Of a DNA stretch of 64,000 nucleotides, positions 1 to 64,000 are shown piece after piece. The stretch is from NCBI RefSeq assembly GCF_030408355.1, contig NZ_CP046606.1, positions 620,001 to 684,000 on the forward strand, given 5' to 3'. The translations under genes and the position numbers were made by a program. The notes beneath the pieces were generated by a model. It was not told where the DNA came from. It saw only the letters and a program-made list of their open reading frames with translations, and did no database searches. Every line of letters starts with the position of its first letter. Positions within the stretch are counted from its first letter, which is position 1. The stretch comes from Corynebacterium afermentans subsp. afermentans. GTDB taxonomy: Bacteria; Actinomycetota; Actinomycetes; Mycobacteriales; Mycobacteriaceae.

Positions 1-194
1 TAGCCTCCTTGCACTGCGGTGAGGATGTCGGCGGCGCAGCCGTCGTGAAGCTTGCGCCCCCACTGCGAGCGCGGCACGACCTCACCGTCGATGGCCACCG
101 CGGTGCCGTCGGCGGGCGCGCCGACCTCCGCCACGAGTTCCTCTACCGTCGTGGCGGCGGTGGTGGCCGCTTCTCCGTTGAGCGTGATGTTCAT
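1..194 (-). CDS. thiS: ThiS sulfur carrier protein (stop codon cut by the window edge)
   Basis: ThiS is the small ubiquitin-like protein that carries sulfur, as a C-terminal thiocarboxylate, to the thiazole synthase ThiG. Sixty-four codons are visible, starting at ATG 194 and reading MNITLNGEAA... to ...LTAVQGG. The Gly-Gly end is the hallmark that is adenylated and thiolated. After the second Gly only the bases TA remain, which fits a TAA or TAG stop just outside the window, so the protein itself is essentially complete. The start overlaps the thiO stop (ATGA), implying translational coupling. thiG would be expected next, beyond the left edge. Confidence 0.9.
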   Translation of the reverse strand, partial: MNITLNGEAATTAATTVEELVAEVGAPADGTAVAIDGEVVPRSQWGRKLHDGCAADILTAVQGG

Positions 195-1249
195 GAATGC
201 CTCCTCGGGTCGCACGCGGACAAGTCTATTGAGGGCCCTTGCCTATCGACGAGCTCCGCCCCAACCCTCGCCCCCAACCCCGCCAACAGAATCCCGTGCC
301 GGAAGTAACCGGTGGACACGACCGTGCGCTCGTCGATGCGGCCGAGATAGGGCAGGTCGTCCGGCGTGCCGGGGCGCGCGCCCGCGGTGGCCTCGACGAA
401 GTCGCACTCCTCCAGCGCCGGGACGAGCTCGATGGCATCGCGCAACAGCTGGTGGATGCCCTGGACCTGGGGCTTACCGCGGCCATCCTCGCGGGTGGTC
501 GCGCCGATGGTCAACGTGCCGTCCTTTCTGGGGATGAGGTAGACGGGACGGTCCTCCACAAACCCGCGGACCACCCGCGTAAGCAGCGGGTACTGGTGCT
601 GCGGGACCCGCACGTGCAGCACGTCGCCGTACACCGGGCGCAGGTCCAGGCATTCCACGAGCTGGCTTGCGCCGAGCCCGTTGGCGACGACGACCTGGTC
701 GGCGTTGCCGAGCTGGTCGAGGCTGTCAATGCGGTCGGTGGTGAAGGTGACGCCCGCGGACCGGCAGGCGCGGATAAGCGCACGCGTAAACAGGCGGGGC
801 TGCACCTGGTGGTCGCCGTCGATGCTGACAGCGCCGTTGATGGCGGGGGAGAGCGCCGGCTCGAGCTTCCGGACCTGACGCACGGTGAGCTTGTCCACCG
901 CCATGCCGTGCCGGGACTGGTACTCGCGCAGCTCGTTCAGGTGGGTCTTGTCCGCGATGTCGCGGGCGACCACGAGGGTGCCGTCCGTGCGGTAACCCGT
1001 GGGCAGGTCCGTGTACTTCGCGGTGAGTTCGATCAGGTCCGGGTACCACTCCGCGGACGCGCGCATCAGCGGGAAGAGGGGATCCTGCTTGTACACCACC
1101 TCCGCAGTCGGGGCGAGCATGCCACCCGCGTGATGGGAGGCCCCGGAGGCGGGCTCAGGGTCGTGGACCGTGACCGTGTGGCCGCGGTCCGCGAGGGTAA
1201 GCGCGGTGGCCAGGCCGATAATTCCTGCGCCGACGACCGAAACATTCAC
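191..1249 (-). CDS. thiO: ThiO glycine oxidase, thiamine thiazole biosynthesis
   Basis: FAD-dependent amine oxidase (352 aa) that oxidises glycine to the imine used by ThiG to build the thiazole ring. The N-terminus has a Rossmann dinucleotide motif (VVGAGIIGLATALTLADRGH, residues 5-24). The C-terminal part has the flavin-binding FRHGILLAGLGARVG region typical of the DAO family. The start is GTG at 1249. Its stop overlaps the thiS start by one base beyond a full codon (ATGA). In corynebacteria thiE normally lies directly upstream; here an IS30 element separates them, so transcription from the thiE side may be reduced or may depend on the element. Confidence 0.9.
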   Translation of the reverse strand: MNVSVVGAGIIGLATALTLADRGHTVTVHDPEPASGASHHAGGMLAPTAEVVYKQDPLFPLMRASAEWYPDLIELTAKYTDLPTGYRTDGTLVVARDIADKTHLNELREYQSRHGMAVDKLTVRQVRKLEPALSPAINGAVSIDGDHQVQPRLFTRALIRACRSAGVTFTTDRIDSLDQLGNADQVVVANGLGASQLVECLDLRPVYGDVLHVRVPQHQYPLLTRVVRGFVEDRPVYLIPRKDGTLTIGATTREDGRGKPQVQGIHQLLRDAIELVPALEECDFVEATAGARPGTPDDLPYLGRIDERTVVSTGYFRHGILLAGLGARVGAELVDRQGPSIDLSACDPRRHS

Positions 1250-1334
1250 GCTTGACAGGGTAGCGCGTTCGTGTCGGTGTGGAAGCGAGTTTCGTGTGGT
1301 TCAGCCAGACCTCAGCGACGCCCGTGCGCACAGA

Positions 1335-3101
1335 CCCTGAGGAACAAAGCACGAGTTTGCCCTAATTTCGGCGGCGGGATCAAGCGGTTAATGCGCCACG
1401 ATTGAATATTTGCTGGAGTATCTCACGTGGGGTTGCTCCGCCGAGGACTTGTCGTGGTGTGTCGTTGAGTTCGTCTTGTACCCAGGCGACGTGCTCGGGG
1501 GTTACTTCGGCGAAGTCGGTGCCCTTTTTGTAGAAGCGGCGGCGGATCTCACCGTTGGTGTTCTCGTTGGTCGGCCGCTGCCACGGCGCGTGCGGATCGC
1601 AAAAGTACACCTCGCAGCCGTCTTTGATGCGCACACGTGCGGTTTCAGCCATTTCCACGCCTTGATCCCAGGTGATGGTCTTGAGCTGTTCAGCGTTGAG
1701 GTCTTTGACCATCTGCTGGATCGTTGCAATCACCGTCATCGATGTGTGTTCGGTGGGCAGATGACCAAGCAGGGTGTAGCGGCTGGTGCGCTCCACCAGG
1801 GTAATCAGCGCGCTTTTGCCGCCGGTGCCGATAACAAGATCGCCTTCCCAGTGCCCGGGGATTGCCCGGTCGTCAGCCTCTGGGCTGCGCTTGGTGATTT
1901 CAGCACCTTTGATCCACGGCTTACCGGTGAGCACACCGGCATTACGGGGCCGAGCTTTTCGCCGCTTGCCGCCGCGGATGAGCACATCTTGGGTCTTCAT
2001 CACCGCTTCAAGCTCGGCGCGCAAGCTGCCTTTGCCCTGGATGTACAAGGCACTGTAGATCGCTTCGTGGGAAATACGCATGCTTTCATCATCGGCGAAA
2101 GCATGCTGAAGCCACACACTGATGCGCCCGGGCGACCACCGGCGGGCAAGACACGTCACCACCACAGCACGAAGTGCCGGGTTGTCGTCAAGCTTGCGCA
2201 CCTTCGGCCGGTGCGCACGCGCCTTGGCGCCCAGGCCGGCTTGCCGGGCGTTGTAGTACACCGTGGCCTCACCGTCTTCGCCGGGAACTTCCCACCCGTT
2301 GCGGGCGATTTCCCGGCTGATCACGCTATGGTGGCGCCCCAGAAGTGCTCCGATCTGCCTGGCTGACATTCCCTGGCTGCACCCATGTTGGATCGTCAGG
2401 CGGTCTTCATACGACAGTCGGACCCCGCGGCCGACTTTCACACGGTCCTCGGCATAGTCGGCAGGCGCGTGGCCTGCCTGTGTTTTCATTGGTGCTGGCA
2501 CGGAATCAACTTTGCTGTGTGCAGGTGGTTTTACCGTGCAAGCCTCCGGCGTGTCCGCGCGCTGTGACGCATCACGGTTTCCGCCCGCCTTCTCCTGGCG
2601 TGCTTGCTGCACCCAGCGATACACCGAATTCGCAGACCGGTCGAACGCCGCCGCAACCTCGTCAACCGGCTCACCAGCCAGCACCCGTGCGACCGCGTCA
2701 GCTTTCTGCTGCGGGGTGATGCGGGGCTTTTGCTGCAGTTCGGTGAGCACACCGACTTTCGCCAACCGCTGGTACAACGCCCCTGGTGACATGCCTAACG
2801 TCGCAGCCGCATCCGGTACCGACATACCTGAAGCCACCAGCGCCACCGCCTCGTCGATGAGCTGGTCACGTGCACGTGCCAACGCCTTCTTCGGCGGGAG
2901 CACGCCTGCTTGCTTGACCCATTCATAAACCGTGGCCTCTGCCACACCGGCCTCACGAGCAATCTCGCCGACATCATCGCCTGCAACAAGCCGCGCCACA
3001 GACGCAGCCTTCACATCCTTCGGAGTCCAACGACCAGCCACAACAACCTCCAAGTCGAGGTGGCGCATTCACCCACTGACAACTCCGGCCTTACTCAGGG
3101 G
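1335..3101 (-). mobile_element. IS30-family insertion sequence between thiE and thiO
   Basis: One long transposase gene fills the gap between thiE and thiO, which are adjacent in related genomes. A short inverted pair CCCTGAG (1335-1341) and CTCAGGG (3094-3100) lies just outside the gene. A second weak similarity, GAGTT, lies slightly further in at 1353 and near 3085. I could not fix the terminal inverted repeats or a target duplication, so the boundaries are approximate. If the outer pair is part of the ends, the thiE stop codon lies inside the element. Confidence 0.7.
1380..3068 (-). CDS. IS30 family transposase with long N-terminal HTH extension
   Basis: 562-aa DDE transposase. The second half is a clear IS30 core: an HTH near residues 220-255 (SARQIGALLGRHHSVISREI), then the rve-type catalytic domain with GHWEGDLVIG (first Asp), TWDQGVEM (second Asp, where DNG is more usual) and PWQRPTNENTNGEIRRRF (Glu). 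Ahead of this, residues 10-160 hold what look like three successive helix-turn-helix units (VGEIAREAGVAEATVYEWV, VPDAAATLGMSPGALYQRL, VDEVAAAFDRSANSVYRWV). Typical IS30 transposases are about 350-420 aa, so this is a long form. The frame is intact and could be active. Transcription runs in the same direction as the thi genes. Confidence 0.93.
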   Translation of the reverse strand: MRHLDLEVVVAGRWTPKDVKAASVARLVAGDDVGEIAREAGVAEATVYEWVKQAGVLPPKKALARARDQLIDEAVALVASGMSVPDAAATLGMSPGALYQRLAKVGVLTELQQKPRITPQQKADAVARVLAGEPVDEVAAAFDRSANSVYRWVQQARQEKAGGNRDASQRADTPEACTVKPPAHSKVDSVPAPMKTQAGHAPADYAEDRVKVGRGVRLSYEDRLTIQHGCSQGMSARQIGALLGRHHSVISREIARNGWEVPGEDGEATVYYNARQAGLGAKARAHRPKVRKLDDNPALRAVVVTCLARRWSPGRISVWLQHAFADDESMRISHEAIYSALYIQGKGSLRAELEAVMKTQDVLIRGGKRRKARPRNAGVLTGKPWIKGAEITKRSPEADDRAIPGHWEGDLVIGTGGKSALITLVERTSRYTLLGHLPTEHTSMTVIATIQQMVKDLNAEQLKTITWDQGVEMAETARVRIKDGCEVYFCDPHAPWQRPTNENTNGEIRRRFYKKGTDFAEVTPEHVAWVQDELNDTPRQVLGGATPREILQQIFNRGALTA

Positions 3102-3796
3102 TGCTTCCTCTGGGTTTGTGCGTGTGGCTGGCTCGTGGCAGCGCGGGCCTGGGCACCTCGCTCGAACTCGGCGACGACACGCTCGCAGTACGCCTTCGCG
3201 TCGTCGGCGTGCATGATGCCGCGCACGATGGCCAGCCCATCCACGCCCGCCCGAGCCAGGTCGTAGGCGTCGTCGGCGGTGACGTCGCCGATGGCCACCA
3301 GCGGCAGCTTAGAGGCGGCCACCAAATCCGGGTAGCCGTCCAGCCCGATCGGGGCGCGGCCGGAATCCTTCGTCGGGGTGGCGCGGAACGGCCCGCAGCC
3401 GATGTAGTCGATGACGCCCTTGTGCTCGTTGGCGGCCTGGACCAGCTCCAAGGTGCCGGTGGTCAGGCCGATGATCGCGTCCGGGCCAAGCAGCTCGCGT
3501 ACCACCCGCACGTCCAGGTCATCCTGGCCGACGTGGACGCCGGAAATGCCTTCGTGGCGGAGGGCAGCGGCGACGTCGGCGCGGTCGTCGATAAGCACAT
3601 GCGTTTGCGGGTTGACGGAGTGGACTGCTTCTGCGACGGCGCGGGAGAGCGCGTAGAGCTCGCGCGCGGAGATCGGCTTCGAACGGACCTGGATCACGCC
3701 CGCGCCGCCGGCCACGGCCTGGCGGGCGCGCTCCACGACGTCTGGGCCCTGGCCGGTGACGAAGTAACAGCGCAGGTCGAGGGGCAGCTTAGTCAC
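3095..3796 (-). CDS. thiE: ThiE thiamine-phosphate synthase
   Basis: Couples the pyrimidine (HMP-PP) and thiazole phosphate moieties into thiamine phosphate. The 233-aa protein has the TIM-barrel pattern of ThiE: GAGVIQVRSKP, THVLIDDRADVA, GISGVHVGQDDLDV, IIGLTTGTLELVQAA, DYIGCGPFRATPTKDSG and LVAIGDVTADDA. Start GTG 3796 overlaps the preceding small gene by 8 bases, so the two are probably co-translated. The last ~20 residues (GAQARAATSQPHAQTQRKHP) lie beyond the barrel. The stop TGA is inside a CCCTGAG motif that may belong to the IS end, so the native C-terminus may have been altered. Confidence 0.92.
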   Translation of the reverse strand: MTKLPLDLRCYFVTGQGPDVVERARQAVAGGAGVIQVRSKPISARELYALSRAVAEAVHSVNPQTHVLIDDRADVAAALRHEGISGVHVGQDDLDVRVVRELLGPDAIIGLTTGTLELVQAANEHKGVIDYIGCGPFRATPTKDSGRAPIGLDGYPDLVAASKLPLVAIGDVTADDAYDLARAGVDGLAIVRGIMHADDAKAYCERVVAEFERGAQARAATSQPHAQTQRKHP

Positions 3797-4040
3797 GCAG
3801 CGCCTCGATCAATTCGTCTTTGGTCATCTCGGAGCGGCCCTCGATGTCGAGCTCCTGGGCGCGGGCGTACAGCTCGTCTTTGGTCCAGTCCTCGTAGGAG
3901 CCGGACTCGCCGCCGCGCTCGCCGACTGCGGAGCGGCCGTCGCGCGCCGCTGCGTTGGCGATGGCGGCCGCCTTGGACTTGGAGTTGCCCTCGCGCAGCA
4001 GGGCCTCGTAGAGCTCGGGATCCTTGATCGAATCAGCCAT
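3789..4040 (-). CDS. DUF7218-like small protein with Rho-N/SAP-type C-terminus
   Basis: 83-aa hydrophilic protein, start ATG 4040. The N-terminus SIKDPELYEALLREGNSKSKAAAIANA and the C-terminus YEDWTKDELYARAQELDIEGRSEMTKDELIEALRD match the pattern of the actinobacterial DUF7218 family. The C-terminal ~35 residues resemble the helix-extended-loop-helix (Rho N-terminal/SAP-like) fold that binds nucleic acid. The cellular role is unknown. It overlaps the thiE start by 8 bases and is the first gene of the thi cluster, though it has no known part in thiamine synthesis. Confidence 0.8.
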   Translation of the reverse strand: MADSIKDPELYEALLREGNSKSKAAAIANAAARDGRSAVGERGGESGSYEDWTKDELYARAQELDIEGRSEMTKDELIEALRD

Positions 4041-4099
4041 GGGGACAGCTTATGCGTTTTCGAGGTCCCGGTGGGGCGGGCTGCGGGCGGTGATTTGCG

Positions 4100-4229
4100 G
4101 ATCTGCTAGTTGCTCGAAAACGGAACTAGCAGATGATGCTGTTGTTGAAACCGGGTTCCAATATCACCTGGGGAAACAAAAAGTTGGACACTTGATCTGC
4201 TAGTTGTCCAAAAACGGAACTAGCAGATC
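4100..4229. repeat. Palindromic intergenic repeat unit, copy 1
   Basis: Non-coding unit with two hairpins. Hairpin 1 is ATCTGCTAGTT (4101-4111) with AACTAGCAGAT (4124-4134). Hairpin 2 is GATCTGCTAGTT (4194-4205) with AACTAGCAGATC (4218-4229). Between them lie a quasi-palindrome, GTTGAAACCGGGTTCCAA, and the stretch AAAGTTGGACACTT. The same organisation recurs in inverted orientation at 43444-43560. The unit sits between the divergent DUF7218 gene and the 3' end of the cation-efflux gene. Confidence 0.85.
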
Positions 4230-4267
4230 CGCGCGGGGGCTGGAGAGGCACCCGGCAGAAGGGATCC

Positions 4268-5182
4268 CTAGACCGTCAGCGGGCCGGTGCGGGTGGGATG
4301 CCCCAGCGGCTCCACGTGGACGATCGTCTCCGCGCCGCCGAGTGATTCGGCCACGCCGATCTCCACCTCGTCGGCGTGGTCGTGGGCGCGGTCGACCGTC
4401 CAGCCGCCGGGGACCTGCATGACCAGGTTGACCATGCGCTCGCGGCCGGCGGCGGTGGTGCGCACTGAGGTGAACTTCACGCCGTTGGCGGCGGCGTACT
4501 CATCCAGGTAGGCGTGGACGATCTGGTTTTCTTCCTTCGGCAGCGACTCTGCCAGCAGGCCCAGGATTGCGCCCTTGAGCAGCTTGTAGCCGGTGAACAT
4601 GATGTTCGCGCCCACGACCAGCGCCACGATCGGGTCCAGAGGCTGCCAGCCGGTCAGCCACACCAGCGCCATGCCGACGATGACGCCGACGGTGGTCCAG
4701 ACGTCGGTGAGCAAATGGTGCCCGTCGGCATCCAGGGTGGTGGAGCGGTAGTTCTTGCCCGCACGGATGAGCGCCACGCCGACGACGCCGTTGAGAATGG
4801 TGGCCACGACGGAAAATGCCAGGCCGATGCCGAGCTGCTCCACCGGCACCGGGTGTATCAACCGGTCCACGGCGGTGTAGATGATCGCTACAGACGCCAG
4901 CAGGATCAGCGAGCCCTCCACCTGGGCGGAGAAGTACTCGGCGCGGGCGTGGCCGAAGTGGTGGTTAGCGTCCGCGGGCTTGGCCGACAGCTTCAGCGCC
5001 CACAGGCCCACTGCGGCGGCGATGAGGTTGATGCCGGATTCGATGGCGTCTGAAAGAAAGCCCACAGAGCCCGTCACCCATGCGGCAGTGGCCTTCAACA
5101 CAATGGTCAGTACCGCCGCGGCGATGGAAAGCCACATGAATCGCTCGAGGAGTTTTTGCTCGGTGTTTTCCACGGTTTTCAT
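4268..5182 (-). CDS. Cation diffusion facilitator (CDF) family transporter
   Basis: 304-aa inner-membrane transporter that probably exports divalent metal (Zn, Fe, Co or Mn) in exchange for protons. Six membrane segments are visible from about residue 15 to 190. The CDF metal-site residues appear in FLSDAIESGINLIAA and HHLLTDVWTTVGV, and the HFGHARAEYFSA loop is typical. A C-terminal cytoplasmic domain follows from about residue 205 (ENQIVHAYLDEY...), with the family ending DHADEVEIGVAESLGGAETIVHVEP. Start ATG 5182 (MKTVENTEQ) is chosen over an upstream in-frame start because the alignment-like N-terminus begins there and GAGAGGG lies just before it. Confidence 0.88.
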   Translation of the reverse strand: MKTVENTEQKLLERFMWLSIAAAVLTIVLKATAAWVTGSVGFLSDAIESGINLIAAAVGLWALKLSAKPADANHHFGHARAEYFSAQVEGSLILLASVAIIYTAVDRLIHPVPVEQLGIGLAFSVVATILNGVVGVALIRAGKNYRSTTLDADGHHLLTDVWTTVGVIVGMALVWLTGWQPLDPIVALVVGANIMFTGYKLLKGAILGLLAESLPKEENQIVHAYLDEYAAANGVKFTSVRTTAAGRERMVNLVMQVPGGWTVDRAHDHADEVEIGVAESLGGAETIVHVEPLGHPTRTGPLTV

Positions 5183-5284
5183 CCCTCTCACACCCGCGTT
5201 GCAGAGGCTGAGCCTAGCAAATCGGTACCGTGGTGCGAACACACCATCAAACTCTCGATAAAGCTAAAGGGAAGGTTTTTCATT

Positions 5285-5452
5285 ATGGGACGCTGGGTCG
5301 TCGCAATCGCCGGCGCCGTCGTTGGCGCGCTGTTTTTCGGATGGCTGCTGCAGATGCTGGGGGTGACCGGGATCCTCTACACTATCGGAGTGCTGGTGGG
5401 TTCCGCGGTCACGTCCTCTCTCGCCGGCACGCTGATCAAGCCTGGCCGCTAA
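5285..5452 (+). CDS. Small GlsB/YeaQ/YmgE-like membrane protein
   Basis: 55-aa very hydrophobic protein starting at ATG 5285 after a good ribosome site (AAGGGAAGG). It has two membrane segments rich in Gly/Ala (VVAIAGAVVGALFFGWLL and TIGVLVGSAVTSSLAGTLI). This resembles the small transglycosylase-associated (GlsB/YeaQ) stress membrane proteins, although the protein is shorter than most of that family. It lies 30 bp upstream of the BCCT transporter in the same direction and may be co-transcribed. The function is not known. Confidence 0.65.
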   Translation: MGRWVVAIAGAVVGALFFGWLLQMLGVTGILYTIGVLVGSAVTSSLAGTLIKPGR

Positions 5453-5481
5453 CTCTGCCAAAAATCTAGAGAGGACCAAAC

Positions 5482-7224
5482 ATGGCGCGCACACGCCGTT
5501 TGCAATCTGATCCCCTTATTTTCTTCTCCGCGCTGGGTTTCATCCTGGTGTTCGTCGTAGCCACCCTGGCGTTCGGCGACCGGGCCCGCCAAACCTACGC
5601 GGACATCTCCGGCTGGCTGATGGACCACTTCACGTGGCTCTACGTCGGCGGCGTTTCGGCCACGCTGATCTTCCTCATCGTGGTGTTCGTCTCCCGCTAC
5701 GGCAACCTTCGCCTGGGCGATGACGACGACGAGCCGGAGTATTCCTACCCCGTCTGGTTTGCCATGCTGTTTGCCGCCGGCATGGGTGCAACGCTGTTGT
5801 TCTGGGGCGCGGCCGAGCCGCTGAACCACGCCTACAACCCGCCGCGCGGGGGCTACGACTCCATGAGCCGCGAGGCGATTATCCAGGCGTTCCAGTTCAC
5901 CTACTACCACTTCGGCATCCACATGTGGGTCATCTTCACGCTGCCGGGTCTGGCCGTGGGGTACTTCGTATATAAGCGGAAAATGCCCGCGCGTATGTCG
6001 TCGATGTTCTCGCCGCTGCTCGGTGGCAAGGTGTACGACACCCCGGGCAAGCTGCTCGATGCCCTAGGCATCATCGGCACCGTTTTTGGCCTCGCCGTGT
6101 CCGTGGGCCTGGGCGTGCTGCAGATTTCTGCGGGCATGAACATTCTTTGGGACGTCCCACTGGTCACCCCCGTACAAATCGGCATCATCTGCGCGATCAC
6201 CCTCGCCGCCTCGATTTCGGTGGCCACCGGCCTGGACAAAGGCGTGAAGATCCTGTCCAACCTGAACATCGCCGGCACGATCCTGCTGATGATCTTCGTG
6301 CTGCTCACCGGCCCCACGCTGAAGCTGCTCGGACAGATCACCGAGTCCTTCGGCATCTATGCGCAGTCGCTGCCGGAGCTGATGTTCTGGGTGGACTCCT
6401 ACAACGACAACCCGGGCTGGCACGCCACCTGGACTGCCTTCTACTGGGCGTGGACGATCTGCTGGTCGCCGTTTGTGGGCATGTTCTTCGCCCGCATCTC
6501 CCGCGGCCGCACCGTGCGCGAGTTCATCGGCGGCACCTTGCTTCTGCCCACCACCTTCGACCTGATCTGGTTTTCCATCTTCGGCCGCGCGGCCATTGAC
6601 ATGGAGGAAAAGGACCCGGGCGTGCTCACCACCCCGGTGGTGGAGGAGGGCGACACCCCGCAGGCGCTATTTACCCTGCTTGCGGAGTACCCGCTGTACG
6701 CCGTCACCGGCACCTTGGCACTTGTGGTGATCGTGTTCTACTTTGTCACCTCCATGGACTCCGCCGCCCTGGTGATGGACATGTTCGCCTCCGGCGAGGA
6801 GAACAAGTCGCCCACCTTCTACCGCGTGGGCTGGGTCGTGGCCGTGGGCCTAGTCACCGGCGCGCTGCTGTTTATCAACGACTCCGGCATTGAGGCCCTG
6901 CAGCAAGTGGTGATCATCATCGCGCTGCCGTTCTTCTTCATGTACTTCGTCATGATGTACTCGCTGATCAAGGCGATGAACGACGACTCCGCCGCCGCGC
7001 GCAAGACCCGCTCCCGCACCTGGGAGAAGACCGACACCGCAGAAAAGCTCGAGGAGGGCGAGAACAAGCCCGCGCCGGGCTACGACTCGGAAGGCAACGA
7101 GGTCGAGCGCCCCGAGCTCGAGTACGACGCGGAGGACGATTCCTGGAAGTTCCCGGAGGGCTTCAGGTTGGATCGCAGCGGCGAGAACGAAACGCTTGTC
7201 GACGACCGCAGGTCCGACCAGTAG
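5482..7224 (+). CDS. BCCT family betaine/choline/carnitine-type transporter
   Basis: 580-aa secondary transporter for compatible solutes or choline, with twelve membrane segments. Family signatures are visible: AAGMGATLLFWGAAEPL in TM3, and the long WTAFYWAWTICWSPFVGMFFARISRGRTVREF in TM8, whose tryptophans form the ligand site. The glycine motif reads G-M-G-A-T rather than the G-M-G-I-G known from BetP, so the coupling ion or substrate may differ. The last ~75 residues form a charged, acidic cytoplasmic tail (DSEGNEVERPELEYDAEDDS), in keeping with osmosensing termini of this family. The substrate cannot be assigned from sequence. Confidence 0.92.
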   Translation: MARTRRLQSDPLIFFSALGFILVFVVATLAFGDRARQTYADISGWLMDHFTWLYVGGVSATLIFLIVVFVSRYGNLRLGDDDDEPEYSYPVWFAMLFAAGMGATLLFWGAAEPLNHAYNPPRGGYDSMSREAIIQAFQFTYYHFGIHMWVIFTLPGLAVGYFVYKRKMPARMSSMFSPLLGGKVYDTPGKLLDALGIIGTVFGLAVSVGLGVLQISAGMNILWDVPLVTPVQIGIICAITLAASISVATGLDKGVKILSNLNIAGTILLMIFVLLTGPTLKLLGQITESFGIYAQSLPELMFWVDSYNDNPGWHATWTAFYWAWTICWSPFVGMFFARISRGRTVREFIGGTLLLPTTFDLIWFSIFGRAAIDMEEKDPGVLTTPVVEEGDTPQALFTLLAEYPLYAVTGTLALVVIVFYFVTSMDSAALVMDMFASGEENKSPTFYRVGWVVAVGLVTGALLFINDSGIEALQQVVIIIALPFFFMYFVMMYSLIKAMNDDSAAARKTRSRTWEKTDTAEKLEEGENKPAPGYDSEGNEVERPELEYDAEDDSWKFPEGFRLDRSGENETLVDDRRSDQ

Positions 7225-7259
7225 CAGGTTAACCTGCAACGGCGATGCGGCTTGAGCCC

Positions 7260-7691
7260 CTAGCGGGCCAGCCGCATTGTTCTGTGCGGGACGCCGGTGT
7301 CGAGGGACTCGTCGCCCTCGGCAACAAGCCCGAACTGCTCGTAGTAGCCCACCAGGCCGGACTGGGCCTCCACGATGAGGTCGCCGTCGAAGCGCTCGGT
7401 GTATTCGATGCCGGTGCGCACGATCTCCGGTCCAAGGCCGGACCCGCGGAAATCAGGGTGAACCACAAACCGGCCGAAGCGCGAGCCGTTCTCGGTGGGG
7501 AAGACGCGGGCGCAGCCGGCCAACGTCTCGCCGTCGAAGGCGAGGATGTGACGAGTCTCAGGGGCGGCGTCTTGGTCGTCGATCTCGTTGAAGGGGCAGT
7601 TCTGCTCGGCCACGAAGACGTCCACGCGCAGCTTGTACAGCTGGTGGACCTGCATGGGAGTCATCTCATGCAGTGATTTGAGGCTGATCAT
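7260..7691 (-). CDS. GNAT family N-acetyltransferase (ElaA-like)
   Basis: 143-aa acetyltransferase. LYKLRVDVFVAEQNCPFNEIDDQD is the ElaA-type N-terminus, and RFVVHPDFRGSGLGPEIV carries the acetyl-CoA-binding R/Q-x-x-G-x-G/A loop. The end, YYEQFGLVAEGDESLDTGVPHRTM, is the typical GNAT C-terminus. The acceptor substrate is unknown. Start ATG 7691 overlaps the end of the upstream DUF418 gene by 26 bases, implying translational coupling. The gene converges on the BCCT transporter with a 35-bp gap. Confidence 0.85.
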   Translation of the reverse strand: MISLKSLHEMTPMQVHQLYKLRVDVFVAEQNCPFNEIDDQDAAPETRHILAFDGETLAGCARVFPTENGSRFGRFVVHPDFRGSGLGPEIVRTGIEYTERFDGDLIVEAQSGLVGYYEQFGLVAEGDESLDTGVPHRTMRLAR

Positions 7692-8919
7692 ATTTCGGCT
7701 CAATCCTTCCCGTCTTGCCGTAGGAGAGGTGGCGGTGTGCCCACTCGAACGGGCCTTGCTTGCCCGCCCGGTCCAGCACCACCGCCAGCAGCAGGGAAAT
7801 CAACCACACCACAAAACCGATGATGAGCTTGCCGGTTACCGAGGCATCCAGGCCGATGCCCAAAAACGCCGGGGTGCAAATCGCGATGAAGAAGAACGAC
7901 TGCGCGAGATACCCCGACATGGATCGCTTGCCCAGCGCCACGAACGCGCGCGCCCAACCCGGGACCTGGTTGTTCAGCTCGTCTGTGGCCAGCGCGAGCA
8001 GCGCCAGGATGCCCGGGCCGGTGAGGTAACCGAGTGCCTGGTTGAGCACGAACAGCGGCAGCTCCCACTCGTCCGGCAGCACGCCCGCGGCCGCCAAGCC
8101 CCAGGGCAGGCCGACGCAGAGGACGATCAGCCCGGTGATGATGCTCCAGATGATGAGGGTGCGGCGGTGCGCGTGGACGTCGGTAAGCACCTGCTCCCGC
8201 GCCCACACGTACCCGATGATGGCAAGCGATAACAGCTGCGCCGCAGCGAACGGCTGCACGGCCAGCAGCCCAAGCGCCATGTCCAGGTTGGACGAGAAAT
8301 ACTCCCCGAAGGTGTCGAAGGTGACGGTGGATTCGGTCTGGTTGAAGCCGCCGGAGGCGTCGAAGTAGAACGAGGCGATGCCGCCAGCGACGCCGAAGGC
8401 CGTGAACAGGCCGAGGACGGTGTAGGCGATGATGCGCAGCGTTTTCGAACTGAGCGTGAGCATCGCGGCGAGCAGTATGCCCACCAGCCCGTAGGTGAAC
8501 ATGATGTCGCCGTAGAACAGCAAGAACATGTGGGCCGCGCCGAACAGCGCCAGCGCGCCGTAGCGGCGGTACAGCACGCGCCGGGCCTGCTTGGCGGGGT
8601 AGTGCTTGCGGTACAAGCTGGCCGCCACCAGGCCGAAGCCGAAGCCCAGCAGCGTGGAGAACATCGGCAGGCCGCGCACGTGGATGAACATGGCGGCGAA
8701 GACGGCGCTTACCTGGTCGATCACGCTGTCCGGGCGCACACCGCCCACGGACCAGCCCACCCGGGACTGGTCCTCAGACCAATCGTTGATCACCCACGCC
8801 TGGGCGGCGTTGGCCATCGCGATGCCCAACAGGGCGGTGCCGCGCGCGAGATCCGGGACGATCAGGCGGGGGCGCTGCTGCTGGGGCTGGTGCTGTTCGG
8901 CGTTGGTGGCTTCGTGCAT
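7666..8919 (-). CDS. DUF418 domain-containing membrane protein
   Basis: 417-aa polytopic membrane protein with about ten hydrophobic segments. The N-terminal PRLIVPDLARGTALLGIAMANAA is the DUF418/acyltransferase-3-like opening, and the C-terminal half (QALGYLTGPGILALLALATDELNN... VALGKRSMSGYLAQSFFF) matches the DUF418 region. The role is unknown; such proteins are often linked to transport or modification at the envelope. Start ATG 8919 (MHEATNAEQ) is preferred; an in-frame GTG at 8955 is possible. The 3' end overlaps the acetyltransferase gene. Confidence 0.82.
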   Translation of the reverse strand: MHEATNAEQHQPQQQRPRLIVPDLARGTALLGIAMANAAQAWVINDWSEDQSRVGWSVGGVRPDSVIDQVSAVFAAMFIHVRGLPMFSTLLGFGFGLVAASLYRKHYPAKQARRVLYRRYGALALFGAAHMFLLFYGDIMFTYGLVGILLAAMLTLSSKTLRIIAYTVLGLFTAFGVAGGIASFYFDASGGFNQTESTVTFDTFGEYFSSNLDMALGLLAVQPFAAAQLLSLAIIGYVWAREQVLTDVHAHRRTLIIWSIITGLIVLCVGLPWGLAAAGVLPDEWELPLFVLNQALGYLTGPGILALLALATDELNNQVPGWARAFVALGKRSMSGYLAQSFFFIAICTPAFLGIGLDASVTGKLIIGFVVWLISLLLAVVLDRAGKQGPFEWAHRHLSYGKTGRIEPKYDQPQITA

Positions 8920-9040
8920 GGGCTCAAGGTACCGCCTCAGCCCCGCATCAGCCACGTTTGCGGTTACTGGCCCGCAAAGGAAAGGGATGTGGTTGAATGT
9001 CTCTATTGATACTCATGTTGCCAATGTGATTGGGGTTGCT

Positions 9041-9898
9041 ATGCGTCGCTCGTCCGCCGCCCGCCTGCTTACCGCCGCGTTTCTGATTGCCACCTCGGCG
9101 GCTATCGGCAGCCCAGCGGCGCACGCCCAGCAGGCGGAGGCGCCGGTGGGCGACCTGCTCAACTACGTGTGGCGCACCGACCCGGTGTCCAAAGCCCTGG
9201 CCGGAAAGCCCATGGCGGACAAGGTCCTGCACCGCGTTCCCGGCTCCTTCTTCGACGCCCCGCGCACCCCGGCCGAGTCCGATGAGGCGATGCGACGCGG
9301 GCGCGCCCTCTACGGCCCGAGCACCCCGCTCTACGTCGGCTCCGAACCCGGCAAGGAAGTCATGTGCACCACCACGGCTGCCGGCTACAACGACCGCGGC
9401 GAGAAAATCGCCGTCACCGCCGGCCACTGCGGCAACGTCGGCGACGCCGTGCGCTCCGCGGACTCTTGGCAGCTCGGCCGCACCGGCACGATCACACACG
9501 TCAACCGCGAGCTGGACTACGCGGTGATCACCCTTGCAGACAACACCGAGGTCACCCGCTCCTACAACGGTGTCACCGTCAACCACCTGGGCGGCGCACC
9601 GGTGAAGCCGGGCGGCGTGGTGTGCAAGACCGGCGTGGCCTCCGGCACCACCTGCGGCCACACCTACACCGATTGGGAACAGCGCAACACCAACCAGGTC
9701 TGCGCCATGCAGGGCGACTCGGGCGCGCCGCTGATGGTGGGCGACCGCGTGATCGGCATGATCAACGGCGGCATCTGGGGCCCGCCGTTCAACGTGGCTT
9801 GCCGCACCCCGCTGCAGGGCCCGCTGCACGCGCCGACGGGTGCGCTGCGCATGGACGCCGTGCTCGGCGACATCCCCGGCGGGTTCCGCTTGCCGTAG
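9041..9898 (+). CDS. Secreted trypsin-like serine protease (S1 family)
   Basis: 285-aa exported protein. A signal peptide spans residues 1-29 (RRSSAARLL... SAAIGSPAAHAQ). The catalytic triad can be read: His in VTAGHCG, Asp in ELDYAVITL and Ser in MQGDSGAPLMV. Paired cysteines around the active site (CTTTAAG...GHC; CKTG...CGH) suggest disulfides. The segment of ~60 residues between the signal peptide and the protease fold may be a propeptide. No membrane anchor is seen, so it should be released. It converges with the IMPase gene with only 9 bp between stops. Confidence 0.87.
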   Translation: MRRSSAARLLTAAFLIATSAAIGSPAAHAQQAEAPVGDLLNYVWRTDPVSKALAGKPMADKVLHRVPGSFFDAPRTPAESDEAMRRGRALYGPSTPLYVGSEPGKEVMCTTTAAGYNDRGEKIAVTAGHCGNVGDAVRSADSWQLGRTGTITHVNRELDYAVITLADNTEVTRSYNGVTVNHLGGAPVKPGGVVCKTGVASGTTCGHTYTDWEQRNTNQVCAMQGDSGAPLMVGDRVIGMINGGIWGPPFNVACRTPLQGPLHAPTGALRMDAVLGDIPGGFRLP

Positions 9899-9907
9899 CC
9901 CGGGCAG

Positions 9908-10708
9908 CTAGCCGCGCAGGCGCTCGGCGACCTCGTCCACGATCCGCGGGTTGCCGGCAACGCACCAGGTCACGCCACCGGCATCGACCTTCGTGCACCG
10001 GCCGCCGACGGCCTCGACCAGCGCCTTGCCCGGCAACCAATCCCAGTCCGGCACGGTGTGCTGCAGCCATGCGCCCATCTGCCCGGACGCGAGATTCGAC
10101 AGGTCAACAGAACCGGCACCCATCATGCGCATCGTCGCCGCGCCGGAGACCACGCGCAGCCACGCCTCGCGCACATCGTCGTTGGCCATGAAGGTGGGGT
10201 GCAGGTAGGTCACCACCGCGCTTTCGCTTAACGACGACTCCGCCAGCCCCCGAAGCTCCACCCCGTCGCGCGTGGCCGTGCCGTCCGCCGCGATCCACGT
10301 GGTGGCCGTGGCGGGCCGGTGTACGGCGCCGATGGCGGGGGTGTGGGCGGAGTTGTCGTCTACAAGCGCGAGCGCCGAGCAGAAGTAATCCGAGCCCTGC
10401 GAGAAGTTGTAAGTTCCGTCCACCGGGTCGATCACCCACGTGCGGCCGGTGGCGGACGGGCGGGAAGCGCCCTCCTCGCCGATCACGCCGTCGTCGCCAC
10501 GCAGCGCCTGAAGCACCTCGGCCACGAAGCGCTCCGCGGTGCGGTCGGCTTCCGTGACCACGTCGGAGACGGAGGTTTTCACCTCCGCGTCCAGGCCCTG
10601 GCCGCGGATGCGCAGCGCGAGCTGGCCGGCGTGACGCACGAGCGCGGCTGCGAGCTCGGCGTCGGAATCGTTGCGGTGGTCGGAAATAAACTGCTGCGTA
10701 TCGGTCAC
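9908..10708 (-). CDS. Inositol-monophosphatase superfamily phosphatase (HisN/IMPase-like)
   Basis: 266-aa metal-dependent phosphatase. Motifs include VVTEADRTAERF, IGEEG (metal Glu), WVIDPVDGTYNF (IDPxDGTxNF) and DWDWLPGKALVEAVGG (second signature). Known members dephosphorylate inositol phosphate or histidinol phosphate; related genomes carry two such genes next to prfB, one of them hisN, and I cannot tell which this is. Start GTG 10708 gives MTDTQQF and lies 7 bases after the thiC stop, so the two are probably one transcript under the TPP riboswitch. Confidence 0.82.
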   Translation of the reverse strand: MTDTQQFISDHRNDSDAELAAALVRHAGQLALRIRGQGLDAEVKTSVSDVVTEADRTAERFVAEVLQALRGDDGVIGEEGASRPSATGRTWVIDPVDGTYNFSQGSDYFCSALALVDDNSAHTPAIGAVHRPATATTWIAADGTATRDGVELRGLAESSLSESAVVTYLHPTFMANDDVREAWLRVVSGAATMRMMGAGSVDLSNLASGQMGAWLQHTVPDWDWLPGKALVEAVGGRCTKVDAGGVTWCVAGNPRIVDEVAERLRG

Positions 10709-10715
10709 GCGGCCA

Positions 10716-12615
<1,900 letters not shown>

Positions 12616-12678
12616 GGTCGCAGGCCACTGTATCCCGTTTTGGTGGCCGCGTCAGGCGGTTCGCTAGACTTTGCCCCT

Positions 12679-13779
12679 ATGCAGCCGGAAACTCAGACGC
12701 GGATCAAGGACTTAAGCTCCACACTTTCCACCATTGAGAAGGTGATGGACCTGGACGTCCTGCGCGAGCGCGCCCGCGAGCTGGAGGCGCAAGCCGGGGA
12801 TCCGTCGCTGTGGGACGATCCAGCGCACGCGCAAAAGGTCACCACCGAGCTGTCGAATGTGCAGGCGCGCTTAAAGAAGGTCGCCTCGCTTCGCTCGCGT
12901 ATCGACGACCTGCCGGTGATGTACGAACTCGCCGAAGAAGAAGGCGATACATCCATGGCCGACGAGGAGCTGGAAGACGTCGCCGCGCAGATCGATTCGC
13001 TGGAGGTGCAGACCATGCTCTCCGGCGAGTACGACGCCCGCGAAGCCGTGGTGCACATCCGCTCCGGCGCCGGCGGCGTCGACGCGGCCGACTGGGCGGA
13101 AATGCTCATGCGCATGTATGTGCGATGGGCGGAAAAGGCAGGCCACAAGGTGGACATCTACGACATCTCGTATGCGGAGGAGGCCGGCATCAAGTCCGCC
13201 ACGTTCGTGGTGCACGGCGAGTACCTCTACGGCCAACTGTCGGTGGAGCAGGGCGCGCACCGGCTCGTGCGCATCTCGCCGTTTGATAACCAGGCGCGCC
13301 GCCAGACCTCGTTCGCCGAGGTGGAGGTGCTGCCGGTGGTGGAGCAGACCGACCACATCGACATCCCGGACTCCGACATCCGCGTCGATGTCTACCGCTC
13401 CTCCGGCCCCGGCGGGCAGAGCGTGAACACCACCGACTCCGCAGTGCGCATAACCCACATCCCCACCGGCATTGTGGTGACCTGCCAGAACGAGAAGTCC
13501 CAGATCCAGAACAAAGCCTCAGCGCTCAACGTCTTGCAGTCCAAGCTGTTGGAGAAGAAGCGCCAGGAGGAGAAGGCCGAGATGGATGCGCTCGGCGCCG
13601 GCGGCAACGCCAGCTGGGGCAACCAGATGCGCTCCTATGTCCTGCACCCGTACCAGATGGTCAAGGACCTGCGCACCGACTTTGAGGTCGGCGACCCGCA
13701 GAAGGTCCTCGACGGCGACATCGACGGATTCTTAGAGGCCGGCATCCGCTGGCGCATGGCGCAGCAGCAGGAGGCGTAA
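12679..13779 (+). CDS. prfB: Peptide chain release factor 2
   Basis: RF2 (366 aa) recognises UGA and UAA stops and triggers peptide release. The SPF recognition tripeptide is in [15 protein letters not shown], and the catalytic GGQ is in [17 protein letters not shown]. Start ATG 12679 gives [12 protein letters not shown]. The frame is continuous: no early in-frame TGA or CTTTGAC slip site is present, so the programmed +1 frameshift found in many bacteria is absent. It is the first gene of a prfB-ftsE-ftsX-smpB series, with 184 bp before ftsE. Confidence 0.96.
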
Positions 13780-13963
13780 GGGGAGGGGCGCCCCGGCGGT
13801 GACGGATATGACATCGCCTTTTCGCGCGACCTGGGGAGAGTGACAAATACGACAAGCCGAATGTCGCATCCGGCACCGGCGAGCGCGGCCAGGTCCGCAG
13901 ACCAGCCCCACCCCGCCGCCGACAACCACTACAGTCACATCGGTAACAGGTAAGGTGTGTCGC

Positions 13964-14656
13964 GTGATCCGATTCGACCATGTGACCAAGGCGTACCCGA
14001 CGTCCACGCGCCCCGCGCTCGACAACGTCACGCTCGATATCCCCGACGGCGAGTTCGTGTTCCTCATCGGCGCGTCCGGCTCCGGCAAGTCCACCTTCCT
14101 GCAGCTGTTGATCCGGGAGGAAAACGTCTCTTCAGGCGACATCTTCTTCAACGACTTCCACGTCAACGCCCTTTCCGGCAAGCAGGTAAATAAGCTGCGC
14201 CAATCCATTGGCTACGTGTTCCAGGACTTCCGCCTGCTGCCGAACTTGAGCGTCTACGACAATGTCGCGTTCGCGCTCGAGGTCATTGGCAAGCCGAAAA
14301 ACCGCATCGCCAAACTCGTCCCCGACGCGCTCGAGCTCGTCGGCCTCGGCGCCAAAGCCAACCGCATGCCGCGGGAGCTGTCCGGTGGTGAGCAGCAGCG
14401 CGTGGCTATTGCGAGAGCTTTCGTGGATAAGCCCAAGCTCATGCTTTGCGACGAACCAACGGGCAACCTCGACCCCGGCACCGCCGACGAAATCATGGCC
14501 TTGCTTGCACGCATTAACCGCATGGGCACGACTGTGGTCATGTCCACGCACAACGCGCGAGCGGTGGACGAGATGCGCAAGCGCGTGGTTGAACTGCAGC
14601 TGGGCAAGATCGTGCGCGACGAGGACAACGGCGTGTACGGAGACGTGAGGAGGTAG
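13964..14656 (+). CDS. ftsE: FtsE cell-division ABC ATPase
   Basis: 230-aa cytoplasmic ATPase that works with FtsX at the septum to activate cell-wall hydrolases. It has Walker [11 protein letters not shown]-loop [12 protein letters not shown] signature [15 protein letters not shown], Walker [14 protein letters not shown] and H-loop STHNA. Start GTG 13964 ([12 protein letters not shown]) matches the family N-terminus better than the GTG nine bases upstream. ftsX begins 3 bases after the stop. Confidence 0.95.
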
Positions 14657-14658
14657 CC

Positions 14659-15561
14659 GTGAACTGGGAGTTTGTTTTCCGTGAGGGTGTCAAAGGCCTG
14701 GGCCGCAACCTCACCATGACCATCGCGCTGATCATCACCACTGCGCTGTCGCTGGTGCTGGTGGGCACCGGCGTGCTCATTTCCAAGGCCACTACGCAGA
14801 CGAAAGACCTGTACCTGGACCGCGTAGAGGTGATGGTGGAGTTGGATGAGGATATCTCCGCCAGCGACCAGGACTGCTCCTCGGACCGCTGCAAGCAGGT
14901 TCGCGACACCTTGCAGGCGGACGACCGCGTCGAGCAGGTGACTTTCCGCTCCCGCGAGCAGTCCTACGAGCGCTTCAAGGAACTGTTCCAGGAATCCGAG
15001 CCGGAGCTGGTGCGCGAGACCGCCCCCGACGCCCTGCCGGCGGCGCTGCACGTGCGCCTGGCGGATCCGACGGACACCTCGCCGCTGGACAAGATCCGCG
15101 ACATGGAGCAGGTGGAGGTCATCTCCGACCAGGCGGACACGGTGCGCTCCGCCGCCGGGACGCTGAACACGTTCCGCAACGTGGCCTTCGCCGTCGCCGC
15201 GGCGCAGGCGCTGGCCGCGGTGTTCCTCATCTCCAACATGGTGCAGCTGGCCGCCTTTAACCGCCGCGAGCAGATCGGCATCATGCGCATGGTGGGTGCC
15301 TCGCGCTGGTTCACCCAGGCGCCGTTCGTGCTGGAGGCGGTACTGTCCGTGCTGATCGGCGCGGTGCTGGCCACCGTCGGTGTGTGGGCCGGCAAGCAGC
15401 TCATCGTGGACCCGTTGCTGGGGGACCTCTACGCCAACCAGCTCATCGCGCGCGTGTCGGACAGCACCGTGTGGGCGGTCATGCCGCTGGTGGGCCTGGT
15501 CGCCATGGTGCTCGGCGGGCTGGCCGCACAGGTGGCGCTTCGCTCTTACGTGCGCAAGTAG
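14659..15561 (+). CDS. ftsX: FtsX cell-division ABC permease
   Basis: 300-aa membrane partner of FtsE. TM1 lies near residues 15-40 (LGRNLTMTIALIITTALSLVLVG), followed by an extracellular loop of ~130 residues with two cysteines (DCSSDRC), where regulators of peptidoglycan hydrolases would bind. Three further TM segments follow from residue ~170, including the MacB/FtsX motif QIGIMRMVGASRWF. The start is GTG 14659 with an excellent AGGAGGT ribosome site inside the end of ftsE. Confidence 0.95.
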   Translation: MNWEFVFREGVKGLGRNLTMTIALIITTALSLVLVGTGVLISKATTQTKDLYLDRVEVMVELDEDISASDQDCSSDRCKQVRDTLQADDRVEQVTFRSREQSYERFKELFQESEPELVRETAPDALPAALHVRLADPTDTSPLDKIRDMEQVEVISDQADTVRSAAGTLNTFRNVAFAVAAAQALAAVFLISNMVQLAAFNRREQIGIMRMVGASRWFTQAPFVLEAVLSVLIGAVLATVGVWAGKQLIVDPLLGDLYANQLIARVSDSTVWAVMPLVGLVAMVLGGLAAQVALRSYVRK

Positions 15562-15577
15562 TACACTTGGCGCTCTT

Positions 15578-16075
15578 ATGTCCAAGAAGAACAAGAAGCA
15601 GAAGCTTTCCAACACCGGTGTGCTAGCCACCAACCGGAAAGCTCGCCATGACTACCACATCTTGGACACCTGGGAGTGCGGGCTGGTGCTGCAGGGCACC
15701 GAGATCAAAGCACTGCGCGAAGGCAAGGTCTCGCTGGTGGAGGCGTTTGCCACCATCGACAACGGCGAGGTCTGGCTGCGTAACATGCACATCCCGGAGT
15801 ACTCCCGCGGCCACTGGACCAACCATCCGCCGCGCCGCACCCGTAAGCTGCTTTTGCACCGCCGGGAGATCGACTCGCTGGAGGGCAAGGTCCGCGACGG
15901 CAACCGCACCCTGATCCCGCTGTCGCTCTACCTCAAGGACGGCCGCGCGAAGGTCGAGCTGGGACTTGCGCAGGGTAAGCAGGACTACGACAAACGCCGC
16001 GACATCAAGCGCCGCACTGAGGACCGCGAGATCACCCGCGACCTGGGCCGCAAGCTCAAGGGCATCAAAGCTTAA
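15578..16075 (+). CDS. smpB: SmpB, tmRNA-binding protein
   Basis: 165-aa partner of tmRNA in trans-translation; it places tmRNA in the A site of stalled ribosomes. Family features: ATNRKARHDYHILDTWECGLVLQGTEIKALREGK, NMHIPEY and the basic C-terminal tail KRRDIKRRTEDREITRDLGRKLKG. Start ATG 15578 lies 16 bases after the ftsX stop. The tmRNA gene itself is 740 bp downstream, separated only by a short-chain dehydrogenase gene. Confidence 0.96.
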   Translation: MSKKNKKQKLSNTGVLATNRKARHDYHILDTWECGLVLQGTEIKALREGKVSLVEAFATIDNGEVWLRNMHIPEYSRGHWTNHPPRRTRKLLLHRREIDSLEGKVRDGNRTLIPLSLYLKDGRAKVELGLAQGKQDYDKRRDIKRRTEDREITRDLGRKLKGIKA

Positions 16076-16102
16076 ACTTCGCATTCGCTACGGTGGGTGC
16101 CT

Positions 16103-16753
16103 ATGAAGAAGGCACTGATTACTGGAGCATCCCGCGGCATCGGCCGCGCCATCGCCGAGGACCTGGGCAAGGACCACCACATTTACGCCGGCGCGTCGAA
16201 GGACGCCTCCGACATCGTTTCCTCCCTGCCCAGCGCAGAGCCCTTCGAGGCGGACCTCACCGACACCGACGCCGTCCTGGAAGCGGCCTCCAACATCGAG
16301 GAGCTGGACGTCCTCGTCCTTGCTGCCGGTGTGATGGACGGTGGCCCTCTGGAAGAGCTCACCGACGACACGTGGCGCGAAATGATGGAGGTCAACCTCT
16401 TCGCCCCCGTCACGCTCACCCGTGCGTTGCTTCCTGCCTTGCGACGTTCCTCCGGCCTCATCATCACCATCAACTCCGGCGCCGGATTCCACGGCATGGC
16501 TGAAAACTCCGCCTACTGCGCGTCCAAGTTCGCCCTGCGCGGCTTCACCGAGTCCCTGGCGCAGGAGGAAGCAGGCAAGGTGCGCGTGACCTCCCTGCAC
16601 CCGGGCCGCACCGACACCGACATGCTCGCCGGCGACAACGGCAGGCCGAAGATGGCGGCCGACGAGGTTGCCAAGGCGGCCCGCCTCGCCGTGGATGCCG
16701 GCCCGGACGCAGTGGTGGAGTTCCTCCGGGTGCGTCCGGCGTTGACGTCGTAA
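16103..16753 (+). CDS. Short-chain dehydrogenase/reductase (SDR)
   Basis: 216-aa NAD(P)-dependent oxidoreductase. ALITGASRGIGRAIAEDL is the cofactor-binding TGxxxGIG motif, VLAAGV corresponds to NNAG, Ser is in TINSGAGFHG, and the catalytic YxxxK is in SAYCASKFALRGF. The C-terminal variable region is short. The substrate is unknown. ATG 16103 is taken as the start; a GTG six bases upstream is also in frame. It sits between smpB and ssrA. Confidence 0.85.
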   Translation: MKKALITGASRGIGRAIAEDLGKDHHIYAGASKDASDIVSSLPSAEPFEADLTDTDAVLEAASNIEELDVLVLAAGVMDGGPLEELTDDTWREMMEVNLFAPVTLTRALLPALRRSSGLIITINSGAGFHGMAENSAYCASKFALRGFTESLAQEEAGKVRVTSLHPGRTDTDMLAGDNGRPKMAADEVAKAARLAVDAGPDAVVEFLRVRPALTS

Positions 16754-16759
16754 AGCCTC

Positions 16760-16788
16760 TTGCGCTTCTCGGGCGCCTGCGGTAAAGT
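16760..16788 (+). promoter_or_regulatory. Putative ssrA promoter
   Basis: TTGCGC (16760-16765) and TAAAGT (16783-16788) are separated by 17 bases and lie about 30 bases before the mature tmRNA 5' end. This is a reasonable housekeeping-sigma promoter just after the SDR stop codon. Confidence 0.45.
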
Positions 16789-16817
16789 TCCATCTCCTAC
16801 GTTTCTTCGTAGTTGAA

Positions 16818-17207
16818 GGGGTCGATTCTGGTTTCGACTTCATCTACTTAGCCAGGGGAAGCGTGCCGGTGCAGGCAGGAGACCACCGTAAGCGTCGCTG
16901 TAACTAATAAACGCAGAGAAGAACTCTCAGCGTGACTACGCCCTCGCTGCCTAAATAAAAGGTTCAGCGACCTGCGTGTCCGTCAGGCCGGGGATGTCCC
17001 CGACCCGGTACCTGGCGTCGACTTAGGGGACTTGCCTTCCGGCTCTGTCAGTGGGGCCTTGGAAGGGACACCTTTCACTGACTGGGCCCGTCATCCGGAC
17101 ATGTTCGCCTGATCCGGAGGGTCGATGAGAGGCACTGCGCGAACTGCGCACGGAGAAGCCCTGGCGCGGTGATGAAGGACCCGGGTTCAATTCCCGGCGG
17201 CTCCACC
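16818..17207 (+). ncRNA. ssrA: tmRNA (SsrA)
   Basis: Rescues stalled ribosomes and tags their products for proteolysis. The 5' end GGGGTCGATTCTGG pairs with the 3' CGGCTCC to form the tRNA-like acceptor stem, and CCCGGGTTCAATTCCCGG is the T arm. The tag reading frame at 16913-16954 begins at GCA and encodes AEKNSQRDYALAA followed by TAA. The genome shows ACCG at the 3' end, so the final A of CCA must be added after transcription. Confidence 0.96.
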
Positions 17208-17208
17208 G

Positions 17209-17244
17209 AAAGCGGACGTTTTACAAGGTAGAACGTCCGCTTTT
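17209..17244 (+). terminator. Terminator after ssrA
   Basis: AAAGCGGACGTT (17209-17220) pairs perfectly with AACGTCCGCTTT (17232-17243) across an 11-base loop and ends in TTTT. It also lies just beyond the 3' end of the convergent RhuM gene. Confidence 0.85.
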
Positions 17245-17256
17245 CCGTTTCGTGGC

Positions 17257-18324
17257 TCAGTCAGACTTTCTGCGGGGCTGGAGACGTTTTCTTTGGGAGA
17301 TCAGTTTCCGATCCGCTTCTTGAAGTGCCTCGACGAGGCTGCGGTCTGCTTCGCGGACCTCGATTTCTTTGCGCCCCTGGTCATAGAGACCGTAGCGGTC
17401 CTCGGCGAGCTTGTCCGCGTCCTTTCGTGCAATGCGGCCGTGGTCGTTTAGCGGTTCGTAGTCGTTGAACTCGATGAACTGGTCTGCTTTGGTCAGCCAG
17501 TCCGACATGTGGACGACCTTGCGGCGTTCGGCTTGGTCTTGGGCATAGTTCAGGAAGCCAGACACGAGGAAATTCAGCCTCTGCAGTTCATCATCCGTGA
17601 GGTAGTTCTTCGCAGTGGTCACGTCACCTTTGCGGACCACTTCGCCCTTCCAGTTGGTCAGACCGAGATTGTCAGCAGACGGATCGCAGCGCGTGGCGAT
17701 GATTTCGGCTGCCGTGTTGCCTGTGATGGCGTAGTGCAGCTTGTCCTGGATCTTCGCGAAAAGGCGGTGAGTGGTCTTGCTGCTGGCGTCGTAGTCATCG
17801 GCCAGGGCAATGATGTTGCGCAGCTCCAAGTAGAGTCGCGCCTCGCTGGAGCGGATATCCCGGATGCGTGCGAGGAGCTCGTCAAAGTAATCCGTGCCGA
17901 GGGGGTCTTTCAGCTTCTCGTCGTTTAGGGCGAAGCCTTTAACAAGATATTCCTTGAGGACGGTAGTTGCCCAAGCGCGGAACTGGTTGCCGCGTGGGCC
18001 ACGTACGCGGAATCCGACGGCCATGATGGTGTCGAGATTGTAATGCTCTAGGGTGCGTCCATACCCTGCGTGACCTGGCTCCTTTCGGAATTTCCGAACA
18101 ACCTCATCACGATTAAGTTCACCAGTGTTGAAGATAGATTTAAGGTGCTCACTAACACCGGAACGGCTGATGTCGAAAAGCTCTGACATTTCGGCCTGGG
18201 TCATCCAAACTGAGCCATCAATGAGGCGTAATTGGACCTCGGTCCGTCCGTCCTCCGTGTTGTAGATGACGAACTCGCCGGTGGAGTCGGTGTGCGTCGT
18301 GAGGGGTGCGCTTGGATCCTGCAT
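17257..18324 (-). CDS. RhuM family protein
   Basis: 355-aa protein of the RhuM family, first named from a Salmonella pathogenicity island. The N-terminal half has an HTH-like block (VWMTQAEMSELFDISRSGVSEHLKSIF) and the family segment LEHYNLDTIMAVGFRVRGPRGNQFRAWATTVLKEYL. The C-terminal part carries the Fic/Doc-like or RhuM-specific helical region and ends in a basic tail. The biochemical role is unknown; members are scattered on mobile or accessory DNA. The gene lies directly against the tmRNA 3' end, a common integration site, which suggests it was acquired. Confidence 0.85.
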   Translation of the reverse strand: MQDPSAPLTTHTDSTGEFVIYNTEDGRTEVQLRLIDGSVWMTQAEMSELFDISRSGVSEHLKSIFNTGELNRDEVVRKFRKEPGHAGYGRTLEHYNLDTIMAVGFRVRGPRGNQFRAWATTVLKEYLVKGFALNDEKLKDPLGTDYFDELLARIRDIRSSEARLYLELRNIIALADDYDASSKTTHRLFAKIQDKLHYAITGNTAAEIIATRCDPSADNLGLTNWKGEVVRKGDVTTAKNYLTDDELQRLNFLVSGFLNYAQDQAERRKVVHMSDWLTKADQFIEFNDYEPLNDHGRIARKDADKLAEDRYGLYDQGRKEIEVREADRSLVEALQEADRKLISQRKRLQPRRKSD

Positions 18325-18431
18325 TACGGTTTGGGTCCTTGGAGGAGAGCTTTCGGCGGTCGGGGGCGTCGGAAGATCTAGGGATCGTCCTTACGGGCCG
18401 TCATGGTAGTCATGCCGCCGAGGCCCGAGAC

Positions 18432-19499
18432 TTAGTCGATCGGGTAGCCGGTGACAGGGCCCTCGGTGTTGGGCTGCCAGCCTAGCGCGGGGGCGACGTG
18501 GGTGGCGAAGTTCTCCAGGATCTTTACGTTGACGTCCACGCCCATGCCTGTGGGAATGGTGATCAGCAGCGTGTCGGCGGCCATGACAGCCGGGTCGGCC
18601 TTGAGCTGCTCGATGAGCTTGTCCGGCTCGGCGGCGTAGGTGCGGCCGAAGGTGGAAGCACCCACGTCCGGCAGCATCCCAACTTGGTCGGAGCCGGAGG
18701 CCTGCATGCCGAAGCGCTGCATGTCTGCGCCGTCGACGATGGGGAAGATGGAGCGGGACACCGACACGCGAGGCGTCCAATCGTGACCCGCTTCCTTCCA
18801 GGCTGCGCGGTAGCGGGCGATCTGGTCCGCCTGGATCTCGCTCAAGGTCTCCGCGGTGGTCTCGGAAACCAGGGTGGAAGACATCAGGTTGAGCCCGTCC
18901 TTGGCGGTCTGCTCCGCCGAAGCGTGGGTGCCCGAGCCGTAGAAGATGTGCTTCCGCAGCTCAGGTGCCATGGGGAAGACCGGCAGGGCGGATCCGGGCT
19001 GGAACATGTTGGGGTACTGGCGGTCCAAGGGCGCGGCGGTGGCGAAGCCGTTGCCGTCCACCGCGGCCATGAAGGTCTCCAGGTGGGCGCGCGCCACGTC
19101 CGCGCCGTTGGGGGCTTCGCCCTTGTAGCCGAAGGCCTCCCAGCCGCGTTCCGCTACCTCGGGGGCGCCGCGCGAGACACCCAGGGCTACGCGCCCGCCG
19201 GAAAGTTGGTACAGGGAGGCGGCCTCTTCGGCGAGGTAGAGCGGGTTTTCGTATCGCATGTCGATCACGCCGGTGCCCACCTCGATGTGCTTGGTGGTGG
19301 CGGCGACCGCGCCAAGCAGCGGCATCGGGGCGGATGCCTGCGGCACGAAGTGGTGGACGCGGAAGGACGCGTTGTTCACGCCGATCTCGTCGGCGGCCTG
19401 GGCGATCTCCAGGTGGATCTTTGCGATCTTCTCCGCGGACGGGTCGCGCTGGCCGCCGAAGGCGTAGTGCCCGAAGCTTAGGAAACCGAATGCCTTCAT
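18432..19499 (-). CDS. LLM class flavin-dependent oxidoreductase (luciferase-like)
   Basis: 355-aa flavin-dependent monooxygenase/oxidoreductase of the bacterial luciferase fold. It begins MKAFGFLSFGHYAF and contains SFRVHHFVPQASAPMPLLGAVAATTKHIEVGTGVIDMRYENPLYLAEEAASL and GGRVALGVSRGAPEVAERGWEAFG, both characteristic of the family. The substrate is unknown. Start ATG 19499 follows AGGAGTG. The 228 bp upstream hold no gene I can support. Confidence 0.85.
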   Translation of the reverse strand: MKAFGFLSFGHYAFGGQRDPSAEKIAKIHLEIAQAADEIGVNNASFRVHHFVPQASAPMPLLGAVAATTKHIEVGTGVIDMRYENPLYLAEEAASLYQLSGGRVALGVSRGAPEVAERGWEAFGYKGEAPNGADVARAHLETFMAAVDGNGFATAAPLDRQYPNMFQPGSALPVFPMAPELRKHIFYGSGTHASAEQTAKDGLNLMSSTLVSETTAETLSEIQADQIARYRAAWKEAGHDWTPRVSVSRSIFPIVDGADMQRFGMQASGSDQVGMLPDVGASTFGRTYAAEPDKLIEQLKADPAVMAADTLLITIPTGMGVDVNVKILENFATHVAPALGWQPNTEGPVTGYPID

Positions 19500-19727
19500 T
19501 GCGCAACACTCCTTTTTGGTGACGTGTCAACGAGTAGGGTGGTACTTCGCCCGCAGATTGACACGGGCCGCGTCGGGCAGCGCGACAGACCCGGAGCAAG
19601 AGCCCTAGAGCAAGGCCCAAATTAGCGCATACTCAGGAGGGCTTGCTCAGGGTTTGCGGGGCGGTCGCAGGGATTTTTACGCCTCCTCAAAACAGCGCCG
19701 AAGCATCGGGCTTTAATCTCCTGTGGC

Positions 19728-20393
19728 ATGAACCGCAACGCCATCGCAGCACTCGCCGCTACGACTTTCTTGGTCGTCGGCTGCAGTGGCGCGCCCGAGG
19801 TGCAGCACGTGACGGTGACCGAAACCGTGGAGGCGCCGGAAGCGAAAGCGCCGGAGCTTGAGGAGCCAGCGCAACAGACTGACGCTGCTGCGGCGGGGGA
19901 GGCGGAGCACGTCGAGAAGCAGGGCGAAATCCCCGGCGCCCCGCTGGCGTACCCGGGTGCCGGCGGCCCCGTCCCGGACAACGCGCGGCCGATCAGAACG
20001 CTCAAGAACATCGGCGATAGTCCCGTGCAAAACGCGCTGTTTGTCACCCCGTCCGGCAACATCGGCTGCATGATGAATCTGGCGGATAAGCCGATGTTCG
20101 ACTGCGGCGTGAAGTCCTTTATGGAAAGCGAACAATTTGGCATCGGTGAGCTGGGTACGCCGAGGTGGATGATGGAAATTCTCGGCGGATACCCGCGCGA
20201 GCAAACTGAGCCGCCGCTTTATGACGACTCCGTCTGGCCCCCGGGCAGCGAATCCGCCGAAGTTGTGCAGTACGGCGAAGTGGTCAACCACGGTCCCTTC
20301 GTGTGCGCGGTGGAAGAAACTGGCGTGACCTGTTGGGACTCTGAAAGCGGCAAGGGGGCGTGGCTGGAGCGCGACGAGGTGGTGTTCTTCTAG
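19728..20393 (+). CDS. Putative lipoprotein, DUF6636-like
   Basis: 221-aa exported protein with a lipobox (TTFLVVGCSG; Cys at residue 19), so probably lipid-anchored outside the membrane. A low-complexity Glu/Ala/Pro linker runs to about residue 75. The C-terminal domain has NALFVTPSGNIGCMMNL, FDCGV, FVCAVEETGVTCWDSESGKGAWLERD, a pattern with four cysteines like the actinobacterial DUF6636 domain. The function is unknown. Confidence 0.72.
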   Translation: MNRNAIAALAATTFLVVGCSGAPEVQHVTVTETVEAPEAKAPELEEPAQQTDAAAAGEAEHVEKQGEIPGAPLAYPGAGGPVPDNARPIRTLKNIGDSPVQNALFVTPSGNIGCMMNLADKPMFDCGVKSFMESEQFGIGELGTPRWMMEILGGYPREQTEPPLYDDSVWPPGSESAEVVQYGEVVNHGPFVCAVEETGVTCWDSESGKGAWLERDEVVFF

Positions 20394-20498
20394 GCCGCCC
20401 TAGCACTCGCTGGCCGTTGGGTTAAAGGAGTGTCCAGGTTGCTTAAAAGCTTCGTAGGGGCCCTTTTGTGCTGCTAAAAGCCAGGTAGGTTGGCGCTC

Positions 20499-21056
20499 AT
20501 GACCTCAAAGACTGCAAAGACGTTGTCCGCAGCAACCGCTCTCGCCGCCCTCGCCGGCGGCTTTATTGGCGCAGGCACCGCCAACGCGCAGATGTCTTCC
20601 AACGGTCCCGCCGACATTGAGGGCTGGACGCAGATGGGTTGGTCTGCGTTTAGCGACTCCGTGATTAACAAGGGTGGGTCCCACATGCTGCTGAAGAACC
20701 TGCCGGAAGGCGCGAAGCCACTGTCCGCCGAGAAGGCGAAGGCTGCCCTGGAGGGGCCACTGCCAGTCAAGGGTGACGCGTCCATGACGGTCACCTTCGG
20801 CCCGGACGGCAAGCTGTCCTTCTTCGACGGCTGCAACGCCGGTAGCGCCGGGTACTCCATCGACGGCGCCGGGGGCGTGAAGGTTGGTGCCATCGCTCAG
20901 ACGCAGCGCCTGTGCGACCCGACCAACATGAACAAGGCGGACGAGCTGAAGTCCATTCTGCGTTCGAACCCGTCGGTGTACCGCTTCGACAACGAGACGA
21001 TCGCTCTGGCGGCCCAGGGCAAGGCCATCGAATTCTCAAAGGCGGCTGCGAACTAA
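20499..21056 (+). CDS. Secreted META-domain-like protein, paralogue 1
   Basis: 185-aa protein with an N-terminal signal peptide (KTLSAATALAALAGGFIGAGTANAQ). The mature part has the META/HslJ-like pattern MTVTFGPDGKLSFFDGCNAGSAGYSIDGAG... QTQRLCDP, with GCN and a second cysteine. It is followed 170 bp later by a clear paralogue with the same architecture. The role is unknown; META proteins elsewhere are linked to stress or heat-shock responses. ATG 20499 is chosen; a TTG at 20490 is in frame. Confidence 0.72.
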   Translation: MTSKTAKTLSAATALAALAGGFIGAGTANAQMSSNGPADIEGWTQMGWSAFSDSVINKGGSHMLLKNLPEGAKPLSAEKAKAALEGPLPVKGDASMTVTFGPDGKLSFFDGCNAGSAGYSIDGAGGVKVGAIAQTQRLCDPTNMNKADELKSILRSNPSVYRFDNETIALAAQGKAIEFSKAAAN

Positions 21057-21074
21057 TCCACGCCACTTGCATCT

Positions 21075-21112
21075 CCCGCTGCCCACCTCTGGGCAGCGGG
21101 TTTTTGGTTTTT
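21075..21112 (+). terminator. Terminator after META paralogue 1
   Basis: CCCGCTGCCC (21075-21084) pairs perfectly with GGGCAGCGGG (21091-21100) over a six-base loop and is followed by TTTTTGGTTTTT. Confidence 0.92.
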
Positions 21113-21227
21113 GCAGAGCGCTAGTGCGTATGGCGAAGCTATGAGCTGCGTCAACACAAGTGTGCAGTTGCATTGAAGTTCCCTTGAGCCCCTTGTTCGC
21201 CTGAAATCACTCGGTAGCGTGATGGCC

Positions 21228-21821
21228 ATGGTTACTTCGACCAAGACCCTAAGGAAGTTGTCCACAACGACCGCAGTCGTCGCCCTCACGGGTGGCCTGC
21301 TCGGCGTCGGAACTGCCGACGCCCAGGAGCGCCCAGAAGCCTCCAGCATCGACCAATTCGTGCAGATGAGCTCGAACCTGTTCGGTGGCCTCGGCGGCAC
21401 ACCCGCACCGGCCCCAGCGCCGGAGAACCCAGCTGGCTCCGAGCTGATCCAGCAGCTCCCAGAAGGTGCAGACCAGCTCAAGGACGAGCGCCTCACCGCT
21501 GCCCTGGACACCACGCTGCAGGCGAAGAAGAACAACACCATCACCCTGGACTTCCGGGAAAATGGTGTGCTCCACTTGAACGACGGCTGCAACTCCGGCA
21601 CCGCTAAGTACCAGATCGACAACACCGGCGCGCTGCACCTCAGCGACTTCACCGAGACCAAGATGGCGTGTGAGCCGGGCGCACAGAAAGACGCCGACGA
21701 CCTGAAGATGGTCCTCCAGTCCAACCCGCAGCTGTTCCAGATCGACGCGTCAACCCTGTTCCTCGCGGGCCAGGGCCACGGCTTTGAGCTTCAAAAGATG
21801 CACGGCCGCGACTATCAGTAA
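21228..21821 (+). CDS. Secreted META-domain-like protein, paralogue 2
   Basis: 197-aa exported protein with signal peptide (TLRKLSTTTAVVALTGGLLGVGTADAQ) and a Pro/Ala-rich linker (GGTPAPAPAPENPAG). The mature domain parallels its upstream neighbour: LPEGADQLKDERLTAALDT, ITLDFRENGVLHLNDGCNSGTAKYQIDNTGALHL, and TKMACEPGAQKDADDLKMVLQSNPQLF. GCN and the second Cys are conserved. Start ATG 21228 is preferred by analogy with the paralogue; GTG 21219 and ATG 21222 are alternatives. A strong terminator separates the two genes, so they are transcribed independently. Confidence 0.72.
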   Translation: MVTSTKTLRKLSTTTAVVALTGGLLGVGTADAQERPEASSIDQFVQMSSNLFGGLGGTPAPAPAPENPAGSELIQQLPEGADQLKDERLTAALDTTLQAKKNNTITLDFRENGVLHLNDGCNSGTAKYQIDNTGALHLSDFTETKMACEPGAQKDADDLKMVLQSNPQLFQIDASTLFLAGQGHGFELQKMHGRDYQ

Positions 21822-21836
21822 TTGTTGTTCGAGCGA

Positions 21837-21877
21837 CGCGAAAGCCCCAGGCCGCAACGGTGATCTGGGGCTTCGCG
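21837..21877 (+). terminator. Stem-loop after META paralogue 2, possible terminator
   Basis: CGCGAAAGCCCCAG (21837-21850) pairs with CTGGGGCTTCGCG (21865-21877). The stem is strong but no T-run follows, so it may be a weak terminator or only a barrier. Confidence 0.5.
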
Positions 21878-21921
21878 CTGCGTTTGGGGGAGGCTCTGTG
21901 GGGGCGAGTTTGGTACTAAAG

Positions 21922-21940
21922 TTTGGTTAGCCTAATGTGG
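21922..21940 (+). promoter_or_regulatory. Candidate DtxR iron box
   Basis: GGTTAGCCTAATG (21925-21937) closely matches the core of the DtxR consensus (TTAGGTTAGSCTAACCTAA). It lies about 45 bases before the siderophore-binding-protein gene, where iron-loaded DtxR would repress transcription. Confidence 0.7.
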
Positions 21941-21943
21941 GTC

Positions 21944-21958
21944 AGGTAACCCTTACCT
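21944..21958 (+). promoter_or_regulatory. Second palindromic iron-box-like site
   Basis: AGGTAA-CCC-TTACCT is a perfect 15-base palindrome directly after the first box, 25 bases upstream of the start codon. It resembles a degenerate DtxR site or may mark another repressor. Confidence 0.5.
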
Positions 21959-21982
21959 TATGGACCGAAAGGAAGGACGACC

Positions 21983-23014
21983 GTGACCCGTTTCGCCCGT
22001 ACCCCTCTCATCGCTCTCGTCGCGGCCGGCGCCCTCGCGCTGGGTGCATGCTCCACCAGCGAGTCTGGCACGGATGCCGCCGCTGGATCGGAATCGGTGG
22101 CGACCGAAGGAGCGTCGGCAAGCAATGATGCTTCCGAAGGCACCGTGACCGTCACCGACAACTACGGCGAGAAGACCGTGCCCATCCCGCCGAAGCGGGT
22201 GGTCGCTCTGGATAACCGCTCCTTCGAGCTTCTGGATTCCTGGGGCATCAAGCCCGTCGCCGCGCCGCGCGACATCGTGCCGAATTCCATCCCGGGTATC
22301 GCGGACGACGAGGACATCGTGAACATCGGCAACCACCGCGAGCCGAACCTGGAAACCATCGTCGCCGCCGACCCGGACGTGATCATCTCCGGCCAGCGCT
22401 TTGAAACGTTCGACGACGAACTGCAGAAGCTGGTCCCGGACGCCATGTTGCTGGACTTCGAGCCGCGCGATGGGGAGCCGATTGACCGCGAGATCATCCG
22501 CCAGACCCTGGAACTGGGCGATGTCTTTGGTAAGCAAGCTGAGGCTGAGCAGGCAGTTCAGGAATTCACCGAGGCTGTCCAGCGCGCCCGCAACGCCTAC
22601 GACCCGGAGCAGAAGGTCATGGCACTGAACGTCTCCGGCGGCGAGATCGGCTACGTCGCCCCGGGTGTGGGCCGCGTGTGGGGCCCGCTGTTCGACCTGA
22701 TTGGTTTCACCCCGGCGCTCGAGGTGGAGAACGCCTCCGACGACCACCAGGGCGACGACATCTCCGTCGAAGCCATCGCCAGCGCCAACCCGGACTGGCT
22801 GCTCGTGCTTGACCGCGACGCGGGCGTGAAGTCCATCACCGACTCCCCGGAGGCGCTGTCCGTGATCAATGACTCCGCGCCGCTGAAGAACGTCACCGCA
22901 GTGAAGGACGGCCACGTCTACGTCGCCCCGGCGGACACCTACACCAACGAGTCCATCTACACCTACACCGAGATCCTCAACCAGATCTCCGAGCAGCTCG
23001 AGGCCGCCAAGTAG
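21983..23014 (+). CDS. Iron-siderophore ABC transporter, substrate-binding lipoprotein
   Basis: 343-aa lipoprotein: signal peptide with lipobox ALALGACS (Cys about residue 22), then a Ser/Ala/Glu linker. The FecB-type periplasmic-binding fold begins at VTVTDNYGEKTVPIPPKRVVALDNRSFELLDSWGIKPVA and continues NLETIVAADPDVIISGQRF. It delivers ferric siderophore to the permease encoded next. The start is GTG 21983 after AAAGGAAGG. Two iron-box-like sites upstream imply repression by DtxR in iron-replete cells. Confidence 0.9.
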   Translation: MTRFARTPLIALVAAGALALGACSTSESGTDAAAGSESVATEGASASNDASEGTVTVTDNYGEKTVPIPPKRVVALDNRSFELLDSWGIKPVAAPRDIVPNSIPGIADDEDIVNIGNHREPNLETIVAADPDVIISGQRFETFDDELQKLVPDAMLLDFEPRDGEPIDREIIRQTLELGDVFGKQAEAEQAVQEFTEAVQRARNAYDPEQKVMALNVSGGEIGYVAPGVGRVWGPLFDLIGFTPALEVENASDDHQGDDISVEAIASANPDWLLVLDRDAGVKSITDSPEALSVINDSAPLKNVTAVKDGHVYVAPADTYTNESIYTYTEILNQISEQLEAAK

Positions 23015-23024
23015 TCTGTCTTCG

Positions 23025-23999
23025 ATGACTGATACAACGACCACCACCCGCCCCAAGCTTCTGGACTGGAAGCTCGGGGCGGGTGTCGTCCTTGTTTTAG
23101 CCCTCCTTGCCGCGTCGCTGATGGTGGGGCAGTACGACATCCTGGGCACCGAGGACGGCTGGGAAATGTTCCGCGCCACCCGCGTGCCGCGCACGATCGC
23201 GCTGGTGCTCGCCGGTGCGGCGATGGCGATGAGCGGGCTGATCATGCAGATGCTCACCCAGAACCGCTTCGTCGAACCCACCACCACTGGCACCACCGAG
23301 TGGGCCGGGCTGGGTCTGCTCGCGTCGTTTCTGCTGTTCCCGGACGGCTCCGTGATGACGCGCATGCTCCTCGCTGTGGGCGCTGCCTTCGTCGGCACCA
23401 TGGTGTTCTTCGCGTTCCTGCGGCGCGTGACGTTGCGCTCCAGCCTGGTGGTGCCCATCGTGGGCATCATGCTCGGCGCGGTGGTCAGTGCGGTGTCCAC
23501 CTTCATCGCGCTGCAGACTGACCTGTTGCAGTCGCTCGGGGTCTGGTTTGCCGGCTCGTTCACCAGCGTGATCGCCGGACAGTACGAGATCCTCTGGGTC
23601 GTGCTGCTCGTGGTCATCGCCGTGTTCTTCTACGCCGACCGCCTCACCGCCGCTGGTTTGGGTGAGGACATCGCCACCAACATCGGCCTGAACTACAACC
23701 GCATCGTGCTCGTGGGCACCAGCCTCGTCGCGGTGGCCACCGGTGTGGTCACGGTTGTCGTGGGCAACCTCCCATTCCTTGGGCTCATCGTCCCCAACAT
23801 CGTGAGCATGCTGCGTGGCGACGACCTCCGGTCCAACCTGCCCTGGGTCTGCCTCACCGGCATCGGGGTGGTGACGCTGTGCGACCTGCTCGGACGCATC
23901 GTCATCGCGCCGTTCGAGATGCCGGTGTCCGTGATCCTCGGCGTGGTTGGCGCCGCCGTGTTCATCGCGTTGATTGTGAGGCGGGGTAAGAATGCGTGA
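23025..23999 (+). CDS. Iron-siderophore ABC transporter permease 1 (FecCD family)
   Basis: 324-aa membrane protein with nine to ten TM segments. Family motifs: FRATRVPRTIALVLAGAAMAMSGLIMQMLTQNRFVEPTTTGTTEWAGLG and, near the C-terminus, VVVGNLPFLGLIVPNIVSMLRGDDLR, which includes the ATPase-coupling loop. Start ATG 23025 is 10 bases after the binding-protein stop. The 3' end overlaps the next permease by 8 bases, so all four genes form one operon. Confidence 0.92.
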   Translation: MTDTTTTTRPKLLDWKLGAGVVLVLALLAASLMVGQYDILGTEDGWEMFRATRVPRTIALVLAGAAMAMSGLIMQMLTQNRFVEPTTTGTTEWAGLGLLASFLLFPDGSVMTRMLLAVGAAFVGTMVFFAFLRRVTLRSSLVVPIVGIMLGAVVSAVSTFIALQTDLLQSLGVWFAGSFTSVIAGQYEILWVVLLVVIAVFFYADRLTAAGLGEDIATNIGLNYNRIVLVGTSLVAVATGVVTVVVGNLPFLGLIVPNIVSMLRGDDLRSNLPWVCLTGIGVVTLCDLLGRIVIAPFEMPVSVILGVVGAAVFIALIVRRGKNA

Positions 24000-24993
24000 G
24001 GTCGGGGCGTTCCAGACGTCGCAAAGCAAGAGGCGCTACTGGCTAGTCGTAGGCGCGCTGGTGGTGGCCGCGCTGCTGTTCACCGCGGGCCTTTTGTCCT
24101 GGGGAAACCCCATGGAGTTTGGCACCCGCGGCTACTGGCTGATCGCGCAGCGCCGCCTGAACTCCGTCATTGCCATGGCGGTGGTGGCGCTCTGCCAGGC
24201 CGTGGCCACAGTGGCGTTTCAAACGGTGACGAACAACCGCATCATCACCCCGTCCATCATGGGGTTCGAGTCGCTGTACGTGGCCATTCACACCTCAACC
24301 GTGTACTTCCTCGGCGCAGCCGGGCTGAATAACGCCCGCACGCTGGAGATGTTTGTCGTGCAGCTGGTCTTGATGGTGGGGCTGAGCCTGATCCTCTACA
24401 CGTGGCTGCTCGCCGGCGATAACCCGAACATGCACGCCATGCTGCTCGTCGGCATCGTGCTCGGAGGGGGACTGGGCAGCGTATCGACGTTCATGCAGCG
24501 CCTGCTCACACCCAGCGAGTTCGACGTGCTCACCGCCCGGCTGTTCGGCTCGGTGAACAACGCGGACCCGGCTTACTACCCGCTGGCCGTGCCGCTAGTG
24601 CTGGTGGCGGCCGGGTTGATGGTGTTGAACTCGCGCCGGCTCAACGTGCTCGGCCTCGGCCGCGACGTGGCGGTGAACTTGGGCGTGAACCACAAAAAGC
24701 ACGCGGTGTTCACGCTGGTCCTGGTCTCGGTGCTGATGGCGGTCTCTACCGCGCTGGTCGGGCCGATGACTTTCCTCGGGTTCCTGGTGGCCACGCTTGC
24801 GTACCAGTTCGCGGACACCTACGACCACCGATACGTGTTCCCCATGGCGGCGCTGCTCGGCTACTGCATTCTGGCGGGCGCGTACTTCGTCATGAACCAC
24901 ATCTTCTACGCCCAGGGCGTCGTCTCCATCATCATCGAGCTGGTCGGCGGCCTGACGTTCCTCATCGTTGTCCTACGGAAGGGGAGACTGTGA
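23992..24993 (+). CDS. Iron-siderophore ABC transporter permease 2 (FecCD family)
   Basis: 333-aa second membrane subunit, forming a heterodimeric channel with permease 1. YWLIAQRRLNSVIAMAVVALCQAVATVAFQTVTNNRIITPSIMGFESLY is the FecCD N-terminal signature, and TALVGPMTFLGFLVATLAYQFADTYDHRYVFPMAALLG the C-terminal one. The first 20 residues are polar (QTSQSKRRYW). Start ATG 23992 lies inside the previous gene; the stop overlaps the ATPase start (GTGA). Confidence 0.92.
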   Translation: MREVGAFQTSQSKRRYWLVVGALVVAALLFTAGLLSWGNPMEFGTRGYWLIAQRRLNSVIAMAVVALCQAVATVAFQTVTNNRIITPSIMGFESLYVAIHTSTVYFLGAAGLNNARTLEMFVVQLVLMVGLSLILYTWLLAGDNPNMHAMLLVGIVLGGGLGSVSTFMQRLLTPSEFDVLTARLFGSVNNADPAYYPLAVPLVLVAAGLMVLNSRRLNVLGLGRDVAVNLGVNHKKHAVFTLVLVSVLMAVSTALVGPMTFLGFLVATLAYQFADTYDHRYVFPMAALLGYCILAGAYFVMNHIFYAQGVVSIIIELVGGLTFLIVVLRKGRL

Positions 24994-25745
24994 TCGAGCT
25001 CAACGAGGTGAGCAAGGCCTACGGCGACGACACCGCCATCGGGCCGGTCTCACTGCAAATCCCGGCAGGCGGCATCACCGCGTTGGTGGGGCCGAACGGC
25101 GCCGGCAAGTCGACGCTTCTGACCATGATCGGCCGACTTTTGGCGCTGGATTCCGGCTCCGTGCACATCGGACAGATGGACGTGTCCTCTTCGAACCCGA
25201 AGGACCTGGCCAAAGTGGTCTCGATCCTGCGGCAGGAGAACCACTTTGTCACCCGCCTGACAGTGCGGCAGCTCGTCGGCTTCGGCCGCTTCCCATACTC
25301 GGGCGGGCGCCTGACCGAGGCGGATGAGGAGATCATTTCCCGCTACATCGACTTCTTCGGGCTGCGCGAACTCGAGCACCGCTACCTGGACCAGCTTTCC
25401 GGTGGTCAGCGTCAGCGCGCATACGTCGCCATGGTGCTTTGCCAGGAGACGGACTACGTGCTTCTCGACGAGCCCCTGAACAACCTGGACATCTCCCACT
25501 CCGTGGAAATGATGCAGCACCTGCACTCCGCCGCCCGCGAGTTCGGCCGCACCATCGTGATCGTGCTGCACGACATCAACTTCGCGGCCCGCTACGCGGA
25601 CTACATCTGCGCAGCGAAAGACGGGCAGGTCTTCGCCTTCGGCACAGTGGAGGAAATCATGCGCGACGATTTGCTCACCGAAATTTTCAATACCCCGGTG
25701 CAGGTGATTGATGGTCCGCATGGGCCAATCGCCGCGTACCACTAA
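24990..25745 (+). CDS. Iron-siderophore ABC transporter ATP-binding protein
   Basis: 251-aa FepC/FhuC-type ATPase: Walker A VGPNGAGKSTLL, Q-loop ILRQENH, signature QLSGGQRQRAYVAMVL, Walker B YVLLDEPLNNLD and switch His in VIVLHDINFAARYAD. It energises uptake through the two FecCD permeases. The start is GTG 24990, overlapping the upstream stop. It is the last gene of the operon; about 580 bp of rRNA leader follow, with no clear terminator between. Confidence 0.94.
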   Translation: MIELNEVSKAYGDDTAIGPVSLQIPAGGITALVGPNGAGKSTLLTMIGRLLALDSGSVHIGQMDVSSSNPKDLAKVVSILRQENHFVTRLTVRQLVGFGRFPYSGGRLTEADEEIISRYIDFFGLRELEHRYLDQLSGGQRQRAYVAMVLCQETDYVLLDEPLNNLDISHSVEMMQHLHSAAREFGRTIVIVLHDINFAARYADYICAAKDGQVFAFGTVEEIMRDDLLTEIFNTPVQVIDGPHGPIAAYH

Positions 25746-26325
25746 AACACCGGTTGCGCTGCTGATTTGTGTGCTTTTTAGCTTCGTGGTTATATATCCA
25801 TCCGTTGCTTCCGAGCGGTTCGGCCGGTTGGGAGGGACGAGTTAATTTGAATAGGGGTTACGTTCTGGTTAACCGGGGTTTAACGTGAGTTTGACTTGTG
25901 GTTGGTTGGTTGTGTAGCTTCTGACGAAGCCGCTTTTTCCGGCTGGGGCCGTGTTTGGTTCTGGTTGGTGGGTGTGCTGGTGTTGTTTGAGAACTCGATA
26001 GTGTGCCAATGTACTTTTGTTGCGTGGGTGTGTTTGCCTGCCTTTTTGTGCACTGTGTGGTGGACGCCTTTTTGGGTGTGTGCCGGTGGTGGCGTGGTTG
26101 AATTCCAATGATGGATCGCGTCATCTTTTGGTTCATGGTGTGCGTGGGGTGTGGTTGAACATGTTTCACGTATTTTGATCGGCCCTGTTTTGCCCCGTCG
26201 GGTTGGGGTCGGTTGTTGAACCTTGTAATTTTTGGATTTTTGCCAGTCCGGCGCCTGTTTGGGTGTTGGTTGGTTTGTTTTTGGTTGGGTATTGGGCTTT
26301 TCACGGCCTGTTTCTTTCTGAAACA
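25746..26325 (+). promoter_or_regulatory. rRNA operon promoter and leader region
   Basis: A stretch with no gene between the iron operon and 16S. TTGACT (25891-25896) and TAGCTT (25915-25920), 18 bases apart, are a candidate rrn promoter. TTTGAGAACTCGATAGTG (from 25987) is the actinobacterial rrn leader element, repeated in similar form before 23S (TGTGAGAACTGTATAGTGG). The rest is T/G-rich leader that is removed during 16S maturation. Confidence 0.6.
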
Positions 26326-31316
<4,991 letters not shown>

Positions 31317-31363
31317 AATCACACACCAATAGGTTGTGAACACCGCGAAGAAACACACAAGCT

Positions 31364-31392
31364 TGTTGCTTGCGTCCACTGTGCAGTCACTG
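31364..31392 (+). other. 3' strand of the pre-23S processing stem
   Basis: GCGTCCACT (31372-31380) is exactly complementary to AGTGGACGC at 28175-28183 in the spacer before 23S. The flanks extend the pairing with G-U-compatible changes. This should bring the 23S ends together for RNase III cleavage. Confidence 0.7.
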
Positions 31393-31480
31393 ACACAACA
31401 CACCACCGGCGATACAACCGGTTGGCCAACAATAATTGCATCACGCTGATTGTTAATCAGCCGACCATGCCCCATAGGTG

Positions 31481-31599
31481 TGTCGGTGGTTGATGGCGGC
31501 GGGGAAACGCCCGGTCCCATTCCGAACCCGGAAGCTAAGCCCGCCCGCGCCGATGGTACTGCCCCCGGGAGGGAGTGGGAGAGTAGGTTACCGCCGACC
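31481..31599 (+). rRNA. 5S ribosomal RNA
   Basis: GTCGGTGGT at the 5' end pairs with ACCGCCGAC at the 3' end. The interior has CCCGGTCCCATTCCGAACCC and GAAGCTAAGCCC, standard 5S landmarks. It lies 165 bases after 23S and completes the operon. Confidence 0.94.
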
Positions 31600-31619
31600 C
31601 AACAACTTCACACAACACA

Positions 31620-31662
31620 CCCGCCGCACCAACACTGATGGTGCGGCGGGTGCTTTGCTATG
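31620..31662 (+). terminator. rRNA operon terminator
   Basis: CCCGCCGCACCA (31620-31631) pairs perfectly with TGGTGCGGCGGG (31639-31650), loop of seven, followed by TGCTTTGCT. It is placed 20 bases after 5S. Confidence 0.85.
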
Positions 31663-31827
31663 CCTGGCCCGAACCCACCTGGCTAGACTCCGCATTGCGG
31701 ACAACACCAGATACACCAACTATTGGCGCTTACCCACGAAAGTCCGGGGTGCAATTCCGCCTTGCGGACAACCACACCCGCACCCATCATTGGTGCACAC
31801 CAACCAATTCCGTGCCCGGGCCTCACT

Positions 31828-32085
31828 CCGCATTGCGGACAACCACGGCGGCACCCATCATTGGCGCACACCCATAAAATCCCCGCGGCGGAACCACCCG
31901 GCGGGCCGCGACCTGCCAACTAGGGGCCACATAGGTCGCGGGGACAGCACACGCAGCCACGATGACGCCGACAGTGGGGCGAAAGTCGAGTACCGGACGT
32001 CGAGTACGCCCGCGTACACCGACGGACTCGACCTCCACTACTCGACCAACAACGCACCCACAACAACCCAGGTACGGTCCACACT
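31828..32085. repeat. Large tandem unit, copy 1 (module + structured block)
   Basis: Contains the 70-base module, then hairpin CGCGACCT (31907-31914)/AGGTCGCG (31933-31940), then a nested inverted repeat at 31985-32046: outer GTCGAGTA/TACTCGAC, inner GTCGAGT/ACTCGAC and a tip GTACGC-CC-GCGTAC. All elements recur in copy 2. Confidence 0.85.
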
Positions 32086-32337
32086 CCGTATTGCGGACAA
32101 CCCCAGATGCACCCATCATTGGCGCACACCCATGAAAACCCCGGGGCGAAATCACCCGGCGGGGCGCGACCTTCCAACTAGGGGCCACATAGGTCGCGGG
32201 GACAGCAGCAACGACGATGCCTACTGCGGGACGAAAGTCGAGTACCGGACGTCGAGTACGCCCGCGTACACCGACGAACTCGACCTCCACTACTCGACCA
32301 ACAACGCACCCATGAAAGCCTGGGGCCGGGCCCGACT
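32086..32337. repeat. Large tandem unit, copy 2 (module + structured block)
   Basis: Second copy of the ~255-base unit. Hairpin arms CGCGACCT (32165-32172) and AGGTCGCG (32191-32198) flank an 18-base loop that differs from copy 1 by one base. The nested inverted repeat lies at 32237-32298 and also differs by a single base. The linker between the two structures is much less conserved. Confidence 0.85.
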
Positions 32338-32555
32338 CCGCATTGCGGACAACTGCGCCTGCACCAACAATGGGTACCCACCCACGAAAGCCTGGGCCCC
32401 ACCAAAACCCGCATTGCGGACAACCACGGCGGCACCCATCATTGGCCCACGCACACGAATGCTTAGCCCGGCACTCCCAGCGCCGGTACCCCACGAACCG
32501 GCGGGTGATCGATCAATCGCCCCGACCGAATTCTCCACCCACGGAAACAGAGGCG

Positions 32556-33209
32556 CTAGAGCTCCACGAGGGAGTTCTTGGATTGCTCCAAGAGCTCGCC
32601 TTTCTTGCGGGCGCGCTCTAGCGTGGACCACTGGTCCTGGGGGATCGACTTCCGGGCCGAGGTGACTACGGCCTCGTCGGGCGTGCCCCAGGCGATCGGC
32701 ATGGGTGTGATGGTCTGCCAGTGCTGCTGGTCGCGGGCGGCGCGCTGAGCGCCCACGGCGGCGACCGGCACCTTGGTGCCCACCTTGTCGGAGGTGTTCG
32801 GCAGCGGCTGCATCACGCGGGAGGTGATGGCCCAGCGCGGGGGAAGGGCAGGATCCACGTTGAGGTTCACCAGCGCGGTCAGGGTCACCGTCGTGCCGGC
32901 GCGTTCCGTGATGATGGCGGGGGCGAGGGGGTTGGAGTCGTAGATCTCCTGGGTCTTGCCCACGCTGCGCGGAATCAGAAGCGCGACCACAAGCATCAAA
33001 ATGCCGAACAGTACGGCGCCGAAACTGCCCAGCCAGTGCCACGGCGAGGACGGGTCCACCAGGAACCACACGGCGACGCCGACGATCAGGGAGATGACAA
33101 AGATCGCGATGCCGGATGCGACGAGGCTGCGGGTGTCGCGCACCATTTCGTTGTGCTGCTTCGCAAACTCCTCGTCGACGTCGAACTTGAATACCTTCAT
33201 GCCACTCAT
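32556..33209 (-). CDS. DUF3239-like membrane protein
   Basis: 217-aa protein with two adjacent TM segments near residues 33-85 (LVASGIAIFVISLIVGVAVWFLV and FGAVLFGILMLVVALLI), then a soluble C-terminal domain with LAPAIITERAGTTVTLTALVNLNVDP and TKVPVAAVGAQRAARDQQHWQTITPMPIAWGT. This layout fits the corynebacterial DUF3239 family, whose role is unknown. Start ATG 33209 (MSGMKVF) is used; ATG 33200 is equally possible. It ends at the edge of the repeat array and follows the helicase gene in the same direction. Confidence 0.75.
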   Translation of the reverse strand: MSGMKVFKFDVDEEFAKQHNEMVRDTRSLVASGIAIFVISLIVGVAVWFLVDPSSPWHWLGSFGAVLFGILMLVVALLIPRSVGKTQEIYDSNPLAPAIITERAGTTVTLTALVNLNVDPALPPRWAITSRVMQPLPNTSDKVGTKVPVAAVGAQRAARDQQHWQTITPMPIAWGTPDEAVVTSARKSIPQDQWSTLERARKKGELLEQSKNSLVEL

Positions 33210-33220
33210 GGCATACAAGT

Positions 33221-34861
33221 CTAAAGGTCGGCGGCGTCGACCAATCGGTACGCGTAGCCCTGCTCGGCGAGGAAGCGTTGGCGGTGCATGGCGTACTCGG
33301 AGTCCAGGGTGTCGCGGGCGACGACGGTGTAGAACACCGCTTCCGCCCCGTCGGATTTGGGGCGCAGCAATCGTCCCAGGCGCTGCGCTTCTTCCTGCCG
33401 GGAGCCGAAGGTGCCGGAGACCTGGATGGCCACGGCGGCTTCGGGCAGGTCGATGGAGAAGTTGGCCACCTTGGACACCACCAGGGTGGAGATTTCCCCG
33501 TCGCGGAAGGCTTGGAAGGCGTCTTCGCGCTTTTTGGTGGTGGTTTTGCCGTCGACCAGCGGGGCGTCGATGCGCGCGGCGATCTCCTCGAACTGCTCCA
33601 CGTACGCGCCGATGATTAAGGTCTGCTGCCCTTTATGCGTTGCAAGAAGCTTGTCGACGACCTCCAGCTTGCCCGCCGAACACGCCGCCAGACGGTAGCG
33701 TTCACGGGTTTCGGCGGTGGCGTAGGTGAGGCGTTCTTCGTCGGTAAGCGTGGTGCGCACCTCGACGCACTCGGCGGTGGCGATGTAGCCGGCCATCTCG
33801 AGTTCTTTCCAGGGTGCGTCGTAACGTTTGGGCCCGATGAGCGAAAACACGTCGTCCTCGCGACCGTCCTCGCGCACGAGCGTGGCGGTAAGCCCCAGGC
33901 GGCGGCGCGACTGGAGGTCTGCGGCCATGCGGAACACCGGCGCGGGCAGGAGGTGGACTTCGTCGTAGATGATGAGGCCCCAGTCGCGGGAGTCGAAAAG
34001 CTCGAGCGCGCGGTATTCGCCCTTGGTTTTGCGGGTGACCACCTGGTAGGTGGCGATGGTGACAGGGCGGATCTCCTTTTTCTCGCCGGAGTATTCGCCG
34101 ATCTCCTCGGGGGTAAGTGTGGTGCGACGCAGCAGTTCGTCGCGCCACTGACGGCCGGCGACGGTGTTGGTGACCAAGATCAAGGTGGTGGTCTGCGCCT
34201 GCGCCATCGACGCCGCGCCGACGATGGTTTTACCTGCGCCGCAGGGCAACACCACCACGCCGGAGCCGCCCTCCCAGAAGGATTCGGCGGCGTATTGCTG
34301 GTAGTCGCGAAGCTGCCAGCCGTCGTGGTTCAGCGCGATCGGGTGGGATTCGCCGTCCACGTAGCCGGCCAGGTCCTCCACGGGCCAGCCCAGCTTGGTC
34401 AGCTCCTGCTTGATTTGGCCGCGGGCGGAGGGGTGGACGGGGGCCGTGAGGTCGTCGATAGGCTTGGCTATGAGCGGCTGGATCTTCTTGCTTCGGGTGA
34501 CCTCGGTGAGGATCGCGGTGTCGTCCGCCTCCAGGATCAGACCGTGTGCGGGGTGCTTGACCAGCTTCAACCGGCCGTAGCGGGCCATGGTTTCGGCGAC
34601 GTCGACGAGCAGCGCCTGCGGCACCGGGAAGCGGGAGTAGCGCTCGAGCACGTCCACGGCCTGCTCGGCGTCGAAGCCGGCCGCGCGAGCGTTCCACAGC
34701 GCAAGTGGAGTGATGCGGTAGGTGTGGATGTGCTCGGGCGCGCGCTCGAGCTCCGCGAACGGGGCGAGCGCGGCGCGGGCCTTGGGCGCGTCCGGGTGCG
34801 CGACTTCGAGCAGGACGGTCTTGTCCGACTGGACGATCAGTGGGCCGTCGCCGAGAGCCAT
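33221..34861 (-). CDS. XPB/ERCC3-type DNA repair helicase
   Basis: 546-aa superfamily 2 helicase of the XPB type, found in actinobacteria. An N-terminal damage-recognition-like region (residues 1-165) precedes the helicase core: DYQQYAAESFWEGGSGVVVLPCGAGKT (Walker A), YDEVHLLPAPVF (DEVH box), LGLTATLVREDGREDDVFSLIGP, and the C-terminal GTFGSRQEEAQRLGRLLRPK (motif VI). It unwinds DNA 3' to 5', probably in repair. Start ATG 34861. A Helicase_C_3-type partner protein is encoded at 41073-43121. Confidence 0.93.
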   Translation of the reverse strand: MALGDGPLIVQSDKTVLLEVAHPDAPKARAALAPFAELERAPEHIHTYRITPLALWNARAAGFDAEQAVDVLERYSRFPVPQALLVDVAETMARYGRLKLVKHPAHGLILEADDTAILTEVTRSKKIQPLIAKPIDDLTAPVHPSARGQIKQELTKLGWPVEDLAGYVDGESHPIALNHDGWQLRDYQQYAAESFWEGGSGVVVLPCGAGKTIVGAASMAQAQTTTLILVTNTVAGRQWRDELLRRTTLTPEEIGEYSGEKKEIRPVTIATYQVVTRKTKGEYRALELFDSRDWGLIIYDEVHLLPAPVFRMAADLQSRRRLGLTATLVREDGREDDVFSLIGPKRYDAPWKELEMAGYIATAECVEVRTTLTDEERLTYATAETRERYRLAACSAGKLEVVDKLLATHKGQQTLIIGAYVEQFEEIAARIDAPLVDGKTTTKKREDAFQAFRDGEISTLVVSKVANFSIDLPEAAVAIQVSGTFGSRQEEAQRLGRLLRPKSDGAEAVFYTVVARDTLDSEYAMHRQRFLAEQGYAYRLVDAADL

Positions 34862-34896
34862 GCGATCTACTCCTAAATGTTGGTAGCGTGCCGTGT

Positions 34897-35124
34897 ATGG
34901 CTAAGAACACTTCAGTTGTACTCGGCGAACGTTACGACACGTTCATCGCCCGGCTCATCCAGGACGGCCGCTACGCTTCCGCCAGCGAGGTCCTGCGCGA
35001 GGGGCTGCGGCTGGTGGAGGAGCGGGAGCTGAAGTTCGACGCGTTGACACTCGCCGTAGAAAAAGGTGAGCTCGGCGCCGAGTTCGACGCCGAGCAGTTC
35101 ATCGCTGAGGTGCGGGCGCGCTAG
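34897..35124 (+). CDS. ParD-like antitoxin (orphan)
   Basis: 75-aa ribbon-helix-helix protein. MAKNTSVVLGERYDTFIARLIQDGRYASASEVLREGLRLVEERE is the ParD/CopG DNA-binding N-terminus, and the C-terminal ~30 residues (ALTLAVEKGELGAEFDAEQFIAEVRAR) resemble the ParE-binding tail. No ParE toxin follows: the next 15 bases lead to a small gene on the opposite strand. It is divergent from the helicase with 35 bp between starts. Its stop TAG is inside a 19-base direct repeat. Confidence 0.85.
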   Translation: MAKNTSVVLGERYDTFIARLIQDGRYASASEVLREGLRLVEERELKFDALTLAVEKGELGAEFDAEQFIAEVRAR

Positions 35125-35383
35125 CCCCTGCGCAGCACCAACTAGCGAGGTTCTTTCGTTTTCTCAGATCCCAGCGAAAACACAATAAGTGCTAGGGAAG
35201 CCAACGCGAGAGGAACAAGCATAGGGGCAGAATCCGTCACGAGAATAGAAATGGCAGCTAGAGCCAAGACCAAACTCAAAATATTAGTCGTCTTCAAAAA
35301 GTCCTCCTGAACTGTGATCTCGGATGTCGACGATACCGGTTGGCTCAAAGCGCAAACGGCTACACGCTAGCCCCTGCGCAGCA
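35119..35383. repeat. 19-base direct repeat flanking a small inserted segment
   Basis: CGCTAGCCCCTGCGCAGCA occurs at 35119-35137 and exactly again at 35365-35383, 246 bases apart. The first copy covers the parD stop, the second the stop and last codons of the ABC permease. Without one copy and the segment between, parD and the permease would converge on a shared CTAG. The segment is visibly AT-richer than its neighbours. Confidence 0.85.
35142..35297 (-). CDS. Tiny two-TM membrane protein
   Basis: 51-aa hydrophobic protein read from TTG 35297, which is preceded at five bases by a perfect AGGAGG. It forms two membrane segments (ILSLVLALAAISILVTDS and MLVPLALASLALIVFSLG) and ends in a charged tail (SEKTKEPR). 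In-frame starts further upstream would add 17 polar residues, but they lack a ribosome site. No family is recognised. Its base composition differs from neighbours and it sits wholly inside the direct-repeat-flanked segment, suggesting arrival by insertion. Size and shape recall small membrane toxins, but nothing else supports that. Confidence 0.55.
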   Translation of the reverse strand: MKTTNILSLVLALAAISILVTDSAPMLVPLALASLALIVFSLGSEKTKEPR

Positions 35384-36548
35384 GCTGCGACCACTTGGTC
35401 ACGCTGCCGTTGTTCAGGATCGAACGCTTGTAGATGCGGGCGGCGACCCACACCGCCAGCGCCGTCGCGAGTGCTGCGAGGGCGAAGGAGCCGGCCAGCT
35501 GCGCCGCGGTGAAGTCCCCGGCCGCATATGACAGCGGCGCGGCGAAGATGGAAAACGGCGGGATCCAGCTCATCACCTGCATCCAGGTGGCATCGGTGCT
35601 CATCCAGCCGAAGCCGGGGATGTACGCGGACGCCATGATCAGCAGCAGGATCGGCATCTGGGTGGACTGCAAGTCCTCGGTGCGCTGCACCATCGCGCCC
35701 GCCGCGGCGTAGAGGGCGCCGAAGAACAGCATCGCTAGTGTCCACGCGATCAGCAGGATGGGGACGACGGCCCAGTCGAACTCGATGTCGTCCACGAGCC
35801 CGGAGACCTTCAGCCCAACAACGCCGACAACTAGGAGCACGGCGGTGGCGACGAAGCCCAGCACGAGGGTGCCCAGCAGCTTGCCGGCCAAGAAGTCCAG
35901 GGGGCGCACCGACGCGAGCACAAGCTCGACCACGCGGGAGGACTTCTCCTCGGTGACGCGGCTGCCCACCTGCGCGGCGAAGGTGATCACGGTGAAGATC
36001 ACCACCATCAGCGCGATAAACGTGGTGAGCAGTCGCAGGAGCTGCTGCTCGGTGTCGCCGCCGTCGTTGACGTCTACCGGTACAACTTCAATCTGTGGGG
36101 AGGCGGCTTCGTAATCTGCGGCAGTGATGCCCAGGTTGTCCAGGGTCTCTGCACGCGAGTACTGCTGCGATAGTCCCTCGAGTCCGGCGAGGATGCTCGT
36201 CGACGGCATTCCGTCGCTGACGACCTCCCAACGGTTTCCCTCGACCACCAGCGCGGCCTTGACGTCGTCGTCGCGGACGAGTTGCTCGGCTTCGCTACGG
36301 TCGGCGGCGGCGCGCCCGTCGTAGCCGGCGTCGTTGAGCAGCTGCGCGTCGACGCCCACCGCGGCGACTGCCGGGCCGGCCTCGCCGGACTCGTCCTTGT
36401 CTTTTTGCCAGGTGGCGAAGCCGATGACACCCAGTATGGCCAACAGGAGGATCACCAGTGTGATGATGGTGCCCTTCTTCAGCAGCAAGATCTGGACTTC
36501 GCGTTTGGCGGTAGTAGTGATCGTGTGAATGGGGGAGTACGGCTTCAT
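35367..36548 (-). CDS. ABC-2 type transporter permease (NatB-like)
   Basis: 393-aa membrane subunit of an exporter. One TM lies near residue 25-45 (GTIITLVILLLAILGVIGFATW), followed by a large external domain of ~130 residues. Five or six TM segments follow from residue ~175, including TFAAQVGSRVTEEKSSRVVELVLASVRPLDFLAGKLLGTLVLG, the ABC-2/NatB signature. Start ATG 36548 (MKPYSPIHT) overlaps the ATPase stop by one base (TAATG). It is the last gene of a four-gene operon. The substrate is unknown; Na+ or drug export is typical for NatAB relatives. Confidence 0.87.
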   Translation of the reverse strand: MKPYSPIHTITTTAKREVQILLLKKGTIITLVILLLAILGVIGFATWQKDKDESGEAGPAVAAVGVDAQLLNDAGYDGRAAADRSEAEQLVRDDDVKAALVVEGNRWEVVSDGMPSTSILAGLEGLSQQYSRAETLDNLGITAADYEAASPQIEVVPVDVNDGGDTEQQLLRLLTTFIALMVVIFTVITFAAQVGSRVTEEKSSRVVELVLASVRPLDFLAGKLLGTLVLGFVATAVLLVVGVVGLKVSGLVDDIEFDWAVVPILLIAWTLAMLFFGALYAAAGAMVQRTEDLQSTQMPILLLIMASAYIPGFGWMSTDATWMQVMSWIPPFSIFAAPLSYAAGDFTAAQLAGSFALAALATALAVWVAARIYKRSILNNGSVTKWSQLLRRG

Positions 36549-37426
36549 TACTGCACAACCTCCTTGAACAGGTCGGCCAGATCTGGCACGACGCGGGTGA
36601 ACTCGTGGACTGGGCCGGCGGCCATGGCGGATTGCAGGATGCGTTGGTCGTCCTGGGCACTTGGGGCTTCGAGGATGACGTGGGTGGCGGAGTCGTCGAT
36701 AAGCGAGATGCCCTCGGGGATCCATCCGCGTTCGCGTGTGCCTACCCGGTAGCGCACCGGCCCGCCCGAGCGCAGCTCATCGACGGTGCCCTCGGCCACC
36801 ATGCGGCCGCGGGTGACAATGCCGACGCGGTCGCACAGCCGCTGCACCAGATCCAGCTGGTGGGAGGAGAAGATGACAGGCACACCTGCCCGGGCGCGGT
36901 CGGTGAGCATCGTGCTCATCACGTCCACCGCGACGGGGTCGAGGCCGGAAAACGGCTCGTCCAGGATGAGTATGTCCGGGTCGTGGATAAGCGACGCGGC
37001 GAGCTGGACGCGCTGCTGGTTGCCCAGGGAGAGGTCGTCGAGCTTGTCGCCCAGGCGCTCGCCGAGACCGAGCTGCTCGAGCAGCTCGGTGCCGCGCTTC
37101 TTGGCGGCTTTGCCGTCGACGCCGTGCAACTTGGCCAGGAAAACAAGCTGGTCCAGGATCGTTTCCTTGCCGTACAGGCCGCGTTCCTCGGGCATGTAGC
37201 CGATGCGGCGGCGGGTGTCGTCGTCAAGCGGGCGCCCGTCGAGGAGCACCTCGCCCGAATCGGCGGCGAGCACACCGAGGGCGATGCGCATCGTGGTGGA
37301 CTTGCCGGCGCCGTTGGAGCCGACGAAGCCGTACATCTCGCCGTCGTGGACGGTAAAACTCATGCCGTCGAGGGCTTGGACGTCGCCGAAGCGCTTGTTC
37401 AGATTGCGGATTTCTATTGTTGTCAC
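36548..37426 (-). CDS. ABC transporter ATP-binding protein (NatA-like)
   Basis: 292-aa ATPase: Walker A GSNGAGKSTTMR, YMPEERGLYGKETILDQLVFLAKLHG, signature DLSLGNQQRVQLAASLIH, Walker B ILILDEPFSGLDP and FSSHQLDLVQRLCDRV. The C-terminal domain of about 80 residues is typical of NatA/CcmA-type exporters. Start GTG 37426 follows AAGGAGGAAG and overlaps the upstream stop (GTGA). Together with the downstream permease it forms an exporter regulated by the XRE protein at the head of the operon. Confidence 0.9.
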   Translation of the reverse strand: MTTIEIRNLNKRFGDVQALDGMSFTVHDGEMYGFVGSNGAGKSTTMRIALGVLAADSGEVLLDGRPLDDDTRRRIGYMPEERGLYGKETILDQLVFLAKLHGVDGKAAKKRGTELLEQLGLGERLGDKLDDLSLGNQQRVQLAASLIHDPDILILDEPFSGLDPVAVDVMSTMLTDRARAGVPVIFSSHQLDLVQRLCDRVGIVTRGRMVAEGTVDELRSGGPVRYRVGTRERGWIPEGISLIDDSATHVILEAPSAQDDQRILQSAMAAGPVHEFTRVVPDLADLFKEVVQ

Positions 37427-37920
37427 TTGTCTTCCTCCTTGCGGTTGAAGGTAACGGCATAGCCGACCATTGGCAGTGGGGTGGCGATAAGTTGTGTGGC
37501 CAACATGAAGTAACCGGCGGCGATCAGTCCGAGGTCGAAGTCGTCGCCCATAAATAGGCCCGCAGCAAGAAACGCAATCCCGCCCAAACCGACGAGAGCG
37601 GAGAACAGCTTGAGGGAGCGCTTCCGCCACGTGGCTAGTACCACCCGTTCGTACTCGTCCAACTGTTCCTCGGGTGCGGTGTCTTTCATCTCGTTGGCCG
37701 AGCGAAGAAAGGTCCACGCGCACATGCTCACCGCGATGCTTACCAGGCACATCGCGTTCGGCCACCAGTTGAAGCCGAATGCGATTTGGTATGCCATGCA
37801 GGAAAAAGAGACGAGCATGCCCGCAAAAACCACCGTGATCAGTAACCGGGTGTCGCGAGGATTGCGGAACCGTTTGGCATTGAGCGGGTCTTGCTCGCGG
37901 ACGGTGTCGATGCGACTCAT
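37423..37920 (-). CDS. Four-TM membrane protein in the XRE-ABC operon
   Basis: 165-aa protein, start ATG 37920. Two TM pairs are visible: RLLITVVFAGMLVSFSCMAYQIAF with WWPNAMCLVSIAVSMCAWTFL, and SALVGLGGIAFLAAGLFMG with LGLIAAGYFMLATQLIATPLPMV. A charged cytoplasmic loop (NEMKDTAPEEQLDEYERVVLATWRKRS) lies between. I do not recognise a family. The same order (small XRE regulator, four-TM protein, ABC exporter) suggests it senses or modulates the transporter. It overlaps both neighbours by four bases. Confidence 0.75.
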   Translation of the reverse strand: MSRIDTVREQDPLNAKRFRNPRDTRLLITVVFAGMLVSFSCMAYQIAFGFNWWPNAMCLVSIAVSMCAWTFLRSANEMKDTAPEEQLDEYERVVLATWRKRSLKLFSALVGLGGIAFLAAGLFMGDDFDLGLIAAGYFMLATQLIATPLPMVGYAVTFNRKEEDK

Positions 37921-38174
37921 TTTGCGTACAGCTCCTTCGACATAGGGGCGAACTCGGTGCGCGAAAACACGGCCTCCACGGGCAGCCCGAAGACCTCGCA
38001 AATACGGAAAGCGAGATCCAAGCTGGGGGAGTGGTCGCCGCGCTCGAGTGCACCGACGGTTTGCGGGTTGACGTTGATAAGTTCCGCGAGACGGGCGCGT
38101 GACATGTCGTGCTCCGCGCGCAGCACGCGGACCCGGTTATAGATCGGGTCTTTGGGCAGTTTCTTCGGCGACAC
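37917..38174 (-). CDS. XRE-family HTH transcriptional regulator (YozG-like)
   Basis: 85-aa Cro/CI-type repressor consisting almost only of the HTH domain: NRVRVLRAEHDMSRARLAELINVNPQTVGALERGDHSPSLDLAFRICEVFGLPVEAVFSRTEF. Start GTG 38174 (MSPKKLPKDPIYN). It opens an operon of four overlapping genes and probably represses it through the palindrome just upstream. Similar short regulators in Firmicutes and actinobacteria accompany membrane proteins and exporters. Confidence 0.87.
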   Translation of the reverse strand: MSPKKLPKDPIYNRVRVLRAEHDMSRARLAELINVNPQTVGALERGDHSPSLDLAFRICEVFGLPVEAVFSRTEFAPMSKELYAK

Positions 38175-38175
38175 G

Positions 38176-38188
38176 CAACACAGTGTTG
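38176..38188. promoter_or_regulatory. Palindromic operator candidate before the XRE operon
   Basis: CAACAC-A-GTGTTG is a perfect 13-base palindrome two bases upstream of the XRE start codon. TTGACA lies on the minus strand at 38210-38205 and TATACA at 38192-38187, too close together to be an ideal pair. The palindrome is well placed for autorepression. Confidence 0.4.
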
Positions 38189-38259
38189 TATAAACCCAAC
38201 GATGTGTCAAGTGTATCAGCTGACGCACAGCCTATCCTCAGGAGCATTAGCATGGACCC

Positions 38260-41076
38260 ATGACCACAACCATTTCCTCCCCCGCAGAGCATTTATCCCG
38301 CGGACTCGGCTCCGACCAGGCGCTTTCCACCCGCCCGATCGACCGGATCAAGTACGCCCACGACGCGTCGCACTTCCTCTACACCCCAGACGTGGTGGTG
38401 GAAGCCCGCACCGCCCACGACGTGGCGGCAGCCTTCCGCGCCTCCGCCTCCTCCGGCGCACCGGTAGTGCTGCGCGGCGGCGGTACCTCGCTGTCCGGCC
38501 AGGCCGGCGGCGCGGGCATGCTCGTGGACGTGCGCAAGCACTTCCGCGGCGTGGAAGTCCTCGACGGCGGCGCGCGGGTGCGAGTCCAGCCCGGCTCCAC
38601 GGTGCGCCAAGTCAACGCCCACCTCGCCCCGTACGGCCGCAAGATCGGCCCGGATCCGGCCTCCGAAGGCGCGGCGACGATGGGCGGCGTGATCGCCAAC
38701 AACTCCTCCGGCATGGCCTGCGGCACCGAGTTCAACACCTACAACACCATCGAATCGATGACGTTCGTGCTGCCGTCCGGCACCGTCATCAACACGGCGC
38801 ATCAGGATGCGGAGGCGCAGTTTGCGCGGGAGGAGGCGGAGCTCGTCGCAAAGCTGGAGCGCCTCAAGCGGCGCGTGCGCGAGAACAAGGAATCCGTGGA
38901 CACCATCGAGCGCCACTTCGCGCTGAAGAACACGATGGGCTACAGCCTCAACGCGTTTGTGGACTACGAGTCGCCCCTGGACATCTTCATGCACCTGCTG
39001 GTCGCGTCCGAGGGCACGCTCGCGTTCATCGCGGAGGCCGTGCTGCGCACCATCGAAGTGCCGAAGCTGAAGACCACCACCATCGCGGTGTACCCGACGC
39101 TGGACGCGGCGACGCGCTCGCTGCCCGCGCTGTTCGACTCGAAGGCCGCCACGCTGGAGCTGATGGACTCGCGCTCCATCAAGGTCGGCCGCACCTTCGA
39201 CTCAGTGCCGGAGCAGATCACCGGCTTCGAACTGTCCGGCCAGGCGGCGCTGCTCATCGAGTACCACGCCAACGAGGCTGATGAGCTGCGCGAATACGAA
39301 GCCGACGGCGCGAAGCTGCTGGAAGGCTTCGACCTGCAGACCCCGGCGGCGTTTACCACCGACGCCGCCGAGGCCACCAAGGCATGGGCCTTCCGCAAGG
39401 GCCTCTACGCCCAGGTCGCGGAGGCCCGCCCGTCCGGCACCACGGCGCTGCTCGAGGACATAGCCGTGCCCGTGGGCGACCTCGCGGACACGTGCGGCGG
39501 ATTGCAGCAGCTTTTCGACGCTTACCGCTACGACGACGCCGTCATCTTCGGCCACGCCAAAGACGGCAACATCCACTTCCTCATCACCGACCGCTTCGAA
39601 GGCGACGAGAACCTCTCCCGCTACGACGGCTTTAACGAGGAGATGGTCGACCTCGTGCTCGGCGCCGGCGGCAACCTGAAGGCCGAGCACGGCACCGGGC
39701 GCGTGATGGCGCCGTACGTGCGCCGCCAGTACGGCGAGGAACTCTACGAGGTCATGGTGGAGCTCAAGCGCGCCGCCGACCCGCGCGGGGTGATGAACCC
39801 GGGCGTGATCATCACCGACGACGAGCGCGAGCACATGAAGAACTTCAAGCTCAACCCGCAGGTGGAAGACGAGATCGACTCGTGCGTGGAGTGCGGCTAC
39901 TGCGAGCCGGTGTGCCCCTCGCGCGACATCACCATGACCCCGCGCCAGCGCATCGTGGTGCGCCGTGCCCGCGCGAAGGCGATCCAGGAAGGCGACACCG
40001 AGCTGGTCGCGCACATCGACGAGGCATATCAGTACGACGGCATCGACACCTGCGCCGTGGACTCGATGTGCGTCACCGCCTGCCCGGTGAAGATCGACAC
40101 CGGCAAATTCATCAAGTCCCTGCGCCGCGGCCAGGCGGGAGCTGCGGAGTCCGCCGGCTGGGCGGCCGCAGCGAAGGCGTGGGGTCCGGGCAATACGCTG
40201 GCCTCGGCGGCGTTGACCGGCGCGTACTACATGCCGACGAAACTGGTGCAGAAGGTCACCGACGTCGCCCGCGCCCTGGTGGGCGAGGACACGGTGCCGC
40301 AGTACCGCCCCGAGCTGTCCAAGGGCGGGGTGAAGCGCTCCAAGGCATTCGGCACCCGCATTGGCGCGCCGGGCGCGGAGCCGGCGGGCGTGTTCGTCCC
40401 CGCCTGCGTGAACTCCATGTTCGGGCCGCAGGGCGAGGGCGTGGGCGCCTCCGCGGCGTTTGCGAAGCTGGTCGAGCGCGCCGGGCTCGCGCTGACCGTC
40501 CCGGAGGGCATCGACGGGATGTGCTGCGGGACCCCGTGGGCGTCGAAAGGCATGAGCACGGGCCACGACATCATGCAGCGCCGCGTCAACGACCAGCTCA
40601 TCGCCGCCACCGATGGCGGACGCCTGCCCGTGGTCGTGGACGCGTCCAGCTGCACCCACGGCTTCCGCGACATGGCCGAGGGAATTGGCATCACCGTCAT
40701 CGACGCCATCGAGTTCGTCGAGGACCAGGTGATTGGGCGCCTCGAGGTGAAGCAGAAGGTGGACTCTGTGACATTGCACCCGACGTGTTCGGCGACGCAC
40801 CTTGGGATCGTCGATACGCTGGCACGCGTCGCTGGTGCCGCGGCCGAAGATGTGCGCGTTCCCGCCGAGTGGAACTGCTGCGGCTACGCGGGCGACCGCG
40901 GCATGCTGCACCCGGAGCTGACCCACGCCGCGACGAAGCGCGAGGCGGCGCAGGCGACGGAGCTGGGGTCGGCCTGCCATGCGTCGTCCAACCGCACCTG
41001 CGAGCTGGGCCTGACCGCGGCGACCGGTGAGGACTACGAGCACATCCTGGAAATCCTGGAGCGCGTCAGCCGCTAG
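38260..41076 (+). CDS. FAD-linked oxidase / Fe-S oxidoreductase fusion
   Basis: 938-aa membrane-associated or cytoplasmic dehydrogenase of the D-lactate/2-hydroxyacid type. The N-terminal ~500 residues are a PCMH-type FAD domain (VVLRGGGTSLSGQAGGAGMLVDVRKHF; GATMGGVIANNSSGMACGT) plus the FAD-oxidase C domain (AVIFGHAKDGNIHFLI; LKAEHGTGRVMAPYV). Next come two [4Fe-4S] motifs, CVECGYCEPVCPS and CAVDSMCVTACPVK, then two CCG domains (GMCCGTPW, WNCCGYAGDRGM). This resembles Dld3/YdiJ-type proteins; the exact 2-hydroxyacid is unknown. It converges with the helicase-associated gene, sharing CTAG. Confidence 0.88.
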   Translation: MTTTISSPAEHLSRGLGSDQALSTRPIDRIKYAHDASHFLYTPDVVVEARTAHDVAAAFRASASSGAPVVLRGGGTSLSGQAGGAGMLVDVRKHFRGVEVLDGGARVRVQPGSTVRQVNAHLAPYGRKIGPDPASEGAATMGGVIANNSSGMACGTEFNTYNTIESMTFVLPSGTVINTAHQDAEAQFAREEAELVAKLERLKRRVRENKESVDTIERHFALKNTMGYSLNAFVDYESPLDIFMHLLVASEGTLAFIAEAVLRTIEVPKLKTTTIAVYPTLDAATRSLPALFDSKAATLELMDSRSIKVGRTFDSVPEQITGFELSGQAALLIEYHANEADELREYEADGAKLLEGFDLQTPAAFTTDAAEATKAWAFRKGLYAQVAEARPSGTTALLEDIAVPVGDLADTCGGLQQLFDAYRYDDAVIFGHAKDGNIHFLITDRFEGDENLSRYDGFNEEMVDLVLGAGGNLKAEHGTGRVMAPYVRRQYGEELYEVMVELKRAADPRGVMNPGVIITDDEREHMKNFKLNPQVEDEIDSCVECGYCEPVCPSRDITMTPRQRIVVRRARAKAIQEGDTELVAHIDEAYQYDGIDTCAVDSMCVTACPVKIDTGKFIKSLRRGQAGAAESAGWAAAAKAWGPGNTLASAALTGAYYMPTKLVQKVTDVARALVGEDTVPQYRPELSKGGVKRSKAFGTRIGAPGAEPAGVFVPACVNSMFGPQGEGVGASAAFAKLVERAGLALTVPEGIDGMCCGTPWASKGMSTGHDIMQRRVNDQLIAATDGGRLPVVVDASSCTHGFRDMAEGIGITVIDAIEFVEDQVIGRLEVKQKVDSVTLHPTCSATHLGIVDTLARVAGAAAEDVRVPAEWNCCGYAGDRGMLHPELTHAATKREAAQATELGSACHASSNRTCELGLTAATGEDYEHILEILERVSR

Positions 41077-43121
41077 GCCAGCACCACTTTGGTGATGCGC
41101 GGCAGGGCGATGCGCACAACGCGATCGGCGGCCTCGTCGAGTGCGTCGACCTGCCCCGCGCTCACGCTGAGCGGCAGCACGGTGAGCGTGCGGCCGCGCC
41201 CTTGCTTATCCACGAAACCTACGGCCACATGCCGCTTCGCTCGAGCCGCCGCCCGCAGCGTTTCGAAGATGTCGCCGGCCCCGGCGTCCGCGTCGGAGCC
41301 GGAATCGGCGCGCAGCTTGAATACGATGGCTTCGACCTGCTCCTCGGTGGCCTTCGGAGTCCGCGGCAGGGCGGACGGGGTTGCGGCGACCAGCGCGGGT
41401 TCGGGCGCCATGTTCAGCGTCGCGCCGGTGTTGTCCTCCGCGGTGGGCTGCATCCCGGCCGCTCGCAGCTGCGCCATGAGCTTGGTCAGCGGCTGGTCCG
41501 ACACTGCGACGGTGGGGGCGAGGACGCGCAGGCCGCAGCGCTCGGCGGCGGTGGCGATCAGCGCCGGGTCCGCGGAACGGATGTAACTCAGTGCGCTGCC
41601 GGCGCGGATGGCGCCGTGGGTGCGGGCGGTGTCGTCGATAAGAAACGCGATTGCCTGCGGCACCTCGCCCATGACGTGCCGGCCCAGCCAGGCGTGGACC
41701 TCCTCGGCGGTGAGCCCGCCGTCCAGGCCGCGGCGTACCGACGCCTCCGTGACCCGCCACACGCTGGCCAGGCCCGGGGATTCGAGCTCGGCGATGCGCT
41801 CCAAAAACGACGCCATGTCCGGCTCGAGCGGGCCCGGGGCGAGCATTGTCATGTCGCCCTGGGCAATCAGCGTGTCGACGGACGCGGGCACGAGCTCCTT
41901 GGCCGCTGCGGCGACGTCCTCGCTGCCCAGCAGCGCCCGCAGGGGAGAGGACTGCGCCGGCTGCGGGGTGCCGGCGAGCGCGCCGACGAACTGGGCCTCA
42001 TCCACCACCGCCTGGATGAGCTGCGGGGAGAAACCGCTGGCCTCCAGCGGGGCGTGGAACAGCAACTGGTCGGTGCGGCCGGCGTGGCGCAGGATGGTCA
42101 GCCGTGCGTGGCGCACCGCGGGCGCGTGCATATCCGCGGACAGAAGCTTCGCGGCGGTGTCGGCGCGCCACGGGGAGGCGGCCCAGCCGACCAAGAGGAT
42201 TGCCCACTGGTCCGAAAGCGTGGCGTCGATCCACGTCAACGCGTCGCGGGTGGCGGCGAGCACGTCCTCGTCGTCGACGTTGCCGCGGCCGACAAGGCCC
42301 GCCGCCTCGCCGATGGTGATCAATAACCTCGGGTCGAAGCCGAGTTCCTTTTCCAGGTTCGCCGCGGCGCGCACGCCGACGGTGCCGTCCTTGTTCAGCG
42401 CGACCGGGTGGTCCATGAGCGCCATGACCAGCTGGCGCATTTGGCGCACGGCGTCCAAGCCCGCCGAGGGCGCGGCCTCGTCCACCGCGGACTGGTCCAC
42501 CTCGGGCAGCGCGGGTGCTTCCAGCGGGAACTCACGCGGCTGGATCCCGCGCATCGCGTCGCGCACCGGCCGCGGCAGCCGCACCGTGTTCGCGTCCACC
42601 CGCACCAACAAACCGGCCGAAAGCAGCTTCGCCACGGGTGACGCGGGGTCCGCGTCGGGCCCGGCCGCCGCGGTGGTGCCCACCCCGCCCGAGGAGGCCA
42701 GGGTCTCCAGCACCTTGCACTCGCGGGCGGGCAGTGCCTTCAGCGCTTCGGCCGCGCCCGCCGGCAGGCTGTCGGTGACGCGCCAGCCTGGGGGCAGCGC
42801 GGTGAGCGTGCCGGGGGAGATCCGCAGCTCCTCATCGGGCCCGTAGACCAAAGCGAGTTCCCGCAGGTGCGCCACCTCGCCGAGTTCGCGCGCGTCCACC
42901 GGGTCCAGCTCTGCGCCGGCGTCGGCGAGGCGCTCCAGTACTGCCAGGTCGGCGGTGGTGAGCTGGCGCAACGCCCGCGACGCGGAGCCGGGCAAGCCCA
43001 GGCGCGTGGCCAACGACTCGGCCGAGGGCGGGGCGGGGAAGAAGGCATCTGGCCGGGTGCGGATGAGCAGGCGGAGCTGATCGTCGCTAAGCGACTGCAA
43101 GAATTCGGGGAAGGTAGACAT
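41073..43121 (-). CDS. Helicase-associated (Helicase_C_3/XPB-partner) protein
   Basis: 682-aa protein. The N-terminus FPEFLQSLSDDQLRLLIRTRPDAFFPAPPSAESLATRL and following winged-helix-like repeats are typical of the actinobacterial family encoded beside XPB helicases (as in Mycobacterium). The region GDMTMLAPGPLEPDMASFLERIAELESPGLASVWRVTEASVRRGLDGG matches the Helicase_C_3 domain. No Walker motifs are seen, so it is not a helicase by itself. It likely assists the XPB protein at 33221-34861, which here is 6 kb away. The C-terminal WYL-like stretch (AKRHVAVGFVDKQGRGRTLTVLPLSVSAG) may bind a ligand or nucleic acid. Confidence 0.8.
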   Translation of the reverse strand: MSTFPEFLQSLSDDQLRLLIRTRPDAFFPAPPSAESLATRLGLPGSASRALRQLTTADLAVLERLADAGAELDPVDARELGEVAHLRELALVYGPDEELRISPGTLTALPPGWRVTDSLPAGAAEALKALPARECKVLETLASSGGVGTTAAAGPDADPASPVAKLLSAGLLVRVDANTVRLPRPVRDAMRGIQPREFPLEAPALPEVDQSAVDEAAPSAGLDAVRQMRQLVMALMDHPVALNKDGTVGVRAAANLEKELGFDPRLLITIGEAAGLVGRGNVDDEDVLAATRDALTWIDATLSDQWAILLVGWAASPWRADTAAKLLSADMHAPAVRHARLTILRHAGRTDQLLFHAPLEASGFSPQLIQAVVDEAQFVGALAGTPQPAQSSPLRALLGSEDVAAAAKELVPASVDTLIAQGDMTMLAPGPLEPDMASFLERIAELESPGLASVWRVTEASVRRGLDGGLTAEEVHAWLGRHVMGEVPQAIAFLIDDTARTHGAIRAGSALSYIRSADPALIATAAERCGLRVLAPTVAVSDQPLTKLMAQLRAAGMQPTAEDNTGATLNMAPEPALVAATPSALPRTPKATEEQVEAIVFKLRADSGSDADAGAGDIFETLRAAARAKRHVAVGFVDKQGRGRTLTVLPLSVSAGQVDALDEAADRVVRIALPRITKVVLA

Positions 43122-43174
43122 TGCGGGGGTGAGTTTACGTGCGTTTTCATCCCCGGCGTGAAAGAATGAGGGGC

Positions 43175-43369
43175 ATGGCTAAAGATGTAGAGAAGATCGG
43201 TCGCGCGAACCCGGCGTGGCCCACGCACACCCCTGGTAACGGTCACCCGGTCACCGAGATTTCCTCCAAGCTCACCGGCGCCGCGAGCCCGTTCGGCGAC
43301 GAGCTGATCCTGCCGCTGAAGGCGGAGGAGACCGGCTACGTCCACCCGACGACGCGCATCAACCGCTAG
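43175..43369 (+). CDS. Conserved small protein (64 aa)
   Basis: Hydrophilic protein read from ATG 43175 after GAATGAGGGGC. The sequence is rich in Pro and Gly (NPAWPTHTPGNGHPVTEISSKLTGAASPFGDELILPLKAEETGYVHPTTRI). An equivalent small gene stands divergently next to the helicase-associated gene in mycobacteria, and that position is kept here. No domain is recognised and the role is unknown. A strong terminator follows. Confidence 0.75.
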   Translation: MAKDVEKIGRANPAWPTHTPGNGHPVTEISSKLTGAASPFGDELILPLKAEETGYVHPTTRINR

Positions 43370-43390
43370 CTTTCGCTTAGCGACGGCACC

Positions 43391-43422
43391 AAAGGTGGCC
43401 CCCGTGGCGGGGCCACCTTTTT
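43391..43422 (+). terminator. Terminator after the 64-aa gene
   Basis: AAAGGTGGCCCC (43391-43402) pairs perfectly with GGGGCCACCTTT (43409-43420), six-base loop, then TT. Twelve uninterrupted pairs. Confidence 0.9.
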
Positions 43423-43443
43423 CGTGTGTTTGAGAGTTTGGGC

Positions 43444-43560
43444 AACTAGCAGATCAAGTGTCCAACTTTCCGTTTGCCCAGGTGGTGTTGAAAACCGATT
43501 CCAATTGTGGGCTCATCTGCTAGTTCGGTGCCGTTGCCGGGCTGGACGAACTAGCAGATC
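43444..43560. repeat. Palindromic intergenic repeat unit, copy 2 (inverted)
   Basis: Inverted copy of the unit at 4100-4229. AACTAGCAGATC (43444-43455) is followed by AAGTGTCCAACTTTC, GTTTGCCCAGGTG, the quasi-palindrome GTTGAAAACCGATTCCAA, and hairpin ATCTGCTAGTT (43515-43525)/AACTAGCAGATC (43549-43560). The outer arm at 43444 has lost its partner. It lies between two terminators. Confidence 0.85.
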
Positions 43561-43572
43561 AGCGATGTGGGT

Positions 43573-43603
43573 AAAAAGAAACCCCGCCCGGAGGCGGGGT
43601 TTC
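43573..43603 (-). terminator. Terminator after rpf
   Basis: On the minus strand, GAAACCCCGCC (43603-43593) pairs with GGCGGGGTTTC (43588-43578) across a four-base loop and is followed by TTTTT. Eleven perfect pairs, 22 bases after the rpf stop. Confidence 0.9.
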
Positions 43604-43624
43604 GGCGTTTCGGGGCTTCAGCTC

Positions 43625-44479
<855 letters not shown>

Positions 44480-44600
44480 TCATGGCGAGTTTTGGTGTTC
44501 TGGGTCACAGTCGCGGTTTTCGGGGCGAAGGTGTAGTGTAAAACCTTTATTTTGGCCTGCAATGGGCGGGCCATGTACCGGAACCTTAAAGGAGGATGCC

Positions 44601-44984
44601 ATGCCTATTGGAAAGGTGAAGTGGTACGACACCGAAAAGGGCTTCGGCTTCGCGTCCAATCCGGGCGACGACGACGTCTTCATCGGCAAATCCGTGCTTC
44701 CCGACGGCGTGGACGAACTGGTCGCAGGCCAGCGCATCGAGTTCGATTTCGCTGCCGGCCGCCGCGGCCCGCAGGCGCTGCGTGTGAAAGTGCTCGATGA
44801 GCCGAAGCGTCGCCCCGTGCACCGCCGCAAGCCGGAGGAGCTGGGCAGCATGCTGGCGGATGTGATGACGCTGATTGAGACGCAGGTCCAGCCAGCGCTG
44901 ACCAACGGCCGCTACCCAGACCGCAAGGAGGGCCGCCAGGTTGCGGGGATCCTGCGGGCGGTGGCCCGGGAGCTGGATGCTTAG
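44601..44984 (+). CDS. Cold-shock-domain protein with C-terminal extension
   Basis: 127-aa nucleic-acid-binding protein. Residues 1-67 form a cold-shock domain with RNP1 KGFGFASN and RNP2 VFIGKSV. The C-terminal ~60 residues (EELGSMLADVMTLIETQVQPALTNGRYPDRKEGRQVAGILRAVARELD) are a helical extension found in CspB-like proteins of actinobacteria. Start ATG 44601 follows a perfect AAAGGAGG. It lies divergently from rpf, as in C. glutamicum. Confidence 0.92.
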   Translation: MPIGKVKWYDTEKGFGFASNPGDDDVFIGKSVLPDGVDELVAGQRIEFDFAAGRRGPQALRVKVLDEPKRRPVHRRKPEELGSMLADVMTLIETQVQPALTNGRYPDRKEGRQVAGILRAVARELDA

Positions 44985-44999
44985 CGACGCACCTTCGGC

Positions 45000-45503
45000 C
45001 TAGTCGAAGCCGACAGACCACGTGGCGATGACGGGAGATTCTTCCCCGTCATCGCCTTTTTCAATATCCAAGGTCGTAATCTCTGCGACGACGAGCTTCG
45101 CGCCGGATTCGGTCACTGCCGGGACGGTTTCCTCGCCGGACTCGCCGGAGGTGAACACGCGCTCGGTGTTGGCGGCGGGGTCGTCGTAGATGAGTAGCAG
45201 GCGCCAGCTGTTGCGCTCGATCTCGCCGGGCACGGTGAAGGTCACGTCCCCCTGATCTGGCAGGCGCATGCGCGGCGGCTCGCCGCCGGGGCACTCCACG
45301 TCCAGCTCGCACACTGTGTATACGGGCACTTGTTCGGTCTGCCCGGCGGCAGCCACGGCGACTCCGAGGTCGCGCACCGGGGTGCCCGGCTTGTTCTGCT
45401 GGTAGCTCATAAAGGCGTAGACCGCCCCCACCAGCACCACCACGCCAACTAGGGCGATGGCCAGGACTTTCCACTGCTGGGTTGCTGCGCGTTTGGGTGC
45501 CAT
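45000..45503 (-). CDS. DUF2771-like exported protein
   Basis: 167-aa protein with one N-terminal TM segment (KVLAIALVGVVVLVGAVYAFMSY), so probably anchored with its domain outside. The C-terminal domain has VPVYTVCELDVECPGGEPPRMRLPDQGDVTFTVPGEIERNSWRLLLIYDDP, with two cysteines that could pair, which fits the actinobacterial DUF2771 family. The role is unknown. The coding sequence near its 3' end also contains the terminator hairpin of the convergent cold-shock gene. Confidence 0.78.
   Translation of the reverse strand: MAPKRAATQQWKVLAIALVGVVVLVGAVYAFMSYQQNKPGTPVRDLGVAVAAAGQTEQVPVYTVCELDVECPGGEPPRMRLPDQGDVTFTVPGEIERNSWRLLLIYDDPAANTERVFTSGESGEETVPAVTESGAKLVVAEITTLDIEKGDDGEESPVIATWSVGFD
45024..45061 (+). 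terminator. Cold-shock gene terminator inside the DUF2771 gene
   Basis: GGCGATGACGGG (45024-45035) pairs perfectly with CCCGTCATCGCC (45045-45056), nine-base loop, followed by TTTTT. It reads on the plus strand 40 bases after the cold-shock stop but lies within the coding sequence of the convergent DUF2771 gene. Confidence 0.85.
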
Positions 45504-45514
45504 GGCGCAAGATC

Positions 45515-46309
45515 CTACTTGGCGGCGGTCTCAGGCTTAAACGTCACGTGGTACATGTCCGGCCAGCGCTTGCCGGCGAGGTAAAACTCCTCGGTGCCAG
45601 GGATGTGCGCGATGCCGTTGAGCACGTTGTTCGGGTCGGGCGCGGCGTTGTTCTCCAGCGCGGAGGCGTCGATGACGGCGGTGACCTTCCCCGAGTCAGC
45701 GTCGATGCGCATGATGTTGGTGGTGGTGAAAACGTTGGCGTACACCTCGTCGCCCACGCACTCGAGCTCGTTGAGGCCCTCCACCGGCTGGCCGTCCATG
45801 GTGACGGTGAAGCGCTCGCGCTCCTCGAAGGTTTCCGGGTCCATGCGGCGCAGCTCGGCCGTGCCGTCGGAGAAGATCAGCTCGTCCTCGTCGGCGCGGG
45901 AGCACAGGCCCCAGCCTTCGCCGGCGTAATTCTCCCGGCCGGTTTCTTCTAGTGTTGCGGCGTCGCGCTTGATTGCGGTGCCGTGAAGCCAGGTCAGTTG
46001 CCACACCGTGCCGTCGTGAAGCGTAATGCCCTCGCCGAAAAACTCCGGATCTAAATCGATGGACCGCAACTTTTCGCCCTCGGGGGTGCGCGTGTACAGG
46101 CGGGATTCGCCCTCCTGGCCGGTGCCGACGTAGATGGTGCCGTTGTCGGCGACTTCCAGGCCCTGGGTGAAGCTGGTGTCGTCGAAAGGCAAGCGCTCCT
46201 CGACGTGCACGGTGAGGCGCTGCGTGTCCGGCCCCGCGGTCTCGGGGGAGGAACAGCCCGACAAGACAGTGAGCGCGGAACAGACGGCGGCAAGCGTGAA
46301 TCGACCCAT
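45515..46309 (-). CDS. Glutaminyl-peptide cyclotransferase (lipoprotein)
   Basis: 264-aa secreted beta-propeller enzyme that cyclises N-terminal glutamine to pyroglutamate. Lipobox LTVLSGCSS places it on the outer face of the membrane. Family blocks: FTQGLEVADNGTIYVGTGQEGESRLYTRT, FFGEGITLHDGTVWQLTWLHGTAIKRD, GWGLCSRADEDELIFSDGTAELRRMDPETF and LNELECVGDEVYANVFTTTNIMRID, ending with VLNGIAHIPGTEEFYLAGKRWPDMYHV. Start ATG 46309 is preferred; ATG 46318 is possible. It follows DUF2771 with a 12-bp gap on the same strand. Confidence 0.9.
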   Translation of the reverse strand: MGRFTLAAVCSALTVLSGCSSPETAGPDTQRLTVHVEERLPFDDTSFTQGLEVADNGTIYVGTGQEGESRLYTRTPEGEKLRSIDLDPEFFGEGITLHDGTVWQLTWLHGTAIKRDAATLEETGRENYAGEGWGLCSRADEDELIFSDGTAELRRMDPETFEERERFTVTMDGQPVEGLNELECVGDEVYANVFTTTNIMRIDADSGKVTAVIDASALENNAAPDPNNVLNGIAHIPGTEEFYLAGKRWPDMYHVTFKPETAAK

Positions 46310-46348
46310 GGCAACCATCCTGCACCACGTGGGCAATAATGGGGAACC

Positions 46349-47029
46349 GTGTCACGATCCAACAACCGATCCCGCAACCCCCGAAAGCGTAGCCCCCTGC
46401 TGTCCACCGACGCGGTCGCCACCGCACGGGAGGCGCTGGCCGAAATCGCCGACGGGGAAGTCGGCGAGCACATCGGCGTGATGGGGCTCGGCCGCAACGT
46501 GGCCACCCACCGTTTCGCCGCCGACGTGCCCGGCTACGCAGGCTGGGAATGGAACGCCGTGGTGGCCTGCGCCGACGGCGCAGACTGGGTCACCGTCAAC
46601 GAGGTCGCGCTCGTGCCCTCGCAGGGCGCGCTCGAAGCGCCGGACTGGGTGCCGTACTCCGACCGCCTGCGCCCCGGCGACCTGGGCCCGGGCGACATCA
46701 TGGAGCTATCGCCTGACGACGACCGCGTCACCGACGACTCCTTCTCCCGTGAGGCCGTCACGTTTACCGGCCGCGAAACCAAACGCTACCTCACCACCTC
46801 CGGACTGGAGGACGCGAAGAAGCGCTGGCGCACCGGCGAGTTCGGCCCCAACAGCGAGTTCGCCGAAAAGGCCGCGCTGTCGTGCCGCTCCTGCGCGTTT
46901 TATATTCCGCTGGAGCAGCCGGTGGGCGAGAACTTCGGCATCTGCGCCAACGAGTACTCCGCGGACGGGCACGTGGTGGCCTCCTCCTACGGCTGCGGGG
47001 CGCACTCGGACACCACCGTGGGGGAATAA
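46349..47029 (+). CDS. DUF3027 domain-containing protein
   Basis: 226-aa cytoplasmic protein. DAVATAREALAEIADGEVGEHIGVMGLGRNVATHRFAADVPGYAGWEWNAVVACADGADWVTVNEVALVPSQGALEAPDWVPYSDRLRPGDLGPGDIM is the actinobacterial DUF3027 signature. Near the C-terminus SCRSCAFYIPLEQPVGENFGICANEYSADGHVVASSYGCGAHSD contributes four cysteines and a histidine that could bind zinc. The role is unknown. The start is GTG 46349, divergent from the cyclotransferase with a 39-bp gap. Confidence 0.87.
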   Translation: MSRSNNRSRNPRKRSPLLSTDAVATAREALAEIADGEVGEHIGVMGLGRNVATHRFAADVPGYAGWEWNAVVACADGADWVTVNEVALVPSQGALEAPDWVPYSDRLRPGDLGPGDIMELSPDDDRVTDDSFSREAVTFTGRETKRYLTTSGLEDAKKRWRTGEFGPNSEFAEKAALSCRSCAFYIPLEQPVGENFGICANEYSADGHVVASSYGCGAHSDTTVGE

Positions 47030-47058
47030 TCGTTGGTGAGCCCCAACGATTGGTGTTT
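47028..47058 (+). terminator. Terminator after the DUF3027 gene
   Basis: AATCGTTGG (47028-47036) pairs with CCAACGATT (47043-47051) over a six-base loop, followed by GGTGTTTT. It overlaps the DUF3027 stop codon. Confidence 0.55.
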
Positions 47059-47087
47059 TCGCAGGCAGGGTGCGACACTAATGCGAC

Positions 47088-48557
47088 GTGAGTACCACCA
47101 CCGGAGCAGAACTGCATAAGGACCAGCCGCAGCCGCGCGGCGCGCTGGACACCTTCTTCCACATCAGTGAGCGCGGATCCACGGTCGGCACCGAGGTGCG
47201 CGCCGGGGTAGTGACGTTCTTCGCGATGGCCTACATCGTGCTGCTCAACCCGCTGATCATCGGCACCAGCCCGGACCGCGAAGGCGTCGTCCTGGGCATC
47301 CCGCAGGTCGCCGCCGCAACGGCGCTCGCCGCCGGCGTGATGAGCATCCTGTTCGGCGTGATTGCCAAGTACCCGTTCGGCATCGCCACCGGCCTGGGCA
47401 TCAACACCCTGGTCGCGGTGACCATGGTGGGGCAGCAGGGCCTGACCTGGCCGGAGGCCATGGGCCTGGTGGTCATCGACGGCATCATCATCGTGCTGCT
47501 GGCCGTCTCCGGCTTCCGCACCGCCGTGTTCAACGCCATTCCGGATTCCATGAAGGTGGCCATGAGCGTGGGCATCGGCATGTTCATCGCCACCATCGGG
47601 CTTGTGGACGCCGGCTTTGTCCGCCGCATCCCCGACGCCGCCATGACCACCGTGCCGGTGCAGCTGGGCACCGGCGGCTCCATCTCGTCCTGGCCCACGT
47701 TCGTGTTCATCATCGGCCTGTTCATCTGCGGCTTCATGGTTGCGCGCAACATCCGCGGCGGGTTGTTCATCGGCATCTTGCTCACCACCGTCATCGCCAT
47801 GGTGGTCGAGGCACTGACGGGCGCCGGCTCCTCCGCGGACAACCCGGAGGGGTGGGGCATGGCGGTACCGGGCCTGCCGGACAGCTTCGGCGGCATCCCC
47901 GACCTGTCCATCGTGGGCAACGTGGACCTGTTCGGCGCGTTTGTGAACCTCGGCGTGATCTCCGCGTCGCTGCTCGTGTTCACCCTCGTGCTGGCCAACT
48001 TCTTCGACGCTATGGGCACCATGACCGCACTCGGCCGCCAGGCCGGGCTTACCGACGAACACGCCGTGCTGCCGGACATGAAGCGCGCCCTGGTCGTCGA
48101 AGGCTTCGGCGCTGTGGTCGGCGGCGCGACCTCGGCATCGTCGAATACCGTGTTCGTCGATTCCTCCGCCGGTATCGCGGACGGTGCGCGCACCGGCCTG
48201 GCCAACGTTGTCACCGGCGTGCTGTTCCTCGTCGCGATGTTTTTCACCCCGCTGTATGAGATCGTGCCTATCGAGGCCGCAGCCCCCGTGCTCGTGGTCG
48301 TCGGTGCGCTGATGATGATGCAGGTCGGCCAGATCGAGTGGTCCGAGTTCACGATCGCCCTGCCGGCGTTTCTGACCATCGTGACCATGCCGCTGACCTA
48401 CTCCATCGCCAACGGCATCGGCGTCGGCTTCATCTCCTTTGCCCTGATGAGCCTGTTCGCCGGCAAGGCAAAAGAGATCCACTGGATCATGTGGCTCATC
48501 TCCGCGCTGTTCGTGGTGTACTTCGCGCAGGGCCCGATCATGGCGGCGCTGAGCTAA
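47088..48557 (+). CDS. NCS2 family purine permease (AzgA/PbuG-like)
   Basis: 489-aa transporter with about 13 TM segments, probably for guanine/hypoxanthine. FFHISERGSTVGTEVRAGVVTFFAMAYIVLLNPLIIG is the AzgA-type N-terminus, FGIATGLGINTLVAVTM and ANFFDAMGTMTALGRQAGL carry conserved NCS2 residues, and SASSNTVFVDSSAGIADGARTGLANVVTG is the substrate-site loop (usually ES/DS-SAGV). Start GTG 47088. The next gene begins immediately after its stop, so the two may be co-transcribed. Confidence 0.9.
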   Translation: MSTTTGAELHKDQPQPRGALDTFFHISERGSTVGTEVRAGVVTFFAMAYIVLLNPLIIGTSPDREGVVLGIPQVAAATALAAGVMSILFGVIAKYPFGIATGLGINTLVAVTMVGQQGLTWPEAMGLVVIDGIIIVLLAVSGFRTAVFNAIPDSMKVAMSVGIGMFIATIGLVDAGFVRRIPDAAMTTVPVQLGTGGSISSWPTFVFIIGLFICGFMVARNIRGGLFIGILLTTVIAMVVEALTGAGSSADNPEGWGMAVPGLPDSFGGIPDLSIVGNVDLFGAFVNLGVISASLLVFTLVLANFFDAMGTMTALGRQAGLTDEHAVLPDMKRALVVEGFGAVVGGATSASSNTVFVDSSAGIADGARTGLANVVTGVLFLVAMFFTPLYEIVPIEAAAPVLVVVGALMMMQVGQIEWSEFTIALPAFLTIVTMPLTYSIANGIGVGFISFALMSLFAGKAKEIHWIMWLISALFVVYFAQGPIMAALS

Positions 48558-49358
48558 ATGCTTGTGCCTATCGACGACCCGTCGGACCCCCGCCTCGACG
48601 ACATCCGCGACCTGAAGCATTCGGACAGGGAAAAAGGGCTCGTCTTCGCTGAGGGGCCGCTCGTGGCCGGACGGCTGGTGGAATCCCGATTCCCAGTTCG
48701 CGCCGTGTTCGGCTTCGGTGGGCGGCTGGAGTCTTTCATGGCCGATTACGGCGACGAGCTCGAGCGCCGCGGCGTGCCGGTCTACCAGATCACCCGCGGC
48801 ATCATGGGGGAGGTTGCCGGCTACGACATGCACCGCGGGTTGCTGGTCTCCGCCGACAAGCCGGAGCCGCTGTCCGTCGCCGAGGTGCTCGACGGCGCGC
48901 GCACCCTCGTGATTCTGGAAGGCGTGGGCGACCACGAGAACATCGGGTCCATCTTCCGCAACGCCGCCGGCATGGGCGTCGACGGCGTGCTCTTCGGCGC
49001 CGCCACCGCCGACCCGCTGTACCGGCGCAGCGTGCGCGTGTCCATGGGGCACGTGCTGCGCACCCCGTTCGCGCACCTCGACGGCACGACGACGACGTGG
49101 CAGCGCTCGCTGGAGCAGCTGCGCGAGGCCGGCTGGTGGCTCATCTCGCTCACCCCGGCCGACGACGCTGTCGAGCTGAAAGACGCGATCCAGGGCCACG
49201 ACAAGGTGGCCTTCCTAGTCGGTGGGGAGGGCCCCGGCCTGACTCCGCACGCGATGCGCGCCACTGACGTGCGCGCCAAGATCCCCATGGCGCCGGGGAC
49301 GGACTCGCTCAACGTCGCGACGTCCGCCGCGATCGCGTTCTACGAAAGGAATCGCTAG
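48558..49358 (+). CDS. TrmH/SpoU family RNA 2'-O-methyltransferase
   Basis: 266-aa RNA methyltransferase of the knotted SPOUT fold. An N-terminal substrate-binding domain (residues 1-100; LKHSDREKGLVFAEGPLVAGRLVE) precedes the catalytic motifs LVILEGVGDHENIGSIFRNAAGMGVDGVLFG (motif 1), FLVGGEGPGLTPHAM (motif 2) and KIPMAPGTDSLNVATSAAIAFYE (motif 3). The target (rRNA or tRNA) cannot be assigned. ATG 48558 directly abuts the NCS2 stop. It overlaps the convergent DUF6928-like gene by four bases. Confidence 0.92.
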   Translation: MLVPIDDPSDPRLDDIRDLKHSDREKGLVFAEGPLVAGRLVESRFPVRAVFGFGGRLESFMADYGDELERRGVPVYQITRGIMGEVAGYDMHRGLLVSADKPEPLSVAEVLDGARTLVILEGVGDHENIGSIFRNAAGMGVDGVLFGAATADPLYRRSVRVSMGHVLRTPFAHLDGTTTTWQRSLEQLREAGWWLISLTPADDAVELKDAIQGHDKVAFLVGGEGPGLTPHAMRATDVRAKIPMAPGTDSLNVATSAAIAFYERNR

Positions 49359-50200
49359 CGGTCGAAGTGGCGGATGCGCTCCGAAAGCGCCTTCCACAAT
49401 TCCGTCGCGCGTGCGCGCAGGCCCCGGCCGACGCGTTTCGCGGCGGCCACGGAGGCGTCGGCAAGCTCGGCGAACTCGTCGCCGCGCTGGTCGTCGGGGG
49501 CGTCCTCGTAGTCGTCGTACGCCTTCGACTTCTCCGCGAACTTCGCGGCCACTGCGTCCACCGACTTCACCGCGGGCGTTTTCTTTTCCTCGATCTTCGG
49601 CTCGGGGCGGCCGTCCACCGCGTAGCCGACGACGTTGATGTCGGGGCCATCCTCGCCAATGTCCACGCCCAGCCAGTGGCGCTCAGCCGACAGCGCTAGG
49701 TCGCGCGGCTCGAACGGCAGTGAGATGCCGCCGGCCGCCTCGGCGCGCTCGCCCGCCCAGTACGGTGCCTCGAACGGCTCCGGCAGACCGAGGTCCTCGA
49801 TGACCTGGGTGCGGGTAGCGCTGAAGCTGCGCACCGCGGTCTCGCCGGTGAAGTGCGCGAACCCGCCGTAGTCGCTGTCCGTGCCGGTCGCGATGACAAA
49901 CACGTCAGAGGCGGGAAGGACCGAATGCCACGGGGTTGTGGTGGACAGGGCCGAGGCGTTGTCGACAAGCATCCGCACCACCGAGACCCCAGGAAAGCCC
50001 GCGATGTAGAACTCGTCGCGGCTCGGCACCGAGGAGCGGTTCAGCGGAAACGAGCCGATCGGGGTGATCGGCCATGCCGGGTTGACCTGGGAAAGCAGCT
50101 TGCGGCCGAACCCGCGGTCGGCCTTCGGCTCGCGCTCGAGCACGCCGGCCGGGTCGGCGGTGTTGACAAACCAAAGCGTAAGAACCGCTGGGAAACTCAT
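49355..50200 (-). CDS. DUF6928-like protein
   Basis: 281-aa protein without signal peptide or TM segments. The N-terminus MSFPAVLTLWFVNTADPAGVLEREPKADRGFGRKLLSQVNPAWPITPIG and the central FYIAGFPGVSVVRMLVDNASALSTTTPWHSVLPASDVFVIATGTDSDYGGFAHF match the actinobacterial DUF6928 pattern. HWLGVDIGEDGPDINVVGYAVDGRPEP closes the domain, and a basic/acidic tail follows. The function is unknown. Start ATG 50200 after TTAGGATG; a GTG six bases upstream is in frame. Confidence 0.72.
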   Translation of the reverse strand: MSFPAVLTLWFVNTADPAGVLEREPKADRGFGRKLLSQVNPAWPITPIGSFPLNRSSVPSRDEFYIAGFPGVSVVRMLVDNASALSTTTPWHSVLPASDVFVIATGTDSDYGGFAHFTGETAVRSFSATRTQVIEDLGLPEPFEAPYWAGERAEAAGGISLPFEPRDLALSAERHWLGVDIGEDGPDINVVGYAVDGRPEPKIEEKKTPAVKSVDAVAAKFAEKSKAYDDYEDAPDDQRGDEFAELADASVAAAKRVGRGLRARATELWKALSERIRHFDR

Positions 50201-50218
50201 GCACACATCCTAAGGTGC

Positions 50219-51253
50219 TCAGCGCTTCGGGCGCTTGGTGTTCGTGCGAACCCCCAGCAACACGTCCTCCCAGTGCGGGGTGACAGCCTTGCGGCGGCGC
50301 TTCTTCGGCTGCTTCTCCTCGTCCGGGTGGCGCAGGAAGTCGCCCTCGAGCACATCGTCTCGCGTATCGACGACCTCCGGGTTGCCCTCCACCGGCAACT
50401 CCGTGACATCAGCTTCTGGGGCTGCTTGAGGCCCAGTGGCGCTGGTGGGGTCGTACACGTCGTAGTCGCCGCCGTCGTCACTGACGTCGGCACGCACCGC
50501 CGACAGTGAACGCACCGGCTGCGCGAAATCGGGATCCGTCAGGTCCGCGGCCATGGCGTTGCGCGCCTCCGTTTGGGCGGCGGAGCCCATGGAACGCTTG
50601 AAGGTCCACAGCGCCTCGTTCTCCGTCAGCCCGGCCTTCCAGGTGACGTGGACGACCCAGCTGTCGCCTTGCTCGCGGGTGGCGTCCCATTCCGCGTCGC
50701 TGATCGAGTGCCCGCGGGCCGCGAACGCGGTGGCGAGGATCTCGAACAGGGTCTGCTTCGCGGGGCCGTCCTCGCGCACCGGGTGGGACTGCTTCGCAGC
50801 CTCCGCCACCTGGGCGCGCTCCAGCAGCACCGGGTGGGCGTACACATCGAGGCGGCTTTCGGCCACGCCCATCTCCTCGGCCAGCGCGGCGGCGGTGGCG
50901 CCGGCGCGCAGGCGCGCCTGGATCTCGTTCGGGCGCATGGACAGGGGAGTGGCGTAGAGCGGGTCCGGCTCCGGCAGGGAGCGCTCCACCGGCGCGGGCG
51001 CTGGCTTTTGGGCAGCGGGTTCCTCTACTTCGGCGGATTCGGTCTCGGGCTCGTCGGCGGTCGTGTCCAACGTCGTGTCCAACACGGTCACCCCGGTGTC
51101 GCGGTCGGGGGTGGAGGGGGAGGTGGTAGAAGCGCCGTCGATAAGCGAGGGCTCAAGCTCGGTGCGCGCCAACTGGTAGCGCATCCCGTTATCGTCGCGG
51201 AGGACGAAAAACGTCTCCGTCGACTCGTCTTCCAAGAAGTACAGCTCGCGCAT
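50219..51253 (-). CDS. sepH: SepH septation protein
   Basis: 344-aa actinobacterial division protein (DUF3071) that helps FtsZ assemble. The N-terminal MRELYFLEDESTETFFVLRDDNGMRYQLARTELEPSL is the signature start. The HTH-like region is IQARLRAGATAAALAEEMGVAESRLDVYAHPVLLERAQVAEAA, followed by the conserved ISDAEWDATREQGDSWVVHVTWKAG. The C-terminal ~110 residues are acidic and then basic (HPDEEKQPKKRRRKAVTPHWEDVLLGVRTN), a conserved SepH end. It is divergent from gltA with 209 bp between. Confidence 0.9.
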   Translation of the reverse strand: MRELYFLEDESTETFFVLRDDNGMRYQLARTELEPSLIDGASTTSPSTPDRDTGVTVLDTTLDTTADEPETESAEVEEPAAQKPAPAPVERSLPEPDPLYATPLSMRPNEIQARLRAGATAAALAEEMGVAESRLDVYAHPVLLERAQVAEAAKQSHPVREDGPAKQTLFEILATAFAARGHSISDAEWDATREQGDSWVVHVTWKAGLTENEALWTFKRSMGSAAQTEARNAMAADLTDPDFAQPVRSLSAVRADVSDDGGDYDVYDPTSATGPQAAPEADVTELPVEGNPEVVDTRDDVLEGDFLRHPDEEKQPKKRRRKAVTPHWEDVLLGVRTNTKRPKR

Positions 51254-51359
51254 ACGTCACCTTTCCGCCGGGCAGATACCCGACCAGCTTAACGGACAAG
51301 CTCGCACCTGCGGGCGTACCCGCCCGGTTCTCTGTGGTGTGTCCAGGGAGCTGCCGTTG

Positions 51360-51390
51360 TTGTCAGACGCGTCACAAACTTTGATACAGT
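51360..51390 (+). promoter_or_regulatory. Candidate gltA promoter
   Basis: TTGTCA (51360-51365) and TACAGT (51385-51390) are 19 bases apart, ~75 bases before the gltA start. The spacing is wide, so this is only a plausible promoter. No clear RamA, RamB or GlxR site was identified by eye. Confidence 0.35.
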
Positions 51391-51462
51391 GCCTTACGTA
51401 AAAACAGGTTGCCGGGAGCTATCCCAAAGACAGCCGAGAAAACTACCTGGAAGGGGACATCA

Positions 51463-52758
51463 GTGGCTACTGAGAACAAGGATAAGGCCGTACTCCACTA
51501 CCCGGGCGGCGAGTACGAGATGGACATCATGCACGCCGCCGAAGGCAACGACGGCGTCGTGCTGGGCAAGCTTCTCGGCGAGACCGGCCTGGTCACCTTC
51601 GACCCCGGCTACGTTTCCACCGGCTCCACCGAGTCCAAGATCACCTACATCGACGGCGAGGCAGGCATCCTGCGCTACCGCGGCTACGACATCGCCGACC
51701 TGGCAGAAAACGCCACCTTCAACGAGGTGTCCTACCTGCTGATCAACGGTGAGCTGCCCACCACCGACGAGCTGGAGCACTTCAACTCCGACCTGCGCCA
51801 CCACACCCTGCTGGACGAGGACTTCAAGGCCGCATTCAACATCTTCCCGCGCAACGCACACCCGATGGCCGTGCTCGCCTCCTCGGTGAACATTCTCTCC
51901 GCCTACTACCAGGACCAGCTTGACCCGCTGGACGAGGAGCAGCTGGACAAGGCAACCGTGCGCCTGATGGCCAAGGTGCCGATGCTCGCCGCGTACGCCT
52001 ACCGCGCATCCCGCGGCAAGCCGTACATGTACCCGGACAACTCCCTGAACCCGCGCGAGAACTTCATGCGCATGATGTTCGGGTACCCGACCGAGGACTA
52101 CCACGTCGATCCGGTGCTGACCAAGGCCCTGGACAAGCTGCTCATCCTGCACGCGGACCACGAGCAGAACTGCTCCACCTCCACCGTGCGCATGATCGCC
52201 TCCGCCCAGGCCAACATGTTCGTCTCCATCGCAGGCGGCATCAACGCCCTGGCAGGCCCGCTGCACGGCGGCGCAAACCAGGCGGTGCTGGAGATGCTCG
52301 AGGACATCAAGAACAACCACGACGGCGACGCCACCGACTTCATGAACCGCGTGAAGAACAAGGAAAAGGGCGTGCGCCTGATGGGCTTCGGCCACCGCGT
52401 GTACAAGAACTACGACCCGCGCGCGGCAATTGTGAAGGACACCGCACACGAGGTGCTCGAGCACCTCGGCGGCGACGAGCTGCTGGACCTGGCCATGAAG
52501 CTCGAGGAGATCGCGCTGAACGACGAGTACTTCATCCAGCGCAAGCTCTACCCGAACGTGGACTTCTACACCGGCCTGATCTACCGCGCCATGGGCTTCC
52601 CGACGGACTTCTTCACCGTCCTGTTCGCCATCGGCCGCCTGCCGGGCTGGATCGCCCAGTACCGCGAGCAGCTCGAGATGAACACGAAGATCAACCGCCC
52701 GCGCCAGATCTACACCGGCTACCAGCAGCGCGACTTCGTGCCGCGCGACCAGCGCTAG
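51463..52758 (+). CDS. gltA: Citrate synthase
   Basis: 431-aa type II citrate synthase, the entry enzyme of the TCA cycle (oxaloacetate + acetyl-CoA). Catalytic histidines are seen in LHADHEQNCSTSTVR and GPLHGGANQAVLEML, and the Asp in ...FYTGLIYRAMGFPTDFFTVLFA. MGFGHRVYKNYDPRA is the family signature. Start GTG 51463 (MATENKDKAVLHYPGG) follows GAAGGGGAC. A strong terminator follows. Acetate-type uptake genes lie 1.5 kb downstream. Confidence 0.96.
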   Translation: MATENKDKAVLHYPGGEYEMDIMHAAEGNDGVVLGKLLGETGLVTFDPGYVSTGSTESKITYIDGEAGILRYRGYDIADLAENATFNEVSYLLINGELPTTDELEHFNSDLRHHTLLDEDFKAAFNIFPRNAHPMAVLASSVNILSAYYQDQLDPLDEEQLDKATVRLMAKVPMLAAYAYRASRGKPYMYPDNSLNPRENFMRMMFGYPTEDYHVDPVLTKALDKLLILHADHEQNCSTSTVRMIASAQANMFVSIAGGINALAGPLHGGANQAVLEMLEDIKNNHDGDATDFMNRVKNKEKGVRLMGFGHRVYKNYDPRAAIVKDTAHEVLEHLGGDELLDLAMKLEEIALNDEYFIQRKLYPNVDFYTGLIYRAMGFPTDFFTVLFAIGRLPGWIAQYREQLEMNTKINRPRQIYTGYQQRDFVPRDQR

Positions 52759-52802
52759 GCGCAACCGAAGGGCGTCGATAAGCAGCATGCTTCGGTGCTC
52801 CA

Positions 52803-52858
52803 CCGCCGAGAACTGAGCTTCCCTTATAATTTCGGGAGGAAGTTCTCGGCGGTTTTGT
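52803..52858 (+). terminator. gltA terminator
   Basis: CCGCCGAGAACT (52803-52814) pairs perfectly with AGTTCTCGGCGG (52841-52852). A smaller inner stem (TTCCC/GGGA) fits in the loop, and TTTTGT follows. Confidence 0.88.
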
Positions 52859-52906
52859 ATTGGGCCGCATAACTTGCCCACATAATTTGCAAGGAGTTTC
52901 AACGCT

Positions 52907-53266
52907 ATGGAAAAGCCGTTCATCGACAAGCCGGAGGGCCCGGCGCCTGCAGACCTCGTTATTGAGGACATCACTGTCGGCGAGGGCGCAGAGGCCGTGG
53001 CCGGCGGTTTTGTCAAGGTCCACTACCTTGGCGTGGACTTTGAAACGGGCGAGGAGTTCGACTCCTCCTGGGACCGCGGCGAGGCCGCAGAGTTCCCGCT
53101 CACCGGCCTGATTCAGGGCTGGCAGGAAGGCATCCCCGGCATGAAAGTCGGCGGCCGCCGCCAGCTGACCATCCCGCCGGAGAAGGCATACGGCCCCGCG
53201 GGCGGCGGGCACCCGCTGTCCGGGCGCACCCTCGTGTTCATCATTGACCTGCTCGACGCCAGCTAG
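52907..53266 (+). CDS. FKBP-type peptidyl-prolyl isomerase
   Basis: 119-aa cytoplasmic isomerase that speeds proline cis-trans isomerisation during folding. The FKBP core is complete: VKVHYLGVDFETGEEFDSSWDRG, FPLTGLIQGWQEGIPGMKVGGRRQLTIPPEKAYGPAGGG and LVFIIDLLD. No signal peptide is seen. Start ATG 52907 after AAGGAGTTTC. The aldo/keto reductase begins 9 bases after its stop. In C. glutamicum a similar FKBP gene also follows gltA. Confidence 0.93.
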   Translation: MEKPFIDKPEGPAPADLVIEDITVGEGAEAVAGGFVKVHYLGVDFETGEEFDSSWDRGEAAEFPLTGLIQGWQEGIPGMKVGGRRQLTIPPEKAYGPAGGGHPLSGRTLVFIIDLLDAS

Positions 53267-53275
53267 GAGGCTGCC

Positions 53276-54103
53276 ATGCGCATCCCGGTCACCACACTTA
53301 ACGACGGCTACGATTTCCCCCTCCTCGGCCTCGGCACCTACAAGCTGACCGGCGACGAGGTGGAGCCCATCGTGCGCACCGCGATCGAACTCGGCTACCG
53401 CCACATCGACACCGCGGCGCTCTACGGCAACGAAGTCGAGGTGGGCAAGGCCATCAACGCCGCCATCAAGGCCGGTGACGTCACGCGCGAAGAGCTGTTT
53501 GTGACCACCAAGCTGTGGAACGACGACCAGGAGCGCGTGGCCGATGCCTACCAAGAGTCGCTCGAGCGCCTCGACCTGGAGTTCATTGACCTCTACCTCG
53601 TGCACTGGCCGTGGCCGCAGCACGGCACCTACGTGAAGGCCTTCGAACAGATCGCGGAGCTGCAGGGGATGGGCCGGCTGCAGTCTGTCGGCGTGGCCAA
53701 CTTCTACCCGGAGGTGCTCGACGAGATCATCGAGGCAACCGGCATCGCCCCGGTGCTCAACCAGGTGGAGCTGCACGCCGGGTTCACCCAGTCCGAGCTG
53801 CGCGCCTACCACGACGAGCACGGCATCTTGAGTGAGGCGTGGGCGCCGCTCGCCCGCGGCTCGAACTTCGACGACCCGGCCATCCAGGCCGTCGCCGACA
53901 AGCACGGCGCAACCGCTGCGCAGGTCTCGTTGGCGTACTTGATGCAGCTTGGCTGTTCCGTGGTGCCGAAGACCTCCAACCCGAAGCGCCTGGAGGAAAA
54001 TCTCGGCGCGGTGGGCGTCACGCTGGATAGCGAGGACGTCGCCGCCCTCGACGGTGTGAAGGGCGAGCGCCTCTCAGGCGACCCGTTGACGTTCCCCGGG
54101 TAG
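53276..54103 (+). CDS. Aldo/keto reductase
   Basis: 275-aa NADPH-dependent reductase. The catalytic tetrad is visible: Asp and Tyr in HIDTAALYGNEVEVG, Lys in VTTKLWNDD and His in LYLVHWPWP. SVGVANFYPEVL and the C-terminal VVPKTSNPKRLEENL (cofactor phosphate site) complete the family pattern. It resembles 2,5-diketo-gluconate/methylglyoxal reductases; the natural substrate is unknown. Start ATG 53276 uses TAGGAGG that includes the FKBP stop. Confidence 0.92.
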   Translation: MRIPVTTLNDGYDFPLLGLGTYKLTGDEVEPIVRTAIELGYRHIDTAALYGNEVEVGKAINAAIKAGDVTREELFVTTKLWNDDQERVADAYQESLERLDLEFIDLYLVHWPWPQHGTYVKAFEQIAELQGMGRLQSVGVANFYPEVLDEIIEATGIAPVLNQVELHAGFTQSELRAYHDEHGILSEAWAPLARGSNFDDPAIQAVADKHGATAAQVSLAYLMQLGCSVVPKTSNPKRLEENLGAVGVTLDSEDVAALDGVKGERLSGDPLTFPG

Positions 54104-54118
54104 GGGAGCGGTTTTTCA

Positions 54119-54155
54119 CCACCCGGTTGCGTTGCTCGCAGCCGGGTGGTTTTTC
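54119..54155 (+). terminator. Terminator after the aldo/keto reductase
   Basis: CCACCCGG (54119-54126) pairs with CCGGGTGG (54142-54149) with further pairing of TTGC/GCA inside, followed by TTTTTCTTT. Confidence 0.85.
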
Positions 54156-54179
54156 TTTGCGCGAAAAGTGAAAGAGAGT

Positions 54180-54193
54180 TGTGGAACACCACA
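54180..54193. promoter_or_regulatory. Inverted repeat upstream of the DUF485-symporter operon
   Basis: TGTGG-AACA-CCACA lies ~105 bases upstream of the first gene. The arms recall CRP/GlxR half-sites but the spacing is two bases short of TGTGA-N6-TCACA. Operon homologues in C. glutamicum are under carbon-source regulators, so some operator is expected here; this one is only a candidate. Confidence 0.3.
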
Positions 54194-54296
54194 TATGCGA
54201 CTGTGTGGTAGGTTACATTCACATTGTTGAGTCGGAGATCACATAATTCCGGCGCGGCAAAGACCATCTATCCGTGCACAAGAAAGGATCGAGGCC

Positions 54297-54635
54297 ATGG
54301 CCGGTTCCACCGCTGTTCCGCAACGCCGCGAGCCAACTCCTGATGAGTTCGTGGCCATGCAGCAAAGCCCCGAATTCCAGGACCTGCGAGGCACGTTCCG
54401 CGGATTCACCTTCCCGGTGATGATCGCGGCGTTCCTCTGGTACGTCTTCTACGTCGTCTTCGCCACCTTCGCCCCCGACGTGATGGCCAAGGACTTCCTC
54501 GGCCTCAACGTCGGCCTCTGGCTCGGTTTGGCGCAGTTTTTCACCACGTTTTTGATCACCTGGATCTACGTCTCGTGGGCGAACAAGAACATCGAGCCGC
54601 GCGCGGCTCATATCCGCGAAGAGATGGAGGGCTAA
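54297..54635 (+). CDS. DUF485 membrane protein, symporter partner
   Basis: 112-aa protein with two TM segments: FTFPVMIAAFLWYVFYVVFATF and VGLWLGLAQFFTTFLITWIYVSWA. The flanks (SPEFQDLRGTFRGF and NKNIEPRAAHIREEMEG) are the DUF485 hallmarks. Such proteins are encoded next to ActP-type acetate/monocarboxylate symporters and are thought to support them. Start ATG 54297 after AGAAAGGATCGAGG. The symporter begins three bases after its stop. Confidence 0.92.
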   Translation: MAGSTAVPQRREPTPDEFVAMQQSPEFQDLRGTFRGFTFPVMIAAFLWYVFYVVFATFAPDVMAKDFLGLNVGLWLGLAQFFTTFLITWIYVSWANKNIEPRAAHIREEMEG

Positions 54636-54638
54636 ACC

Positions 54639-56288
54639 ATGCAGACCCACCTGTTTGCAGCCGACGCCGGGGAAGCAGCCGGCAACCCGCTGCTCAACAT
54701 CGCCATTTTCGCCGCCTTCATCGTGGTCACCCTCTACATCGTGACCCGTGCCGGCAAGACCACAAGCGAATCCGCGGACTTCTACACCGGCGGTGCGTCG
54801 TTTAGCGGCACGCAAAACGGCCTCGCCATCGCCGGCGACTATCTTTCCGCCGCATCCTTCCTCGGCATCGTCGGCTCGATCGCGCTCAACGGCTACGACG
54901 GCTTCCTGTACTCCATCGGCTTCTTCGTCGCGTGGCTGGTTGCGCTGCTGCTGGTGGCGGAGCCGCTGCGCAACGTCGGCCGCTTCACCATGGCCGACGT
55001 GCTGTCGTTCCGCCTGCGCCAGAAGCCGGTGCGCGTGGCCGCGGCGTTTGGCACCCTGTTCGTGTCGCTGTTCTACCTCATCGCCCAGATGGCTGGTGCG
55101 GGCTCCCTGGTGTCCGTGCTGCTGAACCTGCACTCCTTTACCGCGCAGGCGATCTGCGTGGGCATCGTCGGCGTGATCATGATCATCTACGTCCTCGTCG
55201 GCGGCATGAAAGGCACCACGTACGTGCAGATGATCAAGGCCGTGCTGCTCATCGCCGGCGTGCTGATCATGTCGGTGCTGGCGTTCATCATGGCCAAGGG
55301 CGGCCTGACCGCGGTGTTCGACCAGGCCATCGACACCCACTCCGCGTCCAGCTACCTCGCGGAGAGCGGCTACGAGGCCGAGGAGATTATGAAGCCGGGC
55401 CTGAAATACGGCGAGACTACCACTTCCAAGCTGGACTTCATCTCCCTCGGACTCTCCCTGGTGCTCGGTACCGCAGGTCTGCCGCACGTGCTCATGCGCT
55501 TCTACACCGTGCCTACCGCAAAGGAGGCGCGTAAGTCCGTGACCTGGGCGATCGTGCTCATCGGCTCCTTCTACTTGCTCACCCTGATCCTGGGCTACGC
55601 CGCGGCCGCCTTCGTCGGCCCGGATCGCATTCTCGCAGCCCCCGGCGGCGCGAACTCGGCGGCCCCGCTGCTCGCATTCGAGCTCGGCGGTTCCATCTTC
55701 ATGGCGCTGATTTCCGCAGTCGCCTTTGCGACGGTGCTTGCGGTCGTCGCCGGCCTGGCCATCACTGCCTCCGCATCCATCGCCCACGACATCTACGACG
55801 CAGTGCTTCGCGACGGCCAGGCCACCGAGGAAGAGCAGGTCCGCGTCTCCCGCATCACCGTGGTTGTGCTGGGTATCGTCTCCATCATCCTGGGCATCCT
55901 GGCGATGCAGCAAAACGTGGCCTTCCTGGTCTCCCTGGCGTTCGCCGTCGCGGCGTCCGCGAACCTGCCGACCATCCTGTACTCCCTGTACTGGAAGCGC
56001 TTCAACACCACCGGCGCGGTGGCGTCGATCTACACCGGCCTGATCTCCGCCCTGGTGCTGATCGCTCTGTCGCCGGCGGTCTCCGGCAGCCCGACCGCTA
56101 TGTTCCCCAACGCCGACTGGTCCATCTTCCCGCTGACCAGCCCGGGCTTGGTGTCTATCCCGCTCGGCTTCCTCGCCGGCATTGTCGGCACCTACCTGGG
56201 CAAGCCGGACAACTTCGATGAGCTGCAGGCCGAGATGGAGGTCCGCTCGCTGACCGGCGTCGGCGTCGAGGCCCCCGTCGACCACTAA
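54639..56288 (+). CDS. Monocarboxylate/acetate:cation symporter (MctC/ActP-like, SSS family)
   Basis: 549-aa sodium:solute symporter with about 13 TM segments. FYTGGASFSGTQNGLAIAGDYLSAASFLGIVGSIALNGYDGFLYSIGF is the ActP/MctC signature, and GMKGTTYVQMIKAVLLIAGVLIMS and AGLPHVLMRFYTVPTAKEARKS are also conserved. In C. glutamicum the matching pair next to the gltA region is mctC, which imports acetate, propionate and pyruvate. Start ATG 54639 after GATGGAGGG. Its location near gltA fits growth on acetate. Confidence 0.92.
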   Translation: MQTHLFAADAGEAAGNPLLNIAIFAAFIVVTLYIVTRAGKTTSESADFYTGGASFSGTQNGLAIAGDYLSAASFLGIVGSIALNGYDGFLYSIGFFVAWLVALLLVAEPLRNVGRFTMADVLSFRLRQKPVRVAAAFGTLFVSLFYLIAQMAGAGSLVSVLLNLHSFTAQAICVGIVGVIMIIYVLVGGMKGTTYVQMIKAVLLIAGVLIMSVLAFIMAKGGLTAVFDQAIDTHSASSYLAESGYEAEEIMKPGLKYGETTTSKLDFISLGLSLVLGTAGLPHVLMRFYTVPTAKEARKSVTWAIVLIGSFYLLTLILGYAAAAFVGPDRILAAPGGANSAAPLLAFELGGSIFMALISAVAFATVLAVVAGLAITASASIAHDIYDAVLRDGQATEEEQVRVSRITVVVLGIVSIILGILAMQQNVAFLVSLAFAVAASANLPTILYSLYWKRFNTTGAVASIYTGLISALVLIALSPAVSGSPTAMFPNADWSIFPLTSPGLVSIPLGFLAGIVGTYLGKPDNFDELQAEMEVRSLTGVGVEAPVDH

Positions 56289-56311
56289 GGCTGAGCGCTA
56301 GCTCGAAAACA

Positions 56312-56345
56312 AAAACGGCCCGGAGGTTCCGGGCCGTTTTTCGTT
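56312..56345 (+). terminator. Bidirectional terminator between symporter and DUF1906 gene
   Basis: AAAACGGCCCGG (56312-56323) pairs perfectly with CCGGGCCGTTTT (56329-56340). A T-run follows on the plus strand and, because A-rich bases precede it, on the minus strand too. It serves both convergent genes. Confidence 0.92.
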
Positions 56346-56348
56346 GCG

Positions 56349-57173
56349 CTACCTCAGCCAGGAGGACGACATCTGGCTGCTGCCCTGGAGCAGTGCGGAC
56401 CAGTCGCCCGGCGTCAGGTTGGTCAGCGGGGAGGGCTGCCCAGGGGTCCATTGGCCCCAGTCAGAGGCGTAGACGTTGTTGATGTCCACCTGCACGCCCT
56501 GGATCGTGGCCTGCTGCCCGGCGACCTGGTGGAGGTTCGCCCGCGGGTGGACCTTGCCGCGGGAGCCCCAGTCGTGCTGCCAGAAGTAGGAGCCGATGCC
56601 GTCTTCGAGGCACCAGGCGATGGTGTAGTAGTTGCCGTACACGCCCAGCTGGTAGCCGGCGGCGCTGAAAGTGGCGCCCATGGCCGTCAGATACGGGTTG
56701 ATCTGGTTGTTGAACTGCTCGATGGTGGGGTTGTCGTCGATGGCTACGTAGATCGGGCGACCGGTCGGCCCGCCCGCCGCGGTGTGCAGCGCCATCGCCT
56801 TCGGGGCGTGGGCGGCGGCGCCGAGCGCGCCGCGCTTCCAATCGGCGGTCTCGGCGCGGCCGAACTGGTACACCGAGGCGACGGCCAGGCCGTTGGCCTT
56901 GTAGTCGCGGGTTTCGGCCGCGGTCACAGGCTTGCCGCGCATCCACGCGGCGCCGGGGCGGCGGTCGGAGACGTACCGCACCGCGCCCATGTGGCCGGCG
57001 GCTTTCACGGCGCTGGCCTGCGGCACGCCAGCCGAGTAATCCACCACCGTGCCGAGCACCCGGCGCTGCTGGGCCCGGGCGGCGGGAGCGGTGATGCCGG
57101 CGAAGGCGACTGTGGTTGCGGCGGCTGCGGCGCCCGCAGACTTGAGGAACGTGCGGCGATTAAAGGTAGTCAC
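56349..57173 (-). CDS. Tat-exported DUF1906 (glycoside-hydrolase-like) protein
   Basis: 274-aa protein with a twin-arginine signal (FNRRTFLKSAGAAAAATTVAFAGITAPAARAQ). The mature domain starts RRVLGTVVDYSAGVPQASAVKAAGHMGAVRYVSDRRPGAAWMRGKPVT and continues PIYVAIDDNPTIEQFNNQINPYLTAMGATF and YQLGVYGNYYTIAWCLEDGIGSYFWQHDWGS, matching the DUF1906/Rv2525c-like TIM-barrel family linked to cell-wall metabolism. Start GTG 57173. The enzyme activity has not been shown for most members. Confidence 0.87.
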   Translation of the reverse strand: MTTFNRRTFLKSAGAAAAATTVAFAGITAPAARAQQRRVLGTVVDYSAGVPQASAVKAAGHMGAVRYVSDRRPGAAWMRGKPVTAAETRDYKANGLAVASVYQFGRAETADWKRGALGAAAHAPKAMALHTAAGGPTGRPIYVAIDDNPTIEQFNNQINPYLTAMGATFSAAGYQLGVYGNYYTIAWCLEDGIGSYFWQHDWGSRGKVHPRANLHQVAGQQATIQGVQVDINNVYASDWGQWTPGQPSPLTNLTPGDWSALLQGSSQMSSSWLR

Positions 57174-57189
57174 ATGCGCCACTCTAGTC

Positions 57190-57888
57190 TCAGTGCGCCA
57201 CAACCACCATCCAAATGGCGACGAGGTGGCACACGGCGGCGACAACGGTCGCGGTGTGGAAGTGTTCGTGGTAGCCGAAGTAGCGCGCGGAGCGGCCCGG
57301 CCACTTGAAGCCGTAGACCAGCGCGCCGAGCGTGTAGACGACGCCGCCGGCGAACAGCAGCCACACCACGGCCGGGCCGGCGGAGCTCCACAACGTCGGC
57401 AGCAGCGGCACGATGATCCAGCCCAGGCCCACATAGACCACCACGTCCAGCCAGCGGGGATGGTTGATCCACACCAGGTTCAATACGGCCCCGCCGATGC
57501 CGCCCGCCCAGGCCACGGCGAGCATGATCGCGGCGGTGCGCGGCTCGAAGACGATCAGACATAGCGGGGTGTAGGTGGCGGCGATGAACACGGAGATGGT
57601 GGCATGGTCGGCGCGGCGCCACCACTGCACCGCCTCGACCGAGCGCCACGGCCACCGGTGGTACATCGCGGAGACGGCGAACAACAGCACCACGCCGGCG
57701 CCGTAGATGGTCACGCCGAGGGCCTGCGGCCACGGCAGGGTCATCCACCCGAACGTGATCAGCACGGCCGAGGAGACGGCGGACAGGGCGGCGGCCACGA
57801 GGTGGAACCAGCCGCGAACGGCTGGGCGCTCGCCGCGGTCCGCGACCACGTAGGTGCGCTGGATTTGGCCTGTCTTGAGGGCGGTCAT
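57190..57888 (-). CDS. Hemolysin III / TrhA (PAQR family) membrane protein
   Basis: 232-aa seven-TM protein. GERPAVRGWFHLVAAALSAVSSAVLITFG gives the family opening, VSAMYHRWPW the first conserved His, RADHATISVFIAATYTPLCL the DH motif, and GYHEHFHTATVVAAVCHLVAIW the C-terminal HxxxH. These three sites are the metal-binding residues of PAQR proteins. Bacterial members are linked to membrane-energy or fatty-acid homeostasis rather than haemolysis. Start ATG 57888. It precedes the DUF1906 gene by 16 bp on the same strand. Confidence 0.9.
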   Translation of the reverse strand: MTALKTGQIQRTYVVADRGERPAVRGWFHLVAAALSAVSSAVLITFGWMTLPWPQALGVTIYGAGVVLLFAVSAMYHRWPWRSVEAVQWWRRADHATISVFIAATYTPLCLIVFEPRTAAIMLAVAWAGGIGGAVLNLVWINHPRWLDVVVYVGLGWIIVPLLPTLWSSAGPAVVWLLFAGGVVYTLGALVYGFKWPGRSARYFGYHEHFHTATVVAAVCHLVAIWMVVVAH

Positions 57889-58008
57889 GGGCACCTCGCA
57901 GGGGTAGAGGAGTTTTAGAACCAAACCCTACCGGACCGTAGGTAGCGGCGGAAGGGCCCACGAGCCTGTTTTCGACGCGCGCAACGGCTGGGGTACTCTT
58001 ACGCCATT

Positions 58009-58081
58009 GCCCTAGTAGCTCAGTGGATAGAGCACGGCTCTCCTAAAGCCGGTGTCGGAGGTTCGATTCCTCTCTGGGGCG
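58009..58081 (+). tRNA. tRNA-Arg (anticodon CCU)
   Basis: Acceptor GCCCTAG (58009-58015) pairs with CTGGGGC (58074-58080). D arm GCTC/GAGC, anticodon stem CGGCT/AGCCG with loop CTCCTAA (anticodon CCT at 58042-58044, reading AGG), and T arm with GGTTCGATTCC. CCA is not encoded. AT-richer DNA begins right after it. Confidence 0.95.
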
Positions 58082-58342
58082 CAAATTTTTTGCGAGGGTT
58101 TTGGTTAACTTCTCATTCATTTCGGAAATTCCGCGAGAGCGACATTACTCCTCTTGAAGGGGTTCACTATCAGCCCGCCCTAAAGCGAAGGCTCATTGTC
58201 TGCCTAGATGTCGCCGCCAGAGGGCTAGCTTGCGTTCTTTTGTCTCCTAATTTCCGAATGCGTTTACCCAGAAACGCACTGTTGGGATTGGGTTAGACTT
58301 TCCAATAGCCAAGGTGATTGACACGGAGTTGACGGAGGCACG

Positions 58343-58939
58343 TTGTACGACGTCGTAAGGAATGCTTATGCAAAGCGCGCTCCCGAATACGTTGAAGCCT
58401 TGGGGTCCATTCAGGATATGAGTCCGCAAGATGTAGCACTGATTTCTGAATGGGGAAGAGCTGTCGATGGTCCGGTGCTGGATGCGGGGTCGGGTCCCGG
58501 ACACTGGACGGACCTATTGCGAACTTTGAAATGTGAAGTAGTCGGGCTAGATATGGTCCCAGAGTTCATTGAGATTGCGAAGAATAGATTTCCCTCAACC
58601 AACTTCGTTTTGGGCGACTTGTCGAAGATACCCCTTAAGGCCTCCAGCCTCGGAGGGATTCTTGCCTGGTACTCATTGATTCATTTGCGGCCAGATGACT
58701 GGGGCTTGGTCCTGAGTGAATTTGCTAGAACTCTTAGGCCTGGTGGATCTCTTCTTCTCGGAGCGTTTTTGGGGGAACAAGGGGCTCCGTTCGAGCATGC
58801 AATTACTGAGGCTTACTACTGGTCAGAGCTAGAGCTACGAAAACAGTTGAAGTCGGCTGACTTTCAAGCAATCTCTGTTCACTCTCGATGCGTGGCCGGC
58901 ATTAGGCCGCATGTGGATGTTCTCGCACAGCGTTGTTAG
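58343..58939 (+). CDS. Class I SAM-dependent methyltransferase
   Basis: 198-aa methyltransferase. Motif I is PVLDAGSGPGHWTDLLRTL, the acidic SAM-binding residue is in EVVGLDMVPEFIEIAKNRF, and motif IV-like GILAWYSLIHLRPDDW precedes LRPGGSLLLGAF. It resembles small UbiE/Methyltransf_11-type enzymes. The substrate is unknown. The start is TTG 58343 after GACGGAGGC; no closer ATG fits. Base composition is lower in GC than the flanking core genes. Confidence 0.85.
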   Translation: MYDVVRNAYAKRAPEYVEALGSIQDMSPQDVALISEWGRAVDGPVLDAGSGPGHWTDLLRTLKCEVVGLDMVPEFIEIAKNRFPSTNFVLGDLSKIPLKASSLGGILAWYSLIHLRPDDWGLVLSEFARTLRPGGSLLLGAFLGEQGAPFEHAITEAYYWSELELRKQLKSADFQAISVHSRCVAGIRPHVDVLAQRC

Positions 58940-59193
58940 ATGGGGTCACCTTGGCTTTTTGGACAGTTACCGTTGCGGCAGCACGTCCATAGAAGCCACG
59001 AACAAGTGAACAACACTCCCAAGCAGAGGTGCCCAAAGAGAACAATGCGCGGTCGTTTTGCCAACCGGCGCAACCGCGAGTGCTCCATGAGTTAAAAATA
59101 TTAGAACTAATGTTCAGTGTCTCGGTAGTGAATCACGCCAGTGTGAGACAATCAATGCTGTCCGGTCCATTCCTCCCTAAAGAAGGTGACACG

Positions 59194-60279
59194 ATGGCCA
59201 AAGACAACAACCAGAACCTCGGTGTAGCATGGTTCGACAAAATTCAGGGCAACATTGCTAGTGCTGTCCTTGGGAATTCGCTAGCTATCGCACAACGGGC
59301 CACAGGCCTTACTAGCTCTTTGGAACTTGCTACAGCATCGAACAGCGCACTCGAAAAGATCGGTGCGATGCAGACGGTCACACACGCACACGAGATCGCT
59401 GACCGCATCTCCGGCGTACTTGAAGAGGAACAACGTCAACAGTTGAATATGGTCGGAGTGCTCCGCCCCGGCATGGTCGTAGGTATGGACCCCACAAATT
59501 GGCAGCAAATCACTGGGCTAAAGACTTCCATTGATGCTGTAGCGAAGCTCGATATGCCAATGGCAAATATTTCTGCCCTCACCGAAGTTGGCAGAATTAC
59601 TCCCCCAAAAGGCATGATCGACGAGATCGGTATCACCAGAATTGGTCAATCCGTAACCGACGCACAGACCCGAATGATGGCTGTTCCACGCGGACTGGCC
59701 CCCGCAATCGAGCAAGCAACCAAACACCTCACCGCCTCTCAGCAGCTGCTTAAACAGATGCAGAATGTGTCAGCAGGAATGCCGGTGGCCCTTGAGGGGG
59801 CTGCAGTAGCGTTGCCCGATTTCGAGAAATTCGCGGCGGCATCAAGAATCGTCGGCGGACACTTCAACAAGAACAATGTCGACAACGTTCTACGTCGCTT
59901 CGAACAGCTCGAGAAAGAGCTCAACCTCGACATCCCAGTTAAAGCCACTGACGATATTGATGACTTGGTTGAAGATGCCAAAGCCGTTGAATTCGTTGAA
60001 AGCCAGATCATCGAAGATGGAATTCTCAAACCATCAATTTCGCAGGCATTGCTTGGTTTCAACCTCAGTGATCTTACCCTCACGCAATCGGGCACCCTGG
60101 TTGCATTCGGAGGATCTGTCGCTACCTATCTCCATTATGTTCTTGGGGAATTGCTCGATGAAAACATCACCGCAGCACGATTTCTCACCATTGCGATTGT
60201 CTATTTCCTCCCCGTTTATGGCGCCGCAATGGCCGCAGATGGAGCACTTAACAATGGTCAGGATTCACCGGCTGCATAG
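59194..60279 (+). CDS. Unknown island protein with C-terminal membrane segments
   Basis: 361-aa protein, start ATG 59194 after AAGAAGGTGAC. The first ~290 residues are soluble, Ala/Met/Gln-rich and probably helical (LELATASNSALEKIGAMQTVTHAHEIADRI; LAPAIEQATKHLTASQQLLKQMQNVSAG), with a possible coiled coil at ~255-275 (DNVLRRFEQLEKELNLD). Two TM segments follow at the C-terminus (TLVAFGGSVATYLHYVLGEL; FLTIAIVYFLPVYGAAMAA). I recognise no domain. The layout, a long N-terminal helical region on a C-terminal membrane anchor, is seen in some phage-defence effectors, but nothing specific confirms that. The 254 bp upstream hold no gene. Confidence 0.7.
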   Translation: MAKDNNQNLGVAWFDKIQGNIASAVLGNSLAIAQRATGLTSSLELATASNSALEKIGAMQTVTHAHEIADRISGVLEEEQRQQLNMVGVLRPGMVVGMDPTNWQQITGLKTSIDAVAKLDMPMANISALTEVGRITPPKGMIDEIGITRIGQSVTDAQTRMMAVPRGLAPAIEQATKHLTASQQLLKQMQNVSAGMPVALEGAAVALPDFEKFAAASRIVGGHFNKNNVDNVLRRFEQLEKELNLDIPVKATDDIDDLVEDAKAVEFVESQIIEDGILKPSISQALLGFNLSDLTLTQSGTLVAFGGSVATYLHYVLGELLDENITAARFLTIAIVYFLPVYGAAMAADGALNNGQDSPAA

Positions 60280-60790
60280 TGGCCATTTGTAGCCGGCAGT
60301 CTGGTTCGACTCCATTCAGCCCGCCTCGTAGCGTCATTTGAATGAATTCGACTCACGGATACACCCAAAACACCAACATCCGTTCCGGCACACGTTTGAG
60401 CAGAAATCGGCAGGGCAGCTGGCGTACGGAGATATGGAGGTTGATGACCTTGAGGTGCTGCATCATCTGCCGGTCAGGACCGTGCCAGTGCTTATAGGAT
60501 GGGATGCTGCATTTAGAGATAGTAGGGCTGACTCGCACAGGTTGGGTGAGTTCCTCATTTACCCACGCTCGACAAGAAGGAGCGATCTTGTCTCTAAGTG
60601 CCTGAAAACGATAGTGATGCTTAATGGGTTACAACCACCTAACATGCGTCGAATGCGAACCACATGGATAGTGGGTCACCTCGAAAATCACGTTCCATAA
60701 GTTGCGATCTGTGAAGCGGTAGGCAATACGAGCCCACGTGAGATCCTCTCCGAGGGCATCTCGGTGCTTCTGGCTTGAGGAGGTTTCTGA
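60280..60790. other. Gene-poor stretch inside the island
   Basis: About 510 bases without a supported gene. A 120-codon frame from 60338 lacks a ribosome site and has no recognisable similarity. GGTTCGACTCC near 60308 resembles a tRNA T-loop but its flanks do not pair. I see no terminator or operator. Confidence 0.5.
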
Positions 60791-61063
60791 ATGGGATCCA
60801 GGTTTGAAATGGGCTTCGGCGGGGCACTTGCCGCGCGAGAGGAAAATGGAGCGCCATGGGTTCCGCCATGGTGGCAGAGTTTCGTCATTGTGCCTCTTGC
60901 AGTAATCGCCATGTACGTTGTGTTTCCTGTTAGCGAGGGTTCCGACACTTGGCTTTCAAATGTGTTCATTCCAGTCGCCTGGACTCTTGGCGTGTACTAC
61001 GTCTTTATCCTGCCCATCTTTCACTTCCGCAGGTATCGATGGAATAAGAAACACGGCGAATAG
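60791..61063 (+). CDS. Small two-TM membrane protein
   Basis: 90-aa protein read from ATG 60791 behind a strong GAGGAGG. Two TM segments: WQSFVIVPLAVIAMYVVFPV and VFIPVAWTLGVYYVFILPIFHF, with a basic C-terminus (RRYRWNKKHGE). No family is recognised. It is the last gene of the AT-richer segment and faces the DoxX-like gene convergently. Confidence 0.68.
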   Translation: MGSRFEMGFGGALAAREENGAPWVPPWWQSFVIVPLAVIAMYVVFPVSEGSDTWLSNVFIPVAWTLGVYYVFILPIFHFRRYRWNKKHGE

Positions 61064-61091
61064 GCGGTCACGCGTCACCTACCTGCGCAAA

Positions 61092-62129
61092 CTACCGGTT
61101 GAACGGCTGGGAGACCCACGTGAACGGCCGGTCCAGAAGGGTGGTGCCGAGCTTGGAGGGGGTCAGCTCGAAGGCGTCGGAGGTGCCGTCGATAGGCGAA
61201 AGCTCGAGGCCATCGCCCTCGGCGCGCCAGGTGAACTCCATCGTTTCCTCGACGGGGCCGCGCGGGGCGGCGTTGACGCCGTCGTCGGTCATGGGCGCGG
61301 TGAGCTGGATAATCACCCGGTCGCCGTCGAGGGTGTAGAAGCCTTCCTGGAGGTCGCCGGAGGCTCGTCGTAAGGCAACGAGCCCATGGAAGGAGCCCTC
61401 GGGGGTCTCGGCGCCCTCCACTCGGTAGAAGCTGCCGGCCGCGGGGCCGTCGATGGAGCCGAACGCGATCGCCGCCCAGCGCTGGTCGTCGGACAAGGCG
61501 GGAGCCGCTTCGATGTCGCCGCCGGACACCGCATACAGGCCGGAGAGCTCGGTGCCCTCGCGGTCGAGCGCCTTCGGGATGCCGGTGAACATGGCAAACC
61601 CGGCCGCGCCGAGTACGACCACGGCGGCGACGGCGGGGAAGAAACGGGTCACGCGGTGGACCTTGTCGCTGGTGATCACCTGCGGCGCCTCGACGGCCTC
61701 CGTCGCGCGCCCCGCGAGGAAGCGGAACAGCCGCGGCAGCCACGGCGCCAGCACCAGCAGGTACAGCAGCGCCTGGAGGGCCGAAGGGATCTTCACGGGC
61801 ACGTCGAACGTCATGTTCAAAAGCCACACCACAGCCAGATCAATGAAGCCGATCAGCCCGCCCAGCCAGGCGGTGCGCCGCCACAGCAGCAACAGAGCGG
61901 CGACGAATTCGGCCAGCCCCGCGAGGAACTGCACGACGGGGGAGAACCCCATGAACGTCCACAACAGGCCCATCGGGGACTTCTCACCGAGGGTGATCAG
62001 CAGCTCCGGGAAGTCCGGCCGCGACATTTGCATCAGCCCGAGTTTGAACCCTGCGTACGGCATGAGCAGCACAATCGCCGCCATGCGTATGACCCAGTGC
62101 AGTGCCCATCCAATTTGTTTCGTGTTCAT
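61092..62129 (-). CDS. DoxX-like membrane protein with extracytoplasmic domain
   Basis: 345-aa protein. The N-terminal ~140 residues contain four TM segments in DoxX/DUF417 style (WVIRMAAIVLLMPYAGFKLG; GFSPVVQFLAGLAEFVAALLLL; WLGGLIGFIDLAVVWLLN; ALQALLYLLVLAPWLPRLF). A fifth TM segment (FFPAVAAVVVLGAAGFAMFTG) is followed by a soluble domain of ~150 residues rich in beta pattern (GSFYRVEGAETPEGSFHGLVAL; TWRAEGDGLELSPIDGTSDAFEL). The role is unknown. Start ATG 62129. Confidence 0.7.
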   Translation of the reverse strand: MNTKQIGWALHWVIRMAAIVLLMPYAGFKLGLMQMSRPDFPELLITLGEKSPMGLLWTFMGFSPVVQFLAGLAEFVAALLLLWRRTAWLGGLIGFIDLAVVWLLNMTFDVPVKIPSALQALLYLLVLAPWLPRLFRFLAGRATEAVEAPQVITSDKVHRVTRFFPAVAAVVVLGAAGFAMFTGIPKALDREGTELSGLYAVSGGDIEAAPALSDDQRWAAIAFGSIDGPAAGSFYRVEGAETPEGSFHGLVALRRASGDLQEGFYTLDGDRVIIQLTAPMTDDGVNAAPRGPVEETMEFTWRAEGDGLELSPIDGTSDAFELTPSKLGTTLLDRPFTWVSQPFNR

Positions 62130-62157
62130 GGGCAGCAGTCTAGTTAGAATTGGCGGG

Positions 62158-63558
62158 GTGAAACCTCGGGCAGTTGTCGTCGGCGCCGGGCCCAACGGGC
62201 TCACGGCCGCCGCGCGCCTCGCGGCCAGCGGCTGGCGGGTGGAGGTGCTCGAGCGCGCAGGCAAAGTCGGGGGCGCGGCTGCGACGCAAATGCTTGACGA
62301 CGCCACGCTGGTCGACCTCGGCGCCGCCTGCCACCCCTTCGGGGCCGCCAGCCCGGCTTTCCGGGCGCTGCAGTTGGAGGACTACGGGGTGCGCTGGCTG
62401 CGCGCGCCGTACGAGATGGCGCACCCGCTCGATGGCAGCGCGGCGGTGCTGGCAGGCTCGCTGGAGGACACCGCGGCGGGCCTTGGCATCGACGAGAAGG
62501 CCTGGGCGCGGCTGCACAAGCCGGTGGTAGCGCGCGTGGACGATTTGCTTGAAGACGTGCTCGCGCCGATGCCGCGCGTGCCCGGCCACCCGCTCGCGCT
62601 GGCGCGGTTCGGCGCGCGCGGGCTGTGGCCGGCCACGGCGCTGGGGCGGGCCGCGCTGCGCACCGAGGAGGCCCGCGCCCTGCTCGCCGGCAGCGCGACG
62701 CACGCGATCACCTCGCCGTCGCGCCCGCTGACCGGGGCGTTCGGGCTGCTGTTTGGCGCGCTCGGCATGACACGCGGGTGGCCGGTGGCGGAAGGCGGCT
62801 CGGGCGCGGTTACGGCCGCTCTGGCCAAAGTTGTCGAGGAGCACGGCGGTCAGGTGCACCGCGGCGAGGAGGTCCGCGCCCTGCCCGATGCGGACGCGGT
62901 GATCTTGAATCTCACACCACGGCAGGTGCTGCCTCTCGACGGCACGTCGCTGCCCGCCCGCCGCGCCCGGTCCATGCGCCGGTGGCGTTACGGGCCGGGC
63001 GTGCACAAGGTTGACTTCTTGCTTAACGCCCCAGTGCCGTGGGCGGATCCCCGGGTGGGGAAGGCGGCCACGGTGCACGTCGGCGGCACGGCGGAAGAGA
63101 TCGTGCGCGCCGAACGAGACGTGGCCAGCGGGATCATGCCCGAGCGCCCCTTCGTGATGGCGGCGCAGCAGTACGCCGCCGACCCCTCGCGCGGGCTGGT
63201 GCTGTGGACCTACGCCCACGTCCCGCATGGCTACCGGGAGCGCTACCCGGGTGAGGTGGCTGAGAAAATCACGAAGCAGATCGAACGGTTCGCGCCGGGC
63301 TTTCGCGCTGTGGTCAAAGAGAGAATTGAGACGCCGCCGCAAGAACTGGAGGCGTGGAACCCCAACCTCGTCGGCGGCGACATCGCGGGCGGCGCCATGG
63401 ACGGCACCCAGCTGCTCATGCGCCAGCCGCACCGGCTGCGCAAGGGGCTGTACCTGGCCTCCGCGTCGACGGCGCCGGGCGCCGGGGTGCACGGCATGCC
63501 CGGCTGGTGGGCCGCCGAGGCGGCGCTGCGGGACTTCGGGGCTACTCCTCGCCGGTGA
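62158..63558 (+). CDS. FAD-dependent oxidoreductase, phytoene-dehydrogenase-like
   Basis: 466-aa flavoprotein. The Rossmann motif is at the very start (AVVVGAGPNGLTAAARLAASGWRVEVLERAGKVGGAA). GGSGAVTAALAKVVEEHGGQVHRGEEV is the second dinucleotide-fold block, and LYLASASTAPGAGVHGMPGWWAAEAAL is the family C-terminal FAD motif. The protein is of the NAD(P)-binding 8/CrtI superfamily, but the substrate is unknown and no carotenoid genes lie nearby. Start GTG 62158, divergent from the DoxX-like gene with 28 bp between. Confidence 0.87.
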   Translation: MKPRAVVVGAGPNGLTAAARLAASGWRVEVLERAGKVGGAAATQMLDDATLVDLGAACHPFGAASPAFRALQLEDYGVRWLRAPYEMAHPLDGSAAVLAGSLEDTAAGLGIDEKAWARLHKPVVARVDDLLEDVLAPMPRVPGHPLALARFGARGLWPATALGRAALRTEEARALLAGSATHAITSPSRPLTGAFGLLFGALGMTRGWPVAEGGSGAVTAALAKVVEEHGGQVHRGEEVRALPDADAVILNLTPRQVLPLDGTSLPARRARSMRRWRYGPGVHKVDFLLNAPVPWADPRVGKAATVHVGGTAEEIVRAERDVASGIMPERPFVMAAQQYAADPSRGLVLWTYAHVPHGYRERYPGEVAEKITKQIERFAPGFRAVVKERIETPPQELEAWNPNLVGGDIAGGAMDGTQLLMRQPHRLRKGLYLASASTAPGAGVHGMPGWWAAEAALRDFGATPRR

Positions 63559-63826
63559 GCTCGCGCAGCTTCGCGCGCACCGCGGAGGCCTCCGGGTTGG
63601 TGGCGTGTGTGCCGTCGGAGTAGAGCACGGTGGGCACGATGCGGTTGCCGTCGTTGACGGACTCGATCCAGGCGTTGACCGCGTCCATGCCGTCGGCGTC
63701 CACGTCGACCAGGTCGTAGGGGGTCTCGGTGCGGTCGAGGCGCTCGCGCAGCTTGCGGCAGAACGGGCACCATTCTGCGGCGAAGATGGTCACGTGCGAG
63801 GAGGTCTCAGGTGCGGCAACGGTCAT
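63542..63826 (-). CDS. Mycoredoxin / actinobacterial glutaredoxin-like protein
   Basis: 94-aa thioredoxin-fold protein. The active site is AAEWCPFCRKLRERLD (C-x-x-C), followed by the cis-proline region NRIVPTVLYSDGTHATNPEASAVRAKLREL. This matches the actinobacterial glutaredoxin-like family that includes mycoredoxin-1, which reduces mycothiol mixed disulfides; classical Mrx1 has CGYC or CPYC-like centres, so the exact subclass is not certain. Start ATG 63826 overlaps the TGA of the preceding gene region by two bases distance. It ends inside the convergent oxidoreductase gene by 17 bases. Confidence 0.85.
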   Translation of the reverse strand: MTVAAPETSSHVTIFAAEWCPFCRKLRERLDRTETPYDLVDVDADGMDAVNAWIESVNDGNRIVPTVLYSDGTHATNPEASAVRAKLRELTGEE

Positions 63827-63827
63827 G

Positions 63828-64000
63828 TCAAACCCTTTCAAAACGTTGGAACTTGTAGCGCAGGCCGGTCGTGGAGGTCTGCCATTCGCCGTCGCGGACC
63901 AGCTCGAAGGCGTCGTCGATGCGGGGCGCGTGGACGGCTGTGTTTGCGGGGAGGTCCGGATGGACGTCGATAAGTGTGCGCTCGATGACATCAACCTCAT
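63828..64000 (-). CDS. Partial CDS, C-terminal end of an unknown protein
   Basis: The minus strand is open from the right edge to TGA at 63830-63828, giving 57 codons: EVDVIERTLIDVHPDLP... and ending LRYKFQRFERV. The stop lies one base before the mycoredoxin-like start, so the two are likely one operon. The visible part shows no family I can name; the rest of the gene is outside the window. Confidence 0.65.
   Translation of the reverse strand, partial: EVDVIERTLIDVHPDLPANTAVHAPRIDDAFELVRDGEWQTSTTGLRYKFQRFERV

Follow-up and report, generated by a model that had tools for sequence, protein, structure and literature searches.

A mosaic of REP-like palindromic modules behind an rrn operon of Corynebacterium afermentans, with a DUF222-HNH nuclease as candidate partner

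The array that follows the rrn operon in the window (the whole stretch of 64,000 nucleotides analysed here, positions 620,001 to 684,000 of contig NZ_CP046606.1) is probably, although by no means certainly, a mosaic of dispersed REP-like palindromic modules, partnered by a DUF222-HNH (13E12-type) nuclease and not by a Y1 transposase. Dyads of the array's kind stand in front of such a nuclease gene, which suggests that the enzyme and the repeats form one system. The initial annotation had proposed a structured RNA locus, a boundary element of the rrn operon or a decayed mobile repeat, and its interpretation is partly supported. The last of these options comes nearest; most dyads, however, are well preserved, and the repeat family is linked to a DUF222-HNH gene.

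The array behind the rrn operon

The array lies directly after the rRNA terminator, as originally described, with dyad 1 of its first module starting 38 bases past a terminator-like hairpin, and the six module copies first read at 31690, 31757, 31828, 32086, 32338 and 32409 are correctly placed (Table 1). In register, the modules are spaced by 67, 71, 258, 252 and 71 bases. A tandem duplication of about 255 bases had been claimed, and Tandem Repeats Finder recovers it with a 252-base period (31816-32353, 2.1 copies, 86% matches). The module as first described needs one correction, in that its second half is not a single sequence, being either CACCAAYNATTGG or CACCCATCATTGG. A pattern joining both module halves gave no match in the window, where the local variants did not fit it. 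Chance does not account for the array, since CCGCATTGCGGACAAC occurs 44 times in the genome at up to two mismatches and its reversed control twice. The array was also said to hold no gene, and indeed no conserved reading frame is seen across the repeat copies; the spacings of 67 and 71 would shift the frame from copy to copy, and the longest open frame also spans the 5S gene.

Table 1. Features of the array and of the rrn operon end that precedes it (window positions)
Feature	Position	Strand	Evidence or remark
5S rRNA, end of rrn operon	31482..31599	+	Rfam RF00001, 95.6 bits
Intrinsic-terminator-like hairpin before array	31618..31652	+	inverted repeat, 14 pairs, 11 G-C
Module 1, dyad 1 TCCGCATTGCGGA at 31689	31685..31742	+	model R1 72.3 bits; perfect palindrome
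Module 2, dyad 1 loop changed: CCGCCTTGCGG	31752..31809	+	model R1 68.6 bits
Module 3, perfect dyad 1 at 31827	31823..31880	+	model R1 75 bits
Block B copy 1, long spacer between modules 3 and 4	31881..32080	+	
Long palindrome of GTCGAGTA within block B copy 1, second dispersed repeat	31985..32046	.	
Module 4, CCGTATTGCGG, dyad with one G-T	32081..32138	+	model R1 70.6 bits
Block B copy 2	32139..32332	+	
Long palindrome of GTCGAGTA, copy 2	32237..32298	.	sequence and nucleotide matches
Module 5, perfect dyad 1 at 32337	32333..32390	+	model R1 71.3 bits
Module 6	32404..32461	+	model R1 60.1 bits

It is very improbable that the array is a structured RNA or a terminator-like element transcribed from the rrn tail. 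Here and in three related genomes the modules do lie on the rRNA strand, and block B and spacer X (described below) fold as hairpins in folds made without a shuffle control, but covariation lends this reading little support and no Rfam family matches at its gathering score. RNAalifold keeps helix 1 alone, which hardly varies, and covarying base pairs of the kind expected for a structured RNA were not found. Four of five measures, each reached by 160 or more of the shuffles, did not set a two-helix structure apart from column shuffles; its covariation score was weakly above them (26 of 500 shuffles as high). The structured RNA was therefore rejected on the RNAalifold result, the shuffle-like scores and the Rfam search, and the remark that the array is well conserved where it could form structure finds, as a statement about RNA, little backing in RNAalifold or the shuffles. 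Modules on the opposite strand near the rrn operons of two further genomes, described in the next section, also count against an RNA.

A dispersed module family

The module is about 58 bp long and consists of the dyad TCCGCATTGCGGA, a spacer of 8-9 bp and a second dyad. Aligned nearly without gaps, 40 of the 43 genome copies give the consensus ACTCCGCATTGCGGACAAY, 8-9 variable bases, CACC(A/C)AYNATTGG and a looser tail; the first dyad lies between ACT and ACAAY. Over 37 distinct rows, dyad 1 carries 1.79 bits per column, the spacer 0.57 and dyad 2 1.36. The 43 copies were counted with a covariance model (R1) built from this genome's own copies. All four rrn operons of the genome are followed by an array, with 25 modules no more than 2.7 kb past the respective 5S gene, and 18 modules lie elsewhere. 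Some examples of these other sites are upstream of rpsF, behind the gyrA-DUF3566 pair, beside a protein kinase gene and beside the nuclease gene, with further ones at 2.287, 2.305, 2.313 and 2.316 Mb; many of the dispersed modules cluster at 2.27-2.36 Mb. Crude ORF calls covered 16 of the 18: 11 modules touch no ORF, 4 coincide in part with low-scoring ORFs (99-104 aa, taken as spurious), and the remaining one overlaps a DUF488 ORF at its 5' end. The modules are thus palindromic repeats dispersed in intergenic regions, as REP elements are. Sites linked to tRNA genes were considered and dropped, tRNA genes being present in 7 of 49 scanned loci, three of which are the locus behind gyrA. A family of proteins of about 278 aa, with no Pfam match at cut-off, occurs at three places among this genome's loci (L018:9678-10514, L018:11700-12344 and L190:2323-2469), and has relatives beside modules in other genomes (L157, L161, L170).

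In three related genomes (G049, G187 and G186), modules on the rRNA strand follow 11 of 12 rrn operons, which makes 15 of 16 with the present genome. This much agrees with the proposed boundary element, but exclusivity does not hold: copies recur behind all four rrn operons, the alternative raised at the outset, and yet 18 of the 43 also lie elsewhere. The place behind rrn is not general either, because near-rrn modules are on the opposite strand in G016 and G162 and no module match was found at any of the four rrn flanks of the dyad-rich G118. With the covariance model at E <= 0.001 and strict filters, 28 of 242 Corynebacterium genomes match (not the same 28 as in the dyad count given below), and all 25 stretches retrieved from named genomes by a pattern scan come from Corynebacterium. 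Long tandem palindrome arrays away from rrn operons were observed in G118 (L173, L176, L178), G021 (L181, L182) and G184 (L188), those of G118 alternating with a second palindrome, e.g. ACTCTGCAGCTGCAGAGT.

The repeats gave no nucleotide match in plasmid or phage collections, and an origin from either was set aside on this ground. No known MITE or IS fragment, the identity named at the outset as the one to exclude, was identified in the same searches.

Compared with the window's array, a 462-base piece of the array at 1.896 Mb is 98% identical and a 449-base piece of the one at 2.248 Mb is 86% identical, as would be expected if an rrn flank had been duplicated and homogenised by exchange between rrn operons. 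Taken as the full account, in which the repeats have no partner and their link to the nuclease is shared ancestry, this is improbable: 18 modules lie away from rrn, and in other lineages palindromes of other sequence are repeated upstream of nuclease genes.

The DUF222-HNH nuclease and its co-occurrence with the dyad

The dyad is found just upstream of a gene for an HNH nuclease of the DUF222/13E12 type (C1:2355468-2356790, outside the window), and in this genome three modules lie within about 630 bp upstream of it. The nuclease was first noticed as an HNH gene recurring beside palindromes in loci chosen for the palindrome alone. Such a gene also lies beside the palindromes where the array units otherwise differ, at one locus each in G118, G021, G154 and G172, for which 7, 3, 3 and 2 palindrome-picked loci were examined, respectively. 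A small second palindrome, TTATAGC-AAT-CGCTATAA or similar, was observed between the dyads and the nuclease start in L017 and L182. The neighbouring gene 17a was considered as a partner and rejected, being present in 10 of 14 nuclease loci (some of them duplicates) and not found in the four most distant.

The protein matches PF01844 (HNH) at 33.8 bits against a cut-off of 21.4, while DUF222 reaches 18.4 bits, below its cut-off of 24.4; many relatives carry both HNH and DUF222 in precomputed assignments (PF02720). All 49 aligned nuclease sequences keep H363, H364, N378, H387 and four cysteines unchanged, and the partner gene encodes an HNH domain whose catalytic residues are intact. A stretch resembling a helix-turn-helix can be read in the N-terminal part, where Pfam gives a match to HTH_IclR at E 0.18. 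A profile search against solved structures returned weak matches, mostly to HNH parts. The plasmid and phage collections each contain one weak relative, on a Rhodococcus plasmid (27% identity) and in a phage record (25% of the query covered); no such palindrome was seen by eye in the short gap before the Rhodococcus plasmid gene. This genome has 7 matches to genes of the DUF222-HNH type in all. Two paralogs have palindromes of their own (ATGCAGCTGCAT at C1:1571941-1573221 and CTGCGGCCGCAG at C1:979271-980494), and of two paralogs searched for DUF222 one gave a sub-threshold match and one none.

Across 242 Corynebacterium genomes, the dyad and the nuclease occur together. At least three exact copies of TCCGCATTGCGGA are present in 28 genomes, the reversed control occurring at most once per strand, and a nuclease match at E <= 1e-110 is present in 34, with weaker DUF222-HNH matches (E <= 0.001) in 221. 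The two sets share 27 genomes, and 207 have neither. The 28th dyad genome is G118, whose nuclease gene is reported as two adjoining matches, so that every one of the 28 dyad-bearing genomes has a close relative of the nuclease. The Fisher p of 3e-28 for this association is inflated by the kinship of the genomes.

A test set beforehand held that the nuclease genomes short of the dyad, seven in number, should bear another palindrome upstream. Five of these (G071, G151, G114, G220 and G035) have 2-4 copies of TCCGCAGTGCGGA in the 600 bp before the nuclease gene and 4-7 in the whole genome, and G208 has TGCGCAATGCGCA twice upstream of its nuclease gene. In G104 the original dyad occurs twice, once in the 600 bp before the gene and once within the gene match itself. 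Four other genomes reach at least three copies of TCCGCAGTGCGGA; G067 and G096 have the nuclease subfamily, and G009, with partial matches of 45-47%, and G097 fall outside it by the threshold. In G096, TCCGCATTGCGGA and TCCGCAGTGCGGA occur together, and TCCGCAGTGCGGA stands twice at 130-200 bp upstream of one nuclease gene, which further weakens the case for repeats without a partner.

Palindromes upstream of nuclease genes and their lineages

Among 49 hand-picked nuclease genes, a repeated palindrome core lies within 600 bp upstream of 32, downstream of 2 and inside none. With ten loci first seen through their palindromes left out, the counts are 24 of 39 upstream and 2 of 39 downstream, compared with 0-1 of 39 in each of 20 shuffles; merging near-copies leaves 14 of 29, and 15 of the 39 have no repeated perfect palindrome upstream. 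The upstream palindrome is often different from the TCCGCATTGCGGA dyad. DUF222-HNH genes thus share with REP systems the presence of repeats right beside the partner gene.

The type of palindrome follows the lineage of the protein. When the eight types of 32 labelled genes are mapped on the tree of the nucleases, 7 changes suffice, which is the minimum; the shuffled mean is 18.0, and none of 200 shuffles was as low. The commonest type, TCCGCAATGCGGA, needs 3 changes and CTGCAGCTGCAG does not form one clade. This fit agrees with recognition but is no proof of it, because genes pass on their upstream regions together with themselves, which would produce much of the fit, and near-copies strengthen it further. 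Genome labels were tried as a contrast for the tree and dropped (26 changes against a minimum of 23).

Seven of the eight types have the form nnGCA-n(n)-TGCnn. Of 22 proteins with odd-length dyads, which are related among themselves, 20 have His at one position of the helix-turn-helix-like stretch; none of the 10 proteins with even-length dyads, likewise related, has it, their residue being Phe, Tyr or Arg. This pairing of residue and dyad length may be a hint of a specificity code.

The upstream palindromes could be operators only. In the broader form of this idea, the dyads are operator or architectural sites at which the DUF222-HNH protein or another dimeric regulator binds, so as to control the nuclease gene and to mark or shape the rrn flanks, rpsF and the gyrA region, and they are kept by selection on the sites without copying themselves. 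Such a role would agree with the position of the dyads shortly upstream of nuclease genes and with the stronger conservation of dyad 1 than of the spacer, and the modules at rpsF and gyrA keep dyad 1 nearly unchanged despite differing flanks. It is nevertheless judged unlikely, as copy numbers and layouts at the same locus vary between relatives, unlinked loci have spacers in common, and the flanking genes examined show no common theme.

Mosaic growth of the loci

The loci grow by module-bounded cassettes, as is shown by places where a module-spacer-module arrangement stands and relatives have a single module. At the rpsF locus, G186 and G002 have a single module, and G000, G049 and G187 have two modules separated by a spacer, X. 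Behind the gyrA-DUF3566 pair, one module is present in the readable flank of G000, G186, G002 and G038, and in G187 a spacer of type X again stands between two modules. These two unlinked G187 loci match each other over 225 columns, with ends within 5 bases of the outer module edges. X-like spacers also lie between modules in the rrn arrays of this genome and its relatives, and modules also flank block B of the window.

Spacer X is about 110 bases long and forms a MITE-like hairpin with inverted arms (L016:3278-3388, L158:2292-2401, L013:3450-3559). In the limited set of loci searched, most of which had been chosen for their modules, its copies lie between modules in nearly all cases, judged by coordinates. 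The 62-base palindrome of GTCGAGTA repeats in block B is a second dispersed repeat, which also occurs at G000:C1 39156, 40277, 307162 and 1321865 and behind rrn operons of another genome (L138-L140). In the array of the rrn operon at 1.15 Mb, a gene for an IS30-family transposase is inserted in this palindrome of block B (L015:6064-7752).

Proposed mechanism and significance

In the preferred reading, of REP-like modules with a nuclease partner, the core unit would be the nuclease gene with its upstream dyads, and the dispersed modules would be its sites, by analogy with REPtrons (PMC8266576). The nuclease, probably dimeric through its N-terminal helix-turn-helix-like stretch, would recognise its cognate dyad and nick or cut there. 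Repair from another module-flanked locus would then copy modules and spacers into the site, and palindromes would spread in this way. Behind rrn operons, past the terminator and with no gene present, copies would presumably cost little, and exchange among the operons, which is suggested by the 462 bases of two arrays that are 98% identical, may copy arrays from one to another and could reach all four.

Some observations count against this reading. Most of the genome's own modules lie behind rrn operons, and no more than 3 lie next to the nuclease gene. The two modules that enclose the gyrA spacer in G187 resemble the resident module, an outcome that simple break repair at dyad 1 does not predict. 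The 15 nuclease genes with no repeated perfect palindrome upstream, and the TCCGCAGTGCGGA copies of G009 and G097, also speak against it. Dyad 2 lies outside what it explains.

A more general proposal is that DUF222-HNH nucleases each recognise and spread a palindrome of their own, forming a Y1-independent counterpart of REPtrons with a readable specificity code; this is put forward tentatively, as somewhat less probable than its converse. The preferred reading of the array would give DUF222-HNH (13E12) proteins a testable role and, if true, would account for the repeat arrays at rrn flanks in this clade. If the nuclease does spread its palindrome, REP-like systems would rest on two or more unrelated classes of enzyme, and sequence specificity could be read directly from the naturally occurring pairs of protein and palindrome.

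Comparison with known systems

A search of the open-access literature found no paper on these palindromes or on DUF222-HNH proteins with cognate palindromes. The 13E12 repeats of mycobacteria are said to lack a defined biological function (PMC13061034). REP13E12 and the 13E12 family share the protein type of the present system, with HNH above its cut-off and DUF222 precomputed for many relatives, but arrays of cognate palindromes are not described in the parts of the 13E12 literature consulted.

The array resembles MITEs and IS fragments in its short non-coding repeats, its mosaic spacers and the inverted arms of the spacer X hairpin. Unlike them, it has modules that repeat a dyad in direct orientation and could not be linked to any transposase; the IS30-family gene of one array lies within block B.

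REP palindromes are accompanied by a GTAG or CGTC tag (PMC3733652), whereas the modules have neither tag, their consensus flanks being ACT and ACAAY, and this genome's array copies are direct repeats, most of them behind rrn operons. A classical REP system with a Y1 (HUH) transposase was rejected, since PF01797 has no match in this genome, in a search whose control was positive in 5 of 14 known genomes. REPtrons, as described in PMC8266576, consist of dispersed short palindromes with copies close to a nuclease-type gene and with cognate repeat types for the members of a protein family. The present system is like them in its dispersed short palindromes, in the copies next to a nuclease-type gene and in the cognate types for protein-family members, and unlike them in its partner, which is an HNH protein here and a Y1 (HUH) transposase in the REPtron (RAYT/TnpA-REP).
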